Assembly (NCBI RefSeq): GCF_003019675.1
Contig: NZ_CP028105.1
Span: 946,282-1,010,281 of the forward strand
Direction: 5' to 3'
Origin: Fusobacterium ulcerans
Lineage (GTDB): Bacteria; Fusobacteriota; Fusobacteriia; Fusobacteriales; Fusobacteriaceae
Length of the DNA: 64,000 nt
How positions within the stretch are numbered: the stretch's first letter is position 1; the number at the start of each line of letters is the position of its first letter. Under the pieces are notes generated by a model. It searched no databases, was not told the DNA's origin, and saw nothing but the letters and a program-made list of their open reading frames with translations. This document shows, one piece after another, positions 1-64,000 of the stretch. The translations under genes were made by a program, and so were the position numbers.

Positions 1-1607
1 ACTTTCATCCCAGGAGTTCTAAGTATTTTTGTTGTCCCATTATCCTGTGCAACTGTTGCTATCAAAGCTTCATTTAATTCATCATAATATTTTTTAGGAA
101 ATTTTGTTATTTCATGTTTTTCTCCTGTTATTGGAGTTACATTCTTTCCGCTAAAATCCACTAACTCTTTTACTAAATGAGGAGAATACACATATCCTTT
201 ATTTGCAATTGTAGCATAAAGAACAGCTATCTGTAGAGGAGTTACTGTAAGATACCCCTGCCCAATTGATAAAAGTATTGTGTCTCCCTTGTACCATCCG
301 CTTCCCATTACTTTCTTTTTCCATTCAGTATCTGGAAGCAGTCCTCTTTTTTCTCCAGGAATATCTATTCCTGTTTTTTCATTAATTCCAAATAAACGAG
401 CTGTATCTACTATCGGCTTATGACCTACTTGATCAGATAGTCTATAGTAGTAAGGGTTGGCTGACTCAACAATAGATTTTTTCATATCAACATATCCGTG
501 TCCCCCAACTTTCCAAGCTCTCCATCTCCATTTACCTATTTCATAATACCCAGTTTTATCTAGATATTTTTCTTTAGGGTCAATTCCGCTGTCAAGAAAT
601 GCCATTGCTGACACTACTTTAAATACCGATCCTGGAGGATACTCCCCTGCTATTGCTTTATTAGTCAGCGGCCTTCCCGGATCAGTTATTATTTTTTGCC
701 AGTCCTCATTTAAGATTTGAGAACTAAACATATTTAAAGAGTATGTAGGATAACTTACCATAGTAATTATTCCCCCAGTCTTAGGGTCCATAGCTATAAA
801 AGCTCCTACTCTCCCATCTTCTTTAAATTGCTCTTCCATATATTCTTGAAGTTCCATATCCAATGTCATATATAGATCTTTTCCAGGCACTGGATCTTTT
901 TCTTCTGCAACTCTTCTTTGCACTTTGTTAAAAGCATTTACTTCTATATATTCATATCCATCTTCACCTTGAAGCTGTTTATCATAAGCTCTTTCTATTC
1001 CATCTTTACCAACTATATCTCTTGGTGAGTATCCCTCATCTTTCAATTTCTCATACTCTTTTTCTGATATTTTTTTTACATAGCCTATACTGTGAGAAGC
1101 TACTGAATCATAAAGATATCTTCTTTTAGAATAAGTCTGTACTTGAAGATATGGATAATCAACTATCTTTTCCATTAATTTATGTGCTGTTTCTTCATCA
1201 AGACTTTCTATTAATACATTCTCTCTGGTATAAGGAAATATTTCTCCATTTCTTATTCTTTTCTTTATATAGTCTTCATCGTATCCAGTTACTTCACTGA
1301 TCTCTCTGACTATTTCAGGATCATTGTCCCTCTCTTTTAAATATACAAGCCTATATCCAGCACCATTTGTTACTACTAATCTCCCATCTCTATCATATAT
1401 TTTTCCTCTTGGAGATTCTATTTTCTTTAATTTAAATCTATTCTTTTCAGAAAGATATGCATATCTATCCCCTCTTACAAGCTGAAGATACATCATTCTT
1501 GAACCAAGTCCTAAAAATACAAGCAAAATAAAAACTTTAAATATCACATCTCTTTTGCTATTATCTGACCCTAATTTTATTTGAATTTTTCCATTTTTCA
1601 TAGTCAT
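1..1607 (-). CDS. mrdA: Penicillin-binding protein 2, peptidoglycan transpeptidase (3' end outside window)
   Basis: The frame runs from an ATG at 1607 (or a second in-frame ATG at 1601) to the window edge, so the C-terminus is missing. An N-terminal membrane anchor lies at about residues 22-40, followed by the PBP dimerisation domain and then the transpeptidase domain. The catalytic SxxK motif is visible as SVFK near residue 327, and the second motif as SAN in ESANPYYYRL; the KTG motif would lie beyond the edge. PBP2 cross-links peptidoglycan for cell elongation on the periplasmic face. The mreD stop overlaps the 1607 ATG as TAATG, which suggests translational coupling, but the AGAGG ribosome site is better spaced for 1601. 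Neighbouring mreD supports an elongasome role. Confidence 0.93.
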   Translation of the reverse strand, partial: MTMKNGKIQIKLGSDNSKRDVIFKVFILLVFLGLGSRMMYLQLVRGDRYAYLSEKNRFKLKKIESPRGKIYDRDGRLVVTNGAGYRLVYLKERDNDPEIVREISEVTGYDEDYIKKRIRNGEIFPYTRENVLIESLDEETAHKLMEKIVDYPYLQVQTYSKRRYLYDSVASHSIGYVKKISEKEYEKLKDEGYSPRDIVGKDGIERAYDKQLQGEDGYEYIEVNAFNKVQRRVAEEKDPVPGKDLYMTLDMELQEYMEEQFKEDGRVGAFIAMDPKTGGIITMVSYPTYSLNMFSSQILNEDWQKIITDPGRPLTNKAIAGEYPPGSVFKVVSAMAFLDSGIDPKEKYLDKTGYYEIGKWRWRAWKVGGHGYVDMKKSIVESANPYYYRLSDQVGHKPIVDTARLFGINEKTGIDIPGEKRGLLPDTEWKKKVMGSGWYKGDTILLSIGQGYLTVTPLQIAVLYATIANKGYVYSPHLVKELVDFSGKNVTPITGEKHEITKFPKKYYDELNEALIATVAQDNGTTKILRTPGMK

Positions 1608-2020
1608 TATCCTCTAGTATTTTTCTTCTTTCGCATAATTGCCACATACAAGTAATTAAATATTACAAACCCAATAAAATTAAATATCAAATAATGTAGG
1701 TTATAATTTTTATACACCATTATAAAATACATTCCAAGCTGCACTATAGAAATGCTTAGAATATTTTCTTTGCTATAAACAAAATTTAAAAATATAAAGT
1801 TAAACAGATAGTAAAATACTGCCATTATCAAAAACAATCTTACAAAATCATGAGTCTGTAATGAAAGAATTACAGTCATCAAAAATATACAGCTCACTGA
1901 ACGAATCCTCTTCAAAGTTACTAAATAAGTAAAAAATGGAACCGCTATTATTAATACAGGGCTGTTAAAAGGTAAGCTTGCTTCTATTATTATTCCTAAA
2001 AAAGACAATATATAAATCAT
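1607..2020 (-). CDS. mreD: Rod shape-determining protein MreD-like membrane protein
   Basis: A 137-residue, very hydrophobic protein with about four or five predicted membrane segments and a short basic tail (MRKKKNTRG). No catalytic motif is expected in this family. The assignment rests on size, topology and position immediately before mrdA, the usual MreD-PBP2 arrangement; sequence identity alone would be weak because MreD is poorly conserved. In rod-forming bacteria MreD is an inner-membrane part of the elongation complex that links MreB/MreC to PBP2. mreB and mreC are not in the window; the upstream partner here is a LytR_C-domain protein instead. Confidence 0.75.
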   Translation of the reverse strand: MIYILSFLGIIIEASLPFNSPVLIIAVPFFTYLVTLKRIRSVSCIFLMTVILSLQTHDFVRLFLIMAVFYYLFNFIFLNFVYSKENILSISIVQLGMYFIMVYKNYNLHYLIFNFIGFVIFNYLYVAIMRKKKNTRG

Positions 2021-2031
2021 CAGTCCATCCT

Positions 2032-3006
2032 CTATTTAGCAAATATCATTATTTTGTTCTTTAGACTATCTTTTTCTATCATATCTTTTATATCAAGCTT
2101 TTGAGCTATTTTATATGCTATAAAGTAATCTTCGGAATTATATTCTATTACTGAACTTTCAACTTTTGAATCATTTTTTACATTTTTAATATTTTTATAT
2201 CCCAATTTTTTTAGTTCTTTTCCCATTTCATCTGCTGTACCAGTATTTCCAACTACTTCTACAGTAAAATCTACGTTTTGCTCTTTTCCTAAAACAACTA
2301 CTACGTTAGCAAGAGTCGGGATAGATGGAACATCTTTAATTTTAAAATATTTTTCATCTAACTGCATTAAGACTTCCTGTGTTTTTTCTTTAGAAATATC
2401 ATTCATTATTACATAACTTTCTTCAAGGAATGTCTCATAGTTTGCAGCATTATATTTCATTGAAAGATTTTTCTTTAAAACTTCTCCAGTTTTTCTTGCA
2501 TAACCTGCTCTTCCATTAGCATTTAATATATCTACTATTATATTTTCATTTACTTCATTAGCTCTGTTAGTGTCTGTGTATAAAGTATCAAACATTGAAT
2601 ATAAACTTGATGTAAGGATATATCTTTTATCCCCTATATTTGTTTCAGGGATATTTTTAGCATTTTTTACATTAAGTTTTATATCTCCAAATTTTATTAC
2701 TTTATAGTTATCAACCTTTTCAGGAAGAATTTTATTTATTGTTGCCATTATCTCTTCTTTATTTTTATCTTTTACAAGATCTTCCACAGTCTCATCTTTA
2801 CTGATGTTTATTTCATAAGGTATTTTTACAGCAAGCTTATCCTCATATACAGCTATAAGGTTGCTTTTTCCAATTATAAGATATCTGCTGTTTTTATCTA
2901 AATCTCTATTTCCATCATTCATATTTATAACTAAAAAAACTGCTAACGCTATTATTATTCCTACTACAAATATTATTAGTTTTAATTTCCCTATTCCTTT
3001 ATTCAT
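2032..3006 (-). CDS. Membrane-anchored LytR_C-domain protein
   Basis: 324 residues with one N-terminal membrane segment (about residues 8-27) and an extracytoplasmic remainder. The stretch IIVDILNANGRAGYARKTG, followed later by VVVVLG, matches the pattern of the LytR_C (LytR/CpsA/Psr C-terminal) domain. A second, weaker copy follows (VDFTVEVVGNTGTADEMGKEL). No LCP catalytic domain is visible, so it should not be called a LytR phosphotransferase. Domains of this kind occur in envelope proteins of unknown mechanism. It overlaps mtaB by 8 bases and precedes mreD by 11, so it is probably cotranscribed with cell-wall elongation genes. Confidence 0.65.
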   Translation of the reverse strand: MNKGIGKLKLIIFVVGIIIALAVFLVINMNDGNRDLDKNSRYLIIGKSNLIAVYEDKLAVKIPYEINISKDETVEDLVKDKNKEEIMATINKILPEKVDNYKVIKFGDIKLNVKNAKNIPETNIGDKRYILTSSLYSMFDTLYTDTNRANEVNENIIVDILNANGRAGYARKTGEVLKKNLSMKYNAANYETFLEESYVIMNDISKEKTQEVLMQLDEKYFKIKDVPSIPTLANVVVVLGKEQNVDFTVEVVGNTGTADEMGKELKKLGYKNIKNVKNDSKVESSVIEYNSEDYFIAYKIAQKLDIKDMIEKDSLKNKIMIFAK

Positions 3007-4297
3007 CAGCTATCAACATCTCCTTTTCTAAAGAATTTATTTTCACATTAATAATACTGTTGAGCTTTATTTCGTTATCTTTAACTTTTACTCTAAGGTA
3101 GTTTTCACTATAACCATATAAGTATCCATTTTCTCTTTCTTCCAAGAGAACATTTAAATGTTTTCCTATGTATTTTTCTCTTTCTTTTTCAGCCATTTTC
3201 ATTTTAAGAGCTTCTAATCTATCAGCTCTCTCTTTTTTTATTTTGGCATCTATTTTATCTGTAAAACTGCTTGCAAGAGTATTTTCTCTATCAGAATACT
3301 GAAATATATGAATTCCTGAAAACCCTATTTTTTCTATAAGATCATATGACTTTTGAAACATTTCTTCAGTTTCTCCTGGAAATCCTACTATTACATCAGC
3401 TGTATATTCCATATCCTCTACTTTTTCTTTTAATTTCAGAAGTCTATCTTCAATAAGAGAACTTCCATATTTTCTTCTCATTCTTTTTAATACATCATCA
3501 TCACACGACTGCAAAGAAATATGAAGATGAGGCATAAGTTTTTTATTCTTAAACATATCCATAAATTCATCAGAAATTTTATCAGGATAAACTGATCCTA
3601 TTCTTACTCTTTCCAATTTATTTATTTCTAATATTGATTTTAAAAGTGATTCAAAATTTTCTCCTTCATCAAGATCTTCTCCATAAGCTCCTAAATTTAT
3701 CCCTATAAGAATAACCTCTTTGAATCCTTCTTCTACTAATTTTTCTATTTCTTTGATTATATTATATTTCTTCCTTGACCTGCTTTTTCCTCTTGCAAAA
3801 GGTATTTTGCAATAAGAACAGAAATTATTACACCCATCTTGAATTTTAACATAGGCTCTAGACATCTCTCTCAATGTTGCAAACTCATATTCTGTATATT
3901 CATTATCTAAAAATATATTGTGATTTTTCACTTTTTCCATAGTCCTGTTTTCTATATCTTCTATAAAATTAACTATGGCATTTTTATCACTGTTTCCAAT
4001 GACATAATCTATTTCTTCCATCTCCAGAAGTTCTTTGCTGTTAGTTTGAGCATAACATCCAGTAACTATTACTATTCCTTCTGGATTTATTTTTTTTGCT
4101 CTTCTCAGCATATTTCTTGTTTTTCTGTCTGCTACGCTGGTAACAGTACATGAATTAACTATATAAATATCAGCTTCCTCTTCAAAAGCTGTTTCTGTAT
4201 ACTCTTTTTTTAATAACTGGTTCTTTATACTTTCAGTCTCATACTGATTTACTTTACATCCTAAAGTATAAAAAGCAACTCTTTTATTGAAACTCAT
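2999..4297 (-). CDS. mtaB: tRNA (t6A37) methylthiotransferase MtaB
   Basis: 432 residues, the usual length. The N-terminal MTTase domain has three cluster cysteines at about residues 14 (TLGCKVNQYE), 50 (NSCTVT) and 81 (GCYAQ). The radical-SAM CxxxCxxC triad is at about 156/160/163 in GCNNFCSYCKIPFARG, and a TRAM domain closes the protein. The variants GCKVNQYE and CKIPFARG favour MtaB over MiaB or RimO. It converts t6A37 to ms2t6A37 in tRNAs reading ANN codons, using SAM and iron-sulfur clusters. It overlaps rsmE by 14 bases and the LytR_C gene by 8, consistent with one operon. Confidence 0.93.
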   Translation of the reverse strand: MSFNKRVAFYTLGCKVNQYETESIKNQLLKKEYTETAFEEEADIYIVNSCTVTSVADRKTRNMLRRAKKINPEGIVIVTGCYAQTNSKELLEMEEIDYVIGNSDKNAIVNFIEDIENRTMEKVKNHNIFLDNEYTEYEFATLREMSRAYVKIQDGCNNFCSYCKIPFARGKSRSRKKYNIIKEIEKLVEEGFKEVILIGINLGAYGEDLDEGENFESLLKSILEINKLERVRIGSVYPDKISDEFMDMFKNKKLMPHLHISLQSCDDDVLKRMRRKYGSSLIEDRLLKLKEKVEDMEYTADVIVGFPGETEEMFQKSYDLIEKIGFSGIHIFQYSDRENTLASSFTDKIDAKIKKERADRLEALKMKMAEKEREKYIGKHLNVLLEERENGYLYGYSENYLRVKVKDNEIKLNSIINVKINSLEKEMLIADE

Positions 4298-4997
4298 TTA
4301 TTAATATTCCTCCTACTACAATAGAGGCTGTTTCTGCTCTTAGTATCCTTCTTCCTAAAGTAACTATATCTGCTTTTTTACTTTTCAAAAATTCTATTTC
4401 TTCTGGGGCAAATCCCCCTTCTGATCCAATTATATATAGAACTCTCTCTGGAAGTTTTTCTCTGTTTCTCAATAAATTTTTAAGTGTATATTCCTCTTCG
4501 CATTCATAAGGAACAATCACAAGATCATATTTTTCAAACTCTATCTCTTCAAGTTTTTTCACTTCATCTATCTCAGTAGCTTTAACTGCCTGGCATTGTT
4601 TTAAAGCTTCTCTTACTATAAGATCCCACTTATCTTTCTTTTCTGTTATTTTAGCAACACCTCTCTTTACAGATAGAGGTATTATTTTATTAATTCCGAT
4701 TTCTGTGAGTTTTTGAATAGCAAGATCCATTTTATCATTTTTTAATATTCCTAATGCGGCATCTATTTTTACTTTATGAGAATATCTGTCTTCAAATATC
4801 TGTTCTATTTCTAGAATTATCTCTTTTTTATCTATAGAAACAACTTTACAGAAATACTCTTTTTCGCCATCTACAGCTCTTATTTCTTCATCTAGTTTTA
4901 TTCTGAAAACATTTTTCAAATGATTTATATCGCTTTTTTCATTAACTGTAATCCTGCTTCCGCTAATATTCTCACCTGTTATTATAACACTTATCAC
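4284..4997 (-). CDS. rsmE: 16S rRNA (uracil-1498-N3)-methyltransferase
   Basis: 237 residues of the SPOUT methyltransferase family. The C-terminal knot carries the RsmE signatures IIGSEGGFAPEEI and LGRRILRAETA, which form the SAM pocket; the N-terminal part is the PUA-like RNA-binding domain. It methylates N3 of U1498 in 16S rRNA, near the decoding centre. The gene sits between the Rrf2 regulator (9-base gap) and mtaB (overlap), so two RNA modification genes are adjacent. No oddities were noted. Confidence 0.94.
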   Translation of the reverse strand: MISVIITGENISGSRITVNEKSDINHLKNVFRIKLDEEIRAVDGEKEYFCKVVSIDKKEIILEIEQIFEDRYSHKVKIDAALGILKNDKMDLAIQKLTEIGINKIIPLSVKRGVAKITEKKDKWDLIVREALKQCQAVKATEIDEVKKLEEIEFEKYDLVIVPYECEEEYTLKNLLRNREKLPERVLYIIGSEGGFAPEEIEFLKSKKADIVTLGRRILRAETASIVVGGILINEFQ

Positions 4998-5006
4998 TCT
5001 AAACTC

Positions 5007-5429
5007 CTATATCATATCTTTATTTTTTATAAATTCATTTAAAGTAGTTTCTTTTAATATTTTTGTCATAGCACTGTCAAGTTTACTCCATATGCAAGTA
5101 GTACCACAAGTTTGTTCGCTGCATGTAGCCTTGTGCTCTTCACTTTCATTGCAATCAATGACTTTGTCCTCTTCGTCAAGTATTTTATATAACTGATGCA
5201 GTGTTATTTCAGTTGGTTCCTTTGCCAATCTGTATCCACCGTTAGGTCCTCTTTTACCTTCTATTATATTTTCATTTTTTAATTTAAAAAGAATCTGCTC
5301 AAGATATTGTACAGAAATATTCTGATCATCAGCAATCTCTTTTATCCTTACTAATTTTTCTTCTCCGCTTTTCTCAGCTATGTATGCTAAAGCTCTTAGA
5401 CCATATCTAACTTTTGTGCTTATCTTCAT
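5007..5429 (-). CDS. Rrf2/IscR-family transcriptional regulator
   Basis: The start at 5429 ([14 protein letters not shown]) is chosen over an upstream in-frame ATG because GGGAG lies just before it and family members begin with this motif. The gene then overlaps the ruvB end by 23 bases. The protein has about 140 residues: an N-terminal winged helix ([20 protein letters not shown], then GPNGGYRL) and a C-terminal cysteine cluster ([12 protein letters not shown] ... CGTTC) of the kind that holds an iron-sulfur cluster in IscR and relatives. It probably senses iron-sulfur or redox state. No isc or suf genes are adjacent, so its targets cannot be inferred. Confidence 0.85.
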
Positions 5430-6429
5430 TTTCTCCCAGCTCCTTAACACCTTTAAAATGTTCATATGCTTTTTCAGTTACCATTCTTCCTCTGTTAGTT
5501 CTTTTTAGATAACCGATTTTTACCAGATAAGGTTCATAAACCTCTTCCAGAGTTCTTTTGTCTTCTCCTAACATAAGAGAAAGAGTATCTATACCTACAG
5601 GACCTCCCCCGTAGTTATCAATGATGGCATTTACTATATCTCTATCTAAATCATCCAGCCCTGCTGAATCTATTCCTAGTATATCCAGCGCCTTTAAAGA
5701 AATATCTCTGTCTATAATTCCGTTACCTCTTATTTCACAAAAATCTCTCACTCTCTTCAAAAGACGATTTGCTATTCTTGGAGTTCCTCTGCTTCTGCTT
5801 GCAAGCTCCTTTGCTCCATCCAGCTCGATTTTTACTCCCAGTATATTTCCTCCTCTAAGGATAATATCTGTTATTTCTTCTTCACTGTAGTATTCCATTC
5901 TGTGAGTCACTCCAAATCTATCTCTCAGTGGAGAACTCAAAAGTCCTGCTCTTGTCGTCGCTCCTATGAGAGTAAAACTTGGAAGCTCTATTCTTATAGA
6001 ACGTGCAGAAGGTCCTTTACCTATGATGATATCAAGCTCTTTATCTTCCATAGCAGGATACAATATTTCTTCAACAGTGTTGTTCAGTCTATGTATCTCA
6101 TCTATAAAAAGTATATCATTCTCTTCAAGAGAAGTAAGTATAGCTGCAAGGTCCCCTGCTCTTTCCAGTACAGGTCCTGAAGTTATTTTTAAATTTGCCC
6201 CCATCTCTGTAGCTATAACCCCTGCAAGAGTAGTCTTTCCTAACCCCGGAGGCCCGTATAAAAGAATATGATCAATAGATCCTCCTCTTTTTTTGGCAGC
6301 TTCTATAGATATCGACATTTTTTCTTTCAGAGAAACCTGTCCAATATACTCTTTAAAACATCTCGGTCTGAGAGTTCTTTGAATTTCTATATCATTCTCC
6401 ATTTCTGAAGTTGTTATTACTCTATCCAC
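5407..6429 (-). CDS. ruvB: Holliday junction branch migration ATPase RuvB
   Basis: 340 residues. Walker A is GPPGLGKT at about 59-66, Walker B DEIH at about 110-113, sensor 1 lies in GATTRAG, and the arginine finger region is RDRFG. The C-terminal winged helix contains [10 protein letters not shown] and the RTNRGR tail. RuvB forms the hexameric motor that, with RuvA, drives branch migration during recombinational repair. ruvA and ruvC are not adjacent. The upstream neighbour, a DUF445 protein, ends 10 bases before the start. Confidence 0.97.
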
Positions 6430-6439
6430 TTTCCTCTCC

Positions 6440-7060
6440 TTATATAAACAGACTTACTCCAAATTGAAAAAACCCTATTATTCCTCCTAATACAGCTCCT
6501 ACCACTTCTATATGCTTCAATTCCTTTCTAGCAAGAGAATATGTTATGTCTTCAAGTTTTTCAAGAGAAAATCCATCTACATTTTTTATTATTATCTCTC
6601 TGAAATCTACTTTTTCCTCTAAGTAGTTAGAAAACATTTCTATGATAGTATCTTTATTTTCAAGAATAGAAGTTTTTATCATACTTTTTATTTTTCTAAG
6701 CATATCATCACTCATAAACATAGCAAGCATAGGAAATTTTTTTACCAATTCCCCTTCTAATTTTGCATCAAGAATTTTATCAATCATATTTCCCATTCTT
6801 ATTTCTAACTCTTCTCCATCTAAACTGCTTGTTACATCTTTTAAAGAGATGAGTTCTTTTTGTACTGTATCCGCTATGCTTACAGCTATTTCATGTTTTC
6901 TTTTGGGAATAAGCCCCTGTATCTTAAATAATCCAAAGTTTATTTCTTTATATGGTCTAAAAAGCATTTTGATGGCTACATAGTTAGTTATCCATCCGAT
7001 CATTGCTCCTATTCCTACTATAAGAGCTAATTTTATTAACATTGCATTCAATTCTGTCAT
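6440..7060 (-). CDS. DUF445 family membrane protein
   Basis: 206 residues with hydrophobic segments at both ends (about residues 7-30 and 185-206) and a helical middle. The N-terminal signature [19 protein letters not shown] followed by [11 protein letters not shown] is characteristic of DUF445 (YheB-like) proteins, whose function is unknown. It is shorter than many members. It is the first gene of the operon leading into ruvB; good promoters lie 50 and 240 bases upstream. Confidence 0.85.
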
Positions 7061-7111
7061 TGTATTTCACCTTCAAATTTCATTAAAATTTCATTACTTC
7101 TCTAGTAAACT

Positions 7112-7140
7112 ATTTTATCATAAATATTGTATTTTTTCAA
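7112..7140 (-). promoter_or_regulatory. Proximal sigma-70-type promoter of the ruvB-mrdA operon
   Basis: On the minus strand TTGAAA (7135-7140) and TAAAAT (7112-7117) are separated by exactly 17 bases, about 50 bases before the DUF445 start codon. This is seen in the sequence; activity is inferred. Confidence 0.65.
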
Positions 7141-7302
7141 TTATTATAACCATAAACATTACAATTATCATCATTTTTTTCCGCTTTATGTTCAGAAATA
7201 AAAAGAAGATGCCTCAAAAAATTTAAAAATAAGATTTTTACTTTTGTGTCATCCCCTAAGTATATTTTATTTTTTTACAGTTTTTTGCAATACACTAATA
7301 CC

Positions 7303-7331
7303 ATTTTATGATGAATATAGAAAATTGTCAA
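7303..7331 (-). promoter_or_regulatory. Distal sigma-70-type promoter upstream of the ruvB-mrdA operon
   Basis: On the minus strand TTGACA (7326-7331) and TAAAAT (7303-7308) have a 17-base spacer. Its -10 lies within the most degenerate of the three short repeats described for this intergenic region. Transcription would give a 5' leader of about 235 nt in front of the DUF445 gene. Confidence 0.6.
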
Positions 7332-7401
7332 TACAGGCATTCTCTTTTGCTGATTTTTATTTATTTTCTACCAACACCATTTTGCAAATATTCAATCAAA
7401 A

Positions 7402-7433
7402 AAACTCTAGCAGCTTAAATTTACTACTAGAGT
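7402..7433 (-). terminator. Intrinsic terminator of the toxin-antitoxin operon
   Basis: On the minus strand, CTCTAGTAG and CTGCTAGAG arms form a 9-bp stem with one mismatch around a short AT loop, followed directly by seven T residues. It lies about 60 bases after the antitoxin stop. Confidence 0.75.
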
Positions 7434-7491
7434 CTTAATAAATTTTTTATTTATTTTCCAACAACACCATTTGATAAATGTTTATCATTTC

Positions 7492-8595
7492 TTATTCAAG
7501 AATATATTTTTCCCTTAAATCATTGTATTTATCATATCCTATAATATTTTCTTTTTGTAATCTTCCTACAACTATTCCTGAATGAATATTTATTGATTTA
7601 GCAAATCTACAAATTGAATCCTTACTAAAATCAGACTTTAAAACAAAATCTTCATATTCCTCTTTAGAAATTAAAGTATTTTTTGAAAATTCATCAGCTT
7701 CATTTTCAAGAGTTTTATCTAAATTTTGCAAAGTTTCTTCAGTATACCCATCAGATAAAATAGTCATAGCAATTTTCTTTTGTAAAACATGTTTTATTTC
7801 ATGGAAAAGTGAAAACCAAAATATATCTGCAAATTTTCTTCTTACGTTTATAGCTAAAATTACCTTTTCTTTATTTATCCATTTTACTGCACCATTAATT
7901 TTAGAATTTTTTAAATGAGGTAATAAAATAAAACTTACTCCGCATTCTTTAAAAATTTCTTTTAGTCTAGGATAAAATACCTTTGGAGATTGTAATGTCA
8001 TTTTTCTTATTTCAGGAATACTTTTTAATAATTTTTCTTTATCAAAATGTTGACTTATATTTAATTTTACTCCCTCATTAATTGCTGTTTGGACCCAAAG
8101 ATTTGAATTTATTATATTTTTTTCATAAATTTTTGTATTTTCTTTTCTATAGCTAGTAAAATAATCAATTCTATCAAAACTTTTTAAAGATGCAACATTA
8201 AAATAACTGCATAAATTTTCTATTTTTTCTTTTTTTGTTTTTGCTGGCTCTACTAATTTTTGCTCTACAAAAAAATTATAATCAATATAATCTAAAACAA
8301 CTATTTGTTTTTTAATATCTTCATTTTTTTTTATTTCATTCATTACATCTTCATATTTTCTTTGTAAATTTTTCCACACTTCAACAGATGTCTTATACAT
8401 AATGGCCAAGCCTATTGCCACTTCATCTGAAAGATTAATTTCTCCATTTAATAATTTGCTTATAGTCTTAGGAGTAGTCCCAATTTTTTTTGCAAATTCT
8501 TGCTGTGTTAACTCTTCCTCTTCTATCAATTCTTTAATGTAATATCCAGGATGAAAGGCAATCATATTCTTATATTCTACTATCAAATTATTCAT
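7492..8595 (-). CDS. HigA-like antitoxin with C-terminal ImmA/IrrE metallopeptidase domain
   Basis: 367 residues. The N-terminal helix-turn-helix (about 28-70, LTQQEFAKKIGTTPKTISKLL) is of the HigA/XRE type, and the leading AFHPGYYIKELIEE is the typical HigA opening. The C-terminal half has the zinc protease motif HEIKH at about 265-269, with a further Glu-rich helix (ENEADEFSKN, about 297-306), as in M78 peptidases. By family knowledge the N-terminus would bind the operator and neutralise the upstream toxin; the protease activity is inferred. The ORF overlaps the toxin gene by 8 bases. HigA antitoxins of about 100 residues are usual, so this is a long, fused form. Confidence 0.85.
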   Translation of the reverse strand: MNNLIVEYKNMIAFHPGYYIKELIEEEELTQQEFAKKIGTTPKTISKLLNGEINLSDEVAIGLAIMYKTSVEVWKNLQRKYEDVMNEIKKNEDIKKQIVVLDYIDYNFFVEQKLVEPAKTKKEKIENLCSYFNVASLKSFDRIDYFTSYRKENTKIYEKNIINSNLWVQTAINEGVKLNISQHFDKEKLLKSIPEIRKMTLQSPKVFYPRLKEIFKECGVSFILLPHLKNSKINGAVKWINKEKVILAINVRRKFADIFWFSLFHEIKHVLQKKIAMTILSDGYTEETLQNLDKTLENEADEFSKNTLISKEEYEDFVLKSDFSKDSICRFAKSINIHSGIVVGRLQKENIIGYDKYNDLREKYILE

Positions 8596-8941
8596 AATGA
8601 TTGCTCACCTCCAAAATTATTATTATTTTTGTACATTTATATATTAATTGCATATCACTATGATCTTTAATTATATTTTCTTCATCATCTAAAGGTTGTA
8701 TTATTAGTCTAAAACCTGAAGTTTTTCCTAAATCAATAGCGTATGTTCCTTTTCTATTCCCCATAAGAGGATGCAGTCTATAACTAGGGACATTTGCTAT
8801 ATCAGATAAATTTGCAGCACTCAAAATAAAATTTATAGTAGAATGTAATTTTAATGCCACATTTTGTGAATATTCTTTTTTAGCTTCTTTGAAATCTGTG
8901 CATCTTTTTTCTAATTTCTTCCCACTATACTTTATTTTCAT
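8588..8941 (-). CDS. HigB/RelE-family toxin
   Basis: 117 residues, the size of HigB-type killer proteins. The recognisable core is SYRLHPLMGNRKGTYAIDL followed by GFRLIIQPLDD, the fold segment holding the RNase residues of RelE/HigB toxins, and the C-terminus IIILEVSNHYE matches the family ending. It would cleave mRNA on the ribosome and be neutralised by the adjacent fused antitoxin. Toxin-first order with an 8-base overlap is typical of higBA loci. GGTAG precedes the start codon. Confidence 0.8.
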   Translation of the reverse strand: MKIKYSGKKLEKRCTDFKEAKKEYSQNVALKLHSTINFILSAANLSDIANVPSYRLHPLMGNRKGTYAIDLGKTSGFRLIIQPLDDEENIIKDHSDMQLIYKCTKIIIILEVSNHYE

Positions 8942-8958
8942 TATCTACCTTCTTAATA

Positions 8959-9008
8959 AAATTACCTTTTTGGTAATTTATTTTATCATATTTGCTATAA
9001 AAAGTAAA
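8959..9008 (-). promoter_or_regulatory. Toxin-antitoxin promoter with palindromic operator
   Basis: On the minus strand TTTACT (9003-9008) and TAAAAT (8980-8985) are 17 bases apart. Directly downstream, over the expected transcription start, is a perfect inverted repeat: AAATTACC, five bases, GGTAATTT (8959-8979). Position and symmetry suggest autorepression by the HigA-like protein, which is the known behaviour of such antitoxins; binding itself is inferred. Confidence 0.65.
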
Positions 9009-9092
9009 ATATAATTTTACTTTTTATACTTTCAATCACTTCAAAATTCAATTCAATTTTTTATTCAGACTCAAAAACAATTTTTATTTCAG

Positions 9093-9135
9093 AAAAAAAG
9101 CTGACTTGAAGTTTTACTTCTTGTCAGCTTTTTTA
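9093..9135 (-). terminator. Terminator after rpsA, symmetric enough for both directions
   Basis: AAGCTGAC-TTGAAG and CTTCTT-GTCAGCTT form a long stem around a five-base loop, with A-run on one side and T-run on the other. On the minus strand it follows the rpsA stop by about 55 bases. Confidence 0.85.
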
Positions 9136-9188
9136 AGTAATTGAGCCATTCTAACTTTACAGCAATTACTTTTTATTTTTTTTATATT

Positions 9189-10811
9189 TTAGTTCTCTTC
9201 TCCTGAAGTTCCATATTTACTAAGAAGTTCTTGATTTTCTCTTTTCTCTTCTTCAATTTCTATTTTTTTAATAGATAGTTTGATTCTTTGTTTTTCTTTG
9301 TCTATCTCAACTATTTGAGCTTTTACTACTTGACCTACTGTAAATTTATCTTTAAGATTTTTTACGAAATCTTTAGAAGCCATTTGAGCAGGAACAAATC
9401 CGTCTATTCCTTTGCTTAGGTTAACAAATAGTCCAAAGTCCATGATGTTTTTGATTTCTTTTTCTACAGTTTCTCCAACTTTGTAAGTTTCAAGAGCTAC
9501 TTCCCAAGGACTTTTTCTTAAAGCTTTAATGCTTCCTTTGATTTTATTATCTTCAGTATTAAGTTCAATAACTTTAAATTCTACTACATCTCCAGCAGCG
9601 AATTTTTTATTTTCTTCTCCTTGCCAGTTGAAGTCAGATTGGTGAATGAATACATCTACTCCTGGTTCTACTTCAGCAAAGATTCCGAAAGGTTTAACTT
9701 CAAGAACTTTTCCTTTTAATTCAGTTCCAACAGCATATCTTTCAGCTGCACTGTCCCAAGGATTTGCACTTAATTGTTTTATTCCAAGTTTTAATTTTCT
9801 TTCAGCTGGTTGGAATTCGATTATTTTAACTTTTACAGTATCCCCTAATTGAACAAATTCATTTAGGCTTACTCTTTTCTTGTTCCATGTGAAGTCAGAC
9901 ATGTGTACAAGTCCTTCTACCCCATCAGCTATTTCTACAAATACTCCATATGGAAGTATTTTAGTTACTTTTCCTTCTACTACTGAATCAACTGCATATT
10001 GCTCAGCTGCTACTTCCCAAGGATTTCTTGTAAGAACTTTTATAGATAATTTAACATTTTTCTTTTCAGGCTCTAAAGAGATTATTTTAGCTTCTACTTT
10101 ATCTCCTTTTTTGTATTTATCTGTTAATTTATCAAGTTTTTTCCAAGATACTTCAGAAATATGAACGAATCCTCTTAGGTGCTGTAATCTTAAAGAAAGT
10201 CCAAAATCTAATACATCTGCAACTTCAGCTTCTACTACATCTCCTACTTTTAATTCAGCAAATTCTTTTTCTTCTTTTTGAAGAGTGATATCTTTCTTAG
10301 AGAAAGTGATTTTCTTACCTTTTTTATCTTTATCAGGTTTGATATCTTTTATCATTACTGTGATATCTTGCCCAACTACTTTATCTCCATCTTTCATAGA
10401 AATTTCAGATAGAGAGTTAGGAAGAAATCCTTGATGGAACATAGCTTCTACCATATATCCACCTTTTACTCTTTTTACTATTTTTCCAGTTACAGTTTCT
10501 TTATTTTCAAATGCGTCTTCTAATTTTTTCCAGTTATCTTCCATATCTATTCTTTTTCTAGAACCGATTATGAATTCTCCTTCGTCAGTTTCTCCAATAA
10601 GAAGTACTTCTACTTCGTCTCCTATATTATAGTTTGCTAGTTCTTCACTTCTTACTCTTACACTTGTTGGTTGTCCTGGTACATCTAAGTAAGCAAAGTT
10701 TCTATCTACCTGAGATAATACTCCTGTTACCCTTACTTTTGATTTCTCCTCTGTTGGTAAGTACTCGTTCAACAGAGCTTCAAATTCTTCATAATATTCG
10801 TTATTAGACAT
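9189..10811 (-). CDS. rpsA: Ribosomal protein S1 (six S1 motifs)
   Basis: 540 residues with six consecutive S1 RNA-binding repeats, at roughly 25-80, 105-175, 190-260, 275-345, 360-430 and 445-515. Repeats 3 to 6 carry the canonical G-x-V-x-x-(I/V)-x-x-(F/Y)-G-x-F core (for example KILPYGVFVEI and EVKPFGIFAEV) and are the most alike; each of these is followed by an NPWE/SPWE-type linker. S1 helps 30S subunits bind and unfold mRNA. It is the last gene of the pts-ispH operon and overlaps ispH by 8 bases. In some anaerobes IspH and S1 are fused into one protein, so the overlap mirrors a known pairing. The tail is acidic. Confidence 0.93.
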   Translation of the reverse strand: MSNNEYYEEFEALLNEYLPTEEKSKVRVTGVLSQVDRNFAYLDVPGQPTSVRVRSEELANYNIGDEVEVLLIGETDEGEFIIGSRKRIDMEDNWKKLEDAFENKETVTGKIVKRVKGGYMVEAMFHQGFLPNSLSEISMKDGDKVVGQDITVMIKDIKPDKDKKGKKITFSKKDITLQKEEKEFAELKVGDVVEAEVADVLDFGLSLRLQHLRGFVHISEVSWKKLDKLTDKYKKGDKVEAKIISLEPEKKNVKLSIKVLTRNPWEVAAEQYAVDSVVEGKVTKILPYGVFVEIADGVEGLVHMSDFTWNKKRVSLNEFVQLGDTVKVKIIEFQPAERKLKLGIKQLSANPWDSAAERYAVGTELKGKVLEVKPFGIFAEVEPGVDVFIHQSDFNWQGEENKKFAAGDVVEFKVIELNTEDNKIKGSIKALRKSPWEVALETYKVGETVEKEIKNIMDFGLFVNLSKGIDGFVPAQMASKDFVKNLKDKFTVGQVVKAQIVEIDKEKQRIKLSIKKIEIEEEKRENQELLSKYGTSGEEN

Positions 10812-11679
10812 TAAAGATCCCCCTTATTTTATTTTCTATATTAATTACTATTTCTTCTGGTGTTGATGCTCCAGCTGTGATACCTATCTTTTCACAGCCT
10901 CTGAACCACTCTTTTTCTACTTCACTCTCATCTTGTACTAAATAAGTGGATTCATTTATTGATTTTGATATATCATATAGTTTTTTAGTATTAGAGCTGT
11001 TTTTACCTCCAATAACCAATAATATATCTACATCCTTTGATAATTCCTCTACTGCTTGTTGTCTTACTTGCGTTGCTCCACATACCTTATCTGATATCTT
11101 AACATTTGAATAGTGATTTTCCAAGAAACTTTTTATTTTTTCTAAAATTTTTTTATTTAAAGTTGTCTGAGTCAAAAGACAATATTTTTTATCCCTGTCT
11201 ATTTCAGCATTTGTGATTTCTTCAAGATTTTTAAAAACTCTAATATTTTTTCCAAATGATATTATTCCTTTTACCTCTGGATGCTCTTTGTCTCCCACAA
11301 ATAAAATTTCATATCCTTTGCTTTCCATTTCTATAAGAGTCTTTCTTATCTGAGTTACAAAAATACAAGTTGCATCATATATTTTTATATTTTTTTTCTT
11401 CAATATATTATATACTTTTTCAGATGTTCCATGAGCTCTGATTATAACTATGTCTCCATCTTTTAGTTTGTCTTTTTTCTCTAAAATATCCTCTTCTTCT
11501 ATTATTTCAAAGCCTTCTTTTTCAAGCTTCTTTACTACATATTCATTATGAACAAGCATTCCAAGAATATATATTTTTTTCTCTGAGTTCTCAGGTTCCT
11601 TTAATACATTATAGCATGTTTCAATAGCACCTGATACTCCAAAGCAGAATCCCATATGTTTAGCTCTTATTATCTCCAT
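10804..11679 (-). CDS. ispH: 4-hydroxy-3-methylbut-2-enyl diphosphate reductase
   Basis: 291 residues of the LytB/IspH family. The three cluster cysteines are seen in GFCFGV (about residue 12), DATCIFV and VCGATQVRQQA, and the substrate histidines in LVHNEYVV and EHPEVKG. It carries a [4Fe-4S] cluster and catalyses the last step of the MEP isoprenoid pathway, making IPP and DMAPP. It starts 3 bases after ptsH and overlaps rpsA. Confidence 0.95.
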   Translation of the reverse strand: MEIIRAKHMGFCFGVSGAIETCYNVLKEPENSEKKIYILGMLVHNEYVVKKLEKEGFEIIEEEDILEKKDKLKDGDIVIIRAHGTSEKVYNILKKKNIKIYDATCIFVTQIRKTLIEMESKGYEILFVGDKEHPEVKGIISFGKNIRVFKNLEEITNAEIDRDKKYCLLTQTTLNKKILEKIKSFLENHYSNVKISDKVCGATQVRQQAVEELSKDVDILLVIGGKNSSNTKKLYDISKSINESTYLVQDESEVEKEWFRGCEKIGITAGASTPEEIVINIENKIRGIFNV

Positions 11680-11682
11680 GAT

Positions 11683-11952
11683 TTATTCCTCATTAAACTT
11701 TTCAACTTCAATTAACTTTACTAATGCATCCAGCATCTCATCTTCATCCGGTCCATCAGCAATTAATTCTAATGTTCTTCCCTGCTCAGCTGCAAGGAGC
11801 ATAAGACCCATTATACTTTTTCCATTTATCTCTTCATCATCACATTTAACTGTTATATCAGAATCATATCCTGTTACTAACTGTACAAATAATGATGAGG
11901 GTCTTGCATGGAGTCCTGCCTTGTTTTTTATTTGAACTTTTCTGCTTTTCAT
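11683..11952 (-). CDS. ptsH: Phosphocarrier protein HPr
   Basis: 89 residues. The phosphorylated histidine is His15 in AGLHARPSS, and the regulatory serine is Ser46 in NGKSIMGLM, so it could be a substrate of an HPr kinase (none is in the window). It passes phosphate from Enzyme I to sugar-specific EII permeases, such as the EIICB at 19.6-21.2 kb. It lies 26 bases downstream of ptsI and 3 before ispH. Confidence 0.96.
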   Translation of the reverse strand: MKSRKVQIKNKAGLHARPSSLFVQLVTGYDSDITVKCDDEEINGKSIMGLMLLAAEQGRTLELIADGPDEDEMLDALVKLIEVEKFNEE

Positions 11953-11978
11953 AAAAATATCACTTTCCTTATCTTGTT

Positions 11979-13703
11979 CTATATATATTTTTTTAAAATT
12001 TCTTTTATTTTATTTGAATCACTGCATTGAAGAATTTGCTCTTTTACATTTTTTAGAGAAGTGTAGTCAAGACTTCTTACTAAAGCTCTAGCTGCAAGTA
12101 TTGAACCTCCCACCATACTCAGATTAGTAATTCCCATACTTAAAAATGCTACTATAGCTTTCTGTTCTCCTGCCATTTCTCCACAAATTGATACAGATTT
12201 TCCATATTTATCTGCTGCTTGTTTTACAATATATATAGCCCTTAATACAGCTGGATTATAACTGTCATACATATCTGAAACCGTTTCTGATAAACGGTCA
12301 GCTGCCAGTATATATTGTGTTAAATCATTTGTTCCTATACTGAAAAAATCAACCTCCTGAGCAAAAGCATCAGCCATCATTACTGCTGAAGGAACTTCAA
12401 TCATTATTCCTACTTCTATATCATCTTTAAATTTTTTATCTTCCTGTCTCAGTTCCTCTTTCACTTCTTTTAAAAGTTCATTTGCTTCTCTTATTTCATT
12501 TATATTAGTAATCATCGGATACATAATTTTTACATTTCTTCCATAAGCTGTTCTTAGTATAGCTCTCAATTGTGTTTTAAATATATTTTTTTCACTTAGA
12601 GAAAATCTTATACCCCTTAAACCTAAAAATGAATTTGTCTCATTTTTCATTTGAAAATATGGAAGCTGTTTATCTGCTCCTATGTCTAATGTTCTTATAA
12701 TAATAGGATCTTTTTCATCAAAATTTTTAATTATATCATTATATGAAGCGATTTGTTCTTCTTCATCAGGAAAGCTGTTATTTTTCATATAAAGAAGTTC
12801 TGTCCTTAAAAGTCCTATTCCATCAGGTGTGACAGCATCTATTTCTTCTTTTGTTGTTTTTCCACTGATATTCATATTCAGAGAGACATTTACTCCATCT
12901 AATGTTACAGCTGGAAGAAAAGCAGACTTTTCTATTTCCTCTCTTTTACAATTAAACTTTTCTATTTTATCCTTGTATTCTTCTAAAGTTTTTTCATCTG
13001 GTTCTATTATAACACAAGAATTCTGTTCAGTAGTATCTAAAATTACATCTTTTTTCCAATCATAACTGAAAATATTTTTTATGCCCATTAAAGTAGGTAT
13101 TTCCAGAGCTTTTGCAAGAATTGCAAGATGAGAGGTCTCCCCTCCATACTCCATAACTATCCCTTTTAATTTTATATTTTCCTGGCACATATTTAATAAT
13201 TCAGTTGGAAGTATCTCTTCTGTTATAAGTATTTTTCCATTGAGATCAGCCCATTCATTTTTTTTTGAATTCAAATTTTTAATTATACGTTTTTCTACAT
13301 CTTTTATATCCAGTACTTTTTGTCTATATATAGGATTTTCCAGCTTATTGAACAAAGAAATATATTTATCTGTGACTATTTTTACAGAATCCTCAGCCTT
13401 TGTTCTATTCTTTTGTATATATTTCTCTATATCAGAAATATATACAGGATCATCCAGAATCATAAGATGTGCTGTAATTATTTCAAGATCTTTCTCTCCT
13501 ATTTTTCCAGCAAGGCTTGTTTTCAGACGTTCTAAAGATTCTTTTGATAATTCTAAACTATCCCTGAATCTTTCGATTTCACCATCTATTTCTCTCTCAT
13601 CTAAGAGCGCAGTTATCCCCTTGTTAGACAACTCTTTTTTATCTAAAAATATTCTTCCTACTACAATTCCTTCAAAAGCAAAAGTTCCCTTTAAAATTTC
13701 CAC
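11979..13703 (-). CDS. ptsI: Phosphoenolpyruvate-protein phosphotransferase, Enzyme I
   Basis: 574 residues. The phospho-accepting histidine is His192 in GGETSHLAILAKALEIP; the PEP-binding barrel is recognisable from LLRTELLYM and GIMIEVPSAVMMADAFA, with catalytic Cys in SICGEMAG. The start is a GTG at 13703 with GGGAG nine bases before it. It takes phosphate from PEP and hands it to HPr. First gene of the ptsI-ptsH-ispH-rpsA operon, with a strong promoter about 45 bases upstream. Confidence 0.96.
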   Translation of the reverse strand: MEILKGTFAFEGIVVGRIFLDKKELSNKGITALLDEREIDGEIERFRDSLELSKESLERLKTSLAGKIGEKDLEIITAHLMILDDPVYISDIEKYIQKNRTKAEDSVKIVTDKYISLFNKLENPIYRQKVLDIKDVEKRIIKNLNSKKNEWADLNGKILITEEILPTELLNMCQENIKLKGIVMEYGGETSHLAILAKALEIPTLMGIKNIFSYDWKKDVILDTTEQNSCVIIEPDEKTLEEYKDKIEKFNCKREEIEKSAFLPAVTLDGVNVSLNMNISGKTTKEEIDAVTPDGIGLLRTELLYMKNNSFPDEEEQIASYNDIIKNFDEKDPIIIRTLDIGADKQLPYFQMKNETNSFLGLRGIRFSLSEKNIFKTQLRAILRTAYGRNVKIMYPMITNINEIREANELLKEVKEELRQEDKKFKDDIEVGIMIEVPSAVMMADAFAQEVDFFSIGTNDLTQYILAADRLSETVSDMYDSYNPAVLRAIYIVKQAADKYGKSVSICGEMAGEQKAIVAFLSMGITNLSMVGGSILAARALVRSLDYTSLKNVKEQILQCSDSNKIKEILKKYI

Positions 13704-13745
13704 TTTATACCACTCCCTTGTTATATCTTTAGTGGACTATATTAA

Positions 13746-13774
13746 ATTATATCTCATTTTAATTCATTTTTCAA
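13746..13774 (-). promoter_or_regulatory. Promoter of the ptsI-ptsH-ispH-rpsA operon
   Basis: On the minus strand TTGAAA (13769-13774) and a consensus TATAAT (13746-13751) have a 17-base spacer, about 45 bases before the ptsI GTG. Confidence 0.75.
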
Positions 13775-13813
13775 TTTATTTACTTTTTTAAAAAAATTTT
13801 TTTAAAAATTTTA

Positions 13814-13842
13814 TTGATTATCATGTTCACTTGTGCTACAAT
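13814..13842 (+). promoter_or_regulatory. Promoter of the glutamine synthetase gene
   Basis: TTGATT (13814-13819) and TACAAT (13837-13842) have a 17-base spacer, and TGC precedes the -10 as an extended -10 element. The leader to the start codon is about 130 nt and includes a small inverted repeat (TGTGT, ACTGG, ACACA at 13916-13930) of unknown role. Confidence 0.7.
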
Positions 13843-13979
13843 CATAAAATAAAAATTAATACAATAAATTTTATACTCCATATAAATTTAATTCTATATA
13901 TACAACATATATAATTGTGTACTGGACACATATTTATAGAAAATATTTTTATCTTTTTTAAAGGGGAGGCGTTATAAAA

Positions 13980-16091
13980 ATGAACACTATGCTAGAAGTA
14001 TTTGGTATCCATTATTTTTCCGAGCTTGAATTAAAGAGCAGAGTACCTAGCTCAATTTTCAAAAAATTTAAATCTGTTCAACTTGGAGAGGCAGAAATGT
14101 CTTTAGAGGTAGCAGATATTATTGCCAGCGCCGTAAAAAGCTGGGCAACTGAAAAAGGTGCCACTCACTTCACACACTGGTTCCAGCCACTGACTGAACT
14201 TACTGCTGAAAAACACGAATCATTCATTTCTATTACTTCTGATGGGTCTATCATGTCTCAATTTTCTGGAAAAGATCTTATAAAAGGGGAAGCTGATACA
14301 TCTTCATTCCCAAATGGTGGACTTAGATCTACTTTCGAAGCACGTGGATATACTGCTTGGGATACAAGCTCTCCTATGTTTTTAAAAGGTGAGGGAATAT
14401 CTAAATCACTATATATTCCTACTGCTTTTGTTGGTTACAATGGTGAAGCTCTGGATAAAAAAGTACCTCTTTTAAAATCTATCAAATCTGTTGAAGCACA
14501 AGCTTTAAGAATACAGAGACTTCTTGGTGATGACCAGACTAGACATATCGATGTAACATTAGGTGCTGAACAGGAATACTTCTTAGTGGAAAAAGAGTTC
14601 TGGGATAAACGTTTAGATCTTGCTCTTGCTGGAAGAACTCTATTTGGTAACCTCCCTCCAAAAGGTCAGGAAATGAATGACCATTACTATGGAACAATTA
14701 AAGAAAGAGTAGAATGTTTCATGGCTGAACTTGATGCTGAACTTTGGAAAGTTGGAGTTATGGCAAAAACTAAACATAATGAAGTTGCTCCTAACCAGTT
14801 TGAACTTGCACTTATGTTTACTTCTGCCAATGTAGCTGTAGATCAAAATCATCTGACTATGGATATAATCAAAAAAGTGGCAAACAGACATCATCTTGCT
14901 GCTCTTCTTCACGAAAAACCTTTCCAAGGGGTAAACGGTTCTGGAAAACACTGTAACTGGTCTCTTGCAACTGATACAGGAATAAATCTTTTTAACCCTG
15001 ATAATTTATCTAAAAATAATTTACAATTCCTTCTTTATATGATGGCTGTAGTTGAAGGAATAGATAGATATGCAGACATCCTTAGAGCATGTACTGCTAC
15101 TCCTGGAAACGACCACAGACTTGGAGGACATGAAGCTCCCCCTGCTGTAATATCTGTATTCCTTGGAGAACAATTACAAGAACTTTTAGAAAATATAGGA
15201 AATACTGAATTTAATGAATCTGCTGATGGAGGTACTCTTGATATAGGAGTTCATATTCCTAAAATTGCAAAAGACCTTTCAGACAGAAACAGAACTTCTC
15301 CATTTGCATTCACAGGAAACAAATTTGAATTTAGAATGCCTGGATCAAGTGCTTCTGCATCTACACCAGTATTCATGATAAATACTATTGTGGCAGATAT
15401 TTTAAGAGAGTATGCTGACTATCTTGAAAAAACTGACCCTACAAAACATATAAATAAATATATAATTAAACTTATTAAAGACAGATATCCTAAACATAAA
15501 AGAATCATATTCAATGGAAATGGATATGAGAGCACTTGGATTGAAAAAGCAAAAGAACTTGGTCTTTCAAATTTAAAAAACACTATTGAAGGAATTCCTG
15601 TATTTATAAGAGAAGAGACTATTGATCTTTTTGAAAGAAATGAAGTTCTATCTAGAAATGAACTTTATTCAAGATTTAAAGTTTATAGTGAAAGATATAA
15701 CAAACAAACAAATATAGAAATATCTACTGCTATAAGAATGGCAAGAAATGAGATATATCCTTGTATCTCTAGATATATAACTAATATCTCTCAAATGATA
15801 AACAGTGTGAGAGAGGCTCTTGGTGAAGAACAATTCATTCAGTATGACAAAGAGCATCTAATTAAAGTAATAGGATATAAAAATCAACTTAAAGATACTA
15901 TCACTGAATTAAATGAAGGATTGAAAACAGCTGTTGCAATTCCTGATGAATATGAAAGAGCATGCTATTACAACAATGAACTTATACCTGTACTTACTCG
16001 TATGAGAACTATTGTAGATGCCCTTGAGTTATTGGTAGAAAAATCTGTTTGGCCTATACCTACTTACTACGATTTATTATTCAGATTATAA
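13980..16091 (+). CDS. glnN: Glutamine synthetase type III
   Basis: 703 residues, the length of GSIII rather than the 450 or so of GSI. The GSIII opening (FGIHYFSELELKSRVP), the glutamate-binding region (GAEQEYFLVEK), the KHNEVAPNQFELA segment, the ATP-binding stretch VNGSGKHCNWS and the FRMPGSSAS motif are all present, followed by a C-terminal helical GSIII-specific region. It makes glutamine from glutamate, ammonia and ATP. GGGGAGG lies ten bases before the ATG. It is a single-gene unit with its own promoter and terminator; no glnB or glnR partner is nearby. Confidence 0.95.
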   Translation: MNTMLEVFGIHYFSELELKSRVPSSIFKKFKSVQLGEAEMSLEVADIIASAVKSWATEKGATHFTHWFQPLTELTAEKHESFISITSDGSIMSQFSGKDLIKGEADTSSFPNGGLRSTFEARGYTAWDTSSPMFLKGEGISKSLYIPTAFVGYNGEALDKKVPLLKSIKSVEAQALRIQRLLGDDQTRHIDVTLGAEQEYFLVEKEFWDKRLDLALAGRTLFGNLPPKGQEMNDHYYGTIKERVECFMAELDAELWKVGVMAKTKHNEVAPNQFELALMFTSANVAVDQNHLTMDIIKKVANRHHLAALLHEKPFQGVNGSGKHCNWSLATDTGINLFNPDNLSKNNLQFLLYMMAVVEGIDRYADILRACTATPGNDHRLGGHEAPPAVISVFLGEQLQELLENIGNTEFNESADGGTLDIGVHIPKIAKDLSDRNRTSPFAFTGNKFEFRMPGSSASASTPVFMINTIVADILREYADYLEKTDPTKHINKYIIKLIKDRYPKHKRIIFNGNGYESTWIEKAKELGLSNLKNTIEGIPVFIREETIDLFERNEVLSRNELYSRFKVYSERYNKQTNIEISTAIRMARNEIYPCISRYITNISQMINSVREALGEEQFIQYDKEHLIKVIGYKNQLKDTITELNEGLKTAVAIPDEYERACYYNNELIPVLTRMRTIVDALELLVEKSVWPIPTYYDLLFRL

Positions 16092-16114
16092 AAAAATATA
16101 CTTCTATAATCCTG

Positions 16115-16166
16115 AGGAATCTCTGAAAGTCCTAAACTTTCAAGGGATTCCTCTTGTTTTATTTTA
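16115..16166 (+). terminator. Terminator after glutamine synthetase
   Basis: GAGGAATC ... GGATTCCTC outer arms with an inner TGAAAG/CTTTCA stem, followed by a T-rich run. The T-run overlaps a weaker candidate promoter (TTGTTT at 16155, TAGAAT at 16179, 18-base spacer) for the next gene. Confidence 0.8.
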
Positions 16167-16209
16167 CATTTCCATGATAGAATATAGCAAAAATACAAAG
16201 GGGTAAACA

Positions 16210-16944
16210 ATGAAAAAACTGGATTTTATTATACTTATTTTTCTTTTTATATGCAGCCTGTTGGTTAAATCGTCTTTCGGATTTAGATTCCTCTTTTTAT
16301 TTTACGCCTCTTTAATAATTTATAAAAATATAGTACTCAAAGCTGATAAAAATAAATTCTTTAAATTTTTAAAAAAAATCTGCAAACTTGGATACTGCTT
16401 ATTTTTCTTTTCTTTTATTATTGTAGAGGGAATAATCTTAAAAGATATCTTAGTCAACAGAAATAATAGTCCTAAAGTAAAATATCTTATTGTTCTGGGA
16501 GCTGGACTAAAAGGGGATATTCCATCAGAAGTATTAAAATATAGACTAAACAAAGCTGTGAAATATTTTAAAGAGAACCCTGACACTATATTTATAGTTT
16601 CTGGGGGGCAGGGAAAGGATGAATTAATATCTGAAGCTGAAGCTATGGAAATATATCTTTCAGAAAGAGGAATCCCTATAAAAAATATTATCAAAGAAGA
16701 TAAATCTACATCTACTTATGAAAATTTAAAATTCTCTGATAAAATAATCAAAGAAAAAGAAATAACTGGAGATATAGCTGTTATGTTCAACAGTTTTCAC
16801 ATGTACAGAGTAAAAATGATATCTAAGAAATTAAATTTTCCTTTAAAAACTGTCTATGCAGAAACTCCAGCAATAGTTTTTCCTAACTATATGCTTAGAG
16901 AATATTTTGCTTTCTTCAATGAATATAGAAAAAAAGAGGTTTAG
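16210..16944 (+). CDS. DUF218 (YdcF/SanA/ElyC-like) membrane protein
   Basis: 244 residues. Three hydrophobic segments fill the first 85 residues. The DUF218 domain follows: YLIVLGAGLKGD, VLKYRLNKAVKYFKE, FIVSGGQGKDE, SEAEAMEIYLSERGIP, STSTYENLKFS. The family has been linked to envelope functions such as lipid carrier metabolism, but the reaction is not established. The stop is two bases from the start of the downstream WYL regulator, so the two are likely cotranscribed. Confidence 0.85.
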   Translation: MKKLDFIILIFLFICSLLVKSSFGFRFLFLFYASLIIYKNIVLKADKNKFFKFLKKICKLGYCLFFFSFIIVEGIILKDILVNRNNSPKVKYLIVLGAGLKGDIPSEVLKYRLNKAVKYFKENPDTIFIVSGGQGKDELISEAEAMEIYLSERGIPIKNIIKEDKSTSTYENLKFSDKIIKEKEITGDIAVMFNSFHMYRVKMISKKLNFPLKTVYAETPAIVFPNYMLREYFAFFNEYRKKEV

Positions 16945-16945
16945 T

Positions 16946-17857
16946 ATGCAAATTAACAGACTATTTGAAATGCTCTATATTTTAATCAACAGAAAACATA
17001 TAACAGCTAAAGAACTGGCTCTGCATTTTGAAGTATCTGTGCGGACTATATATCGTGATATAGATATTCTCTGCTCCTCTGGCATCCCTGTCTATACTTC
17101 TCAAGGGAGCGGTGGTGGAATATTTATAGAAAAAAATTATGTTCTAAACAACTCTGTTTTTACTGATGAGGAGCAGGAAAAAATAATAACATCTCTTCAA
17201 AGTATTCCTTCATTAAATGCCACTGATAATTCAAAGCTCATATCTAAATTATCAGGACTTTTTAAAAAAAATTACCTCAACTGGATAGAAATAGATTTTT
17301 CCAGATGGGGTGACAGTGACCACGATAACCAGAATTACATCCTCATCAAGAATTCCATCATTGGGCATACTATAATTTCCTTTGCATATATCAGTTCATA
17401 TGGAGAAGTTACTTTAAGAAAAATTTGTCCTGTAAAACTTTTTTTCAAATCTTCTTCTTGGTATCTACAGGGATTTTGCCTTGATAAAAAAGACTACAGA
17501 ACATTTAAAATCAGCAGAATGTCTTCTTTGAAAGCAAGTCCAGAAATATTTAATATTAACGAACTTCCTTTGCCTCCATCATTAGAAGTAAAAAGAGAAG
17601 ATTGTCCATCACTTGTGAACTTAAAATTAGAATTTCCTTCTCATTTAGGCTACAGAGTTTATGACGGCTTTTCCTCTGAAGAAATAGAAAAAACAAAAGA
17701 TGGAAATTATGTAGTAACTACATCTTTTCCACATGATAAATGGGTATATAGCTTTCTTCTCTCTTTTGGTTCAGATGTGAAAGTTTTAGAACCAGAAGAA
17801 ATAAGAATAAATCTTCTAAATGAAATAGAAAAAATAAAAAAAATTTATAAAGAGTAA
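16946..17857 (+). CDS. Helix-turn-helix WYL-domain transcriptional regulator (YafY type)
   Basis: The start at 16946 (MQINRLFEML) is chosen because AGAGG precedes it and it follows the upstream stop by one base; an in-frame ATG at 16907 would overlap the upstream gene. 303 residues: an N-terminal HTH_11 winged helix (ITAKELALHFEVSVRTIYRD) and a ligand-binding WYL domain in the middle (WYLQGFCLDKKDYRTFKISR), then a WCX-like C-terminal extension. Family members usually repress nearby genes in response to small ligands or nucleic acid. A TGACA-N6-TGTCA palindrome just after the gene suggests it controls the zinc-ribbon gene. Confidence 0.88.
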   Translation: MQINRLFEMLYILINRKHITAKELALHFEVSVRTIYRDIDILCSSGIPVYTSQGSGGGIFIEKNYVLNNSVFTDEEQEKIITSLQSIPSLNATDNSKLISKLSGLFKKNYLNWIEIDFSRWGDSDHDNQNYILIKNSIIGHTIISFAYISSYGEVTLRKICPVKLFFKSSSWYLQGFCLDKKDYRTFKISRMSSLKASPEIFNINELPLPPSLEVKREDCPSLVNLKLEFPSHLGYRVYDGFSSEEIEKTKDGNYVVTTSFPHDKWVYSFLLSFGSDVKVLEPEEIRINLLNEIEKIKKIYKE

Positions 17858-17859
17858 TA

Positions 17860-17893
17860 TGACACGCAGTTGTCAGGTTTCAAATGCTACAAT
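17860..17893 (+). promoter_or_regulatory. Promoter with TGACA/TGTCA palindrome before the zinc-ribbon gene
   Basis: A perfect inverted repeat TGACA-CGCAGT-TGTCA (17860-17875) lies 12 bases before an extended -10 (TGC then TACAAT, 17888-17893). The -35 region therefore falls within the palindrome, a layout suited to repression. Binding by the preceding WYL regulator is inferred from adjacency. Confidence 0.5.
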
Positions 17894-17925
17894 GAAATAT
17901 CTAAAGCATACAGGAGGGATAAATA

Positions 17926-18192
17926 ATGGAAGAGAAATATTGTCAAAGTTGTGGAATGCCTATGGGAAATACTGGCGAATTTTATGGGACTAATGCAGAT
18001 GGGAGTAAAAATACTGAATATTGCAGCTACTGTTTTGATAGTGGAAAGTTTACTGGTGAGATGACAATGGATGAAATGATTGAATTATGTGTTCCTCATA
18101 TGGCTGAGGCTCATCCTGAAATGACTGAAGAAAAAGCAAGACAGATGATGAAAGAATTTTTCCCTCATCTAAAGCGTTGGAAAAAAGATTAA
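17926..18192 (+). CDS. Small zinc-ribbon protein
   Basis: 88 residues. Four cysteines in CQSCGMPMG and YCSYCFDSG form a likely zinc ribbon, followed by TMDEMIELCVPHMAE and a helical tail with EEKARQMMKEFFPHLKRW. This matches the 'putative zinc ribbon' family often found next to YafY-type regulators; its biochemical role is unknown. AGGAGG precedes the start. It probably forms its own transcript from the palindrome-bearing promoter. Confidence 0.8.
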   Translation: MEEKYCQSCGMPMGNTGEFYGTNADGSKNTEYCSYCFDSGKFTGEMTMDEMIELCVPHMAEAHPEMTEEKARQMMKEFFPHLKRWKKD

Positions 18193-18200
18193 AAAATTAA

Positions 18201-18244
18201 ATGAGTGACTAGATGTTAAGTTAATTTCTAGTCACCCATTTTAT
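18201..18244. terminator. Bidirectional terminator between convergent genes
   Basis: ATGAGTGACTAGA and TCTAGTCACCCAT arms (one mismatch) flank a 13-base loop, with T-rich sequence after it on plus and A-rich sequence before it, which reads as T-rich on minus. It serves the zinc-ribbon gene and the opposing hydrolase gene. Confidence 0.75.
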
Positions 18245-18765
18245 TAAAATTCTATATCTTCAATATCTATTACTTGTGCAAAACGATTTTTCCAGATATT
18301 ATTCATATAAAAATCATTCAAGTCCATAGCACTAAATTTTCCATTATCACAAGTAGTTACTGTATCTTTAGGAATAATCAATTCATATCCATATTCAAAA
18401 GCTGCTTTGCAAGTGGCATCTATACAATATTCTGTCTGCATTCCTGTGAGAATTATTCTTTCAATTTCCTTGCTTTCAAGATATTCTTTCAATCCTGTTT
18501 TTCTCAAAGCACTGTTATAAATTTTATCAAATATTTTTTCATTTTCAGCAGGTTGAATTTTGCTGTATATCTCCCACCCAAAAGTCCCATGCTCTAATTC
18601 ACTGCCTTTCCCACTGTCATGTCTTACAAAAATAACTTCTATCCCTTTTTTTCTGCACATTTCAATAAGAGAATTGATATTATCTGTTACTTTTTCAGCA
18701 TCATACATACCATACAAAACCAAAGCTGTCTGAACATCTACTACTAGTAATACTGTTTTTTTCAT
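18244..18765 (-). CDS. Isochorismatase-family cysteine hydrolase
   Basis: 173 residues. Catalytic Asp is in VVDVQTAL (about residue 10), a Lys/Arg-containing loop in ALRKTGLKEYL, and the nucleophile Cys in GMQTEYCIDATCKAA, the layout of nicotinamidase/isochorismatase-like hydrolases. Substrate cannot be read from sequence. A TGATATACT extended -10 lies 55 bases upstream (18820-18825). It shares a terminator with the zinc-ribbon gene and seems to be a single-gene unit. Confidence 0.85.
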   Translation of the reverse strand: MKKTVLLVVDVQTALVLYGMYDAEKVTDNINSLIEMCRKKGIEVIFVRHDSGKGSELEHGTFGWEIYSKIQPAENEKIFDKIYNSALRKTGLKEYLESKEIERIILTGMQTEYCIDATCKAAFEYGYELIIPKDTVTTCDNGKFSAMDLNDFYMNNIWKNRFAQVIDIEDIEF

Positions 18766-18846
18766 TTTTCCTCCTAAAAAATTAAAAATACTTTACAAAA
18801 GGCCAAATTATTTCCATATAGTATATCATAATTTTTTAGAATTCAT

Positions 18847-19620
18847 CTATTTTTTATCTGAATCTTCCACATATTTCAGATAAAGATTATTTATTATGTA
18901 ATTTGTTGCTATCTCTTGTATCAAAGGAGATTCAAATTCTTTATACACTTTTGAAGATACCATTAAAAATATCTCATTTATATTTTTAGAATCTTTTTTA
19001 GAGGTTATAAATATAGTGTTTATTCTTTTCTCTCTTAAATATTTTTTTATTCTATTCATTTGAAAGTTATTATTTGAAAAACTTATTATAAATGCCAAAT
19101 CATCTTCTTTTATTTTTTTGACCTCAATATTTTGTGAAGAAGCTGCAAGAGGACATATAGTATTTTTCCCTAATCTCATAAACTTTTCACTAGCATTTTG
19201 AGCCAATATATTCGAAAATGAAGTGCCAAAGAAATATATTTTTTTAGATTCTTTAATCAATTTTATTGCCTGGTTATATATTTCTTCATTATTTAATTTT
19301 TCAGTTTCTAATAATGAATCATTAAGATCTATAAAATAATTCTTTTTTTCATTTTTTCTATGAACTTCTTTTTCTTTAAGAAAACTATTGTATATTCTAC
19401 ATTCTTCCTTTAATGTTTTAAAATCACTGTCATTTATTCTTCGACAAAATCTTGATACAGTAGATATTGAGGTATTACATTTTTTAGCAAACTCTTTTAT
19501 AGATATCTCTGGGATAAAGTCATGATTTTCTAATATGTAATTAGCAATTACAACTTCTACACTTGGATACAAATCACTGTTATCTCTACATTTTTTTAGA
19601 TTTGAAAAAAATGAATACAT
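18847..19620 (-). CDS. RpiR-family transcriptional regulator of the maltose-type operon
   Basis: 257 residues: an N-terminal HTH_6 domain (ISIKEFAKKCNTSISTVSRFCRRI) and a C-terminal SIS phosphosugar-binding domain (KIYFFGTSFSNILAQNA, LAFIISFSNNN). RpiR regulators sense sugar phosphates. It is third in an operon behind the GH4 hydrolase and EIICB permease, 23 bases from the latter, so it most likely controls this operon, perhaps through the palindrome at 22638-22662. AGAGGTG precedes the start. Confidence 0.88.
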   Translation of the reverse strand: MYSFFSNLKKCRDNSDLYPSVEVVIANYILENHDFIPEISIKEFAKKCNTSISTVSRFCRRINDSDFKTLKEECRIYNSFLKEKEVHRKNEKKNYFIDLNDSLLETEKLNNEEIYNQAIKLIKESKKIYFFGTSFSNILAQNASEKFMRLGKNTICPLAASSQNIEVKKIKEDDLAFIISFSNNNFQMNRIKKYLREKRINTIFITSKKDSKNINEIFLMVSSKVYKEFESPLIQEIATNYIINNLYLKYVEDSDKK

Positions 19621-19643
19621 CTCAACACACCTCTGTAGTTTAT

Positions 19644-21203
19644 TTATTCATGTTTTAAAAATTCTCTAAGTTCTATTTTAAATAAATTAGCCTTATTACC
19701 ATATATTATCTGAATTCCATTGTCAACAATTATAGCTCCACTTGCCCCCAGTTGTTTTTCAAATATTTTTTGATCTATTATTTTAGAATTATCCTTTAAT
19801 GTAAGTCTTAATCTTGTAAAACAAGCATCAACTTTTAAAATGTTAGAACTTCCCCCAACATTTTCTACTATCTTTTCAAGTATATCATTAGAAATAGTTT
19901 TAGTCGATACTATTTCTGTATCTTCATATTCATCTTCTTCTCTTCCAGGAGTTTTAAGATTTCTTCTTTCAATATACAATTTAAACATATAATAGTAAAT
20001 TACAAAATATACAGGTCCTACAAAAAGTAAATTATACCAGTGAGAACCTTTATTTGAGTTTAAAATTCCATTAAAAATAAAAGAAAGAAATGGTCCTCCA
20101 AAACTTGATGGTCCTGGAATATTTATCTGTAATATATATGTTATAACATAAGCTATCCCTGCTAAAAGTGCATGTAAACAAAATAATATTGGTGAAATAA
20201 ATAAAAATGAAAATTCCAGTGGTTCAGTAATACCCATCAGCGCACAAGGAAGAACAGCTGCCATCATTAAAGCTGCTACTTTCTTTTTATTTTTAGGCAA
20301 TGCTGTTTTATATATAGCCAATGCTGCTCCCGGCAGCCCAAACATTGCAAAAAGTACCTTTCCATTCATTACAAATCTTGTTATATTCACATCAAAAACT
20401 GCTGTTGGTGAACTTAACATAGCATTATATATATTTACTGCACCTTCTACCATTTTTCCATCAATTTCTACAAGTCCACCTAGCTGAGTAAAAAAGAAAG
20501 GAAGATAAATAAAGTGATGAAGTCCAAATGGAAGTAATAACCTCTCTGAAAGTCCATAAAGAAAAGCTCCAGATGCCCCTGTTGAATTAATAATCTCTGA
20601 TGATTTTATCAACAACCCCTGAACAGATGGAAAAATAAAGGCTAATACTATTCCAAGAAGACTTGAAAAAATTATTGTTAGTGCTGGTATAGATCTTGTT
20701 CCATTAAAAATTGATAAAATTGGTGGAAGCTGTATCTTATAAAATTTATTATGTATAGCTGCTACTAAAAATCCTACTAATATACCTCCAAAAACTCCTG
20801 TATCTAAAGTTAATACCCCTAACACTTGTTTCTGCCCTATTAAAAGACTTGCAGGGTTAAGTTTATGAGTGTATATTAAAAAACTTCCTAAAATAGTATT
20901 CATAGTCATATAACCTAAAAACCCACTTAATGCTGCTGTTGCCTTCTCACTTTTTACAAATCCATATGCTATACAGATTGCGAATATTACTGGTATATTA
21001 TTATTCACAACATTTCCTGCATCTTTTAAAATATTAAACAGTAATCCAAGATGCTTTAAAAATGGAAATATCTCTGTTATTCTTGGGTTAGTAAATCCAC
21101 TCCCAACTCCAACTAATATTCCTGCAATGGGTAATATAAGAACTGGAGCCATCAATACTTTTCCCAACTTTTGAAACTCACTAAATACTCTGTTTTTATC
21201 CAT
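19644..21203 (-). CDS. PTS alpha-glucoside/maltose-type EIICB permease
   Basis: 519 residues. The EIIC membrane domain (about residues 10-410, some ten membrane segments) has the glucose-superfamily opening FQKLGKVLMAPVLILPIAG, the GITEPLEFSFLF loop and the substrate-site stretch around LPFGLHHFIY. A linker leads to EIIB with the phosphorylated cysteine in VDACFTRLRLTL. No EIIA is attached, so a separate glucose-type EIIA elsewhere is needed. It imports and phosphorylates an alpha-glucoside using HPr, feeding the GH4 enzyme 19 bases upstream. Confidence 0.9.
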   Translation of the reverse strand: MDKNRVFSEFQKLGKVLMAPVLILPIAGILVGVGSGFTNPRITEIFPFLKHLGLLFNILKDAGNVVNNNIPVIFAICIAYGFVKSEKATAALSGFLGYMTMNTILGSFLIYTHKLNPASLLIGQKQVLGVLTLDTGVFGGILVGFLVAAIHNKFYKIQLPPILSIFNGTRSIPALTIIFSSLLGIVLAFIFPSVQGLLIKSSEIINSTGASGAFLYGLSERLLLPFGLHHFIYLPFFFTQLGGLVEIDGKMVEGAVNIYNAMLSSPTAVFDVNITRFVMNGKVLFAMFGLPGAALAIYKTALPKNKKKVAALMMAAVLPCALMGITEPLEFSFLFISPILFCLHALLAGIAYVITYILQINIPGPSSFGGPFLSFIFNGILNSNKGSHWYNLLFVGPVYFVIYYYMFKLYIERRNLKTPGREEDEYEDTEIVSTKTISNDILEKIVENVGGSSNILKVDACFTRLRLTLKDNSKIIDQKIFEKQLGASGAIIVDNGIQIIYGNKANLFKIELREFLKHE

Positions 21204-21222
21204 TATTCCTCCCCAAATATTT

Positions 21223-22566
21223 CTAATAAGATTTCTTTTCTAATTTTGGCCAATATTCTCCATTTGCTTCTATTAAATCATCTAAGATAGCTTTTGCTAT
21301 TGAAGTTGATGAAACTGTCTTATTCACTGCTATAGCTTGAAGAGCTTTATCATATGAATTTTCAAAATAAGCATCTACAGCTAACTTTTCTGATGATAAT
21401 TGATTTTCTATCAACCCTTTATAAAATGATGAAATAGGTTTTCTAGCTACTGGTTCAGGACCCCAACTTCTTAAATATGCTGGAACTTCTACCATTGCAT
21501 CTGCTGGAAGATTAGGAATAGCTCCATTATTTTCTACAATAACTAAATATCTGTATCCTTTATTATATGCTATTGAAGCCGCTGCATCTACTATAAAGTC
21601 TCCGAATACAGTAAATTCTTGTACAGGGCTTTTATAATTATCAGGGTCTGCTAAAAATTTATTGTATTCTTCTTTTAGCTCTTTTTCTCTTCCTTCTATT
21701 ACCATATCTGCTCTAGTATGAGTTAAGTCCATTTTTTTTACTACATCTGATGAATATAGATAATATTGTAAGTAACTGTTAGGAAGATATTCTGGATAAT
21801 CTTTTACAATTTCAGCATATTGTTTCCAAGTTTTTTGCCAATCTTTATCTTTATGATGTCTATCACTGCAAGCTTCCATTCCAGTTGATATTATTTTTTC
21901 TCTCAATTCTGGCAATCTATCTTTTCCTGTTTGGTCATATAATGCTGTAAACCATCCGAAATGATTTAGTCCAAAATATTCTGGGTCTAATTCTGTCCAA
22001 TCACTCAATCCCAGCATTTTACTGTAAGAAAGAAGTATTGCTACTGGCATATCACATATATTTAATATTCTTTCATTATTAAATTTTCTTCTTGTTGCTT
22101 CTGCTACTACAGCAGCTGGGTTTGAATAATTAAGTATCCAGCAGTCAGGCGAATATTTTTTAGCCTCTTCTATTATTTTTATAACTCCAGGAATTGATCT
22201 TATCCCATATGAAATTGAACCTCCAGGTCCACAAGTTTCCTGACCTATAACTCCATATTTTAAAGGTATTTTTTCATCATCCCTTCTCATTTCAAGTCCC
22301 CCTTGTCTTATTTGAGCAAAAACAAAATCTACTCCTGTAAAAGCCTCAGCATAATCTAATGTAGCTATAACTTCTAATTCTTTATCATAATTATCTTTTA
22401 TGAATTGAGTCATTACAGCTTTTACTCTATCTAATCTGTCTTCATCTATATCAAATAAAATTAATTTTTTCAAAGGAAGTGTATCTTTCTTTTGAATTAA
22501 ACTTTGAATTATTCCTGGAGTATGAGTACTTCCAGCTCCTGCTATTACAACTGTATTCTTTTTCAT
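21223..22566 (-). CDS. GH4 6-phospho-alpha-glucosidase
   Basis: 447 residues of glycoside hydrolase family 4, an NAD- and divalent-metal-dependent family. The Rossmann motif is VVIAGAGSTHTPGI, and GQETCGPGG and NYSNPAAVVAEATRR are family signatures. The CDMP tetrapeptide (NICDMPVAI) is the marker associated with alpha-specific GH4 enzymes, whereas beta-specific ones have CNVP. It would split maltose 6-phosphate and related phosphodisaccharides delivered by the EIICB. It is close in context to the MalH/MalB system described in Fusobacterium mortiferum; exact substrate is inferred. First gene of the operon. Confidence 0.92.
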   Translation of the reverse strand: MKKNTVVIAGAGSTHTPGIIQSLIQKKDTLPLKKLILFDIDEDRLDRVKAVMTQFIKDNYDKELEVIATLDYAEAFTGVDFVFAQIRQGGLEMRRDDEKIPLKYGVIGQETCGPGGSISYGIRSIPGVIKIIEEAKKYSPDCWILNYSNPAAVVAEATRRKFNNERILNICDMPVAILLSYSKMLGLSDWTELDPEYFGLNHFGWFTALYDQTGKDRLPELREKIISTGMEACSDRHHKDKDWQKTWKQYAEIVKDYPEYLPNSYLQYYLYSSDVVKKMDLTHTRADMVIEGREKELKEEYNKFLADPDNYKSPVQEFTVFGDFIVDAAASIAYNKGYRYLVIVENNGAIPNLPADAMVEVPAYLRSWGPEPVARKPISSFYKGLIENQLSSEKLAVDAYFENSYDKALQAIAVNKTVSSTSIAKAILDDLIEANGEYWPKLEKKSY

Positions 22567-22609
22567 CTTTTTTCTCCTTTTTAAAATAAAATATCTTTAT
22601 TACAAGCAA

Positions 22610-22662
22610 AGTATAGCATATTAAAATTTTTAAAATAAAAATTTTCATTTTTTGAAAATTTT
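22610..22662 (-). promoter_or_regulatory. Maltose-type operon promoter and upstream palindrome
   Basis: An extended -10 (TGC then TATACT, 22610-22615 on minus) lacks a good -35. Upstream is a perfect 10-bp inverted repeat, AAAATTTTCA-N5-TGAAAATTTT (22638-22662). A weak -35 beside an upstream palindrome fits activation by the operon's RpiR regulator, though repression is possible. Confidence 0.55.
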
Positions 22663-22708
22663 ATTTGTTTTTTCATTCAAAATTTAGTTTTTTACACATT
22701 TTTAAGAA

Positions 22709-22760
22709 ATAAAAAAATACCTCCCTAACATAAGGTATTTCTTATATTAGAAAGGTATTT
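22709..22760 (-). terminator. Terminator of the met transport operon
   Basis: On the minus strand AAATACCT and AGGTATTT arms close a hairpin with an inner TAA/TTA pairing, followed by a run of T residues. It begins 10 bases after the metQ stop. Confidence 0.75.
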
Positions 22761-22769
22761 ATATTTTTG

Positions 22770-23537
22770 TTAGAATACTGGTACAAATCCGCCTTTAAAA
22801 GTTTCATTGATATAGTTTCTTACTTTATCACTTTGGAAATGTTTTACAAAAGTTTTTATATCTTCTCTGTTTTCATCTCCTGCCCTTACAGCTATGATAT
22901 TGATATATGGTGAGTCTTTATCTTCAAGAAGTATGCTGTCTCTAGTAGGATAGAATCCTGCATTAAGAGCATATCCTCCATTGATAATAGCTGCATCTAC
23001 ATCATCTATTACTCTAGGAAGCTGAGCTGCTTCTAATTGTTTAAATTTTAGCTTCTTTGGATTTTCTACAATATCAAATGCTGTAGCATGAAGATCTGTA
23101 GGGTCTTTAAGTTTTATCAGCCCTATTCTATGAAAAAGAAGAAGTGCTCTTCCACTGTTTGTAGGGTCATTAGGTATAGCTATTGTAGCTTTATCAGGAA
23201 GTTCCTCTATTGTTTTGTATTTTTTAGAGTAAAGTCCTAATGGAGCTATATATGTTGCCCCTGCTGAAACAAGATCAAGATTTCTATCTTTTTTAAACTG
23301 CTCTAAATATGGAAGATGCTGGAAAGAGTTCAGATCAATATCTCCTTCTGCAAGAGCTATATTAGGAGTTACATAGTCATTCATTTCAACTATTTGAAGT
23401 TCTATTCCCTCAGCTTTCAGATCATCTTTTATAAGTTCCATAATCTCTGCTCCTGGATAAGAAGTTGTCCCTATCTTCAAAGTTTTCCCAAAACATATTG
23501 TCGTTAACAGTATAAACAGTATAAATATTTTTTTCAT
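22770..23537 (-). CDS. metQ: Methionine ABC transporter substrate-binding protein (second copy)
   Basis: 255 residues of the NlpA/MetQ family. A signal peptide covers about residues 1-17 (MKKIFILFILLTTICFG); the cysteine in it is not in a clear lipobox, so lipidation is uncertain. Family features are KIGTTSYPGAEIMELIKDDL, NDYVTPNIALAEGDID, and IPNDPTNSGRALLLF. It would bind methionine and deliver it to MetNI. It is clearly a paralogue of the gene 34 bases upstream, sharing length and most motifs. Confidence 0.88.
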   Translation of the reverse strand: MKKIFILFILLTTICFGKTLKIGTTSYPGAEIMELIKDDLKAEGIELQIVEMNDYVTPNIALAEGDIDLNSFQHLPYLEQFKKDRNLDLVSAGATYIAPLGLYSKKYKTIEELPDKATIAIPNDPTNSGRALLLFHRIGLIKLKDPTDLHATAFDIVENPKKLKFKQLEAAQLPRVIDDVDAAIINGGYALNAGFYPTRDSILLEDKDSPYINIIAVRAGDENREDIKTFVKHFQSDKVRNYINETFKGGFVPVF

Positions 23538-23571
23538 CTTTTCAGCTCCCCTTATTATTTATGTATTTTCA

Positions 23572-24354
23572 TTAGAATGTAGGTACTACTCCACCTTTAT
23601 AGTTATTTAAAATATAGTCGCTTACTTTTTTACTTTGAAGTGCTTTTATAAGTTTTACTATATCTTCCTTATTTTCATCTCCAGCTTTTACAGCTATAAT
23701 ATTTGCATATGGAGATTCTTTCCCCTCTAATAGAAGAGAATCTTCTACTGGTGAGAATCCAGCTTCTAGTGCATAGTTTCCATTGATAACTGCTGCATCT
23801 ACATCTGGCAGAACTCTTGGAAGCTGTGCTGCTTCAATTGGTTTAAATTTTAATTTTTTAGGATTCTTAACTATATCAAACTCTGTAACATATAGATTTG
23901 TTGGGTCATTTAAAGTTATTATTCCATTGTTATGTAAAAGAATAAGAGCTCTTCCTCCATTTGATGGGTCACTTGGTATAGCTATTGTTGCTTTATCAGG
24001 CAGCTGTCCTATTTCTTTATATTTTTTTGAGAAAACTCCAAGAGGTTCAACATGAATCTTAGCTGCTGATACAAGTTTTAATCCTCTTTCTGTTACAAAT
24101 TTTTCAAGATATGGATAATGCTGAAAGAAGTTTGCATCTATTTCTCCTTCTGCCAGTGCTAAGTTAGGAGTTACATAATCTGTAAATTCAATAATTTTAA
24201 GATCTACTCCTTCTGCTTTCAAATCATCTTTTACAAGATTTAAAAGTTCTGCATGAGGGACAGGTGTTGCTCCGACTTTCAATTCCCCTGCGAATATTGT
24301 TGTTCCTACCAATACAAATGCTGCTGCTAATAATGTTTTTAATGATCTTTTCAT
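23572..24354 (-). CDS. metQ: Methionine ABC transporter substrate-binding protein (first copy)
   Basis: 260 residues. The signal peptide ends at a type I-like site (TTIFA-GELKVG), so this copy is probably soluble in the periplasm rather than a lipoprotein. Binding-protein motifs are VGATPVPHAELLNLVKDDL, TDYVTPNLALAEGEIDANFF and IPSDPSNGGRALILL. It lies directly after metI in an operon under a SAM riboswitch, which supports methionine as ligand. The two tandem copies may differ in affinity or ligand form. Confidence 0.9.
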   Translation of the reverse strand: MKRSLKTLLAAAFVLVGTTIFAGELKVGATPVPHAELLNLVKDDLKAEGVDLKIIEFTDYVTPNLALAEGEIDANFFQHYPYLEKFVTERGLKLVSAAKIHVEPLGVFSKKYKEIGQLPDKATIAIPSDPSNGGRALILLHNNGIITLNDPTNLYVTEFDIVKNPKKLKFKPIEAAQLPRVLPDVDAAVINGNYALEAGFSPVEDSLLLEGKESPYANIIAVKAGDENKEDIVKLIKALQSKKVSDYILNNYKGGVVPTF

Positions 24355-24385
24355 AAATATTCACTCCCTTTATAATTTAATTTTT

Positions 24386-25033
24386 TTATCTGTTCTTTTT
24401 TGCTCTATATACAAGATAGTTTCCTAATGATTGTAGTACCTGTACCAGAAGAATTATAACGATTACTGAGTATATCATTATATCTGTCTTGAATCTCTGA
24501 TATCCGAATCTTATAGCCAGATCTCCAAGTCCTCCAGCACCGATAGTTCCTGCCATTGCTGAGAATCCTATCAAGCTTATTACTGTAACTGTTATTCCAT
24601 GTATGATATGAGGCATAGTTTCAGGAATCATCACTTTCCATATTATTGTAGAATTACTTGCTCCCATACTTGAGCTTGCCTCAATAAGCCCTCTGTCAAC
24701 TTCATTCAATGCTCCCTCTATCATTCTTGCAACAAATGGTGCTGCTGATATTGATAATGGAACTATTGCTGCTGTACTTCCTATTGTTGTCCCTACTATT
24801 ATCCTTGAAAGAGGAAACAGACAAATCATTAAAATGATAAAAGGAAATGACCTCAAAGTGTTGATTATAATTTCAAGAACTTTATTTAATTTAGGTTTTT
24901 CTAAAATATTTCCCTCTTTAGTAATTACTAAAAGTATTCCTATTGGGAATCCCATGAGCAATGAGAAGAATGTTGAGAAAAATACCATGTACAATGTTTC
25001 CAATGTCGAATCTAAAATCATACTAAATACCAT
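24386..25033 (-). CDS. metI: Methionine ABC transporter permease
   Basis: 215 residues with five predicted membrane segments. The cytoplasmic coupling motif ([20 protein letters not shown]) and the [17 protein letters not shown] segment are typical of MetI. It overlaps the metN end by 11 bases, and GAGGTGA precedes the ATG. It forms the channel of the MetNIQ importer in the inner membrane. Confidence 0.93.
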
Positions 25034-26030
25034 TATAAATCACCTCTACTATAACTCCTGATTCATTGAACCATTCTATTGCTTCCTGCTGCTGCTCCAT
25101 ATCTCCTGACAATTCAATAAACAGATGTCCTACTTTCATTGTAGAAAGATGATCTATCGATCCTCCAATTATACTGAAATCTATATCAAATTTTCTCAGT
25201 GCCTGTGATATTATTGGTTCTTCTGCTATAGTTCCTAAGAATTTAAGTTTTACTATATACTTTCCTTTTGTTTTCATTATCTCTACTCCTCTTTCTTCTG
25301 TGCTTGGAAGATAAGAGATAAGCTCTTTTGTTATTTCTGCCTGAGGGTTTGAAAAGATATGGTGTACTCCCCCTGTTTCGACTATTTCTCCGTCAGACAT
25401 TACTGCTACTCTGTTACAGATATCTCTGATAACTTCCATCTGGTGAGTTATCATAACTACTGTAAGTCCAAATTTATGCTGGATATTTTTTATAAGTTCC
25501 AATATAGAGTTTGTAGTTTTAGGGTCAAGAGCTGATGTAGCCTCATCTGATAAAAGTATATCAGGGTTATTAGCTAAGGCTCTTGCTATTGCCACCCTTT
25601 GTTTCTGTCCTCCACTCAACTGACTAGGGTATGAATCTATTTTATCTGAAAGTTCTACTACTTCCAGAAGCTCCCTTACCCTGTCTTTCATTTTCGCTTT
25701 ATCCCAGCCAGCTATCTCCAGTGCAAATGCCACATTTTCTCCAACTGTTCTTGATGCTAAAAGATTAAAATGCTGGAATATCATTCCTATTTTTTTTCTT
25801 CTCTCTAAGAGTTCATCTTTAGAAAGTTTTGTTATATCTACTCCATCTATTACTATACTTCCACTCGTAGGTTCCTCTAATCTGTTTAAAAGTCTGATGA
25901 GGGAAGATTTACCTGCTCCGCTTAGACCTATTATCCCAAATATATCCCCTTTTTTTACTTCAAGGCTGACATCTTTTACTGCATGAAAGCCATTAGAGTA
26001 TACTTTGTTGATTTTTTCTATTTTGATCAT
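25023..26030 (-). CDS. metN: Methionine ABC transporter ATP-binding protein
   Basis: 335 residues. Walker A is GLSGAGKSS (about 35-43), the signature is [15 protein letters not shown], and Walker B is [12 protein letters not shown]. The C-terminal NIL domain (about 260-335) is the methionine-sensing regulatory domain specific to MetN. GGAGGAG precedes the ATG. First gene of metN-metI-metQ-metQ, directly behind a SAM-I riboswitch. Confidence 0.95.
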
Positions 26031-26061
26031 TCCTGTGCTCCTCCATATCTATATTTGAGTA

Positions 26062-26096
26062 AAAAAAAATCTCTACTGCCATCAAGGAATAGAGAT
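26062..26096 (-). terminator. Terminator hairpin of the SAM riboswitch
   Basis: On the minus strand ATCTCTA and TAGAGAT arms form a 7-bp stem followed by nine T residues, 30 bases before the metN start. Its loop contains the 3' strand of the aptamer P1 helix. Confidence 0.8.
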
Positions 26097-26204
26097 AAAT
26101 TACACTAATTTTATTAGTCTATCCATCTGTCTGGAATTAGCACCACACCATAACGGCAGGTTGCTGAAACATCACAGGGCCAGTCCCTCAGTCTCTCTTG
26201 ATGG
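26079..26204 (-). ncRNA. SAM-I (S-box) riboswitch aptamer
   Basis: Read on the minus strand, the conserved S-box elements occur in order: ATCAAGAGAG, GAGGGACTGGCCCTGTGA, CAGCAACC, GGTGCTAATTCC, and a closing strand CTTGATGG that pairs with CCATCAAG at the 5' end (26197-26204 with 26079-26086). SAM binding is known to favour the terminator and switch off methionine uptake or synthesis genes. Here it controls the metNIQQ operon. Confidence 0.95.
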
Positions 26205-26226
26205 TTGATTCATTTGTTAGGAGTAT

Positions 26227-26253
26227 ATTATAACTTTTTTCAATTTATGTCAA
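26227..26253 (-). promoter_or_regulatory. Promoter of the met transport operon
   Basis: On the minus strand consensus TTGACA (26248-26253) is followed after 15 bases by TATAAT (26227-26232), or after 17 by TAATAT. It sits just upstream of the riboswitch. Confidence 0.75.
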
Positions 26254-26273
26254 TACATTTTTTAAAATTTTTA

Positions 26274-26302
26274 TAGACTGGAAAAAAAATTTCATATACA
26301 AT
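26274..26302 (+). promoter_or_regulatory. Candidate promoter of the YqeC/MocA-like gene
   Basis: TAGACT (26274-26279) and TACAAT (26297-26302) with a 17-base spacer, 32 bases before the start codon. The -35 is only a partial match. Confidence 0.45.
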
Positions 26303-26334
26303 ACTATATAAAGCTAAATAAACTGGAGGAAGTT

Positions 26335-27624
26335 ATGACTTTTAAATATTTTAATATTATAAAAAATGATGTAATAACCATAACAGGAGCAGGTGGAAAA
26401 ACTTCTCTTCTATTTTTTCTTGCAGAAAAACTTTCTGAATATGGAAAAGTTCTTGTAACTACCACTACAAAAATTTACTGCCCCTTTGAAGAAAAATATG
26501 AATCACTTATTATTGGGAATAATATATCTACTGGAAAAAACAAAAATATAACTGTGGCTGGGAGCAGAATAGAAGATGATAAACTTCACTCTCTGCCTTA
26601 TGGCGAGATAAATAATATGAGAAAAAATTATGATTTTGTTTTAATAGAGGGAGATGGAGCAAAGGAAAAATTATTAAAAGAATGGAATGATTATGAGCCT
26701 TGTATTCCTGAATTTTCTACAAAAATAATTGGAGTAATCAATATGGATATACTTGATTTAAATATTTCCGAAGAAAATATTCATAGATTTAAGCTTCTAA
26801 AAGAAAAATTTCCAAAGGATATAAATAAAAAAATAACTTCTGATTTTTTACAAAGATATATTTTATCAGCTGATTATTTTAAAAATTCCAGTAAAGATTC
26901 AGAAAAATATCTTTTTTTTAATGGAATTGATGGAGAAAATTATCTCTCTAAATTCCAAGCAGCTATAAAAACAGCATATAAATTATCTGAAAATAGTTTT
27001 CTGCCAAAAATATTTATAGGAAGTCTTAAAGAAAAAATGATTTATCCTTTTAAAAAATTAGATGCTGTTGTTATGGCTTCTGGTTTTTCTAAAAGAATGG
27101 GAAAAAATAAACTGTCTCTCTCATACAAAGGGAGAACTCTTTTAGAAGCAACCTTAGAGAAAATTTCTCATATCCCTTTTAATGAGGTTATTATCTGCGG
27201 AAGAGAGGAATGGGTTGAAGATCTTGCTGATAAATATAATTTTAAATATTGCTATAACTCTTTTGCTGATCTTGGGCAGAGTGAAAGTATAAAGCTTGGT
27301 ACAGAAAATTCTTTTGGAGAGGGGATAGCCTTTTTCCCTGGAGATCAGCCTCTGCTGACTGAGGATACAATTTTAAATCTCTATTATGAATTTCAGAAAA
27401 CTAATCTTATAACTATCCCAACAGTTGAAGAAGATAGATTTTCCCCTGTATTTTTTCCAGAAGATAAAAAAGCTGAACTATTGAAATTGGAAGGAGACAC
27501 TGGAGGGAAAACTATTATTAAAAAGACTCCAGTTATCAATCTTGTTAAGTTTTCTTCAAAAGAGGAGTTTAAAGATATTGATACCATCGAAGATTATATG
27601 TATATACTTAATAATAAAAAATAA
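26335..27624 (+). CDS. Fused YqeC-like / MocA-like molybdenum cofactor protein
   Basis: 429 residues. Residues 1-225 resemble YqeC, with a nucleotide-binding-like ITGAGGKTSLL (about 16-26), TTTTKIYCP and LIEGDGAKEKLLK. Residues 240-429 are a MobA-like NTP transferase: DAVVMASGFSKRMGKNKL (P-loop of cytidylyl or guanylyl transferases) and FFPGDQPLLT. In other bacteria yqeC and a mocA/ygfJ gene are separate members of clusters for selenium-dependent molybdenum hydroxylases. Here they are one polypeptide with no hydroxylase beside it. GGAGG precedes the ATG. The role in cofactor maturation is inferred from the families. Confidence 0.8.
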   Translation: MTFKYFNIIKNDVITITGAGGKTSLLFFLAEKLSEYGKVLVTTTTKIYCPFEEKYESLIIGNNISTGKNKNITVAGSRIEDDKLHSLPYGEINNMRKNYDFVLIEGDGAKEKLLKEWNDYEPCIPEFSTKIIGVINMDILDLNISEENIHRFKLLKEKFPKDINKKITSDFLQRYILSADYFKNSSKDSEKYLFFNGIDGENYLSKFQAAIKTAYKLSENSFLPKIFIGSLKEKMIYPFKKLDAVVMASGFSKRMGKNKLSLSYKGRTLLEATLEKISHIPFNEVIICGREEWVEDLADKYNFKYCYNSFADLGQSESIKLGTENSFGEGIAFFPGDQPLLTEDTILNLYYEFQKTNLITIPTVEEDRFSPVFFPEDKKAELLKLEGDTGGKTIIKKTPVINLVKFSSKEEFKDIDTIEDYMYILNNKK

Positions 27625-27679
27625 TCTAACCTTTTCTTTTATATCTTACTGATTAATCAGTGGTCAAAAGCTAGATTAT
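27621..27679 (+). terminator. Long structured hairpin after the YqeC/MocA-like gene
   Basis: ATAATCTA/TAGATTAT outer arms, CTTTT/AAAAG next, and an inner perfect palindrome ACTGATTAATCAGT (27648-27661). It starts just before the stop codon and ends in a short TATATTTT run, so it is a plausible though imperfect terminator. Confidence 0.5.
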
Positions 27680-27750
27680 ATTTTGGAAATCAGAAAAATT
27701 TTTGTAATTAATAAAGCAGGTAAAATGTAGTTTGAACAAAGCAAATTTCC

Positions 27751-27787
27751 AGTAATTAAGCAGTTGATTTTTAACTGCTTAATTACT
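27751..27787. repeat. Perfect 15-bp inverted repeat without T-run
   Basis: AGTAATTAAGCAGTT and AACTGCTTAATTACT enclose a 7-base loop between the convergent genes ending at 27624 and 27808. No T-run follows on either strand, so it is not a standard terminator; a related degenerate sequence (TAATTAATAAAGCAGG) lies at about 27706. Confidence 0.7.
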
Positions 27788-27807
27788 GAGATGAAACAGG
27801 GGAGCTT

Positions 27808-28923
27808 TTATTTAAATATATTATATTTTTTCATTGCCTCTTCCAGCCCTAATTCAATGACGCTATCCCAAAATTCTCCTCTAGTTTCAGGATAAGATAT
27901 TGGGTAGCTCAATCTCTGCTGATGTTTCACAGATTCTGAACTTTTCCTTTTCTCCATTTCCATATCATTTTTCATTTTATTAAGAATCTCTTCTCCTTTT
28001 TCATTGTTGACAATAACTAATGAAAGTCCTCTCTTATCATATTTTTCTGGAGCAAATTCCTCTATTCCAAAATAATCTGCTATTGTTATATCAGAAACTC
28101 TAAGAGTGTCAGTAAATCTACATGCTGAACAAGATGGACGGCTTATTGAAAGCAGCCCAAAGAACATTTTATAAAATCTCTCATCTCCTTGGACTTCATT
28201 CATTGCAGTTGTAGAAAAATGAAAAGATTTGTTGCTGTTGGTTCTGTTCCAGTCTAATTTTTTAGTTCTAAAATGAACTTCATCAATAGTCCCCCCATTT
28301 TCTTTTTCCAGTACTTTTTTCAGTTCTTCCCAAATAAAAGGACTTGTGACACTGTGACATATAAGGTCGCAAATATATAGATTTTCTCTCAATGGTGTAT
28401 TTCCTATAAAAGCTTTAAGTCCTGCACATTGACATGGAGTTCCAGAAAATAAGACTTTTCTTCCTTCTGCCAATTTCTCTTTTATTTTAGGAAAAATATC
28501 ACCTAATCTACTCTGTACATACTTGGAAAATCTAAATCTATCTCTTCCTTCTTTTGTTTCTGCCATTTCATGTACTACACAAAAGTTATCATCAAAATCA
28601 ACTCCACATATTATTCCACCCTCTTTTAAGAAAACATCTGAAATAGCTGTAAATGCTCCTCCAGAGGTAGAATTTTTAAGTGTATCCTCACTTTTGTGCT
28701 TTGATAGATAAAAATCTCCTTCTATTTTATTTTTTAGAGATTTTTCATTTATAACAGGGCAGACTTTTTTACATAATTGACAATCTATACACAGTGACTG
28801 ATCAATTTTAGGATATAGAAATCCCTCTCTGTCAGGTTCCATTTTTATCGCTTCTTTAGGACAGATATTATAACAAGCAGTGCACCCACAGCAATCTTCT
28901 TTTTTCTCAAATATGTACTCCAT
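27808..28923 (-). CDS. FrhB-like iron-sulfur protein (coenzyme F420 hydrogenase/dehydrogenase beta family)
   Basis: 371 residues. Two ferredoxin-type clusters open the protein (CCGCTACYNICP, and CIDCQLCKKVCP). The FrhB/FdhB-type domain follows, with STSGGAFTAISD, LFSGTPCQCAGLKAF and CDLICHSVTSP, then a further cysteine patch (SCSACRF). Family members move electrons between ferredoxin and flavin or other partners. Its substrate is unknown and coenzyme F420 itself is not expected here. The start overlaps the end of the upstream MATE gene by 17 bases. Confidence 0.82.
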   Translation of the reverse strand: MEYIFEKKEDCCGCTACYNICPKEAIKMEPDREGFLYPKIDQSLCIDCQLCKKVCPVINEKSLKNKIEGDFYLSKHKSEDTLKNSTSGGAFTAISDVFLKEGGIICGVDFDDNFCVVHEMAETKEGRDRFRFSKYVQSRLGDIFPKIKEKLAEGRKVLFSGTPCQCAGLKAFIGNTPLRENLYICDLICHSVTSPFIWEELKKVLEKENGGTIDEVHFRTKKLDWNRTNSNKSFHFSTTAMNEVQGDERFYKMFFGLLSISRPSCSACRFTDTLRVSDITIADYFGIEEFAPEKYDKRGLSLVIVNNEKGEEILNKMKNDMEMEKRKSSESVKHQQRLSYPISYPETRGEFWDSVIELGLEEAMKKYNIFK

Positions 28924-30250
28924 TTAATTCCCTCCTTCTGTTTCTGTATCTCATATATAAATATCCTTCATATGACGCCATAAATATCCAGCCTATTCCC
29001 ATTCCAACAGCTACTCCTGATATTCCCATATATTTTGTAAGCATGTATGACAAGACTACTCTAATAGGAATTTGAATAAATGTTGCTATAAGAGTCACAT
29101 CCATTCTTCCGAATCCCCTGAAAAAACCTTGCAGAGTATTGCATAAAGCTGTAAGTATATAGAAGAATGCTATTGTTTTTAAATATGTTCTTCCTAAAAA
29201 TATAGCTTCTGTTTCTGATGATTCAATAAATATTTTCATTATTGAACCTGAAAAAATAAATATAAGTATTGCAGTTGCAACGCAATAAAGCAATGACATT
29301 GTTAAGGCACTTTTAAACCCTTTAAATATTCTTTCATCTTTTCCAGCTCCTCTATTTTGAGAAATAAAAGTAGTAAGAGCTGCTCCCATACTGTCTCCTG
29401 GTGTAAGTATAAACCCATCTATTCTGCTTCCAGAATTAAAAGCAGCTATTGAATCGATTCCCAAAGGATTTACTGCTCCCTGTACAAATACAGCTCCTGT
29501 AAAAATTATAGTCTGTTGAACTGCATAAGACAAGCTATATGACATAGTTTTTTTCAATAAAGTCAGATCTATCGCAAACTCTTTTAAAGTTAATCTAAGA
29601 ACAGGCATTCTGAAATAAATATTTAAAAGGGAAATAACAACAGCTGCTATTTGAGATATTACAGTTGCATAAGCTGCACCCTTTACTCCCATTCCTAAAT
29701 TTTTTATAAAATATATATCTAACTCAATATTTAAAACAACTGCTATTACAAGTATTCCCAATGGCGTCTTTGAATCTCCAACTGCCCTCATCTCAGCAGA
29801 CAATATATTGTAGAGAAAGGAAAATATCAACCCTATTATTATTATTCTCAAATATCCCTCTGCCATTTCCATTATTTCTATGGGGGTATTCATTAAAATA
29901 AGTATATATTTTACGCTGAATAATGCCACAGCAGAAAGTAAAAAAATAAAAACTGCTCCTGCTTTTATTGTTGTAGCTATCTCTTTTTTTAATTTTTCTA
30001 TATCTTCAGCACCATAAAATTCAGCCATAAGTATAGCAGATCCCAATGAAAACCCAACAACAAAAAATATCAGTATATTCATTATAGGGCCAGCTGTTCC
30101 TACTGCGGCTAAGGCTTCTTTTCCACTAAATCTTCCTACTATTACTGCATCAGCAGTATTGTACATCTGCTGAAAAATATTTCCCAGAAATATAGGAATT
30201 GTGAAGAAAAAAATATTTTTTGTTACATTTCCCTCTGTCATTTTTTTCAT
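28907..30250 (-). CDS. MATE-family efflux transporter
   Basis: 447 residues with twelve predicted membrane segments. The N-terminal GNIFQQMYNTADAVIVGRF is the usual start of MATE repeat 1, and FNSGSRIDGF with FISQNRGAGKDERIFKG marks repeat 2. MATE pumps export cationic compounds using sodium or proton gradients. The gene is translationally overlapped by the FrhB-like gene downstream, so they share a transcript, an unusual pairing. A consensus promoter lies 60 bases upstream. Confidence 0.9.
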   Translation of the reverse strand: MKKMTEGNVTKNIFFFTIPIFLGNIFQQMYNTADAVIVGRFSGKEALAAVGTAGPIMNILIFFVVGFSLGSAILMAEFYGAEDIEKLKKEIATTIKAGAVFIFLLSAVALFSVKYILILMNTPIEIMEMAEGYLRIIIIGLIFSFLYNILSAEMRAVGDSKTPLGILVIAVVLNIELDIYFIKNLGMGVKGAAYATVISQIAAVVISLLNIYFRMPVLRLTLKEFAIDLTLLKKTMSYSLSYAVQQTIIFTGAVFVQGAVNPLGIDSIAAFNSGSRIDGFILTPGDSMGAALTTFISQNRGAGKDERIFKGFKSALTMSLLYCVATAILIFIFSGSIMKIFIESSETEAIFLGRTYLKTIAFFYILTALCNTLQGFFRGFGRMDVTLIATFIQIPIRVVLSYMLTKYMGISGVAVGMGIGWIFMASYEGYLYMRYRNRRRELNGVHI

Positions 30251-30311
30251 AATTTATCCTTCGTTAGATTTTATATAATCATTATTAATTTTATTTTGGT
30301 TTTTCAAAATC

Positions 30312-30340
30312 ATTTTAACACCATAAGATTTCTTTGTCAA
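30312..30340 (-). promoter_or_regulatory. Promoter of the MATE/FrhB-like operon
   Basis: On the minus strand TTGACA (30335-30340) and TAAAAT (30312-30317) with a 17-base spacer. It is back to back with the regulator promoter on plus. Confidence 0.7.
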
Positions 30341-30351
30341 TAAAATTATCA

Positions 30352-30380
30352 TTGACATTACTCTTTCAGCACTCTAAAAT
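30352..30380 (+). promoter_or_regulatory. Promoter of the RpiR-family regulator gene
   Basis: TTGACA (30352-30357) and TAAAAT (30375-30380) with a 17-base spacer. The two divergent promoters lie within 70 bases, so one bound regulator could affect both. Confidence 0.7.
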
Positions 30381-30412
30381 ATTGTTATAATAATTCTAAC
30401 AGGAGTAATCTT

Positions 30413-31267
30413 ATGAAAACTACTATTGAAAATTCTTCATACAAATCTGATCTTACCAATAAAGATAAAATAATATTAGATTATATACTTCGTAATAAGA
30501 AAACAGCCTGTTTTCTTACCTCTAACGAAATAGCTGAACTTCTTAATGTCAGCCCTTCATCTGTTGTGAGATTATCAAAAAAAATTGGCTTTGAAAATTT
30601 TTCAGCATTTAAAAAAGCTTTACAAATGGAAATAGCTGAGCAGGAACCATCTCTTGATGCAAATGAAATTCCTTATGAAAAGATAGAACAATATGATAAA
30701 CTTTCTGATATTGAATTGATTAAAGCTTTCCGACAGAATGTATTAAAAAATATTACTGCTGATATCTCCAGTAAAGAAGACAAAAAGTTTATAGAAAGTG
30801 CTGATATAATTTCAAAAGCAAAGAGAGTATTCATTGTAGGATATCGTGCTTGTGCAGGGCTTGCCTCTACATTTGGAATAATGCTTTCATGTATAAGACC
30901 TGATGTTTTCGTCTTAAATAATAATGGACCTATTGTTGACAGACTCATTGATCTTGGAAAAAATGATGTAGTTGTTGCCATATCTTTTAACCGTTATTCT
31001 GGAAATACAAAATTTGCTGTTCAAATAGCAAGGGATGCTGGAGCCAAAATAATATCATTCACTGATTTTTATACTTCTCCAATTGCACAGGGAGTTGATA
31101 AGGTTATAATCAACAGTGTAGAAAATTTCAGTTTCTACAATTCATATGCCAGTTCTATGATGAATATAGAGACAATTGTAGCTCTTGTGAGCAAAAAAAA
31201 CATGGCAGCTAATAAAAAGCGGCTTATGAAAATGGAAACATACTTAGAACAGAATGGAGAATACTAA
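30413..31267 (+). CDS. RpiR-family transcriptional regulator
   Basis: 284 residues: an HTH_6 domain (LTSNEIAELLNVSPSSVVRLSKKIGF, about 38-63) and a SIS domain (RVFIVGYRACAGLASTFG, VVVAISFNRYSGNTKFA). It would bind a phosphosugar-like ligand. It is divergent from the MATE pump and convergent with hydrogenase genes; no sugar genes are beside it, so its target is open. AGGAG precedes the ATG. Confidence 0.87.
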   Translation: MKTTIENSSYKSDLTNKDKIILDYILRNKKTACFLTSNEIAELLNVSPSSVVRLSKKIGFENFSAFKKALQMEIAEQEPSLDANEIPYEKIEQYDKLSDIELIKAFRQNVLKNITADISSKEDKKFIESADIISKAKRVFIVGYRACAGLASTFGIMLSCIRPDVFVLNNNGPIVDRLIDLGKNDVVVAISFNRYSGNTKFAVQIARDAGAKIISFTDFYTSPIAQGVDKVIINSVENFSFYNSYASSMMNIETIVALVSKKNMAANKKRLMKMETYLEQNGEY

Positions 31268-31270
31268 AAA

Positions 31271-31352
31271 AAGAGGATAACCCCTAGAGTTAAGATAATT
31301 TTAGAAATTTCTAAGATTCTCTTTTCTGCTTTTTGGTTATCCTCTTATATTT
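31271..31352. terminator. Bidirectional terminator between the RpiR regulator and hydrogenase operon
   Basis: AAGAGGATAACC (31271-31282) and GGTTATCCTCTT (31335-31346) are perfect 12-bp arms enclosing an internal hairpin (TTAGAAATTTCTAA). T-rich sequence follows on plus and A-rich sequence precedes. Confidence 0.8.
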
Positions 31353-31360
31353 TTTTATCT

Positions 31361-33118
31361 TTACTTATTTTTTCTATCTATGTAATGTGTATGGAAAAGT
31401 TTATGTGTCATAACTCCATAAGGTTTTCCTAATGATTCTCTATAAAGATCTATAACATATCTGTTATTATGAGATGTTCTTATTTCTTTATGATAATCTA
31501 TATTTTGAATAGCTGCTGCTCTTGTCTTAACAATGTCAAAGTTTCCATGATGGTAAGGTTGTCCTCCTCCACCTACACATCCACCTTTACATGCCATTAC
31601 TTCTACAGCATGGAAATTCTCTTCCCCTGCTTTTATCTTCTCTACAACTTTTCTAGCAGCTCCCAATCCGTGAACTACAGCAAGTCTAAGAACTTCATTT
31701 CCAACTTTTACTTCTGCTACTCTCACTTCTTCGAATCCTCTCATAGGAACAAAATCTACATCTTCCAGTTTAGTTCCAGTAGCCCACTCATATAGTGTTC
31801 TTGAAGCAGCTTCCATAACTCCTCCAGTTCTACCGAAAATATCAGCAGCTCCTGTAGATTTACCCATAGGTGAGTCAAACTCGCTCTCTTGAAGCGAATT
31901 AAAGTCTATATTATATTGTTTTAAAATTCTTCCAAGCTCTCTTGTAGTTAATGAATAATCTACATCTGGATTTTGTTCAACTGTAAACTCTTCTCTTGAT
32001 GCTTCATATTTTTTAGAAATACAAGGCATTATAGATACACACACAAGATCTTTTTTGTCTATTCCCATTTTTTCAGCCCATACATGTTTAGCTAAAGAAC
32101 CAAATATTTGCTGAGGTGATCTTGTAGTTGAAAGATTATCCAGTATTTCAGGGAAGTTAAGCTCAGCAAATCTTACCCATGATGGACAACAAGAAGTATA
32201 CAATGGAAGTTTTACATCTTGCTTTCCAGCTAAATAATCATCTAGTCTATGCTTTAACTCTGTAGCTTCTTCCATTATAGTGATATCTGCTGCAAAGTTT
32301 GTATCGAATACTCCATCAAAGCCTAATTTTTTAAGAGCAGTTACCATTTTTCCAGTTGAGTTAGTTCCAGCAGGTATTCCAAAAAGTTCCCCAATAGCTA
32401 CTCTCACTGCTGGTGCTACTTGAACTATAACTTTTTTATTAGGGTTTATAAGATCACGAGATAATTTAAAACTGTTGTCAGTTTCATATAATGCTCCAAC
32501 AGGGCATACAGCCACACATTGACCACAGAAAGTACAGTCAGTTTCAATAAGATTTCTATTGAAAGCTGTATTAACTACAACGTTAAATCCTCTGTCTATT
32601 CCTGTAAGAATACCACAAGTCTGGATATCTCCACACATAGTTTCACATCTTCTGCACATGATGCATTTTGTAATATCTCTAGTTATAGAGATAGAATGCT
32701 GCATATCATGAACTGCCTCTTTTCCTTCAAATCTCATTTCTCTTAATCCGAAAGAAATAGCAAGTTTTTGAAGTTCACATTCTCCATTTTTTCCACATAT
32801 CAAACAATCTTTCGGATGGTCAGAAAGCATAAGCTCCACTACCATTCTTCTTTTCTGCATTACTTGAAGAGAGTTAGTTACAACTTCCATTCCTTCAACT
32901 ATTGGAGTAGTACAAGAAGGAAGAAGTCTATTCATTCCTTTTACTTCAACTACACAAACTCTGCATGAAGCACAGTTATTTTTATAGCCTATATCATCCA
33001 TTTGCATATAGCACAAGTGAGGAATATGTATACCAGCTTTTAATGCTGCATTAAGTATAGTTGTTCCTTCTGGTGCCAATACTATTTTACCATCTATCTT
33101 AAGTCTTATCATTCTCAT
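31361..33118 (-). CDS. hydA: [FeFe]-hydrogenase catalytic subunit of a trimeric NAD-linked enzyme
   Basis: 585 residues. From the N-terminus: a [2Fe-2S] domain (PHLCYM, NNCASCRVC), a His-ligated cluster (HPKDCLICGKNGEC), two [4Fe-4S] clusters (CIMCRRCETMC, CTFCGQCVAVCP), then the H-cluster domain with its three signatures TSCCPSW, MPCISKK and ACKGGCVGGGG. The C-terminal small domain follows. It evolves or takes up hydrogen. With the NuoF- and NuoE-like subunits upstream it fits the electron-bifurcating group that couples NADH and ferredoxin oxidation to hydrogen release; bifurcation is inferred. H-cluster maturases are not in the window. Confidence 0.95.
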   Translation of the reverse strand: MRMIRLKIDGKIVLAPEGTTILNAALKAGIHIPHLCYMQMDDIGYKNNCASCRVCVVEVKGMNRLLPSCTTPIVEGMEVVTNSLQVMQKRRMVVELMLSDHPKDCLICGKNGECELQKLAISFGLREMRFEGKEAVHDMQHSISITRDITKCIMCRRCETMCGDIQTCGILTGIDRGFNVVVNTAFNRNLIETDCTFCGQCVAVCPVGALYETDNSFKLSRDLINPNKKVIVQVAPAVRVAIGELFGIPAGTNSTGKMVTALKKLGFDGVFDTNFAADITIMEEATELKHRLDDYLAGKQDVKLPLYTSCCPSWVRFAELNFPEILDNLSTTRSPQQIFGSLAKHVWAEKMGIDKKDLVCVSIMPCISKKYEASREEFTVEQNPDVDYSLTTRELGRILKQYNIDFNSLQESEFDSPMGKSTGAADIFGRTGGVMEAASRTLYEWATGTKLEDVDFVPMRGFEEVRVAEVKVGNEVLRLAVVHGLGAARKVVEKIKAGEENFHAVEVMACKGGCVGGGGQPYHHGNFDIVKTRAAAIQNIDYHKEIRTSHNNRYVIDLYRESLGKPYGVMTHKLFHTHYIDRKNK

Positions 33119-33144
33119 TTTATTCGTTCACCTCATCAGAAATA

Positions 33145-34929
33145 TTATAGTTTTACAATTGCACCGAATTTACAAGTCTCATAACAAGCTCCACATTTTA
33201 TACAGATCTCATTATCTATTTCATGTCTATGTTTTACAGTACCTGTAATAGCATCTATTGGACATACTCTAGCACAAGCTGTACATCCTATACATTTATC
33301 TGTAATAGAGTATGTGATAAGTTTTTGACATGCTCCAGCAGCACATCTCTTATCTACCACGTGCTCAACATATTCATCATAGAATTGAGCTAATGTAGAT
33401 AGAACTGGGTTAGCTGATGTTTGTCCCAATCCGCATAGAGAAGTTGCTTTAATACCTTCAGATAACTCTTGCAGAAGATGAAGATCTTCTAATGTTCCTC
33501 TTCCCTGAGTTATTTTATCAAGCATTTCATAAAGTCTTGTATTTCCGACTCTGCAAGGTGTACATTTTCCACAAGATTCATCAAGAGTAAATTCAAGGAA
33601 GAATTTTGCAATGGCAACCATACAGTCATCTTCGTCCATTACTACCATTCCCCCAGATCCCATGATAGAACCTTTTTTACTTAAAGTATCAAAATCTATC
33701 GGAGTATCAAGGTCTTTCTCAGTTAGACATCCACCAGATGGTCCTCCTGTTTGTACTGCCTTGAATTTTTTATTATCTTTAATTCCTCCGCCAATTTCAA
33801 ATATTATTTCTCTTAAGCTTATTCCCATAGGAACTTCAACAAGTCCCACATTATTAATTTTTCCAGCTAGAGCAAATACTTTTGTTCCAGGAGATTTTTC
33901 AGTTCCAACTTCTCTGAACCATTCTTTACCGTATAAAAGTATTCCTGGTACATTTACTAAAGTTTCTACGTTGTTTACAACTGTAGGTTTATCCCAGAAC
34001 CCTTTTTCTGCTGGGTACGGCGGTTTAGAAGTAGGCTCTCCTCTTCTTCCCTCCATTGAATGTATAAGAGCAGTTTCCTCTCCACATACAAATGCTCCTG
34101 CACCAAATTTTAGTTCAATATCAAATTCAAAATCAGTTCCTAGTATATTTTTTCCTAAGAAGCCTTTTTTTCTTGCTGCTTCAATAGCAACTGACAATCT
34201 GTGAATAGCCAAAGGATATTCAGCTCTGATATATACCAGCCCTTTTGTAGCTCCAATAGCATATCCTGCTATCATCATTCCTTCTATTACTGAATGGGGG
34301 TCTCCTTCCAGTATAGATCTATCCATAAATGCTCCTGGGTCTCCCTCGTCAGCATTACATACAATATATTTTTGTTCAGCTTCTATGTTAGAAGCAATCT
34401 CCCATTTGATTCCAGTAAAGAATCCTCCTCCACCTCTTCCTCTAAGGCCAGAAGCGAATATTTCTTTTATTACATCTCTATTGCTCATAGTTTTTAAAAC
34501 TTTTTCAATTCCCTTATATCCATCATTTTTCAAGAAATCTTCTATATTTTCAGGGTCAATCACTCCACAATTTTTAAGAGCTCTTCTTTCTTGCTTTTGA
34601 TAGAATTCCATATCTTTAGAGTCATGAATACGTTCTTCTGTTTTTGGATCTATGTAAAGTAATCTTTCAATCTTTTCCCCATCTACGATATCAACTTTAA
34701 TTATTTCTTCTGCATCTTCTGGTTTTACTTCAATATAGAAAGTATTTTCAGGTACTATTTTAACTATTGGTCCTTTCTCACAGAACCCAAAACACCCTGT
34801 AAGTACTACTTCTACATCTTTCACATTGTATTCAGCTATATATTTTTCTAAATTTTTCTTTATCTCATCACTTTTAGACGATAAGCAACCTGTTCCACCA
34901 CATATCAAAATTTTCTTATTGCAGTTCAT
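33145..34929 (-). CDS. hydB: Hydrogenase NADH-binding subunit (NuoF-like)
   Basis: 594 residues. An N-terminal thioredoxin-like [2Fe-2S] domain (CGGTGCLSS, TGCFGFCEKGP) leads to the NuoF core with the NAD/FMN glycine loop GLRGRGGGGFFTG and the cluster motif ESCGKCTPCRVG. The C-terminus adds two [4Fe-4S] clusters (CIGCTACARVCP, CIKCGACYETCK). It transfers electrons between NADH, FMN and the hydrogenase subunit. Gaps to neighbours are 26 and 36 bases. Confidence 0.95.
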   Translation of the reverse strand: MNCNKKILICGGTGCLSSKSDEIKKNLEKYIAEYNVKDVEVVLTGCFGFCEKGPIVKIVPENTFYIEVKPEDAEEIIKVDIVDGEKIERLLYIDPKTEERIHDSKDMEFYQKQERRALKNCGVIDPENIEDFLKNDGYKGIEKVLKTMSNRDVIKEIFASGLRGRGGGGFFTGIKWEIASNIEAEQKYIVCNADEGDPGAFMDRSILEGDPHSVIEGMMIAGYAIGATKGLVYIRAEYPLAIHRLSVAIEAARKKGFLGKNILGTDFEFDIELKFGAGAFVCGEETALIHSMEGRRGEPTSKPPYPAEKGFWDKPTVVNNVETLVNVPGILLYGKEWFREVGTEKSPGTKVFALAGKINNVGLVEVPMGISLREIIFEIGGGIKDNKKFKAVQTGGPSGGCLTEKDLDTPIDFDTLSKKGSIMGSGGMVVMDEDDCMVAIAKFFLEFTLDESCGKCTPCRVGNTRLYEMLDKITQGRGTLEDLHLLQELSEGIKATSLCGLGQTSANPVLSTLAQFYDEYVEHVVDKRCAAGACQKLITYSITDKCIGCTACARVCPIDAITGTVKHRHEIDNEICIKCGACYETCKFGAIVKL

Positions 34930-34965
34930 TAGTCCCTCCTGAATAATTACTTGTATTTCCCAAAT

Positions 34966-35460
34966 TTAAGCGTTTTCTTGTCTTTCCTTTTCCATGTATT
35001 CTTCAATTAATTTTTTTACATCAGTTGGTTTTACCTTTCCATGAACTTCTTTACCAACGATAACTACTGGAGCCAGTCCGCATGCCCCAACACATCTTAA
35101 ACAGTCAAGAGAGAAAAGTCCATCTTTCGTAACTCCTCCCACTTCTATGTTAAGTTCTTTTTCAAGACTTTCTAAGACTTTCCCTGCTCCTCTAACATAA
35201 CATGCTGTTCCTGTACAAACAGATATTTGATATTTTCCTTTTGGCTCCATAGAAAAGAAGTTATAGAAACTTACTACCCCATATACCTTTGCTACTGGAA
35301 CTTCTAATTCTTCTGCTATAAACTCTTGAACTTCTGCTGGAATATATCCAAAAATTTCTTGAGCTTTGTGTAAAACTATAATAAGAGAACTCTTTTTATC
35401 CTCGAATGTTGATATATAACTCTTTAGTTCTTTAAACCCAATATTATCTTTACATATCAT
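34966..35460 (-). CDS. hydC: Hydrogenase [2Fe-2S] subunit (NuoE-like)
   Basis: 164 residues. The four cluster cysteines are in SVCTGTACYVRGA and LDCLRCVGACGLAP, as in NuoE. It is first in the operon hydC-hydB-hydA, with GAGGAGGGG before the start. A TATAAT (35511-35516 on minus) lies 50 bases upstream but its -35 is poor, so the promoter may depend on an activator. Confidence 0.94.
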   Translation of the reverse strand: MICKDNIGFKELKSYISTFEDKKSSLIIVLHKAQEIFGYIPAEVQEFIAEELEVPVAKVYGVVSFYNFFSMEPKGKYQISVCTGTACYVRGAGKVLESLEKELNIEVGGVTKDGLFSLDCLRCVGACGLAPVVIVGKEVHGKVKPTDVKKLIEEYMEKERQENA

Positions 35461-35659
35461 TTTTTTGACCCCTCCTCATTTATATTATGTAAGATTTTAA
35501 TTCTATTTATATTATAATAACATAGAAACTATTAAAACTAAATAGTTTTTTTACTAATGAACAATACAAATTTTTAATGTTTAAAGAATTCAAATGGCTC
35601 TATTAATATCATTCTTCCCTTCTCATTTCAGTAATGGAAAACAGATTTCAAAAAATAAA

Positions 35660-35690
35660 AAAATTCCAGTAAAATGGAATTCTTTTTTTC
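35660..35690 (-). terminator. Terminator of the rRNA operon, usable in both directions
   Basis: AAATTCCA and TGGAATT arms around a six-base loop with A/T runs on both sides. On the minus strand it lies about 100 bases after the last 5S gene. The rest of the 326-base gap from hydC to the 5S gene is AT-rich without another clear feature. Confidence 0.7.
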
Positions 35691-35786
35691 ATTTATTGAG
35701 CAAATTTTTCAATTTTTTTCATATTTCTTCATTTTATATATTATATATTAATAGTTATTATTTCTTTTTTATATAGAAATAAAAAA

Positions 35787-35904
35787 GCTTAGCGAATTCC
35801 TATCCTCCCGGGAGGCTTCCCTCCAAGTACTTTCAGCGTTTATGGGCTTAACTTCTGGGTTCGGAATGGGACCAGGTGTACCTCCATAGCTATCTTCACT
35901 AAGC
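35787..35904 (-). rRNA. rrf: 5S ribosomal RNA, second tandem copy
   Basis: About 118 nt. The conserved 5S core (on plus: GGGTTCGGAATGGGACCAGG) is present, and the ends pair as GCTTAGTG with CGCTAAGC. It follows the first copy after a 34-base AT-rich spacer. Confidence 0.95.
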
Positions 35905-35938
35905 ATATATATATAAATTATTTATTTTCAGTTAAAAA

Positions 35939-36056
35939 GCTTGGCAAGTTCCTATCCTCCCGGGAGGCTTCCCTCCAAGTACTTTCAGCGTTTACGGGCT
36001 TAACTTCTGGGTTCGGAATGGGACCAGGTGTACCCCCGCAGCTATTCTTACCAAGC
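35939..36056 (-). rRNA. rrf: 5S ribosomal RNA, first tandem copy
   Basis: About 118 nt, nearly identical to the downstream copy in the core but with a different terminal helix (GCTTGGTAAG with CTTGCCAAGC). It follows the 23S gene by about 70 bases. Confidence 0.95.
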
Positions 36057-36085
36057 TGTGTGTGTATTATTTCTAATAGACACTT

Positions 36086-36100
36086 GAAACTATATAGTAG
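36086..36100 (-). other. 23S processing stem, 3' arm
   Basis: GAAACTATATAGTAG on plus at 36086-36100 is the exact reverse complement of 39109-39123 in the 16S-23S spacer. The two 15-base arms bracket the 23S gene and would pair in the precursor, as expected for an RNase III processing stem. Confidence 0.75.
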
Positions 36101-36126
36101 CATACGCTTTCGCGCTTTCAATCTTT

Positions 36127-39036
<2,910 letters not shown>

Positions 39037-39209
39037 TATTTTGTTTTTGTTTAATTTGATTGACAGCTAACTCTGTTTATATAAACAAGAGTTAAAATTG
39101 TATTTAATCTACTATATAGTTTCCAATGTCCATTTGATAAGTTATCCAGCGCTTAATACGCTGTAAGAACATTATCAATAGAATAGAGAAAGAGAAATGA
39201 TCTCCTTAG
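39037..39209 (-). other. 16S-23S internal spacer without tRNA
   Basis: About 173 bases. It holds the 5' arm of the 23S processing stem (39109-39123), the 3' arm of the 16S stem (39178-39202), and a further hairpin TAACTCT-GTTTATATAAAC-A-AGAGTTA at 39068-39094. No tRNA-like cloverleaf was found, although many bacterial spacers carry tRNA-Ile or tRNA-Ala. Confidence 0.8.
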
Positions 39210-40718
<1,509 letters not shown>

Positions 40719-40772
40719 TCTATTTACTCAGTTATATAACTGATTGTTTACACCTATTTATTGTTTGTTGAT

Positions 40773-40797
40773 TTTTTCATCTCTCTCTATTCTGTTG
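40773..40797 (-). other. 16S processing stem, 5' arm
   Basis: The leader before 16S reads AGAATAGAGAGAGATGA on minus, and the spacer at 39178-39202 reads TCATTTCTCTTTCTCTATTCT. They pair over about 20 bases with few mismatches, bracketing 16S. Confidence 0.7.
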
Positions 40798-40854
40798 TTA
40801 ATGTCCTTTTTTATTGTTTTTCTTTTCCGTCCCCTTTTCTCGTGGACAAGGATT

Positions 40855-40935
40855 ATAATACCATAATTAATACTTCTCGTCAACAACTTTTTTTAAATAT
40901 TTTAAAAATATTTTTTCTGCATTGAAAATCCCTTT
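40855..40935 (-). promoter_or_regulatory. rRNA operon promoter with AT-rich upstream element
   Basis: On minus, TTGACG (40878-40883) and TATTAT (40855-40860) are 17 bases apart. Directly upstream, 40884-40920 is almost pure A/T and contains AAATATTTT-A-AAAATATTT, which fits an UP element and might also act as a weak terminator for the regulator gene. Transcription would start about 130 bases before mature 16S. Confidence 0.7.
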
Positions 40936-40938
40936 ATT

Positions 40939-41610
40939 TTATTGAGCTCTCAATCTATCCATATCAATTATTTTATATCTTCCTTTCTCAATTTTTTCTA
41001 AAATATTTTCTTCTAAAAAATTTTTTATTACTCTGGAAAGTGATGGACGACTCACATCAAAATATTCTGCCAAATCTTTTACAGATATTTTCATTTGAAA
41101 AAAACCATTTTTTTGATTTTCTAAAATATATTGACTAAATTTTTCTCCAATAGTCTTATTGGTAAAATTATTCCAAAGATGATTAGACAGAAATTGTGCT
41201 TTACAACTTATTCCATCTAAAAATTTTTTTAACAGTCTGTCATCTTTTTTCAATAATTGTATAAGTTCATTTTTTTCTATATAAAATACAGATGTAGAAG
41301 TTGTTGCATTTAAATCTACAGGAAATCTATTCTTATCACCAAAAATAAATGCTGTAGCTAAGAGAGAAAAACTTTCTATCTCTTCTATTCTCTTTACTTC
41401 TCCACTTTCTTTCAACATTTCTGTAGCTGCTTTTCCTTCCAAATTAATATATAGACCTTTTACCTCATCTCCTCTGAAAGCTATATTTTCATCTTGTGAA
41501 TATTTTTTAATTTCATATTTTATTCCTGTAAAATATTTTTCTATATCTTTTTCTTCTATATCACAAAACAACTCTGTTCTTTTTAATTTTTTTATTATAT
41601 CTAAGTTCAT
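40939..41610 (-). CDS. Crp/Fnr-family transcriptional regulator
   Basis: 223 residues: an N-terminal cyclic-nucleotide-binding-like beta barrel (about 10-125) and a C-terminal helix-turn-helix (SVKDLAEYFDVSRPSLSRVIKNFLEE, about 175-200). There is no N-terminal cysteine cluster as in FNR, and the pocket lacks the clear cAMP phosphate motif, so its signal is unknown. It reads toward the rRNA promoter, with the -35 only 56 bases beyond its stop. Confidence 0.87.
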   Translation of the reverse strand: MNLDIIKKLKRTELFCDIEEKDIEKYFTGIKYEIKKYSQDENIAFRGDEVKGLYINLEGKAATEMLKESGEVKRIEEIESFSLLATAFIFGDKNRFPVDLNATTSTSVFYIEKNELIQLLKKDDRLLKKFLDGISCKAQFLSNHLWNNFTNKTIGEKFSQYILENQKNGFFQMKISVKDLAEYFDVSRPSLSRVIKNFLEENILEKIEKGRYKIIDMDRLRAQ

Positions 41611-41667
41611 TATGCCTCCTAGTGACTACTCATACTTATTATTTTTTATCTTATCATATTTTTAAGC

Positions 41668-41696
41668 TTGAAAACATTATATTTCTCTGTTAAAAT
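41668..41696 (+). promoter_or_regulatory. Promoter of the zinc-ribbon gene at 41.7 kb
   Basis: TTGAAA (41668-41673) and TAAAAT (41691-41696) with a 17-base spacer, 35 bases before the start codon. Confidence 0.65.
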
Positions 41697-41731
41697 TACT
41701 ACATCAAATAAATTAATTTTAGGGAGATATT

Positions 41732-42085
41732 ATGAAAAAAATAGTTATTGTCTGTCCTTCTTGTCAAAAAAAGATGAAGATATCAGATAAAACAGCTAAA
41801 TATAAATGTCCACATTGTGGAAACATATATAAATATACTTTTAATAAAAAAATCGTCCATGATGTAAAAGATGTAGCTGTTGGTTTTGTTACTACTTTAA
41901 AAGACATCAAGAACAACACAGTCAAAAAATACAATGACACAAAAGCAACTTATAAATATATGAGCCAGCTTAAAAAAAATATGAAAAATGATCCTAACTG
42001 GTCAAACTATAGAAAGCAGCAGGAAGAAATGAAGGATGTAACTCCTAAAAGATCATTTAAAGATCTTTTCAAAAAGAAAAAATAA
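41732..42085 (+). CDS. Small protein with N-terminal zinc ribbon
   Basis: 117 residues. Cysteines in CPSCQKKM and CPHCGNIY (about residues 9-12 and 30-33) form a two-knuckle zinc ribbon resembling the zinc-ribbon/MJ0042 type. The rest is strongly basic and probably helical, ending in FKDLFKKKK. No specific function can be assigned. GGGAGAT precedes the ATG, and a terminator follows, so it is a single-gene unit. Confidence 0.75.
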   Translation: MKKIVIVCPSCQKKMKISDKTAKYKCPHCGNIYKYTFNKKIVHDVKDVAVGFVTTLKDIKNNTVKKYNDTKATYKYMSQLKKNMKNDPNWSNYRKQQEEMKDVTPKRSFKDLFKKKK

Positions 42086-42093
42086 TAAAAAAC

Positions 42094-42150
42094 AGGCTGA
42101 TCAAAAAAGTTGGAATAGTCCTATCTCACTTTTCAGATCAGTCTTTTTAT
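42094..42150. terminator. Terminator between the zinc-ribbon gene and the kinase remnant
   Basis: AGGCTGATC (42094-42102) and GATCAGTCT (42136-42144) arms with an inner AAGT/ACTT pairing, T-run after and A-run before, so it can work both ways. Confidence 0.75.
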
Positions 42151-43078
42151 TTTTCAATCAAAAATTTTATTTCCTTTTCTATTAAATTTTTTATATCATT
42201 ATTCTTTTCAAATGCATCTTCTTCTCTGCTCAGCATTTCCATTAAACTTACTATATTACACAGAACTCCCATTTCTATCCAATTTTCATCAAGGGAAATT
42301 TCCGCGTTTCTATTATATTCTTCACAGAATATTTCCATATCCTTTTTTGTAAAATAGTTTTTATATCTGAAAAATAGTCCTATATCAAAATATCTGTTTC
42401 CACATCCTAAATATTCCCAATCTGTAACATATATTTTTTCATCTTTATCCATTATTAGATTAGAAGTTTTAAAATCACAATGAACAAGAAAATTCTCTCT
42501 TTTTTTCTCTATCTCTTCTTTATATTTTCCTATTACTGCATCTAACTTTTTCATTGAATCTATTCCCATCCTCTTTCTAAGAACAGAATTTTCCATCAAC
42601 ATTTCAAAACATTCTTTTAAACTTGGAAGAGAATTTATTCCTTTCAAACTTAAAATTTTTATATTATGCAGTTCAGCTAAAATGAAAGCTATGTTTTTCA
42701 ATAATTTTTCTGAAAATCTATTATTTTTTTCTAAATATTCATCTCCAGTTATAGAGTCTATATATTCATATATCATTATCCTCTTTTTTTGGCTTTTTAC
42801 TATTTGAGAAAAAGTTAAGACAAGTCTTGGCATTGTAATTTTTCCTTTAATATTTTAAAAGCTGCTTCTTCATTCTTGCTCAAATTTTCATCAGCACATA
42901 TTCTGAGAAAAAGTTTATCTGTTAAAGTATTAACCATATAGTTTGTATTTCGCTGTCCTTTAGATATTAATTTATAACCAGTTATTTTTATATCTTTCTC
43001 CATATTTTTCATAATATCTGTTACTTCTCCTATATTTACTTTTTCTACTTTTACAAATCTCTCCCAGTTTTTTTCCAT
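42147..43078 (-). pseudogene. Choline kinase/aminoglycoside phosphotransferase-like gene split by a frameshift
   Basis: Two overlapping frames make one kinase. The first (43078 to 42815) has the N-lobe, with GQRNTNYMV and KLFLRICADE. The second (open from about 42842 to 42147) has the catalytic loop LVHCDFKTSNLIM and metal-binding VTDWEYLG of APH/LicA-type kinases. The junction is a run of five T (five A on the coding strand) at 42839-42843; one more base gives a continuous KILKEKITMPRLVL and a protein of about 310 residues, the family length. The substrate could be choline or another small alcohol or sugar. It follows a MATE gene by 9 bases. It may be a mutation, a slippage-prone switch or a sequencing error. 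Confidence 0.8.
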
Positions 43079-43087
43079 GCTTTCTCC

Positions 43088-44455
43088 TTATCCTATTGCT
43101 CTTCTTTTTAAAAGTTTAGGAAATCTGATGCTGAATACTGTAGCTGTTATTGAAGCTGCTATTATTCCTGCTACTGGTTCTGCCAAAAATACTGCAAAGA
43201 CTTTATTTTCAAAGAAAAGTGGAAATATTAAAGCAAAGGGAACTAAAAGTATTATTTTCTTTAATAATGAAAGTATAAGAGAAACTTTAGCCTCTCCCAA
43301 AGCAACAAATGTCTGCTGACATGGTACTTGAACTCCCATCATAAAAAGTCCTGCTCCATATATATTTAATGCCCAGACAGTAAACTTTATAAGTTCCTGA
43401 TCTTCTGTAAACATAGTTACAAACATAGCTGGAAATAGAATTTCTATAAGCCATGCTACTGCACAATATCCCATACTCATAAATAAAAGTATTTTATAAG
43501 CTTTCTTTACTCTGTCTATATTTCTAGCTCCATAGTTATAACTTACTATTGGCTGAACTCCCTGTGCAAGTCCAAAAACTGGCATTTGAAGTACCTGAAT
43601 AACACTTCCGCATATAGTCATAGCTCCTACTCCTAAATCTCCTCCAAACTTTTGAAGTGATGAGTTGAGCACTACATTTACTACACTGTTTGTACTCTGC
43701 ATAACAAATGGAGAGAGCCCAAGTCCTATTATTGGAATTATTACTGATTTTTTTATTTTGAAATATTCTTTTTTTATCTTTATCTTTGTATTTTTTCCTG
43801 TTAAAAATTTTGTTACCCAAATTGCTGAAACAGCCTGTGATACAACAGTTGCAATGGCTGCTCCCTGCACTCCCATTTTAAAATAAAAGATTAAAATCGG
43901 ATCAAGAACTATATTCAATACTGCTCCTATAAGCACAGTAAGCATTCCTGTTCTTGCAAATCCCTGAGCAGTTATAAAACTATTAAGAACTAATGTAGCC
44001 TGAACAAAAATTGTCCCGCATACATAGATATTAAGATATTTAAGTCCATATATAACTGTTCTGTCACTTGCACCAAACATCATCAACAAAGGCTTCTGAA
44101 ATAAAAGAAAGAAAACAGTAAGAATTACTGCCATTACTATCATCCCAGAAAAACAGTTTCCTAATATTTCCTCTGCTGAATCATTGTCCTTTTCTCCCAT
44201 TTTTATAGCAGCCTTTGGTGCTCCTCCCATTCCCAATAGAGCTCCAAAAGCAGATATAAGCATTACAATTGGAAATGTTACTCCTACCCCTGTAAGAGCT
44301 GCACCTCCAACCTCTGGTATTCTTCCAATATATATTCTGTCTACTATATTGTATAAAGCATTTATTAATTGAGCTGTGATTGCTGGAATAGTCAGATTAA
44401 CTATTAATTTTCCAATACTATCTTTTCCCAGATCATTTTTTTTCATTTGTTCCAT
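43088..44455 (-). CDS. MATE-family efflux transporter
   Basis: 455 residues, twelve predicted membrane segments. LINALYNIVDRIYIGRIPE and GVTFPIVMLISAFGALLGMGGAPKAAI are typical of the clostridial/fusobacterial MATE branch, and GLAQGVQPIVSYNYGARN marks the second half. It differs clearly from the MATE protein at 28.9 kb. It starts about 33 bases after the dCMP deaminase gene and is followed by the kinase remnant, so the three probably form an operon. Substrate unknown. Confidence 0.9.
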   Translation of the reverse strand: MEQMKKNDLGKDSIGKLIVNLTIPAITAQLINALYNIVDRIYIGRIPEVGGAALTGVGVTFPIVMLISAFGALLGMGGAPKAAIKMGEKDNDSAEEILGNCFSGMIVMAVILTVFFLLFQKPLLMMFGASDRTVIYGLKYLNIYVCGTIFVQATLVLNSFITAQGFARTGMLTVLIGAVLNIVLDPILIFYFKMGVQGAAIATVVSQAVSAIWVTKFLTGKNTKIKIKKEYFKIKKSVIIPIIGLGLSPFVMQSTNSVVNVVLNSSLQKFGGDLGVGAMTICGSVIQVLQMPVFGLAQGVQPIVSYNYGARNIDRVKKAYKILLFMSMGYCAVAWLIEILFPAMFVTMFTEDQELIKFTVWALNIYGAGLFMMGVQVPCQQTFVALGEAKVSLILSLLKKIILLVPFALIFPLFFENKVFAVFLAEPVAGIIAASITATVFSIRFPKLLKRRAIG

Positions 44456-44488
44456 TTACTCTCCCCCATTTTGTTTTCTATATTATTC

Positions 44489-44980
44489 TTAATAATCTGA
44501 AGCTTTAAAAGATAATTCTAGTTTTTCTAATTTTGATTCAAGTTTTCTATATTTTACTCCTGCTGCATCCAACATTCTTTTTGATGCCATGTCAGATTTT
44601 GTTCCGCAATATTTATCTGAAAGATATACAAGTTCTTTTATTCCACTTTGAATAATAGCTTTGCTGCATTCATGACATGGAAAAAGTGCTACATACAGTG
44701 TACAGTTTTTCAATGTTTTTGTGCTGTTCAATATTGCATTTAATTCTGCATGACATACAAATGGGTATTTTGTATCAAGAAATTCCCCTTCTCTCTCCCA
44801 AGGAAATTCATCATCACTGCATCCCTTAGGAAGCCCATTATACCCCACACCAATTATCCTTCTTTCTTCATTTACAATACAGGCTCCCACTTGAGTATTA
44901 GGGTCTTTACTCCTTTTTGCTGAAAGAAGAGCTACTCCCATAAAATATTCATCCCATTCTATATAATCTTCTCTCTTCAT
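44489..44980 (-). CDS. Deoxycytidylate (dCMP) deaminase
   Basis: 163 residues. The zinc-binding catalytic motifs are CHAELNAI (His and proton-shuttling Glu) and PCHECSKAI, and SKDPNTQVGACIV with GYNGLPKGC are typical of ComEB-type dCMP deaminases. It turns dCMP into dUMP for dTMP synthesis. AGGAG precedes the start. Confidence 0.93.
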   Translation of the reverse strand: MKREDYIEWDEYFMGVALLSAKRSKDPNTQVGACIVNEERRIIGVGYNGLPKGCSDDEFPWEREGEFLDTKYPFVCHAELNAILNSTKTLKNCTLYVALFPCHECSKAIIQSGIKELVYLSDKYCGTKSDMASKRMLDAAGVKYRKLESKLEKLELSFKASDY

Positions 44981-45018
44981 GATCTTCTCCTTATAAAATA
45001 TTTTTTATCATATATACC

Positions 45019-45048
45019 AATATATCACAACTGTCTCATTTTTTTCAA
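45019..45048 (-). promoter_or_regulatory. Promoter of the dCMP deaminase operon
   Basis: On minus, TTGAAA (45043-45048) and TATATT (45019-45024) with an 18-base spacer, 40 bases before the start. Confidence 0.6.
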
Positions 45049-45056
45049 AATTTTAT

Positions 45057-45085
45057 TTGTTATATCTGAAATTTTAAAGTAAAAT
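45057..45085 (+). promoter_or_regulatory. Promoter of the small exported protein gene
   Basis: TTGTTA (45057-45062) and TAAAAT (45080-45085) with a 17-base spacer. It stands back to back with the deaminase promoter. Confidence 0.55.
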
Positions 45086-45116
45086 AACCTATAAGTACAT
45101 TACTAGGAGGCTATTT

Positions 45117-45611
45117 ATGAAAAAAATAATATTTTTATTTCTATGTTTATACAGCTTGGCTTTTGGAATTGTTGATTTTAATGAAGTAAACTGGGGCGAC
45201 AGCAAGAGCAGTCTTGACCTCATATTTCCAAAATTGAAAGAAGAACCATCTCTTTATCCTGACATGAAAATATATGCTTTTGAAAAACCAAATGCTAATG
45301 TCAGTAAATATACTTTCTATCTTACTAATGGAAGACTTTTTAAAATAGAAGTTCTTTTCAATAAAGAAACTGTAGGAAGAAATGAAATCAAGCAAATATA
45401 TGATGATCTTGTACAAAAAATGGGAAAACCTATTTCAAAAAATCCAATTGACCAAAAATTCAATGGACTTAATTTAAAAGGTAATTCTTTAAAATTTGTC
45501 CCTAATATTTCTACTTCAGTTTATTATAAAGGTGTTGATACTGTAGACGACCTTGGAAAAATGATAGATTCTAATCTGATTATAGAATATGTAGATGCTA
45601 CAAAAGAGTAA
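45117..45611 (+). CDS. Exported protein of unknown function
   Basis: 164 residues. A signal peptide covers about residues 1-17 (MKKIIFLFLCLYSLAFG), probably cut after AFG, so the mature protein is periplasmic or surface-located. I do not recognise a family; VDFNEVNWGDSKSSLDLIF followed by a beta-rich stretch (YTFYLTNGRLFKIEVLFN) resembles small periplasmic proteins that compare 'gene model' strings to no known fold. AGGAGG precedes the ATG and a strong terminator follows. Confidence 0.7.
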   Translation: MKKIIFLFLCLYSLAFGIVDFNEVNWGDSKSSLDLIFPKLKEEPSLYPDMKIYAFEKPNANVSKYTFYLTNGRLFKIEVLFNKETVGRNEIKQIYDDLVQKMGKPISKNPIDQKFNGLNLKGNSLKFVPNISTSVYYKGVDTVDDLGKMIDSNLIIEYVDATKE

Positions 45612-45615
45612 AATC

Positions 45616-45660
45616 AAAAAGCTGACTGAAAATTATAATGCTTTCTAGTCAGCTTTTTTT
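45616..45660. terminator. Bidirectional terminator
   Basis: AAAGCTGACT and AGTCAGCTTT arms around a 19-base loop, A-run before and T-run after. It serves the exported protein gene and the convergent AEC transporter gene. Confidence 0.85.
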
Positions 45661-45688
45661 ATTATTTTTTTCATATTACTCTCTTAAT

Positions 45689-46744
45689 TTATGAAAAAAT
45701 ACCCATACTTTTTAAGATTTCAATAGTTATTATAAGAAACGGTATCATTGCTACACTAAATATTGAAGACATTAAAGAGCAGCTTGATGTAAGAACCGGC
45801 TCTTTATTAAAATGTATAGTGTATGTTGCAATTACTGTAGCTGCTGGTGTCGCCATCATCAATACAATAGTTGCCAAAGCTATATATGACGTCGTCAATA
45901 CTCCTGTCATATTCATAATAGTATATAAAGCTACAAGAAATACTGGAATTACAACTACTTTTACAACACTATATCCCCATGATATTTTAGATTTCAATAT
46001 ATCATTAAAAGATACCCCTGCTAAAGTAATCCCTATAGACAGCCAAGACAAAGGTGCATTTAAAGAGGCTAGATACTGCATAGGTTTAAAAAGCCAGTAT
46101 GCAGTCTTATCTATTCTTAAAAAAGCATATTTTCTTATTATATCTCCTTCAATAACTGATACCTGAAAAAAATAATTTTGAAACATCCACACAAACATTC
46201 CTAAAAAAGTTGCTACTATTATTGGATTGCTTATTATTTTACCCATGTTTTCTTTTTTTAATTTTACCCCTGCAATTGTCATATACCCATAAGTATATAA
46301 AAGAGCTCTATATGGAATATTAAATACTGAGGCATACATTGCTCCTGTATCCCCATATACAGCTTGTATTACTGGAATTCCAAAGACAGTAGTTGAGCCG
46401 AAAATTGTCATCATTCTCAAGACATCATTCCTGTCACCTGAATAATTTTTATAAAATATTTTAGTAAGAAAAATAAGTACCAAATGAATAACAATACCCC
46501 AAACAAGTATACTTAAACTTTGCTCCAGTTTCCTGCTGTCTATATCCTGCATAAAAGCATTATATGACAATGTAGGAATAGCCAGATTTAAAATAACCTT
46601 GCTCAAACTCCCTGCACAATTAGAAGGAATTACTTTTTTCTTAGTGAAGAAAAAGCCAGCTCCTATTATAACTATAACAGAAGATATTGTTCCTACTATA
46701 TTATTATTTCTCATGATACTTTCAAGTATTTTTCCTATCTCCAT
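45689..46744 (-). CDS. AEC-family transporter (auxin efflux carrier/malate permease type)
   Basis: About 351 residues with ten predicted membrane segments in two halves. SKVILNLAIPTLSYNAF and STTVFGIPVIQAVYGDTGAMYASVFN are typical of the AEC family, which exports or exchanges organic acids. The start at 46744 is preferred over 46750 because AGAGGG is properly spaced only for it. A promoter (TTGAAA 46800-46805, TAAACT 46777-46782, 17-base spacer, minus) precedes it. Substrate cannot be read from sequence. Confidence 0.86.
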   Translation of the reverse strand: MEIGKILESIMRNNNIVGTISSVIVIIGAGFFFTKKKVIPSNCAGSLSKVILNLAIPTLSYNAFMQDIDSRKLEQSLSILVWGIVIHLVLIFLTKIFYKNYSGDRNDVLRMMTIFGSTTVFGIPVIQAVYGDTGAMYASVFNIPYRALLYTYGYMTIAGVKLKKENMGKIISNPIIVATFLGMFVWMFQNYFFQVSVIEGDIIRKYAFLRIDKTAYWLFKPMQYLASLNAPLSWLSIGITLAGVSFNDILKSKISWGYSVVKVVVIPVFLVALYTIMNMTGVLTTSYIALATIVLMMATPAATVIATYTIHFNKEPVLTSSCSLMSSIFSVAMIPFLIITIEILKSMGIFS

Positions 46745-46851
46745 ATACATTCCCTCTTAATTTTTATATTCAAGTAAGTTTATCTTAGTTTTTCATAAAT
46801 TTCAAGGAAAATTTACAAAATATATTCTTTTATATATTAGCTTCAATATTT

Positions 46852-47919
46852 CTATCTTTTCACTTCATAAGTCCAGTTAAATTTATCTTCTGCTTTTCCC
46901 CATTGGATATCTGTCAATGTATCATAAAGTTTTTGAGTAAGTTCTCCAGTTTTAAAATCATTGATCATAGCTATTTCCCCTTTGTAGTTCAACTCTCCTA
47001 CTGGAGAAATAACAGCTGCTGTCCCTGTTCCAAAAGCTTCCTCTAATTTTCCTTCTCTTGCTGCTTCCATCAGAAAATCAATAGTAAAGTGTTCTTCATG
47101 AACTTTGTATCCCCATTCTTTTAAAAGAGCTATACATGAATCACGAGTTACTCCCGGAAGAACTGTTCCATCTATAGGAGCAGTATAGATTTCATTATCT
47201 ATTTTAAACATTACATTCATCGTTCCAACTTCTTCTACATATTTTCTTTCTACTCCATCCAGCCATAATACTTGAGTATACCCCAGTTTCCCGGCTTTTT
47301 CCTGAGCTGCAATACTGGAAGCATAGTTTCCTCCGCATTTTGTAAACCCTGTTCCTCCTTTTGTTGCACGAACATATTCATCTTCAACATATATTTTTAT
47401 AGGATTTACTCCCTCTGGGTAATAATTTCCTACAGGAGAAAGAATAATAATAAACTTATATGAAATTGCAGGATGTACTCCTACAGCAACTTCAGTAGCA
47501 AACATAAATGGACGAATGTACAAAGATGTTCCCTCTAAGTGAGGTATCCATTCCTTTTCATGAGCTACAAGAGTTTCTACTGCCTCAACAAACATTTCTT
47601 CTGGAATCTCTGCCATACAAAGTCTTTTATTAGAATTCCTCATTCTTTTTGCATTCATTTCTGGACGAAATAAAAGAATACGATCATCTGGTGTACGATA
47701 TGCTTTTAACCCTTCAAATGTTTCCTGAGCATAGTGAAGCACCATAGAAGCCGGACTCATAGAAATAGGCCCAAATGGAACTATTCTTGCATCATGCCAC
47801 CCTTGCCCTTCGTCATAGTCCATAACAAACATATAATCAGTAAAATGTTTTCCAAAGCCAAGTTTATCTTCGTCTGGTTTTACCTTTAACTGTTCTGCTT
47901 TTTCTACTCTTATTTTCAT
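46852..47919 (-). CDS. ilvE: Branched-chain amino acid aminotransferase
   Basis: 355 residues of PLP fold type IV, the long BCAT form. The PLP lysine lies in GFTKCGGNYASSIAAQ, the domain opening is YAQETFEGLKAYR, and KYVEEVGTMNVMF and GTVLPGVTRDS match the cofactor-phosphate and interdomain regions. It swaps amino groups between leucine, isoleucine or valine and 2-oxoglutarate. No other ilv or leu gene is near. AAGGGGG precedes the start. Directly upstream lie an intrinsic terminator and a small Ile/Val/Leu-rich ORF, which may form an attenuator. Confidence 0.94.
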   Translation of the reverse strand: MKIRVEKAEQLKVKPDEDKLGFGKHFTDYMFVMDYDEGQGWHDARIVPFGPISMSPASMVLHYAQETFEGLKAYRTPDDRILLFRPEMNAKRMRNSNKRLCMAEIPEEMFVEAVETLVAHEKEWIPHLEGTSLYIRPFMFATEVAVGVHPAISYKFIIILSPVGNYYPEGVNPIKIYVEDEYVRATKGGTGFTKCGGNYASSIAAQEKAGKLGYTQVLWLDGVERKYVEEVGTMNVMFKIDNEIYTAPIDGTVLPGVTRDSCIALLKEWGYKVHEEHFTIDFLMEAAREGKLEEAFGTGTAAVISPVGELNYKGEIAMINDFKTGELTQKLYDTLTDIQWGKAEDKFNWTYEVKR

Positions 47920-47974
47920 GTTTTTTCCCCCTTAAAATATATATTATTTTCTTTGATTTTAAATTTTTTTGTAT

Positions 47975-47999
47975 AAAAAAAACAGCCCGTCAGGCTGTC
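47975..47999 (-). terminator. Intrinsic terminator between the small ORF and ilvE
   Basis: On minus, ACAGCC and GGCTGT form a 6-bp GC-rich stem around a five-base loop, followed by eight T residues. It lies about 55 bases before the ilvE start and 70 after the small ORF stop, all on the same strand. Confidence 0.8.
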
Positions 48000-48067
48000 T
48001 CTAATCAACATTATCAAAATATTCACAAAATTATTATAAATAAATATTACTATTTTCCATTTAGAAT

Positions 48068-48217
48068 CTATTCAAATGAAATAAATTTATTCTTTATAAC
48101 AAGAGGATTGTGGAATAATGTCGCAACTCTTCCTAACATAAATATCTGTATATAGTTTTTTTCTCTGCATATGAGTAGTATATATATGACAAATATTATG
48201 TTTATTATCACGAACAT
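48068..48217 (-). CDS. Small hydrophobic ORF rich in Ile, Val and Leu, possible ilvE leader peptide
   Basis: 49 codons from the ATG at 48217, which has a full AGGAGG seven bases before it. The first 17 residues, MFVIINIIFVIYILLIC, contain six or seven Ile plus Val and Leu, and more follow (YIQIFML, NPLVIKN). It ends about 70 bases before an intrinsic terminator in front of ilvE. Two readings fit: a regulatory leader peptide for branched-chain amino acid attenuation, or a one-span small membrane protein. No family is recognised. An upstream in-frame ATG at 48286 lies at the promoter and is not used. Confidence 0.55.
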   Translation of the reverse strand: MFVIINIIFVIYILLICREKNYIQIFMLGRVATLFHNPLVIKNKFISFE

Positions 48218-48249
48218 CTTTTTTCCTCCTCTTTCTAAAATCTTTTTTA

Positions 48250-48286
48250 TAGGTTTGAGTATAAACCTAAATTTAAAAAAAATCAA
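48250..48286 (-). promoter_or_regulatory. Promoter with overlapping palindrome before the small ORF and ilvE
   Basis: On minus, TTGATT (48281-48286) and TATACT (48258-48263) have a 17-base spacer. The -10 is embedded in a perfect inverted repeat TAGGTTT-N6-AAACCTA (48250-48269), a likely repressor site. The expected start is about 30 bases before the small ORF. Confidence 0.7.
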
Positions 48287-48345
48287 GCATTTTTTGAAAA
48301 ATTTTTTTTATTACATACTTTTTGAAAGATATTTTTCATCTATGA

Positions 48346-48612
48346 TTACTTCATTTTTTTAGAAGCTCTGAATTTTACTGTCTTTTTAGGGTAAATCTCC
48401 ATCTGCTCCCTTGTTACAGGATTTGACACCATTCGCGGCTGTCTTGTGAGTATTTCAAATATTCCTCTTTCTTGAAATTTTACCCCTCCATCTATAGCTA
48501 TCGCTTCCTCTACTGTTTCAAGAAACTTTTCTATCTCTTCTCTTGCTTTTGTTATTGTTATTTTTTCTGAACTCATTTTTTGATATAGTTTTGCCAGCTC
48601 TTTTCTATTCAT
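48346..48612 (-). CDS. HU-family DNA-binding protein
   Basis: About 88 residues from MNRKELAKLY; in-frame ATGs at 48618 and 48624 are alternatives and the choice is uncertain because they overlap the upstream gene. The HU fold is seen in AREEIEKFLETVEEAIAIDG, the strand FQERGIFEILTRQPR and the final VKFRASKKMK. HU proteins bend and compact DNA. It is directly downstream of, and slightly overlaps, a second HU-like gene. Confidence 0.85.
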   Translation of the reverse strand: MNRKELAKLYQKMSSEKITITKAREEIEKFLETVEEAIAIDGGVKFQERGIFEILTRQPRMVSNPVTREQMEIYPKKTVKFRASKKMK

Positions 48613-48895
48613 CTGCATCACCATTAGCTATTTTTATAAGTCTCTTCCCTGCTCGAAATTTTATTACTTTTTTAGGCTCTGTATATCTTGCCTCTTTCCA
48701 AATTGGTACTAATACTTTTCTGGACTTTACTTCTTTTTCTTCAAATACACCCCAGTATTTAAATACTACTTTTTTCTCTTCATCTAAAGCTTTCAGCAGT
48801 ACATCCCAGAATAAATCTATCTTCTTTTTTACTTCTTTATGGCTTTTGCTTTTATTTCTCTTTTTGTAAAATCTTACGAACTCCCCTTCTGTCAT
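48605..48895 (-). CDS. Divergent HU-like DNA-binding protein
   Basis: 96 residues. The HU pattern is looser than in its neighbour: a helical N-terminal half (HKEVKKKIDLFWDVLLKAL), a strand pair VVFKYWGVFEEKEVKSRKV and a C-terminal KKVIKFRAGKRLIK that matches the HU ending. The two HU-type genes overlap by about 8 to 20 bases, so they could form a heterodimer like HU-alpha/beta. AAAGGGG precedes the start. Confidence 0.75.
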   Translation of the reverse strand: MTEGEFVRFYKKRNKSKSHKEVKKKIDLFWDVLLKALDEEKKVVFKYWGVFEEKEVKSRKVLVPIWKEARYTEPKKVIKFRAGKRLIKIANGDADE

Positions 48896-48921
48896 ATCTT
48901 CCCCTTTAAGTATTATATTTC

Positions 48922-48960
48922 CAAGTAAAAGACTGGCTATATGAGCCAGCCCTTCACTTG
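48922..48960 (-). terminator. Weak terminator-like hairpin after the autotransporter gene
   Basis: CTGGCT/AGCCAG inner stem within CAAGT/ACTTG outer arms. On minus it is followed only by a mixed TCTTTT tract, so termination would be partial and the HU genes downstream could receive read-through. Confidence 0.45.
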
Positions 48961-49020
48961 TAATTTAAAATAATTTCTTAGTAATTCGGTAGTTAAAAAT
49001 TTTCATTATTGTTTTTGCAA

Positions 49021-52000
49021 TTAGAACTTGTAACCTATTCCTGCTCCTACTATCCATTCACCTTTAGTTTTGTTTTTAGCAGAACCATTGTGTGAATCTC
49101 TTTCTACTGAATAAGTTCCCTTTACATCAAAGATTACTCCACTTTCAAGCTCCAGGGCATATTTAGCATTTAGCCCTATACTATGTTCATTTTTGTGAGC
49201 CACTAAAATATCAAAGTCTGTTGTTGAACCTTTAAATCTTCCTGTGATATATTCCTCATCTGCTCCATCAAGTATTTTAGTATAGCTGACTCCTGCTGAA
49301 AGTGTACTCTTTCCTTTTTCATGAGGTATTACTTTTTTCAAGTCTACTCCCACTTTTCCAACTGTATAATCAAATGATTTTGAATCTGTCTCAATAGCTA
49401 GAGTTTTATTTCCCTCATTAGCTCCATCTTGGTCTACATATGTATATGACAAAGTTGCATAAGGCTCTAAGAATAAGTTGTCTCCAACTTGATGCGAATA
49501 TCTTCCATTTAAGTAGATATCGTAAGTCATATCTGAATATTTATCACTGTAGGCATTTCCTAATGTTCTTCTGTCTGCATCATATTCTGAGTACTGTATC
49601 CCTGCTCCTGCTTTCAATGTAAGGTTTCCTCTATAGTTTTCAGCAAATGCACCTAAGTACCCGCTATTTCCTTTTACCTTTGCCATATCTAGTTTTGCTT
49701 CACTTTTATTTCCTCCAAGTGTTACCCCTAGAGAAAGATTTTCTGAATATCCGTATTTAGCCAGCATATATGCTCCAGTTAGTTTCATATCTGCACTTGT
49801 ATCTGCTGTTCCTACATCTATTCCATGATAATTCTGTCCATAGTATGTATCTTTAGTTCCTCCATCAGCGTGAGTAAGTCCACCCATTATCATCCATTTA
49901 TTTGTCTCTGGTCTGAAAATATTATCAACAACTATATCTCTGAACATTCCCACTGATCTTCTTGATAACTCTGAACTATATGAGTAAGGAGTTCCTGTAT
50001 ATATATCATTTAGGTAGCTTAAAAGAATTTTTAACTGGTCTTCTGAAGAACTGTTGTAGTCATAATTTTTTCCAAGGAAAGTCATACCTAATATATCTCT
50101 TAACCCATCAAGATTTTTTTCATCTGTACTGTTGTAAATACTTTTATATATCTTATTTAAAGAATTGTATTTATTTACTTTAGGATTTACAATTCCATCT
50201 AAATCTGAACCTGCTCCTAAGTATATATATCCTTCATCTTTATATGTATCAAGGTCTACCTTATCTATGATAGAATTTGTCTTGACCTTTATATTATTAA
50301 GTTCTATATTTTTCATATTAACTAATACTTTTTTTCCTATTCCATTTGTTATGAAATTCAAAGTTCCTGCTTCTTCTGGAGAGATTCCCTCTATTGTCAT
50401 TCCATCAGTTCCTGAAAAAGCATGAGTTGCTGTAGATATTGAAGTCGATGAAGCAATAGCTGCTGGTGATAAATCTCCATCTTTCTTCAATCTAAGGCTT
50501 AGTACCCCTGATTTCTCCACTGTAACTTTATCTGTTCCTGTTACTTTCATATCTTCAAAGAATGTTACATTATTGTCTATACTTATATCAGTAAAACCAG
50601 ATATATCATAAAACATATTCATACTTCCATCAGCTTTTCCATAAAGATTAAGAATATTATTTCCTTTAGATTCCATCTTTCCATTTACTATTGCATTTCC
50701 CTCTAAGGTAACAGCATTGTCATTTCTATCTACTGTTATAGCAACCCCTTTATCTCTAGTATTTATTACAGAATCTCCTTTTATAGTAAGAGTACTTCCA
50801 TTTTCAGTTATACTTATTGTTGTACTACCATCTGCAACTCCTCCATTTACTACTGTATTATCAAGAGTAAGCATTGACATTTCTTGATCCATTACAACTG
50901 CTGTCTTATATGCATTAACTACACTGTTATTTAATTCATTCTTTCTTCCACTAATTTTAAGAGTATCCTCTATTCCATTTAAAATATATTTTTTATCTGG
51001 AGAAATACTTTCCTCTTTATCAGAAGCTCCATTAGAATCATAATATGTTAACTTTCCTTCTTCTAAAGTTAAACTCTTCCAGTTTTTTATTTCTTTGCTA
51101 GCAGCATCTACCTCTGCGTCAACATTTATGATATCATAGCTAACTCCATCAATACTTATCTGATGTATTTCCCCAAAATTATTATGATAATCAACAGGAG
51201 AGCCACTATCACTGCCCCCTCCAATATATTTATTACTATCTGCTATAAAAGCTAGTCCATAGTTTTTTATTTCGTTATTATTCAGAGTACTACTTGTAGA
51301 AGAATCAACTATTGTTAAATTATTTACTACATTCTGAGAAGTATTACTAGATACAAGAAGCCCATAGTTATTTGCATTACTAATTATTTCACTAGAGTCA
51401 TAGTTAGATATAGCATTAAACTGCCCATAAATTATTCCACTATTTTTTAATTTCCCTATACTACTTGAACTTTCATTGTCAATTCCAGTACTAGCAGATA
51501 TAGTTCCACTATTTATTATCTCTCCTATACTACTTGAACTAGCGTTATAAATTCCCCTCATACTAGCAGATATACTTCCAGTATTTATTAAACTTGTTAT
51601 ACTGCTTGTACCACCTGAGCTTGAATAATTACCAATTCCATAATTAGAACTAGATATACTTCCACTATTTTTTAAACTTGTTATACTGCTTGTACTTCCT
51701 GAGCTTGAATTAGAATTATAAATTGCATAGTAATTACCAAATATCCTTCCTGTATTTGTTATACTTCCTACGCTTCCATCCTTATTATAAATTCCATATC
51801 CATACTCAGAATATGCCCCTATTCCTATAGCTGATATTGAACTGTTATTTACAAAACTCAAATTACTTAAATCTCCACTTAATTTCAGCCCATAAACACC
51901 TTCATCGCCATTATTCTCAAGAGATATTGTAGTGTTGTTTGTATAAGTTGTTGATCCTACATCCCATTTATTATCGGGATATGTACCTTCATCAATACCT

Positions 52001-52167
52001 GGTGTAAATGTTATATTGCCATCACTTTCTTTTATTTCCAACCCTACTACATCTGCCCCCATTGCCACTGTACAAGAGAGAAGCATTCCCACTACTGCCC
52101 CTATGGTAATATTTCTCCCTCTTTTTTTGTTCCCGCTTTTTACTGCCTTCATAATCTTTTCTATCAT
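49021..52167 (-). CDS. Type Va autotransporter adhesin
   Basis: About 1,048 residues from the ATG at 52167, which has GAGGAGGGG just before it. An extended signal peptide ends near LLSCTVAMGA. The passenger (to about residue 770) is Ser/Gly/Asn-rich, beta-helical in style, with near-identical 28-residue units around residues 140-240 (core ITSL-N-SGSIS) and DNA repeats 84 bases apart at 51591 and 51675. The C-terminal 270 or so residues form the autotransporter barrel, starting near RPETNKWMIMGGLTHADGG and ending in GIGYKF with the terminal Phe needed for barrel assembly. It probably places the passenger on the cell surface; ligand unknown. Confidence 0.92.
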   Translation of the reverse strand: MIEKIMKAVKSGNKKRGRNITIGAVVGMLLSCTVAMGADVVGLEIKESDGNITFTPGIDEGTYPDNKWDVGSTTYTNNTTISLENNGDEGVYGLKLSGDLSNLSFVNNSSISAIGIGAYSEYGYGIYNKDGSVGSITNTGRIFGNYYAIYNSNSSSGSTSSITSLKNSGSISSSNYGIGNYSSSGGTSSITSLINTGSISASMRGIYNASSSSIGEIINSGTISASTGIDNESSSSIGKLKNSGIIYGQFNAISNYDSSEIISNANNYGLLVSSNTSQNVVNNLTIVDSSTSSTLNNNEIKNYGLAFIADSNKYIGGGSDSGSPVDYHNNFGEIHQISIDGVSYDIINVDAEVDAASKEIKNWKSLTLEEGKLTYYDSNGASDKEESISPDKKYILNGIEDTLKISGRKNELNNSVVNAYKTAVVMDQEMSMLTLDNTVVNGGVADGSTTISITENGSTLTIKGDSVINTRDKGVAITVDRNDNAVTLEGNAIVNGKMESKGNNILNLYGKADGSMNMFYDISGFTDISIDNNVTFFEDMKVTGTDKVTVEKSGVLSLRLKKDGDLSPAAIASSTSISTATHAFSGTDGMTIEGISPEEAGTLNFITNGIGKKVLVNMKNIELNNIKVKTNSIIDKVDLDTYKDEGYIYLGAGSDLDGIVNPKVNKYNSLNKIYKSIYNSTDEKNLDGLRDILGMTFLGKNYDYNSSSEDQLKILLSYLNDIYTGTPYSYSSELSRRSVGMFRDIVVDNIFRPETNKWMIMGGLTHADGGTKDTYYGQNYHGIDVGTADTSADMKLTGAYMLAKYGYSENLSLGVTLGGNKSEAKLDMAKVKGNSGYLGAFAENYRGNLTLKAGAGIQYSEYDADRRTLGNAYSDKYSDMTYDIYLNGRYSHQVGDNLFLEPYATLSYTYVDQDGANEGNKTLAIETDSKSFDYTVGKVGVDLKKVIPHEKGKSTLSAGVSYTKILDGADEEYITGRFKGSTTDFDILVAHKNEHSIGLNAKYALELESGVIFDVKGTYSVERDSHNGSAKNKTKGEWIVGAGIGYKF
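51575..51720 (-). repeat. 84-bp in-frame repeat in the autotransporter passenger
   Basis: The plus-strand segments beginning AACTTGTTATACTGCTTGTA at 51591 and 51675 are nearly identical for about 40 bases, giving a 28-residue protein period. Looser copies lie nearby. Such repeats can change number by recombination. Confidence 0.7.
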
Positions 52168-52351
52168 CTTTCCCCTCCTCAAAATATTTTTTCATCATTT
52201 TAATAAATGCAAGATTCACTAATAATTACTGTGTAGATCCTCTGTAAACTTTTATAAAATTCAGAGCATCTTCTTTCTGTACGCATTTATATACTTTTGC
52301 GAATAGTCATTTATTTATTAATTTTAGAGAAGGTTATTTAAATATAAAATA

Positions 52352-52533
52352 TTGACTTTTTTGGGGAAATAATGTATCATCTATCATGTAAGTATAGCGT
52401 GTTAAATTATGAGTTAAAGAAATTTTTGGTATAAGCAAAAATGCAAGTGTTCGCCTTTGTATATAAAAGAGAACTTTTTTAAAGTATTCTTAAATTTAAA
52501 AATCCCCAGTAAATTTATACTGAGGACTTTTTT
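52352..52533 (+). ncRNA. Candidate small RNA gene with own promoter and terminator
   Basis: TTGACT (52352-52357) and TATCAT (52375-52380) with a 17-base spacer give an expected start near 52387. A terminator hairpin follows at 52503-52526 (TCCCCAGTA/TACTGAGGA, one mismatch, six-base loop) and then six T residues. The transcript would be about 145 nt and holds no convincing gene; the longest ATG frame is 13 codons, from 52441. It lies in the 535-base gap between the autotransporter start and the YfcC gene end. Function unknown. Confidence 0.55.
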
Positions 52534-52623
52534 ATTTTATTCTCTTTTTTTTAAAGAATGAAAATATATATTTATTATTTAATTTTATTTTCACTTTATT
52601 TTTTATAATTTCCTAAGAAAAAA

Positions 52624-52668
52624 TAAAAAAACAGCAGTTAAGGTTGATTAGCCTCTTCTGCTGTTTTC
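52624..52668 (-). terminator. Terminator after the YfcC-type transporter gene
   Basis: On minus AACAGCAG and CTGCTGTT arms followed by a T-run, 35 bases after the stop. Confidence 0.8.
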
Positions 52669-52702
52669 TTTCATTTTTATCAATAAATATTTTCAATATT
52701 TT

Positions 52703-54205
52703 TTATTGAAGTTTCATTAACACTCCACCAATAACGAATAATGAACCAAATAGGAAAAGCCATCCTTGGAATTTAATTTGGAATTTTGCCCAAATTCCCC
52801 ATTCTAATTTAGCAATACCTAATATAGCCATTAAGATTCCTGATGTAGGAACTATAAGGTTAGTGAATCCATCTCCTAATTGGAAGGCAAGAACTGCAAC
52901 CTGTCTAGGAACTCCAACTAAATCTGATAGGGGAGCCATGATAGGCATTGTTAAAGCTGCTTGTCCAGAACCTGATACAACAAAGAAGTTGAATACAGAT
53001 TGGAATATATACATTACCCAAGCTGATACAGCTGCTGGCAGCCCTCCAAGTCCGTTTGCAACCCAGTTAAGAACTGTATTAAGAACACTCGGTGTTCCAG
53101 CTTCTGTTCCACCTAGTACAAGAACTATTCCTTTAGCCATTCCAACTACTAAAGCTGCTCCGATCAAATCTTCTGCACCTTTTCTAAATGAAGTAGCTAT
53201 GTCATTTACAGTCATATCATTAAGTTTGAAAACTACACCTATTATTCCTGCTACAATACCCATTATTACAAACTGAGTAGCTATTTCAGGAAGGTAGTAA
53301 CCAAATACAACAACCCCATATATTATCCAAGCCATTCCTAAAAGAACAACTAATAAAACTAATTTATGTCCAAATTTGAAATCTACATCTTGCTGATCTT
53401 CTAATTTGAATTCTTCTCTATAGTATCTGTCAGCTTCATAAGAAATAGAACTTTGCGGATTAGCCTTTACTTTATTTGCATATCTAATAGTATAGAATAT
53501 TCCAAATGCTGTAAAGAATGTCCACATAACCATTCTGAACCCTGCTGCTGAAAGTACAGGAATTCCTGCTACCCCTTGTGCTATAGCAACACTGAAAGGG
53601 TTCATCCAAGATGTTCCAAACCCTATTTGTGTAGAAACATAAGTGATAAGTATCCCTGTTATTCCGTCATACCCCATTCCAATTACTATTGGAATAAGCA
53701 CCATAGCAAATGGTATCGCCTCTTCTCCCATTCCAAATACTGCTCCCCCTAGAGAGAATACAAAGAATACTATTGGAAGAAGCAGCCACTCTGATCCTTT
53801 TGTCTTTTTTATCAAGGCATAAAGTCCTGATTCAACTGCTTTAGTTTTTAATATGATTCCGAAAGATCCCCCAGTGATAAGAATAAACGCGATTACCCCT
53901 ACTGCTGTACCCCATTTGTCTCCACTAACAATACCTTCAAATACATAGTTTGCTACTCCGACTTCTCCATTTGGCTCAAAGAATTTTATTCCTTTTACCA
54001 AAGGCTCTCCTTGTTCATTCAGTTCATAAGCAAAACTTCCTGCCACAGGAACTGTCCTAGTTTTTTCTGCCCCAGTTTCAGTTGTATAAGTTACTTTTTC
54101 CATTTGGAATTTACCTACTGGAACCGTATGTGTTAATATCGCAGCCAAAATGACTACAAAAAATATAATTACATAGGTGTCTGGCATGTTAAACTTTTTT
54201 TTCAT
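52703..54205 (-). CDS. YfcC/DcuC-like anaerobic carrier
   Basis: About 500 residues from the ATG at 54205, which follows GGAGG with good spacing. The protein starts with MKKKFNMPDTYVIIFFVVILAAILTH... in which the PDTYVIIF and HTVPVGKF elements are typical of the YfcC family. There are about twelve membrane segments and a periplasmic insert at residues 30-80. Conserved loops are GGAVFGMGEEAIPFAM, GFGTSWMNPFSVAIAQG and VVSGSGQAALTMPIMAPL. Relatives carry dicarboxylates or basic amino acids such as arginine/ornithine; the substrate is undecided. It is a single-gene unit with its own promoter and terminator. Confidence 0.85.
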   Translation of the reverse strand: MKKKFNMPDTYVIIFFVVILAAILTHTVPVGKFQMEKVTYTTETGAEKTRTVPVAGSFAYELNEQGEPLVKGIKFFEPNGEVGVANYVFEGIVSGDKWGTAVGVIAFILITGGSFGIILKTKAVESGLYALIKKTKGSEWLLLPIVFFVFSLGGAVFGMGEEAIPFAMVLIPIVIGMGYDGITGILITYVSTQIGFGTSWMNPFSVAIAQGVAGIPVLSAAGFRMVMWTFFTAFGIFYTIRYANKVKANPQSSISYEADRYYREEFKLEDQQDVDFKFGHKLVLLVVLLGMAWIIYGVVVFGYYLPEIATQFVIMGIVAGIIGVVFKLNDMTVNDIATSFRKGAEDLIGAALVVGMAKGIVLVLGGTEAGTPSVLNTVLNWVANGLGGLPAAVSAWVMYIFQSVFNFFVVSGSGQAALTMPIMAPLSDLVGVPRQVAVLAFQLGDGFTNLIVPTSGILMAILGIAKLEWGIWAKFQIKFQGWLFLFGSLFVIGGVLMKLQ

Positions 54206-54234
54206 TTTTACCTCCACAAATTTTTAATACTATT

Positions 54235-54263
54235 ATTATACTTTATGTTTTTAATTAAATCAA
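54235..54263 (-). promoter_or_regulatory. Promoter of the YfcC-type transporter gene
   Basis: On minus, TTGATT (54258-54263) and consensus TATAAT (54235-54240) with a 17-base spacer, 30 bases before the start. Confidence 0.75.
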
Positions 54264-54335
54264 TACTTAATGATATAAACTATATTTAAAAATTTTGAGA
54301 GGTATTTCATCTGCCATTTTTTATGAGTATTTACA

Positions 54336-55928
54336 CTAAAATCTTTTTCCCTGACTTATCAATTTTCCGTCTTGACTATAATGTTTATACTCTTTTTCCT
54401 TACCATTTTCATAAATATATTCTTCTGATATTTTTCCATTTGTATAAAAAAATCTCTGTACTCCATCTCTTTTTCCAGATTTATAATTTTCTTCAGATAT
54501 AATAATATCTTTTGAATACTGTACCCATCTTCCTTCTCTCTCATCCATTTGATAGCTTCCCTGTTTATATAATTTTCCATTTGGATAATACTCAGTTACA
54601 GTTCCATGACGAAGTCCGTTTTTAAATTCCGACTCTCTTTTAAAATACTCTTTTCTATCAAAATCAGTAGGAGTATATTGAATTTGCTTCCCATCCATTT
54701 TACCATTTTCATTGTAATTATAAATAGCTACATTTTTTCCTTTTTCATCAAAAGTATTCCATGTTCCAACTCTCATAGAATCTTTATATGTTCCTGTTGT
54801 TTCTACATCTCCCTTTCTTGTATATTTCTTATAGTCTCCTTCTAACCTATCGTTAGAATATGTTTCTTCCACAGATACATTTCCATCTTCATAATAAGTT
54901 TTGAATACTCCTTCTTTTTTCCCAGAAACATAATTCAGCCTTCTATATATTTTTCCACTAGGATAATATATTTCTACAGTTCCATCTATTCCTCCGTTTA
55001 TATAATTTCCCTGCTCTATTTTATTTCCGTTTTTATCATATTTTATGTAAGCTCCATTAAGCACTCCTCCCTGAAAATTTTCTTCCCAGACAAGAGTTCC
55101 TTTTCTGCTTATTCCCTGCCATAAACCATCTTTTCTATCTTGAGCATAGCTTCCTTTTACTTCGATATTTCCATCTTGATAGTATTTTACATAGCTTCCA
55201 TTTTTCTTTCCTTCTTCATAATTTATTTCATATTGAAGATTTTTTCCAAAGTATGTTTTTTCTATTCCCTCTTTTTTTCCATTGACATAGTCTACTTCAA
55301 ATTTTTTATCTCCATTGGCAGCATACATTGTATATTTCCCATTAAGAATTCCGTTAACATATATTCCTGTTGTTTTTATATTTCCATTTTCATATTTTGA
55401 GATATATTCTCCTATTGGTTTATTTTCCCTATATGTTATTTCTTCTTTCAAAAGCCCATTAGTATAGAATTTACTCCATCTTCCATCTCTCGTTCCATCT
55501 TTATATTCTCTTTTCTCCTTTATTCTTCCATTTGTATCATAAAGGATCTCTTCTCCATCTTTCTTCCCATCAGTATATGAAGTTTCTGATTTTATACTTC
55601 CTCCGCTGTAGTATTCTTTATACACTCCGTTTTTCAGCTCTCTTTTTGCAGTAGTAATTGTAGTAACAGCAGTAGGATAAGTTCTTACCTTGGGAAGTGA
55701 AGGCGTCACTGTAGTTTTTGTAGTCTTTGTTGATTTTTTAGATGTTTTTGATAGAATTGCTGCTATTTCCATATTTTTCTTGCTTTCACTAATATTAGCT
55801 TCTATTTTTGATTTTATATCTAAGCTCTTTATCTGCTTCTGAGCAAAATATATTCCACCAGCTAATATTCCTGATATAATTAATATTACAACAAACGCTA
55901 TTAAAAAATTTTTTCCTTTTTCACTCAT
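54336..55928 (-). CDS. Membrane-anchored MORN-like (YwqK-type) repeat protein
   Basis: 530 residues from the ATG at 55928 (GGGGGAAAGAT before it); an earlier in-frame ATG at 55991 would add 21 residues. One membrane segment at about residues 8-28, a Lys/Ser/Thr-rich linker, then about 18 tandem repeats of 23-24 residues with the pattern G-x-(Y/W)-x-x-(Y/F)-x-x-(N/D)-G-x-(I/L)-x-x-x-x-x-Y-x-x-G-x-x-(D/E/N), for example GRWSKFYTNGLLKEE. This is the MORN_2/YwqK pattern. Some databases label such proteins antitoxins, but no toxin gene is adjacent. The repeats probably form an extended beta scaffold outside the inner membrane. Many lysines and acids alternate, giving a strongly charged surface. 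Confidence 0.82.
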   Translation of the reverse strand: MSEKGKNFLIAFVVILIISGILAGGIYFAQKQIKSLDIKSKIEANISESKKNMEIAAILSKTSKKSTKTTKTTVTPSLPKVRTYPTAVTTITTAKRELKNGVYKEYYSGGSIKSETSYTDGKKDGEEILYDTNGRIKEKREYKDGTRDGRWSKFYTNGLLKEEITYRENKPIGEYISKYENGNIKTTGIYVNGILNGKYTMYAANGDKKFEVDYVNGKKEGIEKTYFGKNLQYEINYEEGKKNGSYVKYYQDGNIEVKGSYAQDRKDGLWQGISRKGTLVWEENFQGGVLNGAYIKYDKNGNKIEQGNYINGGIDGTVEIYYPSGKIYRRLNYVSGKKEGVFKTYYEDGNVSVEETYSNDRLEGDYKKYTRKGDVETTGTYKDSMRVGTWNTFDEKGKNVAIYNYNENGKMDGKQIQYTPTDFDRKEYFKRESEFKNGLRHGTVTEYYPNGKLYKQGSYQMDEREGRWVQYSKDIIISEENYKSGKRDGVQRFFYTNGKISEEYIYENGKEKEYKHYSQDGKLISQGKRF

Positions 55929-56243
55929 ATCTTTCCCCCATTCTTGTATTTTCACAACTATATTGTACCTTCTTATTCCTTTTATTTCCATAATCTTTTT
56001 TATATCTTTTTTTAATTCACAAAACTTGAGAACAATTCTTTAATTTTTTACATTGTAATAGTTCTTTTATTTTTTATCAAAATTCTTTTATATATTTTTA
56101 TTTATCGTATTTTAAGTTTAAAGAATATTTTTATTTATTTCTCTTTTTATTATTTAATTCTCCTTGAAAAAATAGATGCAGGATAAAAATATCTAAGGTA
56201 TAATTTTAGTAAGATCATCACTATATATAAAAAGGGGGTTTAC
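55929..56243. other. AT-rich divergent intergenic region
   Basis: 315 bases between the MORN-like and reductase genes. TATAAT at 56199-56204 on plus is a candidate -10 for the reductase, without a good -35. On minus TACAAT near 55965 is a weak candidate for the MORN-like gene. Nothing else is recognisable. Confidence 0.4.
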
Positions 56244-57986
56244 ATGAAAAAAATATTGTCTATTATTATGACATCTGTTTTATCATTTAGTTTATACGCT
56301 GTAAATACAGAATATAAGACTGATGTAGTCATTGTAGGAAGTGGGGGAGCTGGTATGACTGCTGCTCTTTTTGCAGCTGAAAATGGTGCTAATGTAGTTT
56401 TATTAGAAAAAACTGGATATATGGGGGGAGCTACTCTTATGTCAGCAGGAATAATACCTGCTACAGGAACTAAACAACAAAAAGATGCTAAAATTGATGA
56501 TTCCATAGAAAATTTCAAACTGGATATATTCAGAGCTGCAAACTATAGTCAGGATAAAGATATGGTTGAAACTGTTGCTTCTGAAGCTAAATTGACTATT
56601 GAATGGCTGGAAAGCATTGGTGTCAAATTCAATCTTATTACTAATGCTTTGTATTATGGACAGTCAAATTATAGAATGCATATAGCTGAAGGTTCTGGAG
56701 CTGGTATGACTGCTAAAATCATAGAAGCAGTAAAGAAAAACCCAAAGATTACTGTACTTAATTTTACAGCTGGAACTGGGTTGATAACAGATAAAGAAGG
56801 TGTTAATGGAATTAGGGCTAAAAAATCTAATGGAGAAGAAATTGAAATATACGCTTCTAAAGTTATATTAGCAACTAGTGGTTTTGCATCTAATGAAGAA
56901 ATGTTAAAAAAATATATTCCTGAGATAGTTGATGCTTATCCTTTAACAGCTCCTGGGGCAACTGGTGAAGGAATAGTATGGGGACAGAAACTAGGAGCAG
57001 AATTAAAAAACATGCACGCTTATCAAGGACATGCAGTTTTCAATCTTCAAACTAAAGGAAGCATGGATCTTTCTATTCTTTCAAGAGGAGGAATTCTTGT
57101 AAATAAAGATGGAAAAAGATTCACTAATGAGATAATGGGATATTCTGAACTTACTCCTCATGTTGTTAATCAAAAAGATGCTACAGCATACATACTATTC
57201 AATAAAGAAAATGCTGAAAAAACTGGTAATTTTAAAAATTATACTTCTGCTGGAATAGTTCTTGAAGGAAAGAATATATCTGAAATTGCTAAAGCTATGA
57301 AAGTGGATGGAAAAGAACTTGAAAAAACTATTAAAACATATAATGAGGGAATAGAAAAAGGAGAGGATGTTTTCAACAGAACTAAACTTCCTAAAAATTT
57401 CCATGGTCCTTATTATGCTATTGAAATAACTGGAGATTTGAGACATACACAGGGAGGTCTTGTTATAACACTTGATGGAGAAGTAAAAAAAGAAAATGGA
57501 GATAAAATTCCTAATCTTTATGCTGCTGGTGGTGTAACTGAAGGGTTCTCAGGGGCTGGAGGGCCTAACTATATGTCAGGTAATGGTCTTTTGCAGGCAT
57601 TCGTTTTTGGTAGAAGAGCTGGTATATCTGCTGCTAAATCAATAACTAATCCTATGGATAAAACTATTATCAATAATATTGCAGCTTTCAAAGATAATAG
57701 AATTGTAAAAGATAATAAGTACAAAGATGGAAAATATATAGGTGAAGGAAAAGGGTACAAAGGAAATATAAAAGTAGAAGTTACTGTTAATGGTAATAAA
57801 ATTACTAAAATAGAAGCTGTTGAATATAAGGATACTGAAATAATATTCAACTCTGCTCTGGAAAAAATATCTGATGATGTGATCTATACTCAAAATACTG
57901 ATAAAATAGATTCAGTAGCAGGTGCTACAAGTTCTGCAAGAGGTATAGGAACTGCCATAAAAAATGCTGTGAAATCAGCTAAATAA
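56244..57986 (+). CDS. Exported FAD/FMN flavoprotein reductase (fumarate reductase flavoprotein-like)
   Basis: 580 residues. A signal peptide (about 1-19, ending SLYA) is followed by an FAD_binding_2 domain with the dinucleotide motif VVIVGSGGAGMTAALFA (about 28-44) and LYAAGGVTEGFSGAGG near the end of that domain. A C-terminal FMN_bind domain (about 485-580) ends in VAGATSSARG, where Thr562 is the likely site for covalent FMN attached by ApbE. Relatives reduce fumarate, urocanate or other enoates outside the inner membrane, taking electrons from membrane donors. The substrate is not determined. GGGGG precedes the ATG and a terminator follows. Confidence 0.88.
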   Translation: MKKILSIIMTSVLSFSLYAVNTEYKTDVVIVGSGGAGMTAALFAAENGANVVLLEKTGYMGGATLMSAGIIPATGTKQQKDAKIDDSIENFKLDIFRAANYSQDKDMVETVASEAKLTIEWLESIGVKFNLITNALYYGQSNYRMHIAEGSGAGMTAKIIEAVKKNPKITVLNFTAGTGLITDKEGVNGIRAKKSNGEEIEIYASKVILATSGFASNEEMLKKYIPEIVDAYPLTAPGATGEGIVWGQKLGAELKNMHAYQGHAVFNLQTKGSMDLSILSRGGILVNKDGKRFTNEIMGYSELTPHVVNQKDATAYILFNKENAEKTGNFKNYTSAGIVLEGKNISEIAKAMKVDGKELEKTIKTYNEGIEKGEDVFNRTKLPKNFHGPYYAIEITGDLRHTQGGLVITLDGEVKKENGDKIPNLYAAGGVTEGFSGAGGPNYMSGNGLLQAFVFGRRAGISAAKSITNPMDKTIINNIAAFKDNRIVKDNKYKDGKYIGEGKGYKGNIKVEVTVNGNKITKIEAVEYKDTEIIFNSALEKISDDVIYTQNTDKIDSVAGATSSARGIGTAIKNAVKSAK

Positions 57987-57987
57987 C

Positions 57988-58031
57988 AAAAAGCCCATAT
58001 TGAATTTAACTATTCTGTATGGGCTTTTATT
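57988..58031. terminator. Terminator after the reductase gene
   Basis: AAAAAGCCCATA (57988-57999) and TATGGGCTTTTA (58018-58029) arms, with T-rich sequence after and A-rich sequence before; usable in both directions for the convergent gene at 58110. Confidence 0.85.
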
Positions 58032-58109
58032 TTTATTTATTTTTTTTATTTGAAACTCTATCTACTTTATACATTAAAAACCTTATGTAGTCCATTATAC
58101 TTATTTTCT

Positions 58110-58631
58110 CTATTTATCAGAGTATGGTTCAAAAATAATTTTTATATTCTTTTCACTTTCTCTGCTGGCTGTTATTATATAGTAATCTCCATTTTTATAT
58201 ACACTATTTGTCTTTTTCATATAAGGTATTATATCAAGTTCATCTTGAGCTGGAGCTTCTGGTATCTTATTTAAAGAATCCATTATTTTATCTTTTAAAT
58301 CTTTATCAATAATTCCTTCATTTAATTCTTCAACTAAGCTTATCAATCTCTTTTTAAGCTCCACTTGATTTGTTTCTAATTTATAGCACGATACAATTAT
58401 CCCTATTCCGTAAGGAGTTTCTTTATCTTTTAATAAAATATCTATTTTTTCACTAAGCTTGCCATTTCTTTTTTCAAAAAAATAATATGTATTTTCATCA
58501 TTAAAAACAAAGCCATCATTTACAAGAATACTTTTTATTTTTTCCAATTCTATCTTTTTTAAAAATAACTCTTTAGAAAAGCTCAAACTAACAACTGCAA
58601 AAAATAAAGCCAAGAATAAAATCTTCTTCAT
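58110..58631 (-). CDS. Exported protein of unknown function
   Basis: 173 residues with a clear signal peptide (MKKILFLALFFAVVSLSFS, cut after SFS). The mature part is Lys/Glu-rich with mixed helix and strand (IELEKIKSILVNDGFVF, YYFFEKRNGKLSEKIDILL) and no known domain or cysteine motif besides one Cys. A periplasmic location is inferred. GGGGGATA precedes the start. It is convergent with the flavoprotein reductase and divergent from the next gene. Confidence 0.7.
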   Translation of the reverse strand: MKKILFLALFFAVVSLSFSKELFLKKIELEKIKSILVNDGFVFNDENTYYFFEKRNGKLSEKIDILLKDKETPYGIGIIVSCYKLETNQVELKKRLISLVEELNEGIIDKDLKDKIMDSLNKIPEAPAQDELDIIPYMKKTNSVYKNGDYYIITASRESEKNIKIIFEPYSDK

Positions 58632-58701
58632 AGTCTATCCCCCTTTTAATAAAACATCCTATATTTTTTATTTATTTAAACAATATTCATCTTCATTTGC
58701 T

Positions 58702-58771
58702 AAAAGTCAACTAGAACATGCCAAAAGGCAACCAATACTGTATAGACATATTTCCTCCCAATTGTTATTAT
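58702..58771 (+). promoter_or_regulatory. Promoter with two upstream direct repeats
   Basis: AAAAGTCAACTA (58702-58713) and AAAAGGCAACCA (58723-58734) are direct repeats 21 bases apart, followed after 8 bases by TAGACA (58743-58748), a 17-base spacer, and TATTAT (58766-58771) preceded by TGT. Repeats on one face of the helix just upstream of -35 fit an activator such as a response regulator; this is inferred. Confidence 0.5.
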
Positions 58772-58797
58772 AGTATAAAAAAATGGAGGTTTTAATT

Positions 58798-59208
58798 ATG
58801 GGATGGTTTTCTTCTAAAAAATGTGAAACAAATATTTATATCATATCAGAAAAAGTAAATGAAAAAGTAAAATTTAATTTTATTTTTTACTCTCTTGATG
58901 AAGGATTAAAAAATGATTATGAATTTCTGAAAAAAATCAGAGATAACATAGGAGATTTAAAAGAAAAATTAAAAACACCTGCTTGGGAAAAATTCAGTCT
59001 GAAGCTGTGGTATAACTATGGAAAAAGCAGTGGGCCTCTTGGTGCTGTCAATTGTGTTGCTGAACTTCCTCTTGATGTTACTGAAGGAAAAATCCTCTAT
59101 GCTGCTATTGTAAATCTGAATAAAAAAATAATAATCCCTGAAAATTATATTTTACCAGTTACCATTAAAAACTATGATAATATAAGAAAATCTACAATTA
59201 TTTTTTAA
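58798..59208 (+). CDS. Protein of unknown function
   Basis: 136 residues from the ATG at 58798, which has GGAGG eight bases before it; an in-frame ATG at 58783 overlaps that site. The protein begins MGWFSSKKC, has no signal peptide or membrane segment, and is probably a mixed alpha/beta cytosolic protein (NIYIISEKVNEKVKFNFIFY, GPLGAVNCVAELPLDVT). I do not recognise a family. It stands alone behind a promoter with direct repeats. The 299 bases after it are AT-rich, with only the terminator of the next gene. Confidence 0.65.
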   Translation: MGWFSSKKCETNIYIISEKVNEKVKFNFIFYSLDEGLKNDYEFLKKIRDNIGDLKEKLKTPAWEKFSLKLWYNYGKSSGPLGAVNCVAELPLDVTEGKILYAAIVNLNKKIIIPENYILPVTIKNYDNIRKSTIIF

Positions 59209-59462
59209 TCTTTTTATTATTTCAAAAAATTTCATAAACTCAATAATTTAAAACGCTTATATAAACATTCTCCTCAAGTTTATATTTTCTTTTTTATAAA
59301 AAATTTAATTTTTCAATAAGTTCATATATTTATTCTATTATGGAATATTATTTATATTATAATTCTCTTTTCTCCTTATTTTATCATAATTTTTTTAAGT
59401 TATAATTAATATTTTAAACTATACAATTCCATAAGCGTGTGTCACTAAGTTGTTTTTTTCAA

Positions 59463-59502
59463 TAAAAAAGAGCTGCAAATGAATAATCTCATTTACAGCT
59501 CT
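59463..59502 (-). terminator. Terminator after the flavin reductase gene
   Basis: On minus AGAGCTGTAAATGA and TCATTTGCAGCTCT arms (one G-U type mismatch) with a six-base loop, followed by six T residues. Confidence 0.85.
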
Positions 59503-59507
59503 AAATT

Positions 59508-60041
59508 TTAATCTTTTACTAATATTTTTTCTATTTCAGCTATATAGATAAGGTGATATCCTCCCCCTTCTCCACTTGCACTATTTTTACCACCATACCA
59601 TTTTCCAGTAAAAGTATCATTTCCTCGAAAATCTTCCTGCCTAAGAGGAGTAGTACATAATTTTCTACATGTAAAACTCATTCTCGCTTCTTCAAAGTAT
59701 GGAGTTTCTTCATCATGGACTACTGTAAAGCCACATTTAGCTATTTTATCTTCATCTCTTCCTGATATCACTCCACAATACCCCAGCTGCTTTCTATAGC
59801 TGTTATCAAATACTGTCAGAGAAAATGTATCTGAAGCTTCTAAAAATTCATAAGTATATCTTTCTGGACGTACTGCTACAAATACTACATTTTTTTTCCA
59901 CAGCACTCCAAAACCTCCCCACCCTACAGTCATAGTATTAACTTTTCCTTCTTTTTCTGCTGTCATTAAAAACCAGTCTTTGGCAAACAATTTAAAAGTA
60001 TTCTCATTTAATTCAATTGGTTTAATTTCATGAAATGCCAT
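59508..60041 (-). CDS. Flavin reductase family protein (flavoredoxin-like)
   Basis: 177 residues from the ATG at 60041 (MAFHEIKPIEL), chosen because GGAGAG lies at good distance; an in-frame ATG at 60086 would overlap the upstream gene. NTMTVGWGGFGVLWKKNV and VAVRPERYTYEFLEASDTF form the FMN-binding split-barrel signature, and QLGYCGVISGRDEDKIAK follows. Relatives bind FMN and pass electrons or reduce flavins. It follows the opine dehydrogenase-like gene by 34 bases and likely shares its transcript. Confidence 0.86.
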   Translation of the reverse strand: MAFHEIKPIELNENTFKLFAKDWFLMTAEKEGKVNTMTVGWGGFGVLWKKNVVFVAVRPERYTYEFLEASDTFSLTVFDNSYRKQLGYCGVISGRDEDKIAKCGFTVVHDEETPYFEEARMSFTCRKLCTTPLRQEDFRGNDTFTGKWYGGKNSASGEGGGYHLIYIAEIEKILVKD

Positions 60042-60075
60042 TATTATGTACTCTCCTTTTATTTTTATATTATTT

Positions 60076-61158
60076 TTATCCCTCATACAAATATGTTTTA
60101 ATTTGTTCTAAATTCATTCCAGCTATTCCCAGTTCTTTAGCTTTTCTTCCTGTTGCTCTGCAATCTTGTTCCATAGCTATACTTCCTATTGTAATCAAAG
60201 AGTCCATTACAGGAGTTTTTACTCCTATCAGTTCAGCTATTACTGACCACCCTACAAGCCCAAAAGGAATATCTTCTGTATAATATCTATTTTTTAACCC
60301 GTCAGGACCTTTAATTTTTCCAAATTGCTCATTTCCAGTAATTGCTTCATAAATATTAGTTTTTACACTTCCAGCTGCTGCTAATGAATCAACTACTGAT
60401 ACTGCCTTATAACCAAATTTTTTAATTATCTCCATTCTTTCTTCATCTAATGCTTCAGTTACTTTTCCAACACATGGAGTTATTCCTTCCTTGTAGAACC
60501 AGAATTCTCCCTCCATAAGTTCTATTCTTCCAGCATTCATTATGCAGCCAGGTACATGAACTACAGGGTTTAAAGTAAAAAGTCCACTTTCAATTACACT
60601 TTCAGCAGCTTCTACATCATAGAATTTTTTTAATTCCTTTAGCACTTCTGCTGTTTTTTTAGCAGGCATCACTCCTGTTTTTACAGGCTCATGAATTCCC
60701 ATTACCATAGATTCTCCTAGCCCCATAAGTCTTGTATCATATGGAAGTGTATATGTTTCAGCAAATACCACATCTTTTTTAATTCCTCTCTCTTTCATTT
60801 TGTTCCAGAAAATAAGAGAACCAAATGTCCCTGCTAAAATTAATATTATCTGCCCATCTTCCAAATGATCTATCAAAAGATCAGCATAGTAACTATGCCC
60901 AAATGCAGGAACTGCCATTATTATATATTTCACACCTTTCACGGCCTCAGCTATATCAGTAGTTACCATAGAAAGTTTTCCTACACCCTCACCTAGAACT
61001 CCCTGCTGAACTATCTCTTTAGTTTCAAATACTTTCTGCATTTTCCCAGCAAATTTTTCATCTTCAAACATACGAACTTCAAATCCTCTTCTTGCCATAT
61101 CTGCTGCTGCTGCGTGTGCACCATTTCCTCCACCTAATATTGTTACTAATTCAGCCAT
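60076..61158 (-). CDS. NAD/NADP octopine/nopaline dehydrogenase-family protein
   Basis: About 360 residues; ATGs at 61158 and 61164 are both possible. The Rossmann motif is VTILGGGNGAHAAAADMARRG at the N-terminus, AVPAFGHSYYADLL follows, and the C-terminal domain has the family stretch NPVVHVPGCIMNAGRIE, whose His is the likely catalytic residue. Such enzymes join an amino acid and a 2-oxoacid reductively, or run in reverse. The substrate pair is unknown. It is divergent from a LysR regulator and upstream of a flavin reductase gene. Confidence 0.85.
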   Translation of the reverse strand: MAELVTILGGGNGAHAAAADMARRGFEVRMFEDEKFAGKMQKVFETKEIVQQGVLGEGVGKLSMVTTDIAEAVKGVKYIIMAVPAFGHSYYADLLIDHLEDGQIILILAGTFGSLIFWNKMKERGIKKDVVFAETYTLPYDTRLMGLGESMVMGIHEPVKTGVMPAKKTAEVLKELKKFYDVEAAESVIESGLFTLNPVVHVPGCIMNAGRIELMEGEFWFYKEGITPCVGKVTEALDEERMEIIKKFGYKAVSVVDSLAAAGSVKTNIYEAITGNEQFGKIKGPDGLKNRYYTEDIPFGLVGWSVIAELIGVKTPVMDSLITIGSIAMEQDCRATGRKAKELGIAGMNLEQIKTYLYEG

Positions 61159-61233
61159 GCCCATTCATCCCCTTTTTTAAAATATATTTTTATATACAAA
61201 CTTTTTATCTATCTAATCTTTTTTATTTTAACA

Positions 61234-61268
61234 TTGAAAATATTTCCTGTATAATCTATAATTTAGAT
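61234..61268 (+). promoter_or_regulatory. LysR gene promoter with LysR-type site
   Basis: TTGAAA (61234-61239) and consensus TATAAT (61257-61262) with a 17-base spacer. Over the -10 lies ATCTA-TAATT-TAGAT (61254-61268), which contains the T-N11-A signature of LysR-family sites and suggests autoregulation and control of the divergent dehydrogenase gene. Confidence 0.65.
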
Positions 61269-61320
61269 ATCAAGTTATATGATAAAAATATAACTAATCC
61301 ATAAAAAAGGAGAATTTCAT

Positions 61321-62250
61321 ATGAATATGCAGCATCTGAAATATGTACTTGAAGTAAATAAAACCCGTTCAATAAATAGAGCTGCTAAAAATCTTTATAT
61401 GGGACAGCCTAATCTCAGTGCTGCTATCAAAGATTTAGAAGAGGAAATAGGAATTTCTATTTTTTATCGTACTAAAAAAGGCGTTCAGCCTACTAGAGAA
61501 GGAGAAAAATTTCTTACTCAGGCTGCAAAGATAATATCACAAGTAATTGAATTAGAATCTTTCTACAAAACTTCTTCAAAATCACTTGTGTTTTTGAGTA
61601 TAGCCGCTCATAGAGCTACCTATATTACTATTGCTATTTCTAAATTTATAAATAATCTTGAAAATAAGAAGGATATGAATATTACATTTAATGAAACTAA
61701 CTCTTTAAATGTAATAAATGAAGTGGCTAACGGTAATGCAGAGATAGGTATTATTCGTTATCAAAATATTCATGAAAGTTACTTTCTTTCATTATTAGAA
61801 AGCAAAAATATAGTTTTTGAACCTCTATGGGAATTTGAAATGCTCATAACTTTTTCAGAAAATCATCCTCTTGCTTCCTTAGAAAAAATACCTTTTGAAA
61901 TGTTATCTGATTATATAGAAATAGTATCAGGAGATACCAAGATCCCAACTGTAAAAGATTTTGAAACTCCTGCTTCTTCTAAGTGTATATATGTTTATGA
62001 TAGAGGAAGTCATATAAATCTACTCGTAAATGTAAAAGGAGCTTTTATGTGGGTGCCTATGCTTCCTGAACATATACTAAAAATAAATCATCTGGTACAA
62101 AAGACATGTACAATTCCTTCAATGATTACTAGAGATATTCTTATTCATTCTTCTGAAAGAATTAAAAGTAGTTATGCACAAGAGTTTATTTTATCTTTGC
62201 ATGATATTATACAAAACATTTCTGCTTCAAATAATGAATTTCTTCTGTAA
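61321..62250 (+). CDS. LysR-family transcriptional regulator
   Basis: 309 residues. The N-terminal helix-turn-helix is typical (MQHLKYVLEVNKTRSINRAAKNLYMGQPNLSAAIKDLEEEIG, about residues 2-44, quoted here only as its position plus the core QPNLSAAIKDLEE). The C-terminal periplasmic-binding-like effector domain follows from about residue 90. Divergent placement suggests it controls the opine dehydrogenase-like/flavin reductase pair. AAAGGAG precedes the ATG; a terminator follows. Confidence 0.92.
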   Translation: MNMQHLKYVLEVNKTRSINRAAKNLYMGQPNLSAAIKDLEEEIGISIFYRTKKGVQPTREGEKFLTQAAKIISQVIELESFYKTSSKSLVFLSIAAHRATYITIAISKFINNLENKKDMNITFNETNSLNVINEVANGNAEIGIIRYQNIHESYFLSLLESKNIVFEPLWEFEMLITFSENHPLASLEKIPFEMLSDYIEIVSGDTKIPTVKDFETPASSKCIYVYDRGSHINLLVNVKGAFMWVPMLPEHILKINHLVQKTCTIPSMITRDILIHSSERIKSSYAQEFILSLHDIIQNISASNNEFLL

Positions 62251-62254
62251 AATA

Positions 62255-62296
62255 GTAAAAGGCTGTAGTCAAAAACCTACAGCCTTAGTTTTTTAT
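62255..62296. terminator. Terminator between LysR and the haemagglutinin-like gene
   Basis: AAGGCTGTAG and CTACAGCCTT form a perfect 10-bp stem with an 8-base loop, followed by a T-run on plus. Confidence 0.85.
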
Positions 62297-62376
62297 ATTT
62301 TTTCAACTTTTATTATTCATGAACTTTACATTAAAACTTGATATCCACTTCTCCAGAGTTTATACTTTCGTATTAT

Positions 62377-64000
62377 TTACTTTATTTCATTTTCCACTAC
62401 TACATCTATTTTACTGTCCATAAGTGAAGCAAGAGTTTCTTTAGAAAGATATATCTTTGGAACTAAAACTTTTACTCCATTTACCTCTTCTTCTACATAC
62501 CAGATAATATCATTTTTAAGATTGTTTATCTGCTCTTTTGTAAGGGCTATTCCAATAGATAAGCTAAAATCTTCCATAGCTTTTACAGAATTATCTAATA
62601 GTATCTGCATCTGTTCTTTTTCATTTGCAGCTCCATTTAAATACCTTTTCCCAGTATTTTCAAAAATAGCTCTGTTTACTATTCTCGACTCATAAAAAGC
62701 ATCTCCCAAAAGTCTGACTTCTCTTTCTGGGTTATATCCTATTTTCCTAAAGAAATAATCTGAACCAAGATAATAGCTCATATCTATAAATTTCACATTT
62801 GTTTCTATCAAATATGTAAATTCAGGAATTTTATCATTTAAAACATAGTTGTCTCTACTTAATATTTCTTCTTTTCCTACATCTTTTTTCTCTTCAGCAC
62901 TTACTAAAATATTTTTTGAATTAATTGAATCTTTTGCTACAACGAACAGTCCTTTATCTCCCTCGGGAATTGTAATATAGCTTTCAATATCGATTGTTCC
63001 AGTTTTTTCTATATTACTGCTATTTAAAATTACCTGCTCTATACTCATATACCTGTCGTTTACTACATTTGTTTCAGTTAATAAAATCCCATCTCCTATT
63101 TCTATAGCAGATATATTTATATTATTTCCTGCTGATATTTTAGTTATTCTATCAGTTTCATTTCCAGAAAAAGAATATCTATAGTTAGTCAAATTATTGC
63201 TCTCACCATCTCGAATATTTCCATTTATCAATTTATATGCTGTTATCTTTATATCTCTTCCTGCTAAAATATTCCCCTCTCTATTTACTACATCTCCTGT
63301 AGTCTTTAGAGTAATATCTTTTCCTGATGAAATATATGCCATATTTTTTATATAATTTGCAGAAGTTCCCCCAGCAGCAGAATAATTTACTGTAATTTCT
63401 CCTAAATTTTCAATTTGTGCCGCCTCTATATAGATATCTCCTATAGCTTCTATAATTCCTGCATTATTCTGTACTTTCCCTAAAGCTTTTATCTCTATAT
63501 TATTTCCAGAGTGTACCTCTCCCTTGTTATTGATAAAATCTTCTTTGAGTGTCATCATCATATCATTATTTGAATATATTAACGAATAATTTCCATTCAA
63601 TATATTTTCTGAATTTAAAGTTAATATATTTCCTGAAGCTATCTGTCCATTATTTATCAAATCTTTTGAGTTTATAGTAAGATTATTCTGTGAAGTTAAA
63701 TATCCACTGTTATTTATATTTTCAGCAGCTGTTATCATATTATCTCTATTTCCTAGAATAATGCTGCCAAAATTATCCATCTTTCCTGAAAGATCAGCAG
63801 TAAAACCTCCTGCACTTCCCAAGGTTTTGTTATTTATTAAATTCATTGCATTTACAGTTATATTATTTCCACTGATAAACTTATTATTATTTAAAAAATC
63901 TCCTGACAGGTTAAGGACTATATCTCCTCCGTTTTCTATATCTGTATTTGTACTAAGAGATATTGCTGTTATTTTTAAAAGATTATTTCCTGTATAGTTT
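62377..64000 (-). CDS. Filamentous haemagglutinin-like exoprotein, C-terminal part (5' end outside window)
   Basis: The frame is open from the window edge to a TAA at 62377, about 541 residues; an internal ATG at 63846 is not the start. Repeated short units such as NLINNK, DLINNGQIASG, DFINNKGEVHSG and GDVVNREGNILAG are haemagglutinin-type beta-helix repeats. Near the end, LTKEQINNLKNDIIWYVEE followed by VLVPKIYLS matches the conserved segment found in CdiA/FhaB proteins before further repeats and toxin modules. Here the protein stops about 18 residues after that segment, so it looks short at the C-terminus. Secretion by a TpsB partner is expected but none is seen. Confidence 0.85.
   Translation of the reverse strand, partial: NYTGNNLLKITAISLSTNTDIENGGDIVLNLSGDFLNNNKFISGNNITVNAMNLINNKTLGSAGGFTADLSGKMDNFGSIILGNRDNMITAAENINNSGYLTSQNNLTINSKDLINNGQIASGNILTLNSENILNGNYSLIYSNNDMMMTLKEDFINNKGEVHSGNNIEIKALGKVQNNAGIIEAIGDIYIEAAQIENLGEITVNYSAAGGTSANYIKNMAYISSGKDITLKTTGDVVNREGNILAGRDIKITAYKLINGNIRDGESNNLTNYRYSFSGNETDRITKISAGNNINISAIEIGDGILLTETNVVNDRYMSIEQVILNSSNIEKTGTIDIESYITIPEGDKGLFVVAKDSINSKNILVSAEEKKDVGKEEILSRDNYVLNDKIPEFTYLIETNVKFIDMSYYLGSDYFFRKIGYNPEREVRLLGDAFYESRIVNRAIFENTGKRYLNGAANEKEQMQILLDNSVKAMEDFSLSIGIALTKEQINNLKNDIIWYVEEEVNGVKVLVPKIYLSKETLASLMDSKIDVVVENEIK

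Follow-up and report, generated by a model that had tools for sequence, protein, structure and literature searches.

Transcription attenuation is a known, textbook kind of mechanism, and several described systems resemble the locus reported here. The Escherichia coli ilvGMEDA, ilvBN and leuABCD attenuators (reviewed in PMC6123439) share with it Ile, Val and Leu control codons and the 1:2, 2:3, 3:4 pairing logic. Rli60 of Listeria monocytogenes (PMC5864092) and the Staphylococcus aureus ilvD attenuator (PMC5794164), for which a response to branched-chain amino acid (BCAA) supply has been shown experimentally, likewise combine a BCAA-rich leader peptide, alternative RNA folds and an intrinsic terminator before BCAA genes. 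In theory, an attenuator becomes more sensitive when its control codons are of low usage (PMC1183508). T-boxes (RF00230) occupy the same place before the orthologous ilvE in Faecalicoccus (L058, 131 bits; L110, 126 bits); an earlier survey counted none in its two Fusobacteria/Thermotogae genomes (PMC2494555).

The locus lies in the window, i.e. the whole 64,000-nt stretch of Fusobacterium ulcerans DNA that was analysed, and its features are collected in Table 1. With a probability of about 0.9, the region upstream of ilvE regulates this gene by ribosome-mediated transcription attenuation in response to charged tRNA-Ile/Val/Leu; two sister attenuators were found elsewhere in this genome. This reading, put forward in the original prediction, is supported by comparison between related sequences, by codon choice and by the location of a candidate antiterminator. 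The gene product is readily assigned (TIGR01123, 392.8 bits against a cut-off of 250.05; NF009897, 495.1 bits; Aminotran_4 match). Each element listed in the original prediction is present: promoter, full Shine-Dalgarno (SD) site, 49-codon ORF, eight-T terminator and, 55 nt past the T-run, the ilvE ATG at 47919. The promoter, SD and short ORF ahead of the structural gene are conserved and co-transcription is predicted; in all of genera g1 and g5, the leader ATG is preceded by TTGATT or a similar hexamer together with TATACT. An intrinsic terminator separates the leader ORF from ilvE; it consists of the hairpin ACAGCC-TGACG-GGCTGT (47998-47982), whose 3' end merges into a run of eight T (47982-47975). 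This hairpin was not reported by a first terminator scan, probably because the stem runs into the T-run, and was found by two further scripts.

Table 1. Predicted elements of the ilvE leader region, in window coordinates.
Feature	Position	Strand	Remarks
Sigma-70-type promoter of leader transcript, TTGATT-N17-TATACT	48258..48286	-	conserved ahead of leader in orthologues
Promoter hexamers of leader	TTGATT 48286-48281, 17 nt spacer, TATACT 48263-48258	-	
TAGGTTT-N6-AAACCTA inverted repeat over -10	48250..48269	-	probably incidental
SD AGGAGG of leader ORF	48225..48230	-	present in leaders found
Leader peptide ORF, 49 codons, MFVIINIIFVIYILLICREKNYIQIFMLGRVATLFHNPLVIKNKFISFE, beginning MFVIINIIFVIYILLIC	48068..48217	-	orthologues found
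Control codons 3-16: GTG ATA ATA AAC ATA ATA TTT GTC ATA TAT ATA CTA CTC ATA	48170..48211	-	
Strand 1, AACATAATATTTGTCATATA, core AACATAA 48202-48196	48183..48202	-	5' side of 1:2 anti-antiterminator hairpin; register common to leaders
Strand 2, TTATGTTAGG	48132..48141	-	TTATGTT (48141-48135) pairs with strand 1; GTTAGG (48137-48132) with strand 3
Strand 3, ACAGCCTGAC, terminator 5' arm and loop	47989..47998	-	CCTGAC 47994-47989 is antiterminator partner of strand 2
Strand 4, GGCTGT, terminator 3' arm	47982..47987	-	
U tract (eight T) of intrinsic terminator	47975..47982	-	
ilvE, class II branched-chain aminotransferase, predicted controlled gene	46852..47919	-	TIGR01123, NF009897, Aminotran_4

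The palindrome noted over the -10 hexamer is exact in the window but otherwise unremarkable. Of the three closest relatives, two (L003, L004) have it in imperfect form, and it is absent in other leaders; the window contains 18 exact 7-N6-7 inverted repeats, against ~8 expected from base composition. An operator role was rejected given this lack of conservation and the frequency of similar repeats, and the palindrome is probably not part of the attenuator. The leader promoter is directly preceded by two tandem HU/IHF-family genes (Bac_DNA_binding, 48346-48895, minus strand), and no obvious terminator intervenes; a Mem_trans family membrane transport gene (45689-46750, minus strand) lies ~100 bases downstream of ilvE.

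The first 17 codons had been described as mostly Ile, Val and Leu, and indeed 11 of residues 2-17 are I/L/V, a density (11 per 16 residues) reached by 0.12% of the 16-residue stretches in 43 window genes. The clustered codons specify the amino acids handled by the gene product, the branched-chain aminotransferase IlvE. In the control stretch of the window leader, Val is encoded by GTG/GTC, Leu by CTA/CTC and Ile by ATA only. Across 20 leaders, rare Val and Leu codons and ATA are strongly over-represented relative to window genes: GTC accounts for 62% of Val (4.3% in window genes), CTC for 21% of Leu (2.4%) and ATA for 93% of Ile (60%).

Orthologous loci were collected by IlvE searches of the genus and family, after which the upstream DNA was read. 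An Ile/Val/Leu-rich leader followed by a terminator was found at 18 of 19 ilvE loci of the window type in Fusobacteriaceae, including 8/8 same-genus genomes with this ilvE, 6/6 in genus g5 and the four g12 loci examined. The sole exception, in genus g11 (L120), is an ilvE orthologue without a leader. Genera are given here by unnamed labels (g1, g5 and so forth); the named records L034 (Fusobacterium sp.) and L072 (Fusobacteriaceae bacterium) carry the same leaders. The layout is not a chance arrangement, because it recurs at 18/19 orthologous loci. The peptides themselves are strongly divergent (MLFIILSIIFVIYIILKMKK, MFRLLSIIFVISIILLIS, MLLLNVIISISIIILSVIII, MIETNIKIIVYVILLSWSYYNFI and MSGIFTGFVASVVVLLGAITIL, the last an unrelated leader of a second ilvE copy, counted among the 18), and what stays constant is a block of Ile/Val/Leu codons. 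Furthermore, 2.56 Mb were scanned on both strands for an SD, a short ORF in which Ile/Leu/Val make up 8 or more of 12 residues, and a terminator; within Fusobacteriaceae, the matches are almost exclusively leaders of BCAA genes. Class I ilvE genes of genera g3 (L127, L130, L131) and g13 (L129) carry a different Ile/Leu-rich leader (in g3, the MNTKLKFLFLILLIIIILSSVV type) in which AAGGCTTGAG segments are repeated ahead of the terminator; these apparently represent an independent attenuator design.

It had been stated that no obvious antiterminator arm pairs with the terminator stem. Such an arm does exist: GTTAGG, inside the leader ORF, pairs with CCTGAC of the terminator. For 39 of 42 leaders, an unconstrained duplex search of the whole leader against the terminator 5' arm and loop gave a best partner located 63-98 nt past the leader ATG. 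Both sides are respelled in matching fashion in other leaders, as GTTAAG/CTTAAC (L111), GCTAAG/CTTGGC (L112), AAACAAGAT/ATCTTGTTT (L116) and TATTAGGC with GCCTAATA (L212), and the ilvD leader of another genome (G001, L293) has a 14-bp antiterminator pairing. When strand 3 was swapped among 15 representatives, the cognate sum was never reached in 20,000 tries (permutation p=5e-5); shuffles of the strand-2 region gave a combined p=2e-13, a value that treats related leaders as independent. An antiterminator excluding the terminator is thus seen by comparison, and for the window leader by itself the pairing (6 bp including one G-U) is not significant in energy (p about 0.08-0.17). In a joint g1/g5 alignment 92% of pairs are standard, a level reached by no shuffle, and only one pair is changed on both sides. 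Column-wise covariation within this close set is modest, because the strands are nearly invariant in g1/g5 and the g5 ilvE leaders are in another register; partner swapping across lineages is the better test.

The competing 1:2 pairing of the window leader (Table 1) has its counterpart in the livK and peptide leaders described below, where ACTTAACATAAT pairs with ATTATGTTAGG. The hairpin is found in the same register across leaders (combined p=3e-11, related leaders being counted as independent), with 89% standard pairs compared to 28-48% in slid registers, but it is weakly formed or missing in L115/L116 and in the ilvD leader. Folding places a conserved DNA word, ATAATATTTGTCATAT, on the 5' side of this hairpin in its longer form, where a ribosome held up in codons 3-16 would cover it. 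With the stalled ribosome masked out and strand 4 absent, folding gave a 2:3 probability of ~0.9-1 in 13/13 leaders. Once strand 4 is present, the terminator is favoured at equilibrium in most leaders, stalled ribosome or not. Equilibrium folding hence fails as proof of switching, and antitermination would need kinetic persistence of 2:3, as in the classical model. Unlike several other leaders, the untranslated window RNA before strand 4 favours 2:3 (0.90) over 1:2 (0.13), so its off state without translation is uncertain.

The original prediction had retained an independent small membrane protein as a real alternative, the ORF having its own terminator and ilvE being a mere neighbour. The N-terminal 17 residues, being hydrophobic, could fold into a single membrane helix, and a good SD and promoter are present. 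However, conservation does not extend over the whole ORF: among orthologues its length ranges from 23 to 54 aa and its C-terminal part varies in frame and sequence, while GTTAGG and the terminator persist. The g12 leaders have only 23 aa and polar ends. Strand 2 is read as ATG TTA GG (MLG) in g1 ilvE leaders and as GTT AGG (VR) in most livK leaders; in L211 and L213 it overlaps the stop codon, and in L117 it follows the stop. It lies 77-93 nt from the leader start in leaders keeping the word, and -76 to +11 nt from the stop. In two closely related genomes (L291, G003:C15 about 3800; L292, G004:C111 about 37200) a small upstream indel shifts the leader frame (MLGICLK versus NYVRNLF) and leaves strand 2 and the terminator unchanged. 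As strand 2 is kept through such reading-frame changes, it is the RNA rather than the protein that is conserved. Neither does hydrophobicity explain the rare synonymous codons, and similar leaders stand before ilvE, livK, peptide and ilvD genes alike. A small membrane protein is hence a very improbable explanation. The leaders also form a natural data set in which strand 2 slides through frames and past the stop while the switch logic is kept.

It is about as improbable that the terminator merely serves to stop transcripts coming from the upstream HU-type genes and the leader, with ilvE served by a downstream promoter of its own. A weak promoter-like match (TTTAAA-16-TATATT, 47963-47936) does lie after the terminator, but matches of this quality occur many times per 3 kb in the window, and the promoter that is conserved is that of the leader. 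The earlier view that ilvE lacks a clear promoter of its own is supported, a separate one being unlikely because the distance from the T-run to the ilvE ATG is no more than 21-26 nt in g5. Least probable of all is a riboswitch or T-box binding its ligand or tRNA directly with an incidental ORF, as might be suggested by a terminator-controlled leader before an amino-acid gene and by the T-boxes of the Firmicutes orthologues (L058, L110), given that no Rfam match was found in the window region or at 14 Fusobacteriaceae loci (RF00230 included, the two Firmicutes T-boxes serving as positive controls at 126-131 bits in the same run), that SD, ATG and control codons are conserved, and that both alternative helices lie in or adjoin the translated ORF.

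For the attenuator, we infer a course of stalling, timing and direction of response from what the compared sequences contain, namely the ORF, its codon choice, the terminator, both alternative pairings, conservation at the RNA level and association with BCAA genes. When Ile, Val or Leu is scarce, the ribosome would stall in the control codons and cover strand 1, leaving strand 2 free for strand 3 as soon as the latter is made. With 2:3 formed, the terminator could not close in time and RNA polymerase would continue into ilvE. When the three amino acids are plentiful, the ribosome would move on and strand 2 would be masked or folded onto strand 1; with strand 2 unavailable, the 3:4 terminator would form and transcription would end before ilvE. 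Where the stop codon of a livK leader is close by, strand 2 would be masked by a ribosome positioned on that codon. The stop of the window leader lies 67 nt further, so strand 2 would need refolding on strand 1.

A DNA-word search with follow-up located related leaders before genes for livK-type BCAA-binding proteins. Leader and terminator are present at 17/17 close livK loci examined (g1, g5), counts that leave out second livK paralogues in six genomes; at 14 more distant livK homologues (L226-L239; g4, g6-g12) no leader was found. The livK leader of the window's genome (G000; C1:3042840-3042902, minus strand) is followed by livK, two BPD_transp_2 permeases and two ABC ATPases. The third leader (C1:140075, plus strand) stands ahead of three genes for peptide-binding proteins, which alternate with genes for M20-type peptidases; Pfam was run on the first of each. 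Between this terminator and the first peptide-binding protein gene there is a short ORF, MKNFKTNYSTLLCSSLLLN..., with its own SD (L204 909-1032, G000:C1 about 140408-140531), and a similar ORF occurs in L244. In G001, a leader precedes ilvD-ilvB-ilvC. An automated scan reported no leader at the BrnQ loci and ilvD-family genes of G000, G008 and G010.

The leader list rests on profile searches, the profile covering the first 22 residues. Clear matches in 12 same-genus genomes were obtained at ilvE, livK and the peptide operon only, the weaker ilvD leader appearing amid noise; across the order (96 genomes) the clear matches are confined to g1 and g5. Weak matches include G008:C1:1080280 and G005:C5:31021. 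The possibility had been raised that the small ORF is also conserved away from amino-acid genes. Clear matches stand before ilvE, livK or the peptide operon, with one exception, L309. This locus (292-520, G035:C60), from another genus, has a complete livK-type leader and terminator before a gene that is not livK, and looks to have been orphaned by rearrangement.

No match to acetolactate synthase (ilvB) or ketol-acid reductoisomerase (ilvC) was found in the window's genome, while 14/14 control genomes do match, and F. ulcerans thus appears unable to make Ile, Val and Leu. Since ilvB and ilvC were not found, the switch would govern acquisition and transamination rather than a complete pathway, the aminotransferase presumably making BCAA from imported or otherwise made 2-oxo acids. 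We consider it likely that Fusobacterium possesses a multi-operon regulon of related leader-peptide attenuators sensing Ile/Val/Leu-tRNA charging, which controls acquisition (BCAA ABC transporter, peptide uptake with M20 peptidases, aminotransferase) and not biosynthesis in species without these two enzymes, in place of the T-boxes or CodY of Firmicutes. Sibling leaders are found ahead of several operons of a single genome, each of which serves to obtain or process BCAA, and attenuation would then act as a nutrient-uptake sensor instead of a biosynthesis switch.

It had been noted that no ilvE attenuator is known from this genus, and our literature search, of partial coverage and with much subscription literature outside its scope, likewise found no report of a leader-peptide attenuator in Fusobacteriota. 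With no report found, the novelty appears to lie in the phylum, in the targets and in the grouping of several operons in an apparent BCAA auxotroph. T-boxes differ in reading tRNA directly without translation, and were not found in the Fusobacteriaceae leaders scanned. Rli60 and the S. aureus ilvD attenuator control the ilv-leu biosynthesis operon together with CodY, whereas the targets in the window's genome, where ilvB and ilvC were not found, are a single aminotransferase gene and uptake operons. No sequence relation was seen to the E. coli attenuators, from which the system described here also differs in having strand 2 within a longer leader ORF and in its predicted targets, namely ilvE by itself, livKHMGF and genes of peptide uptake.
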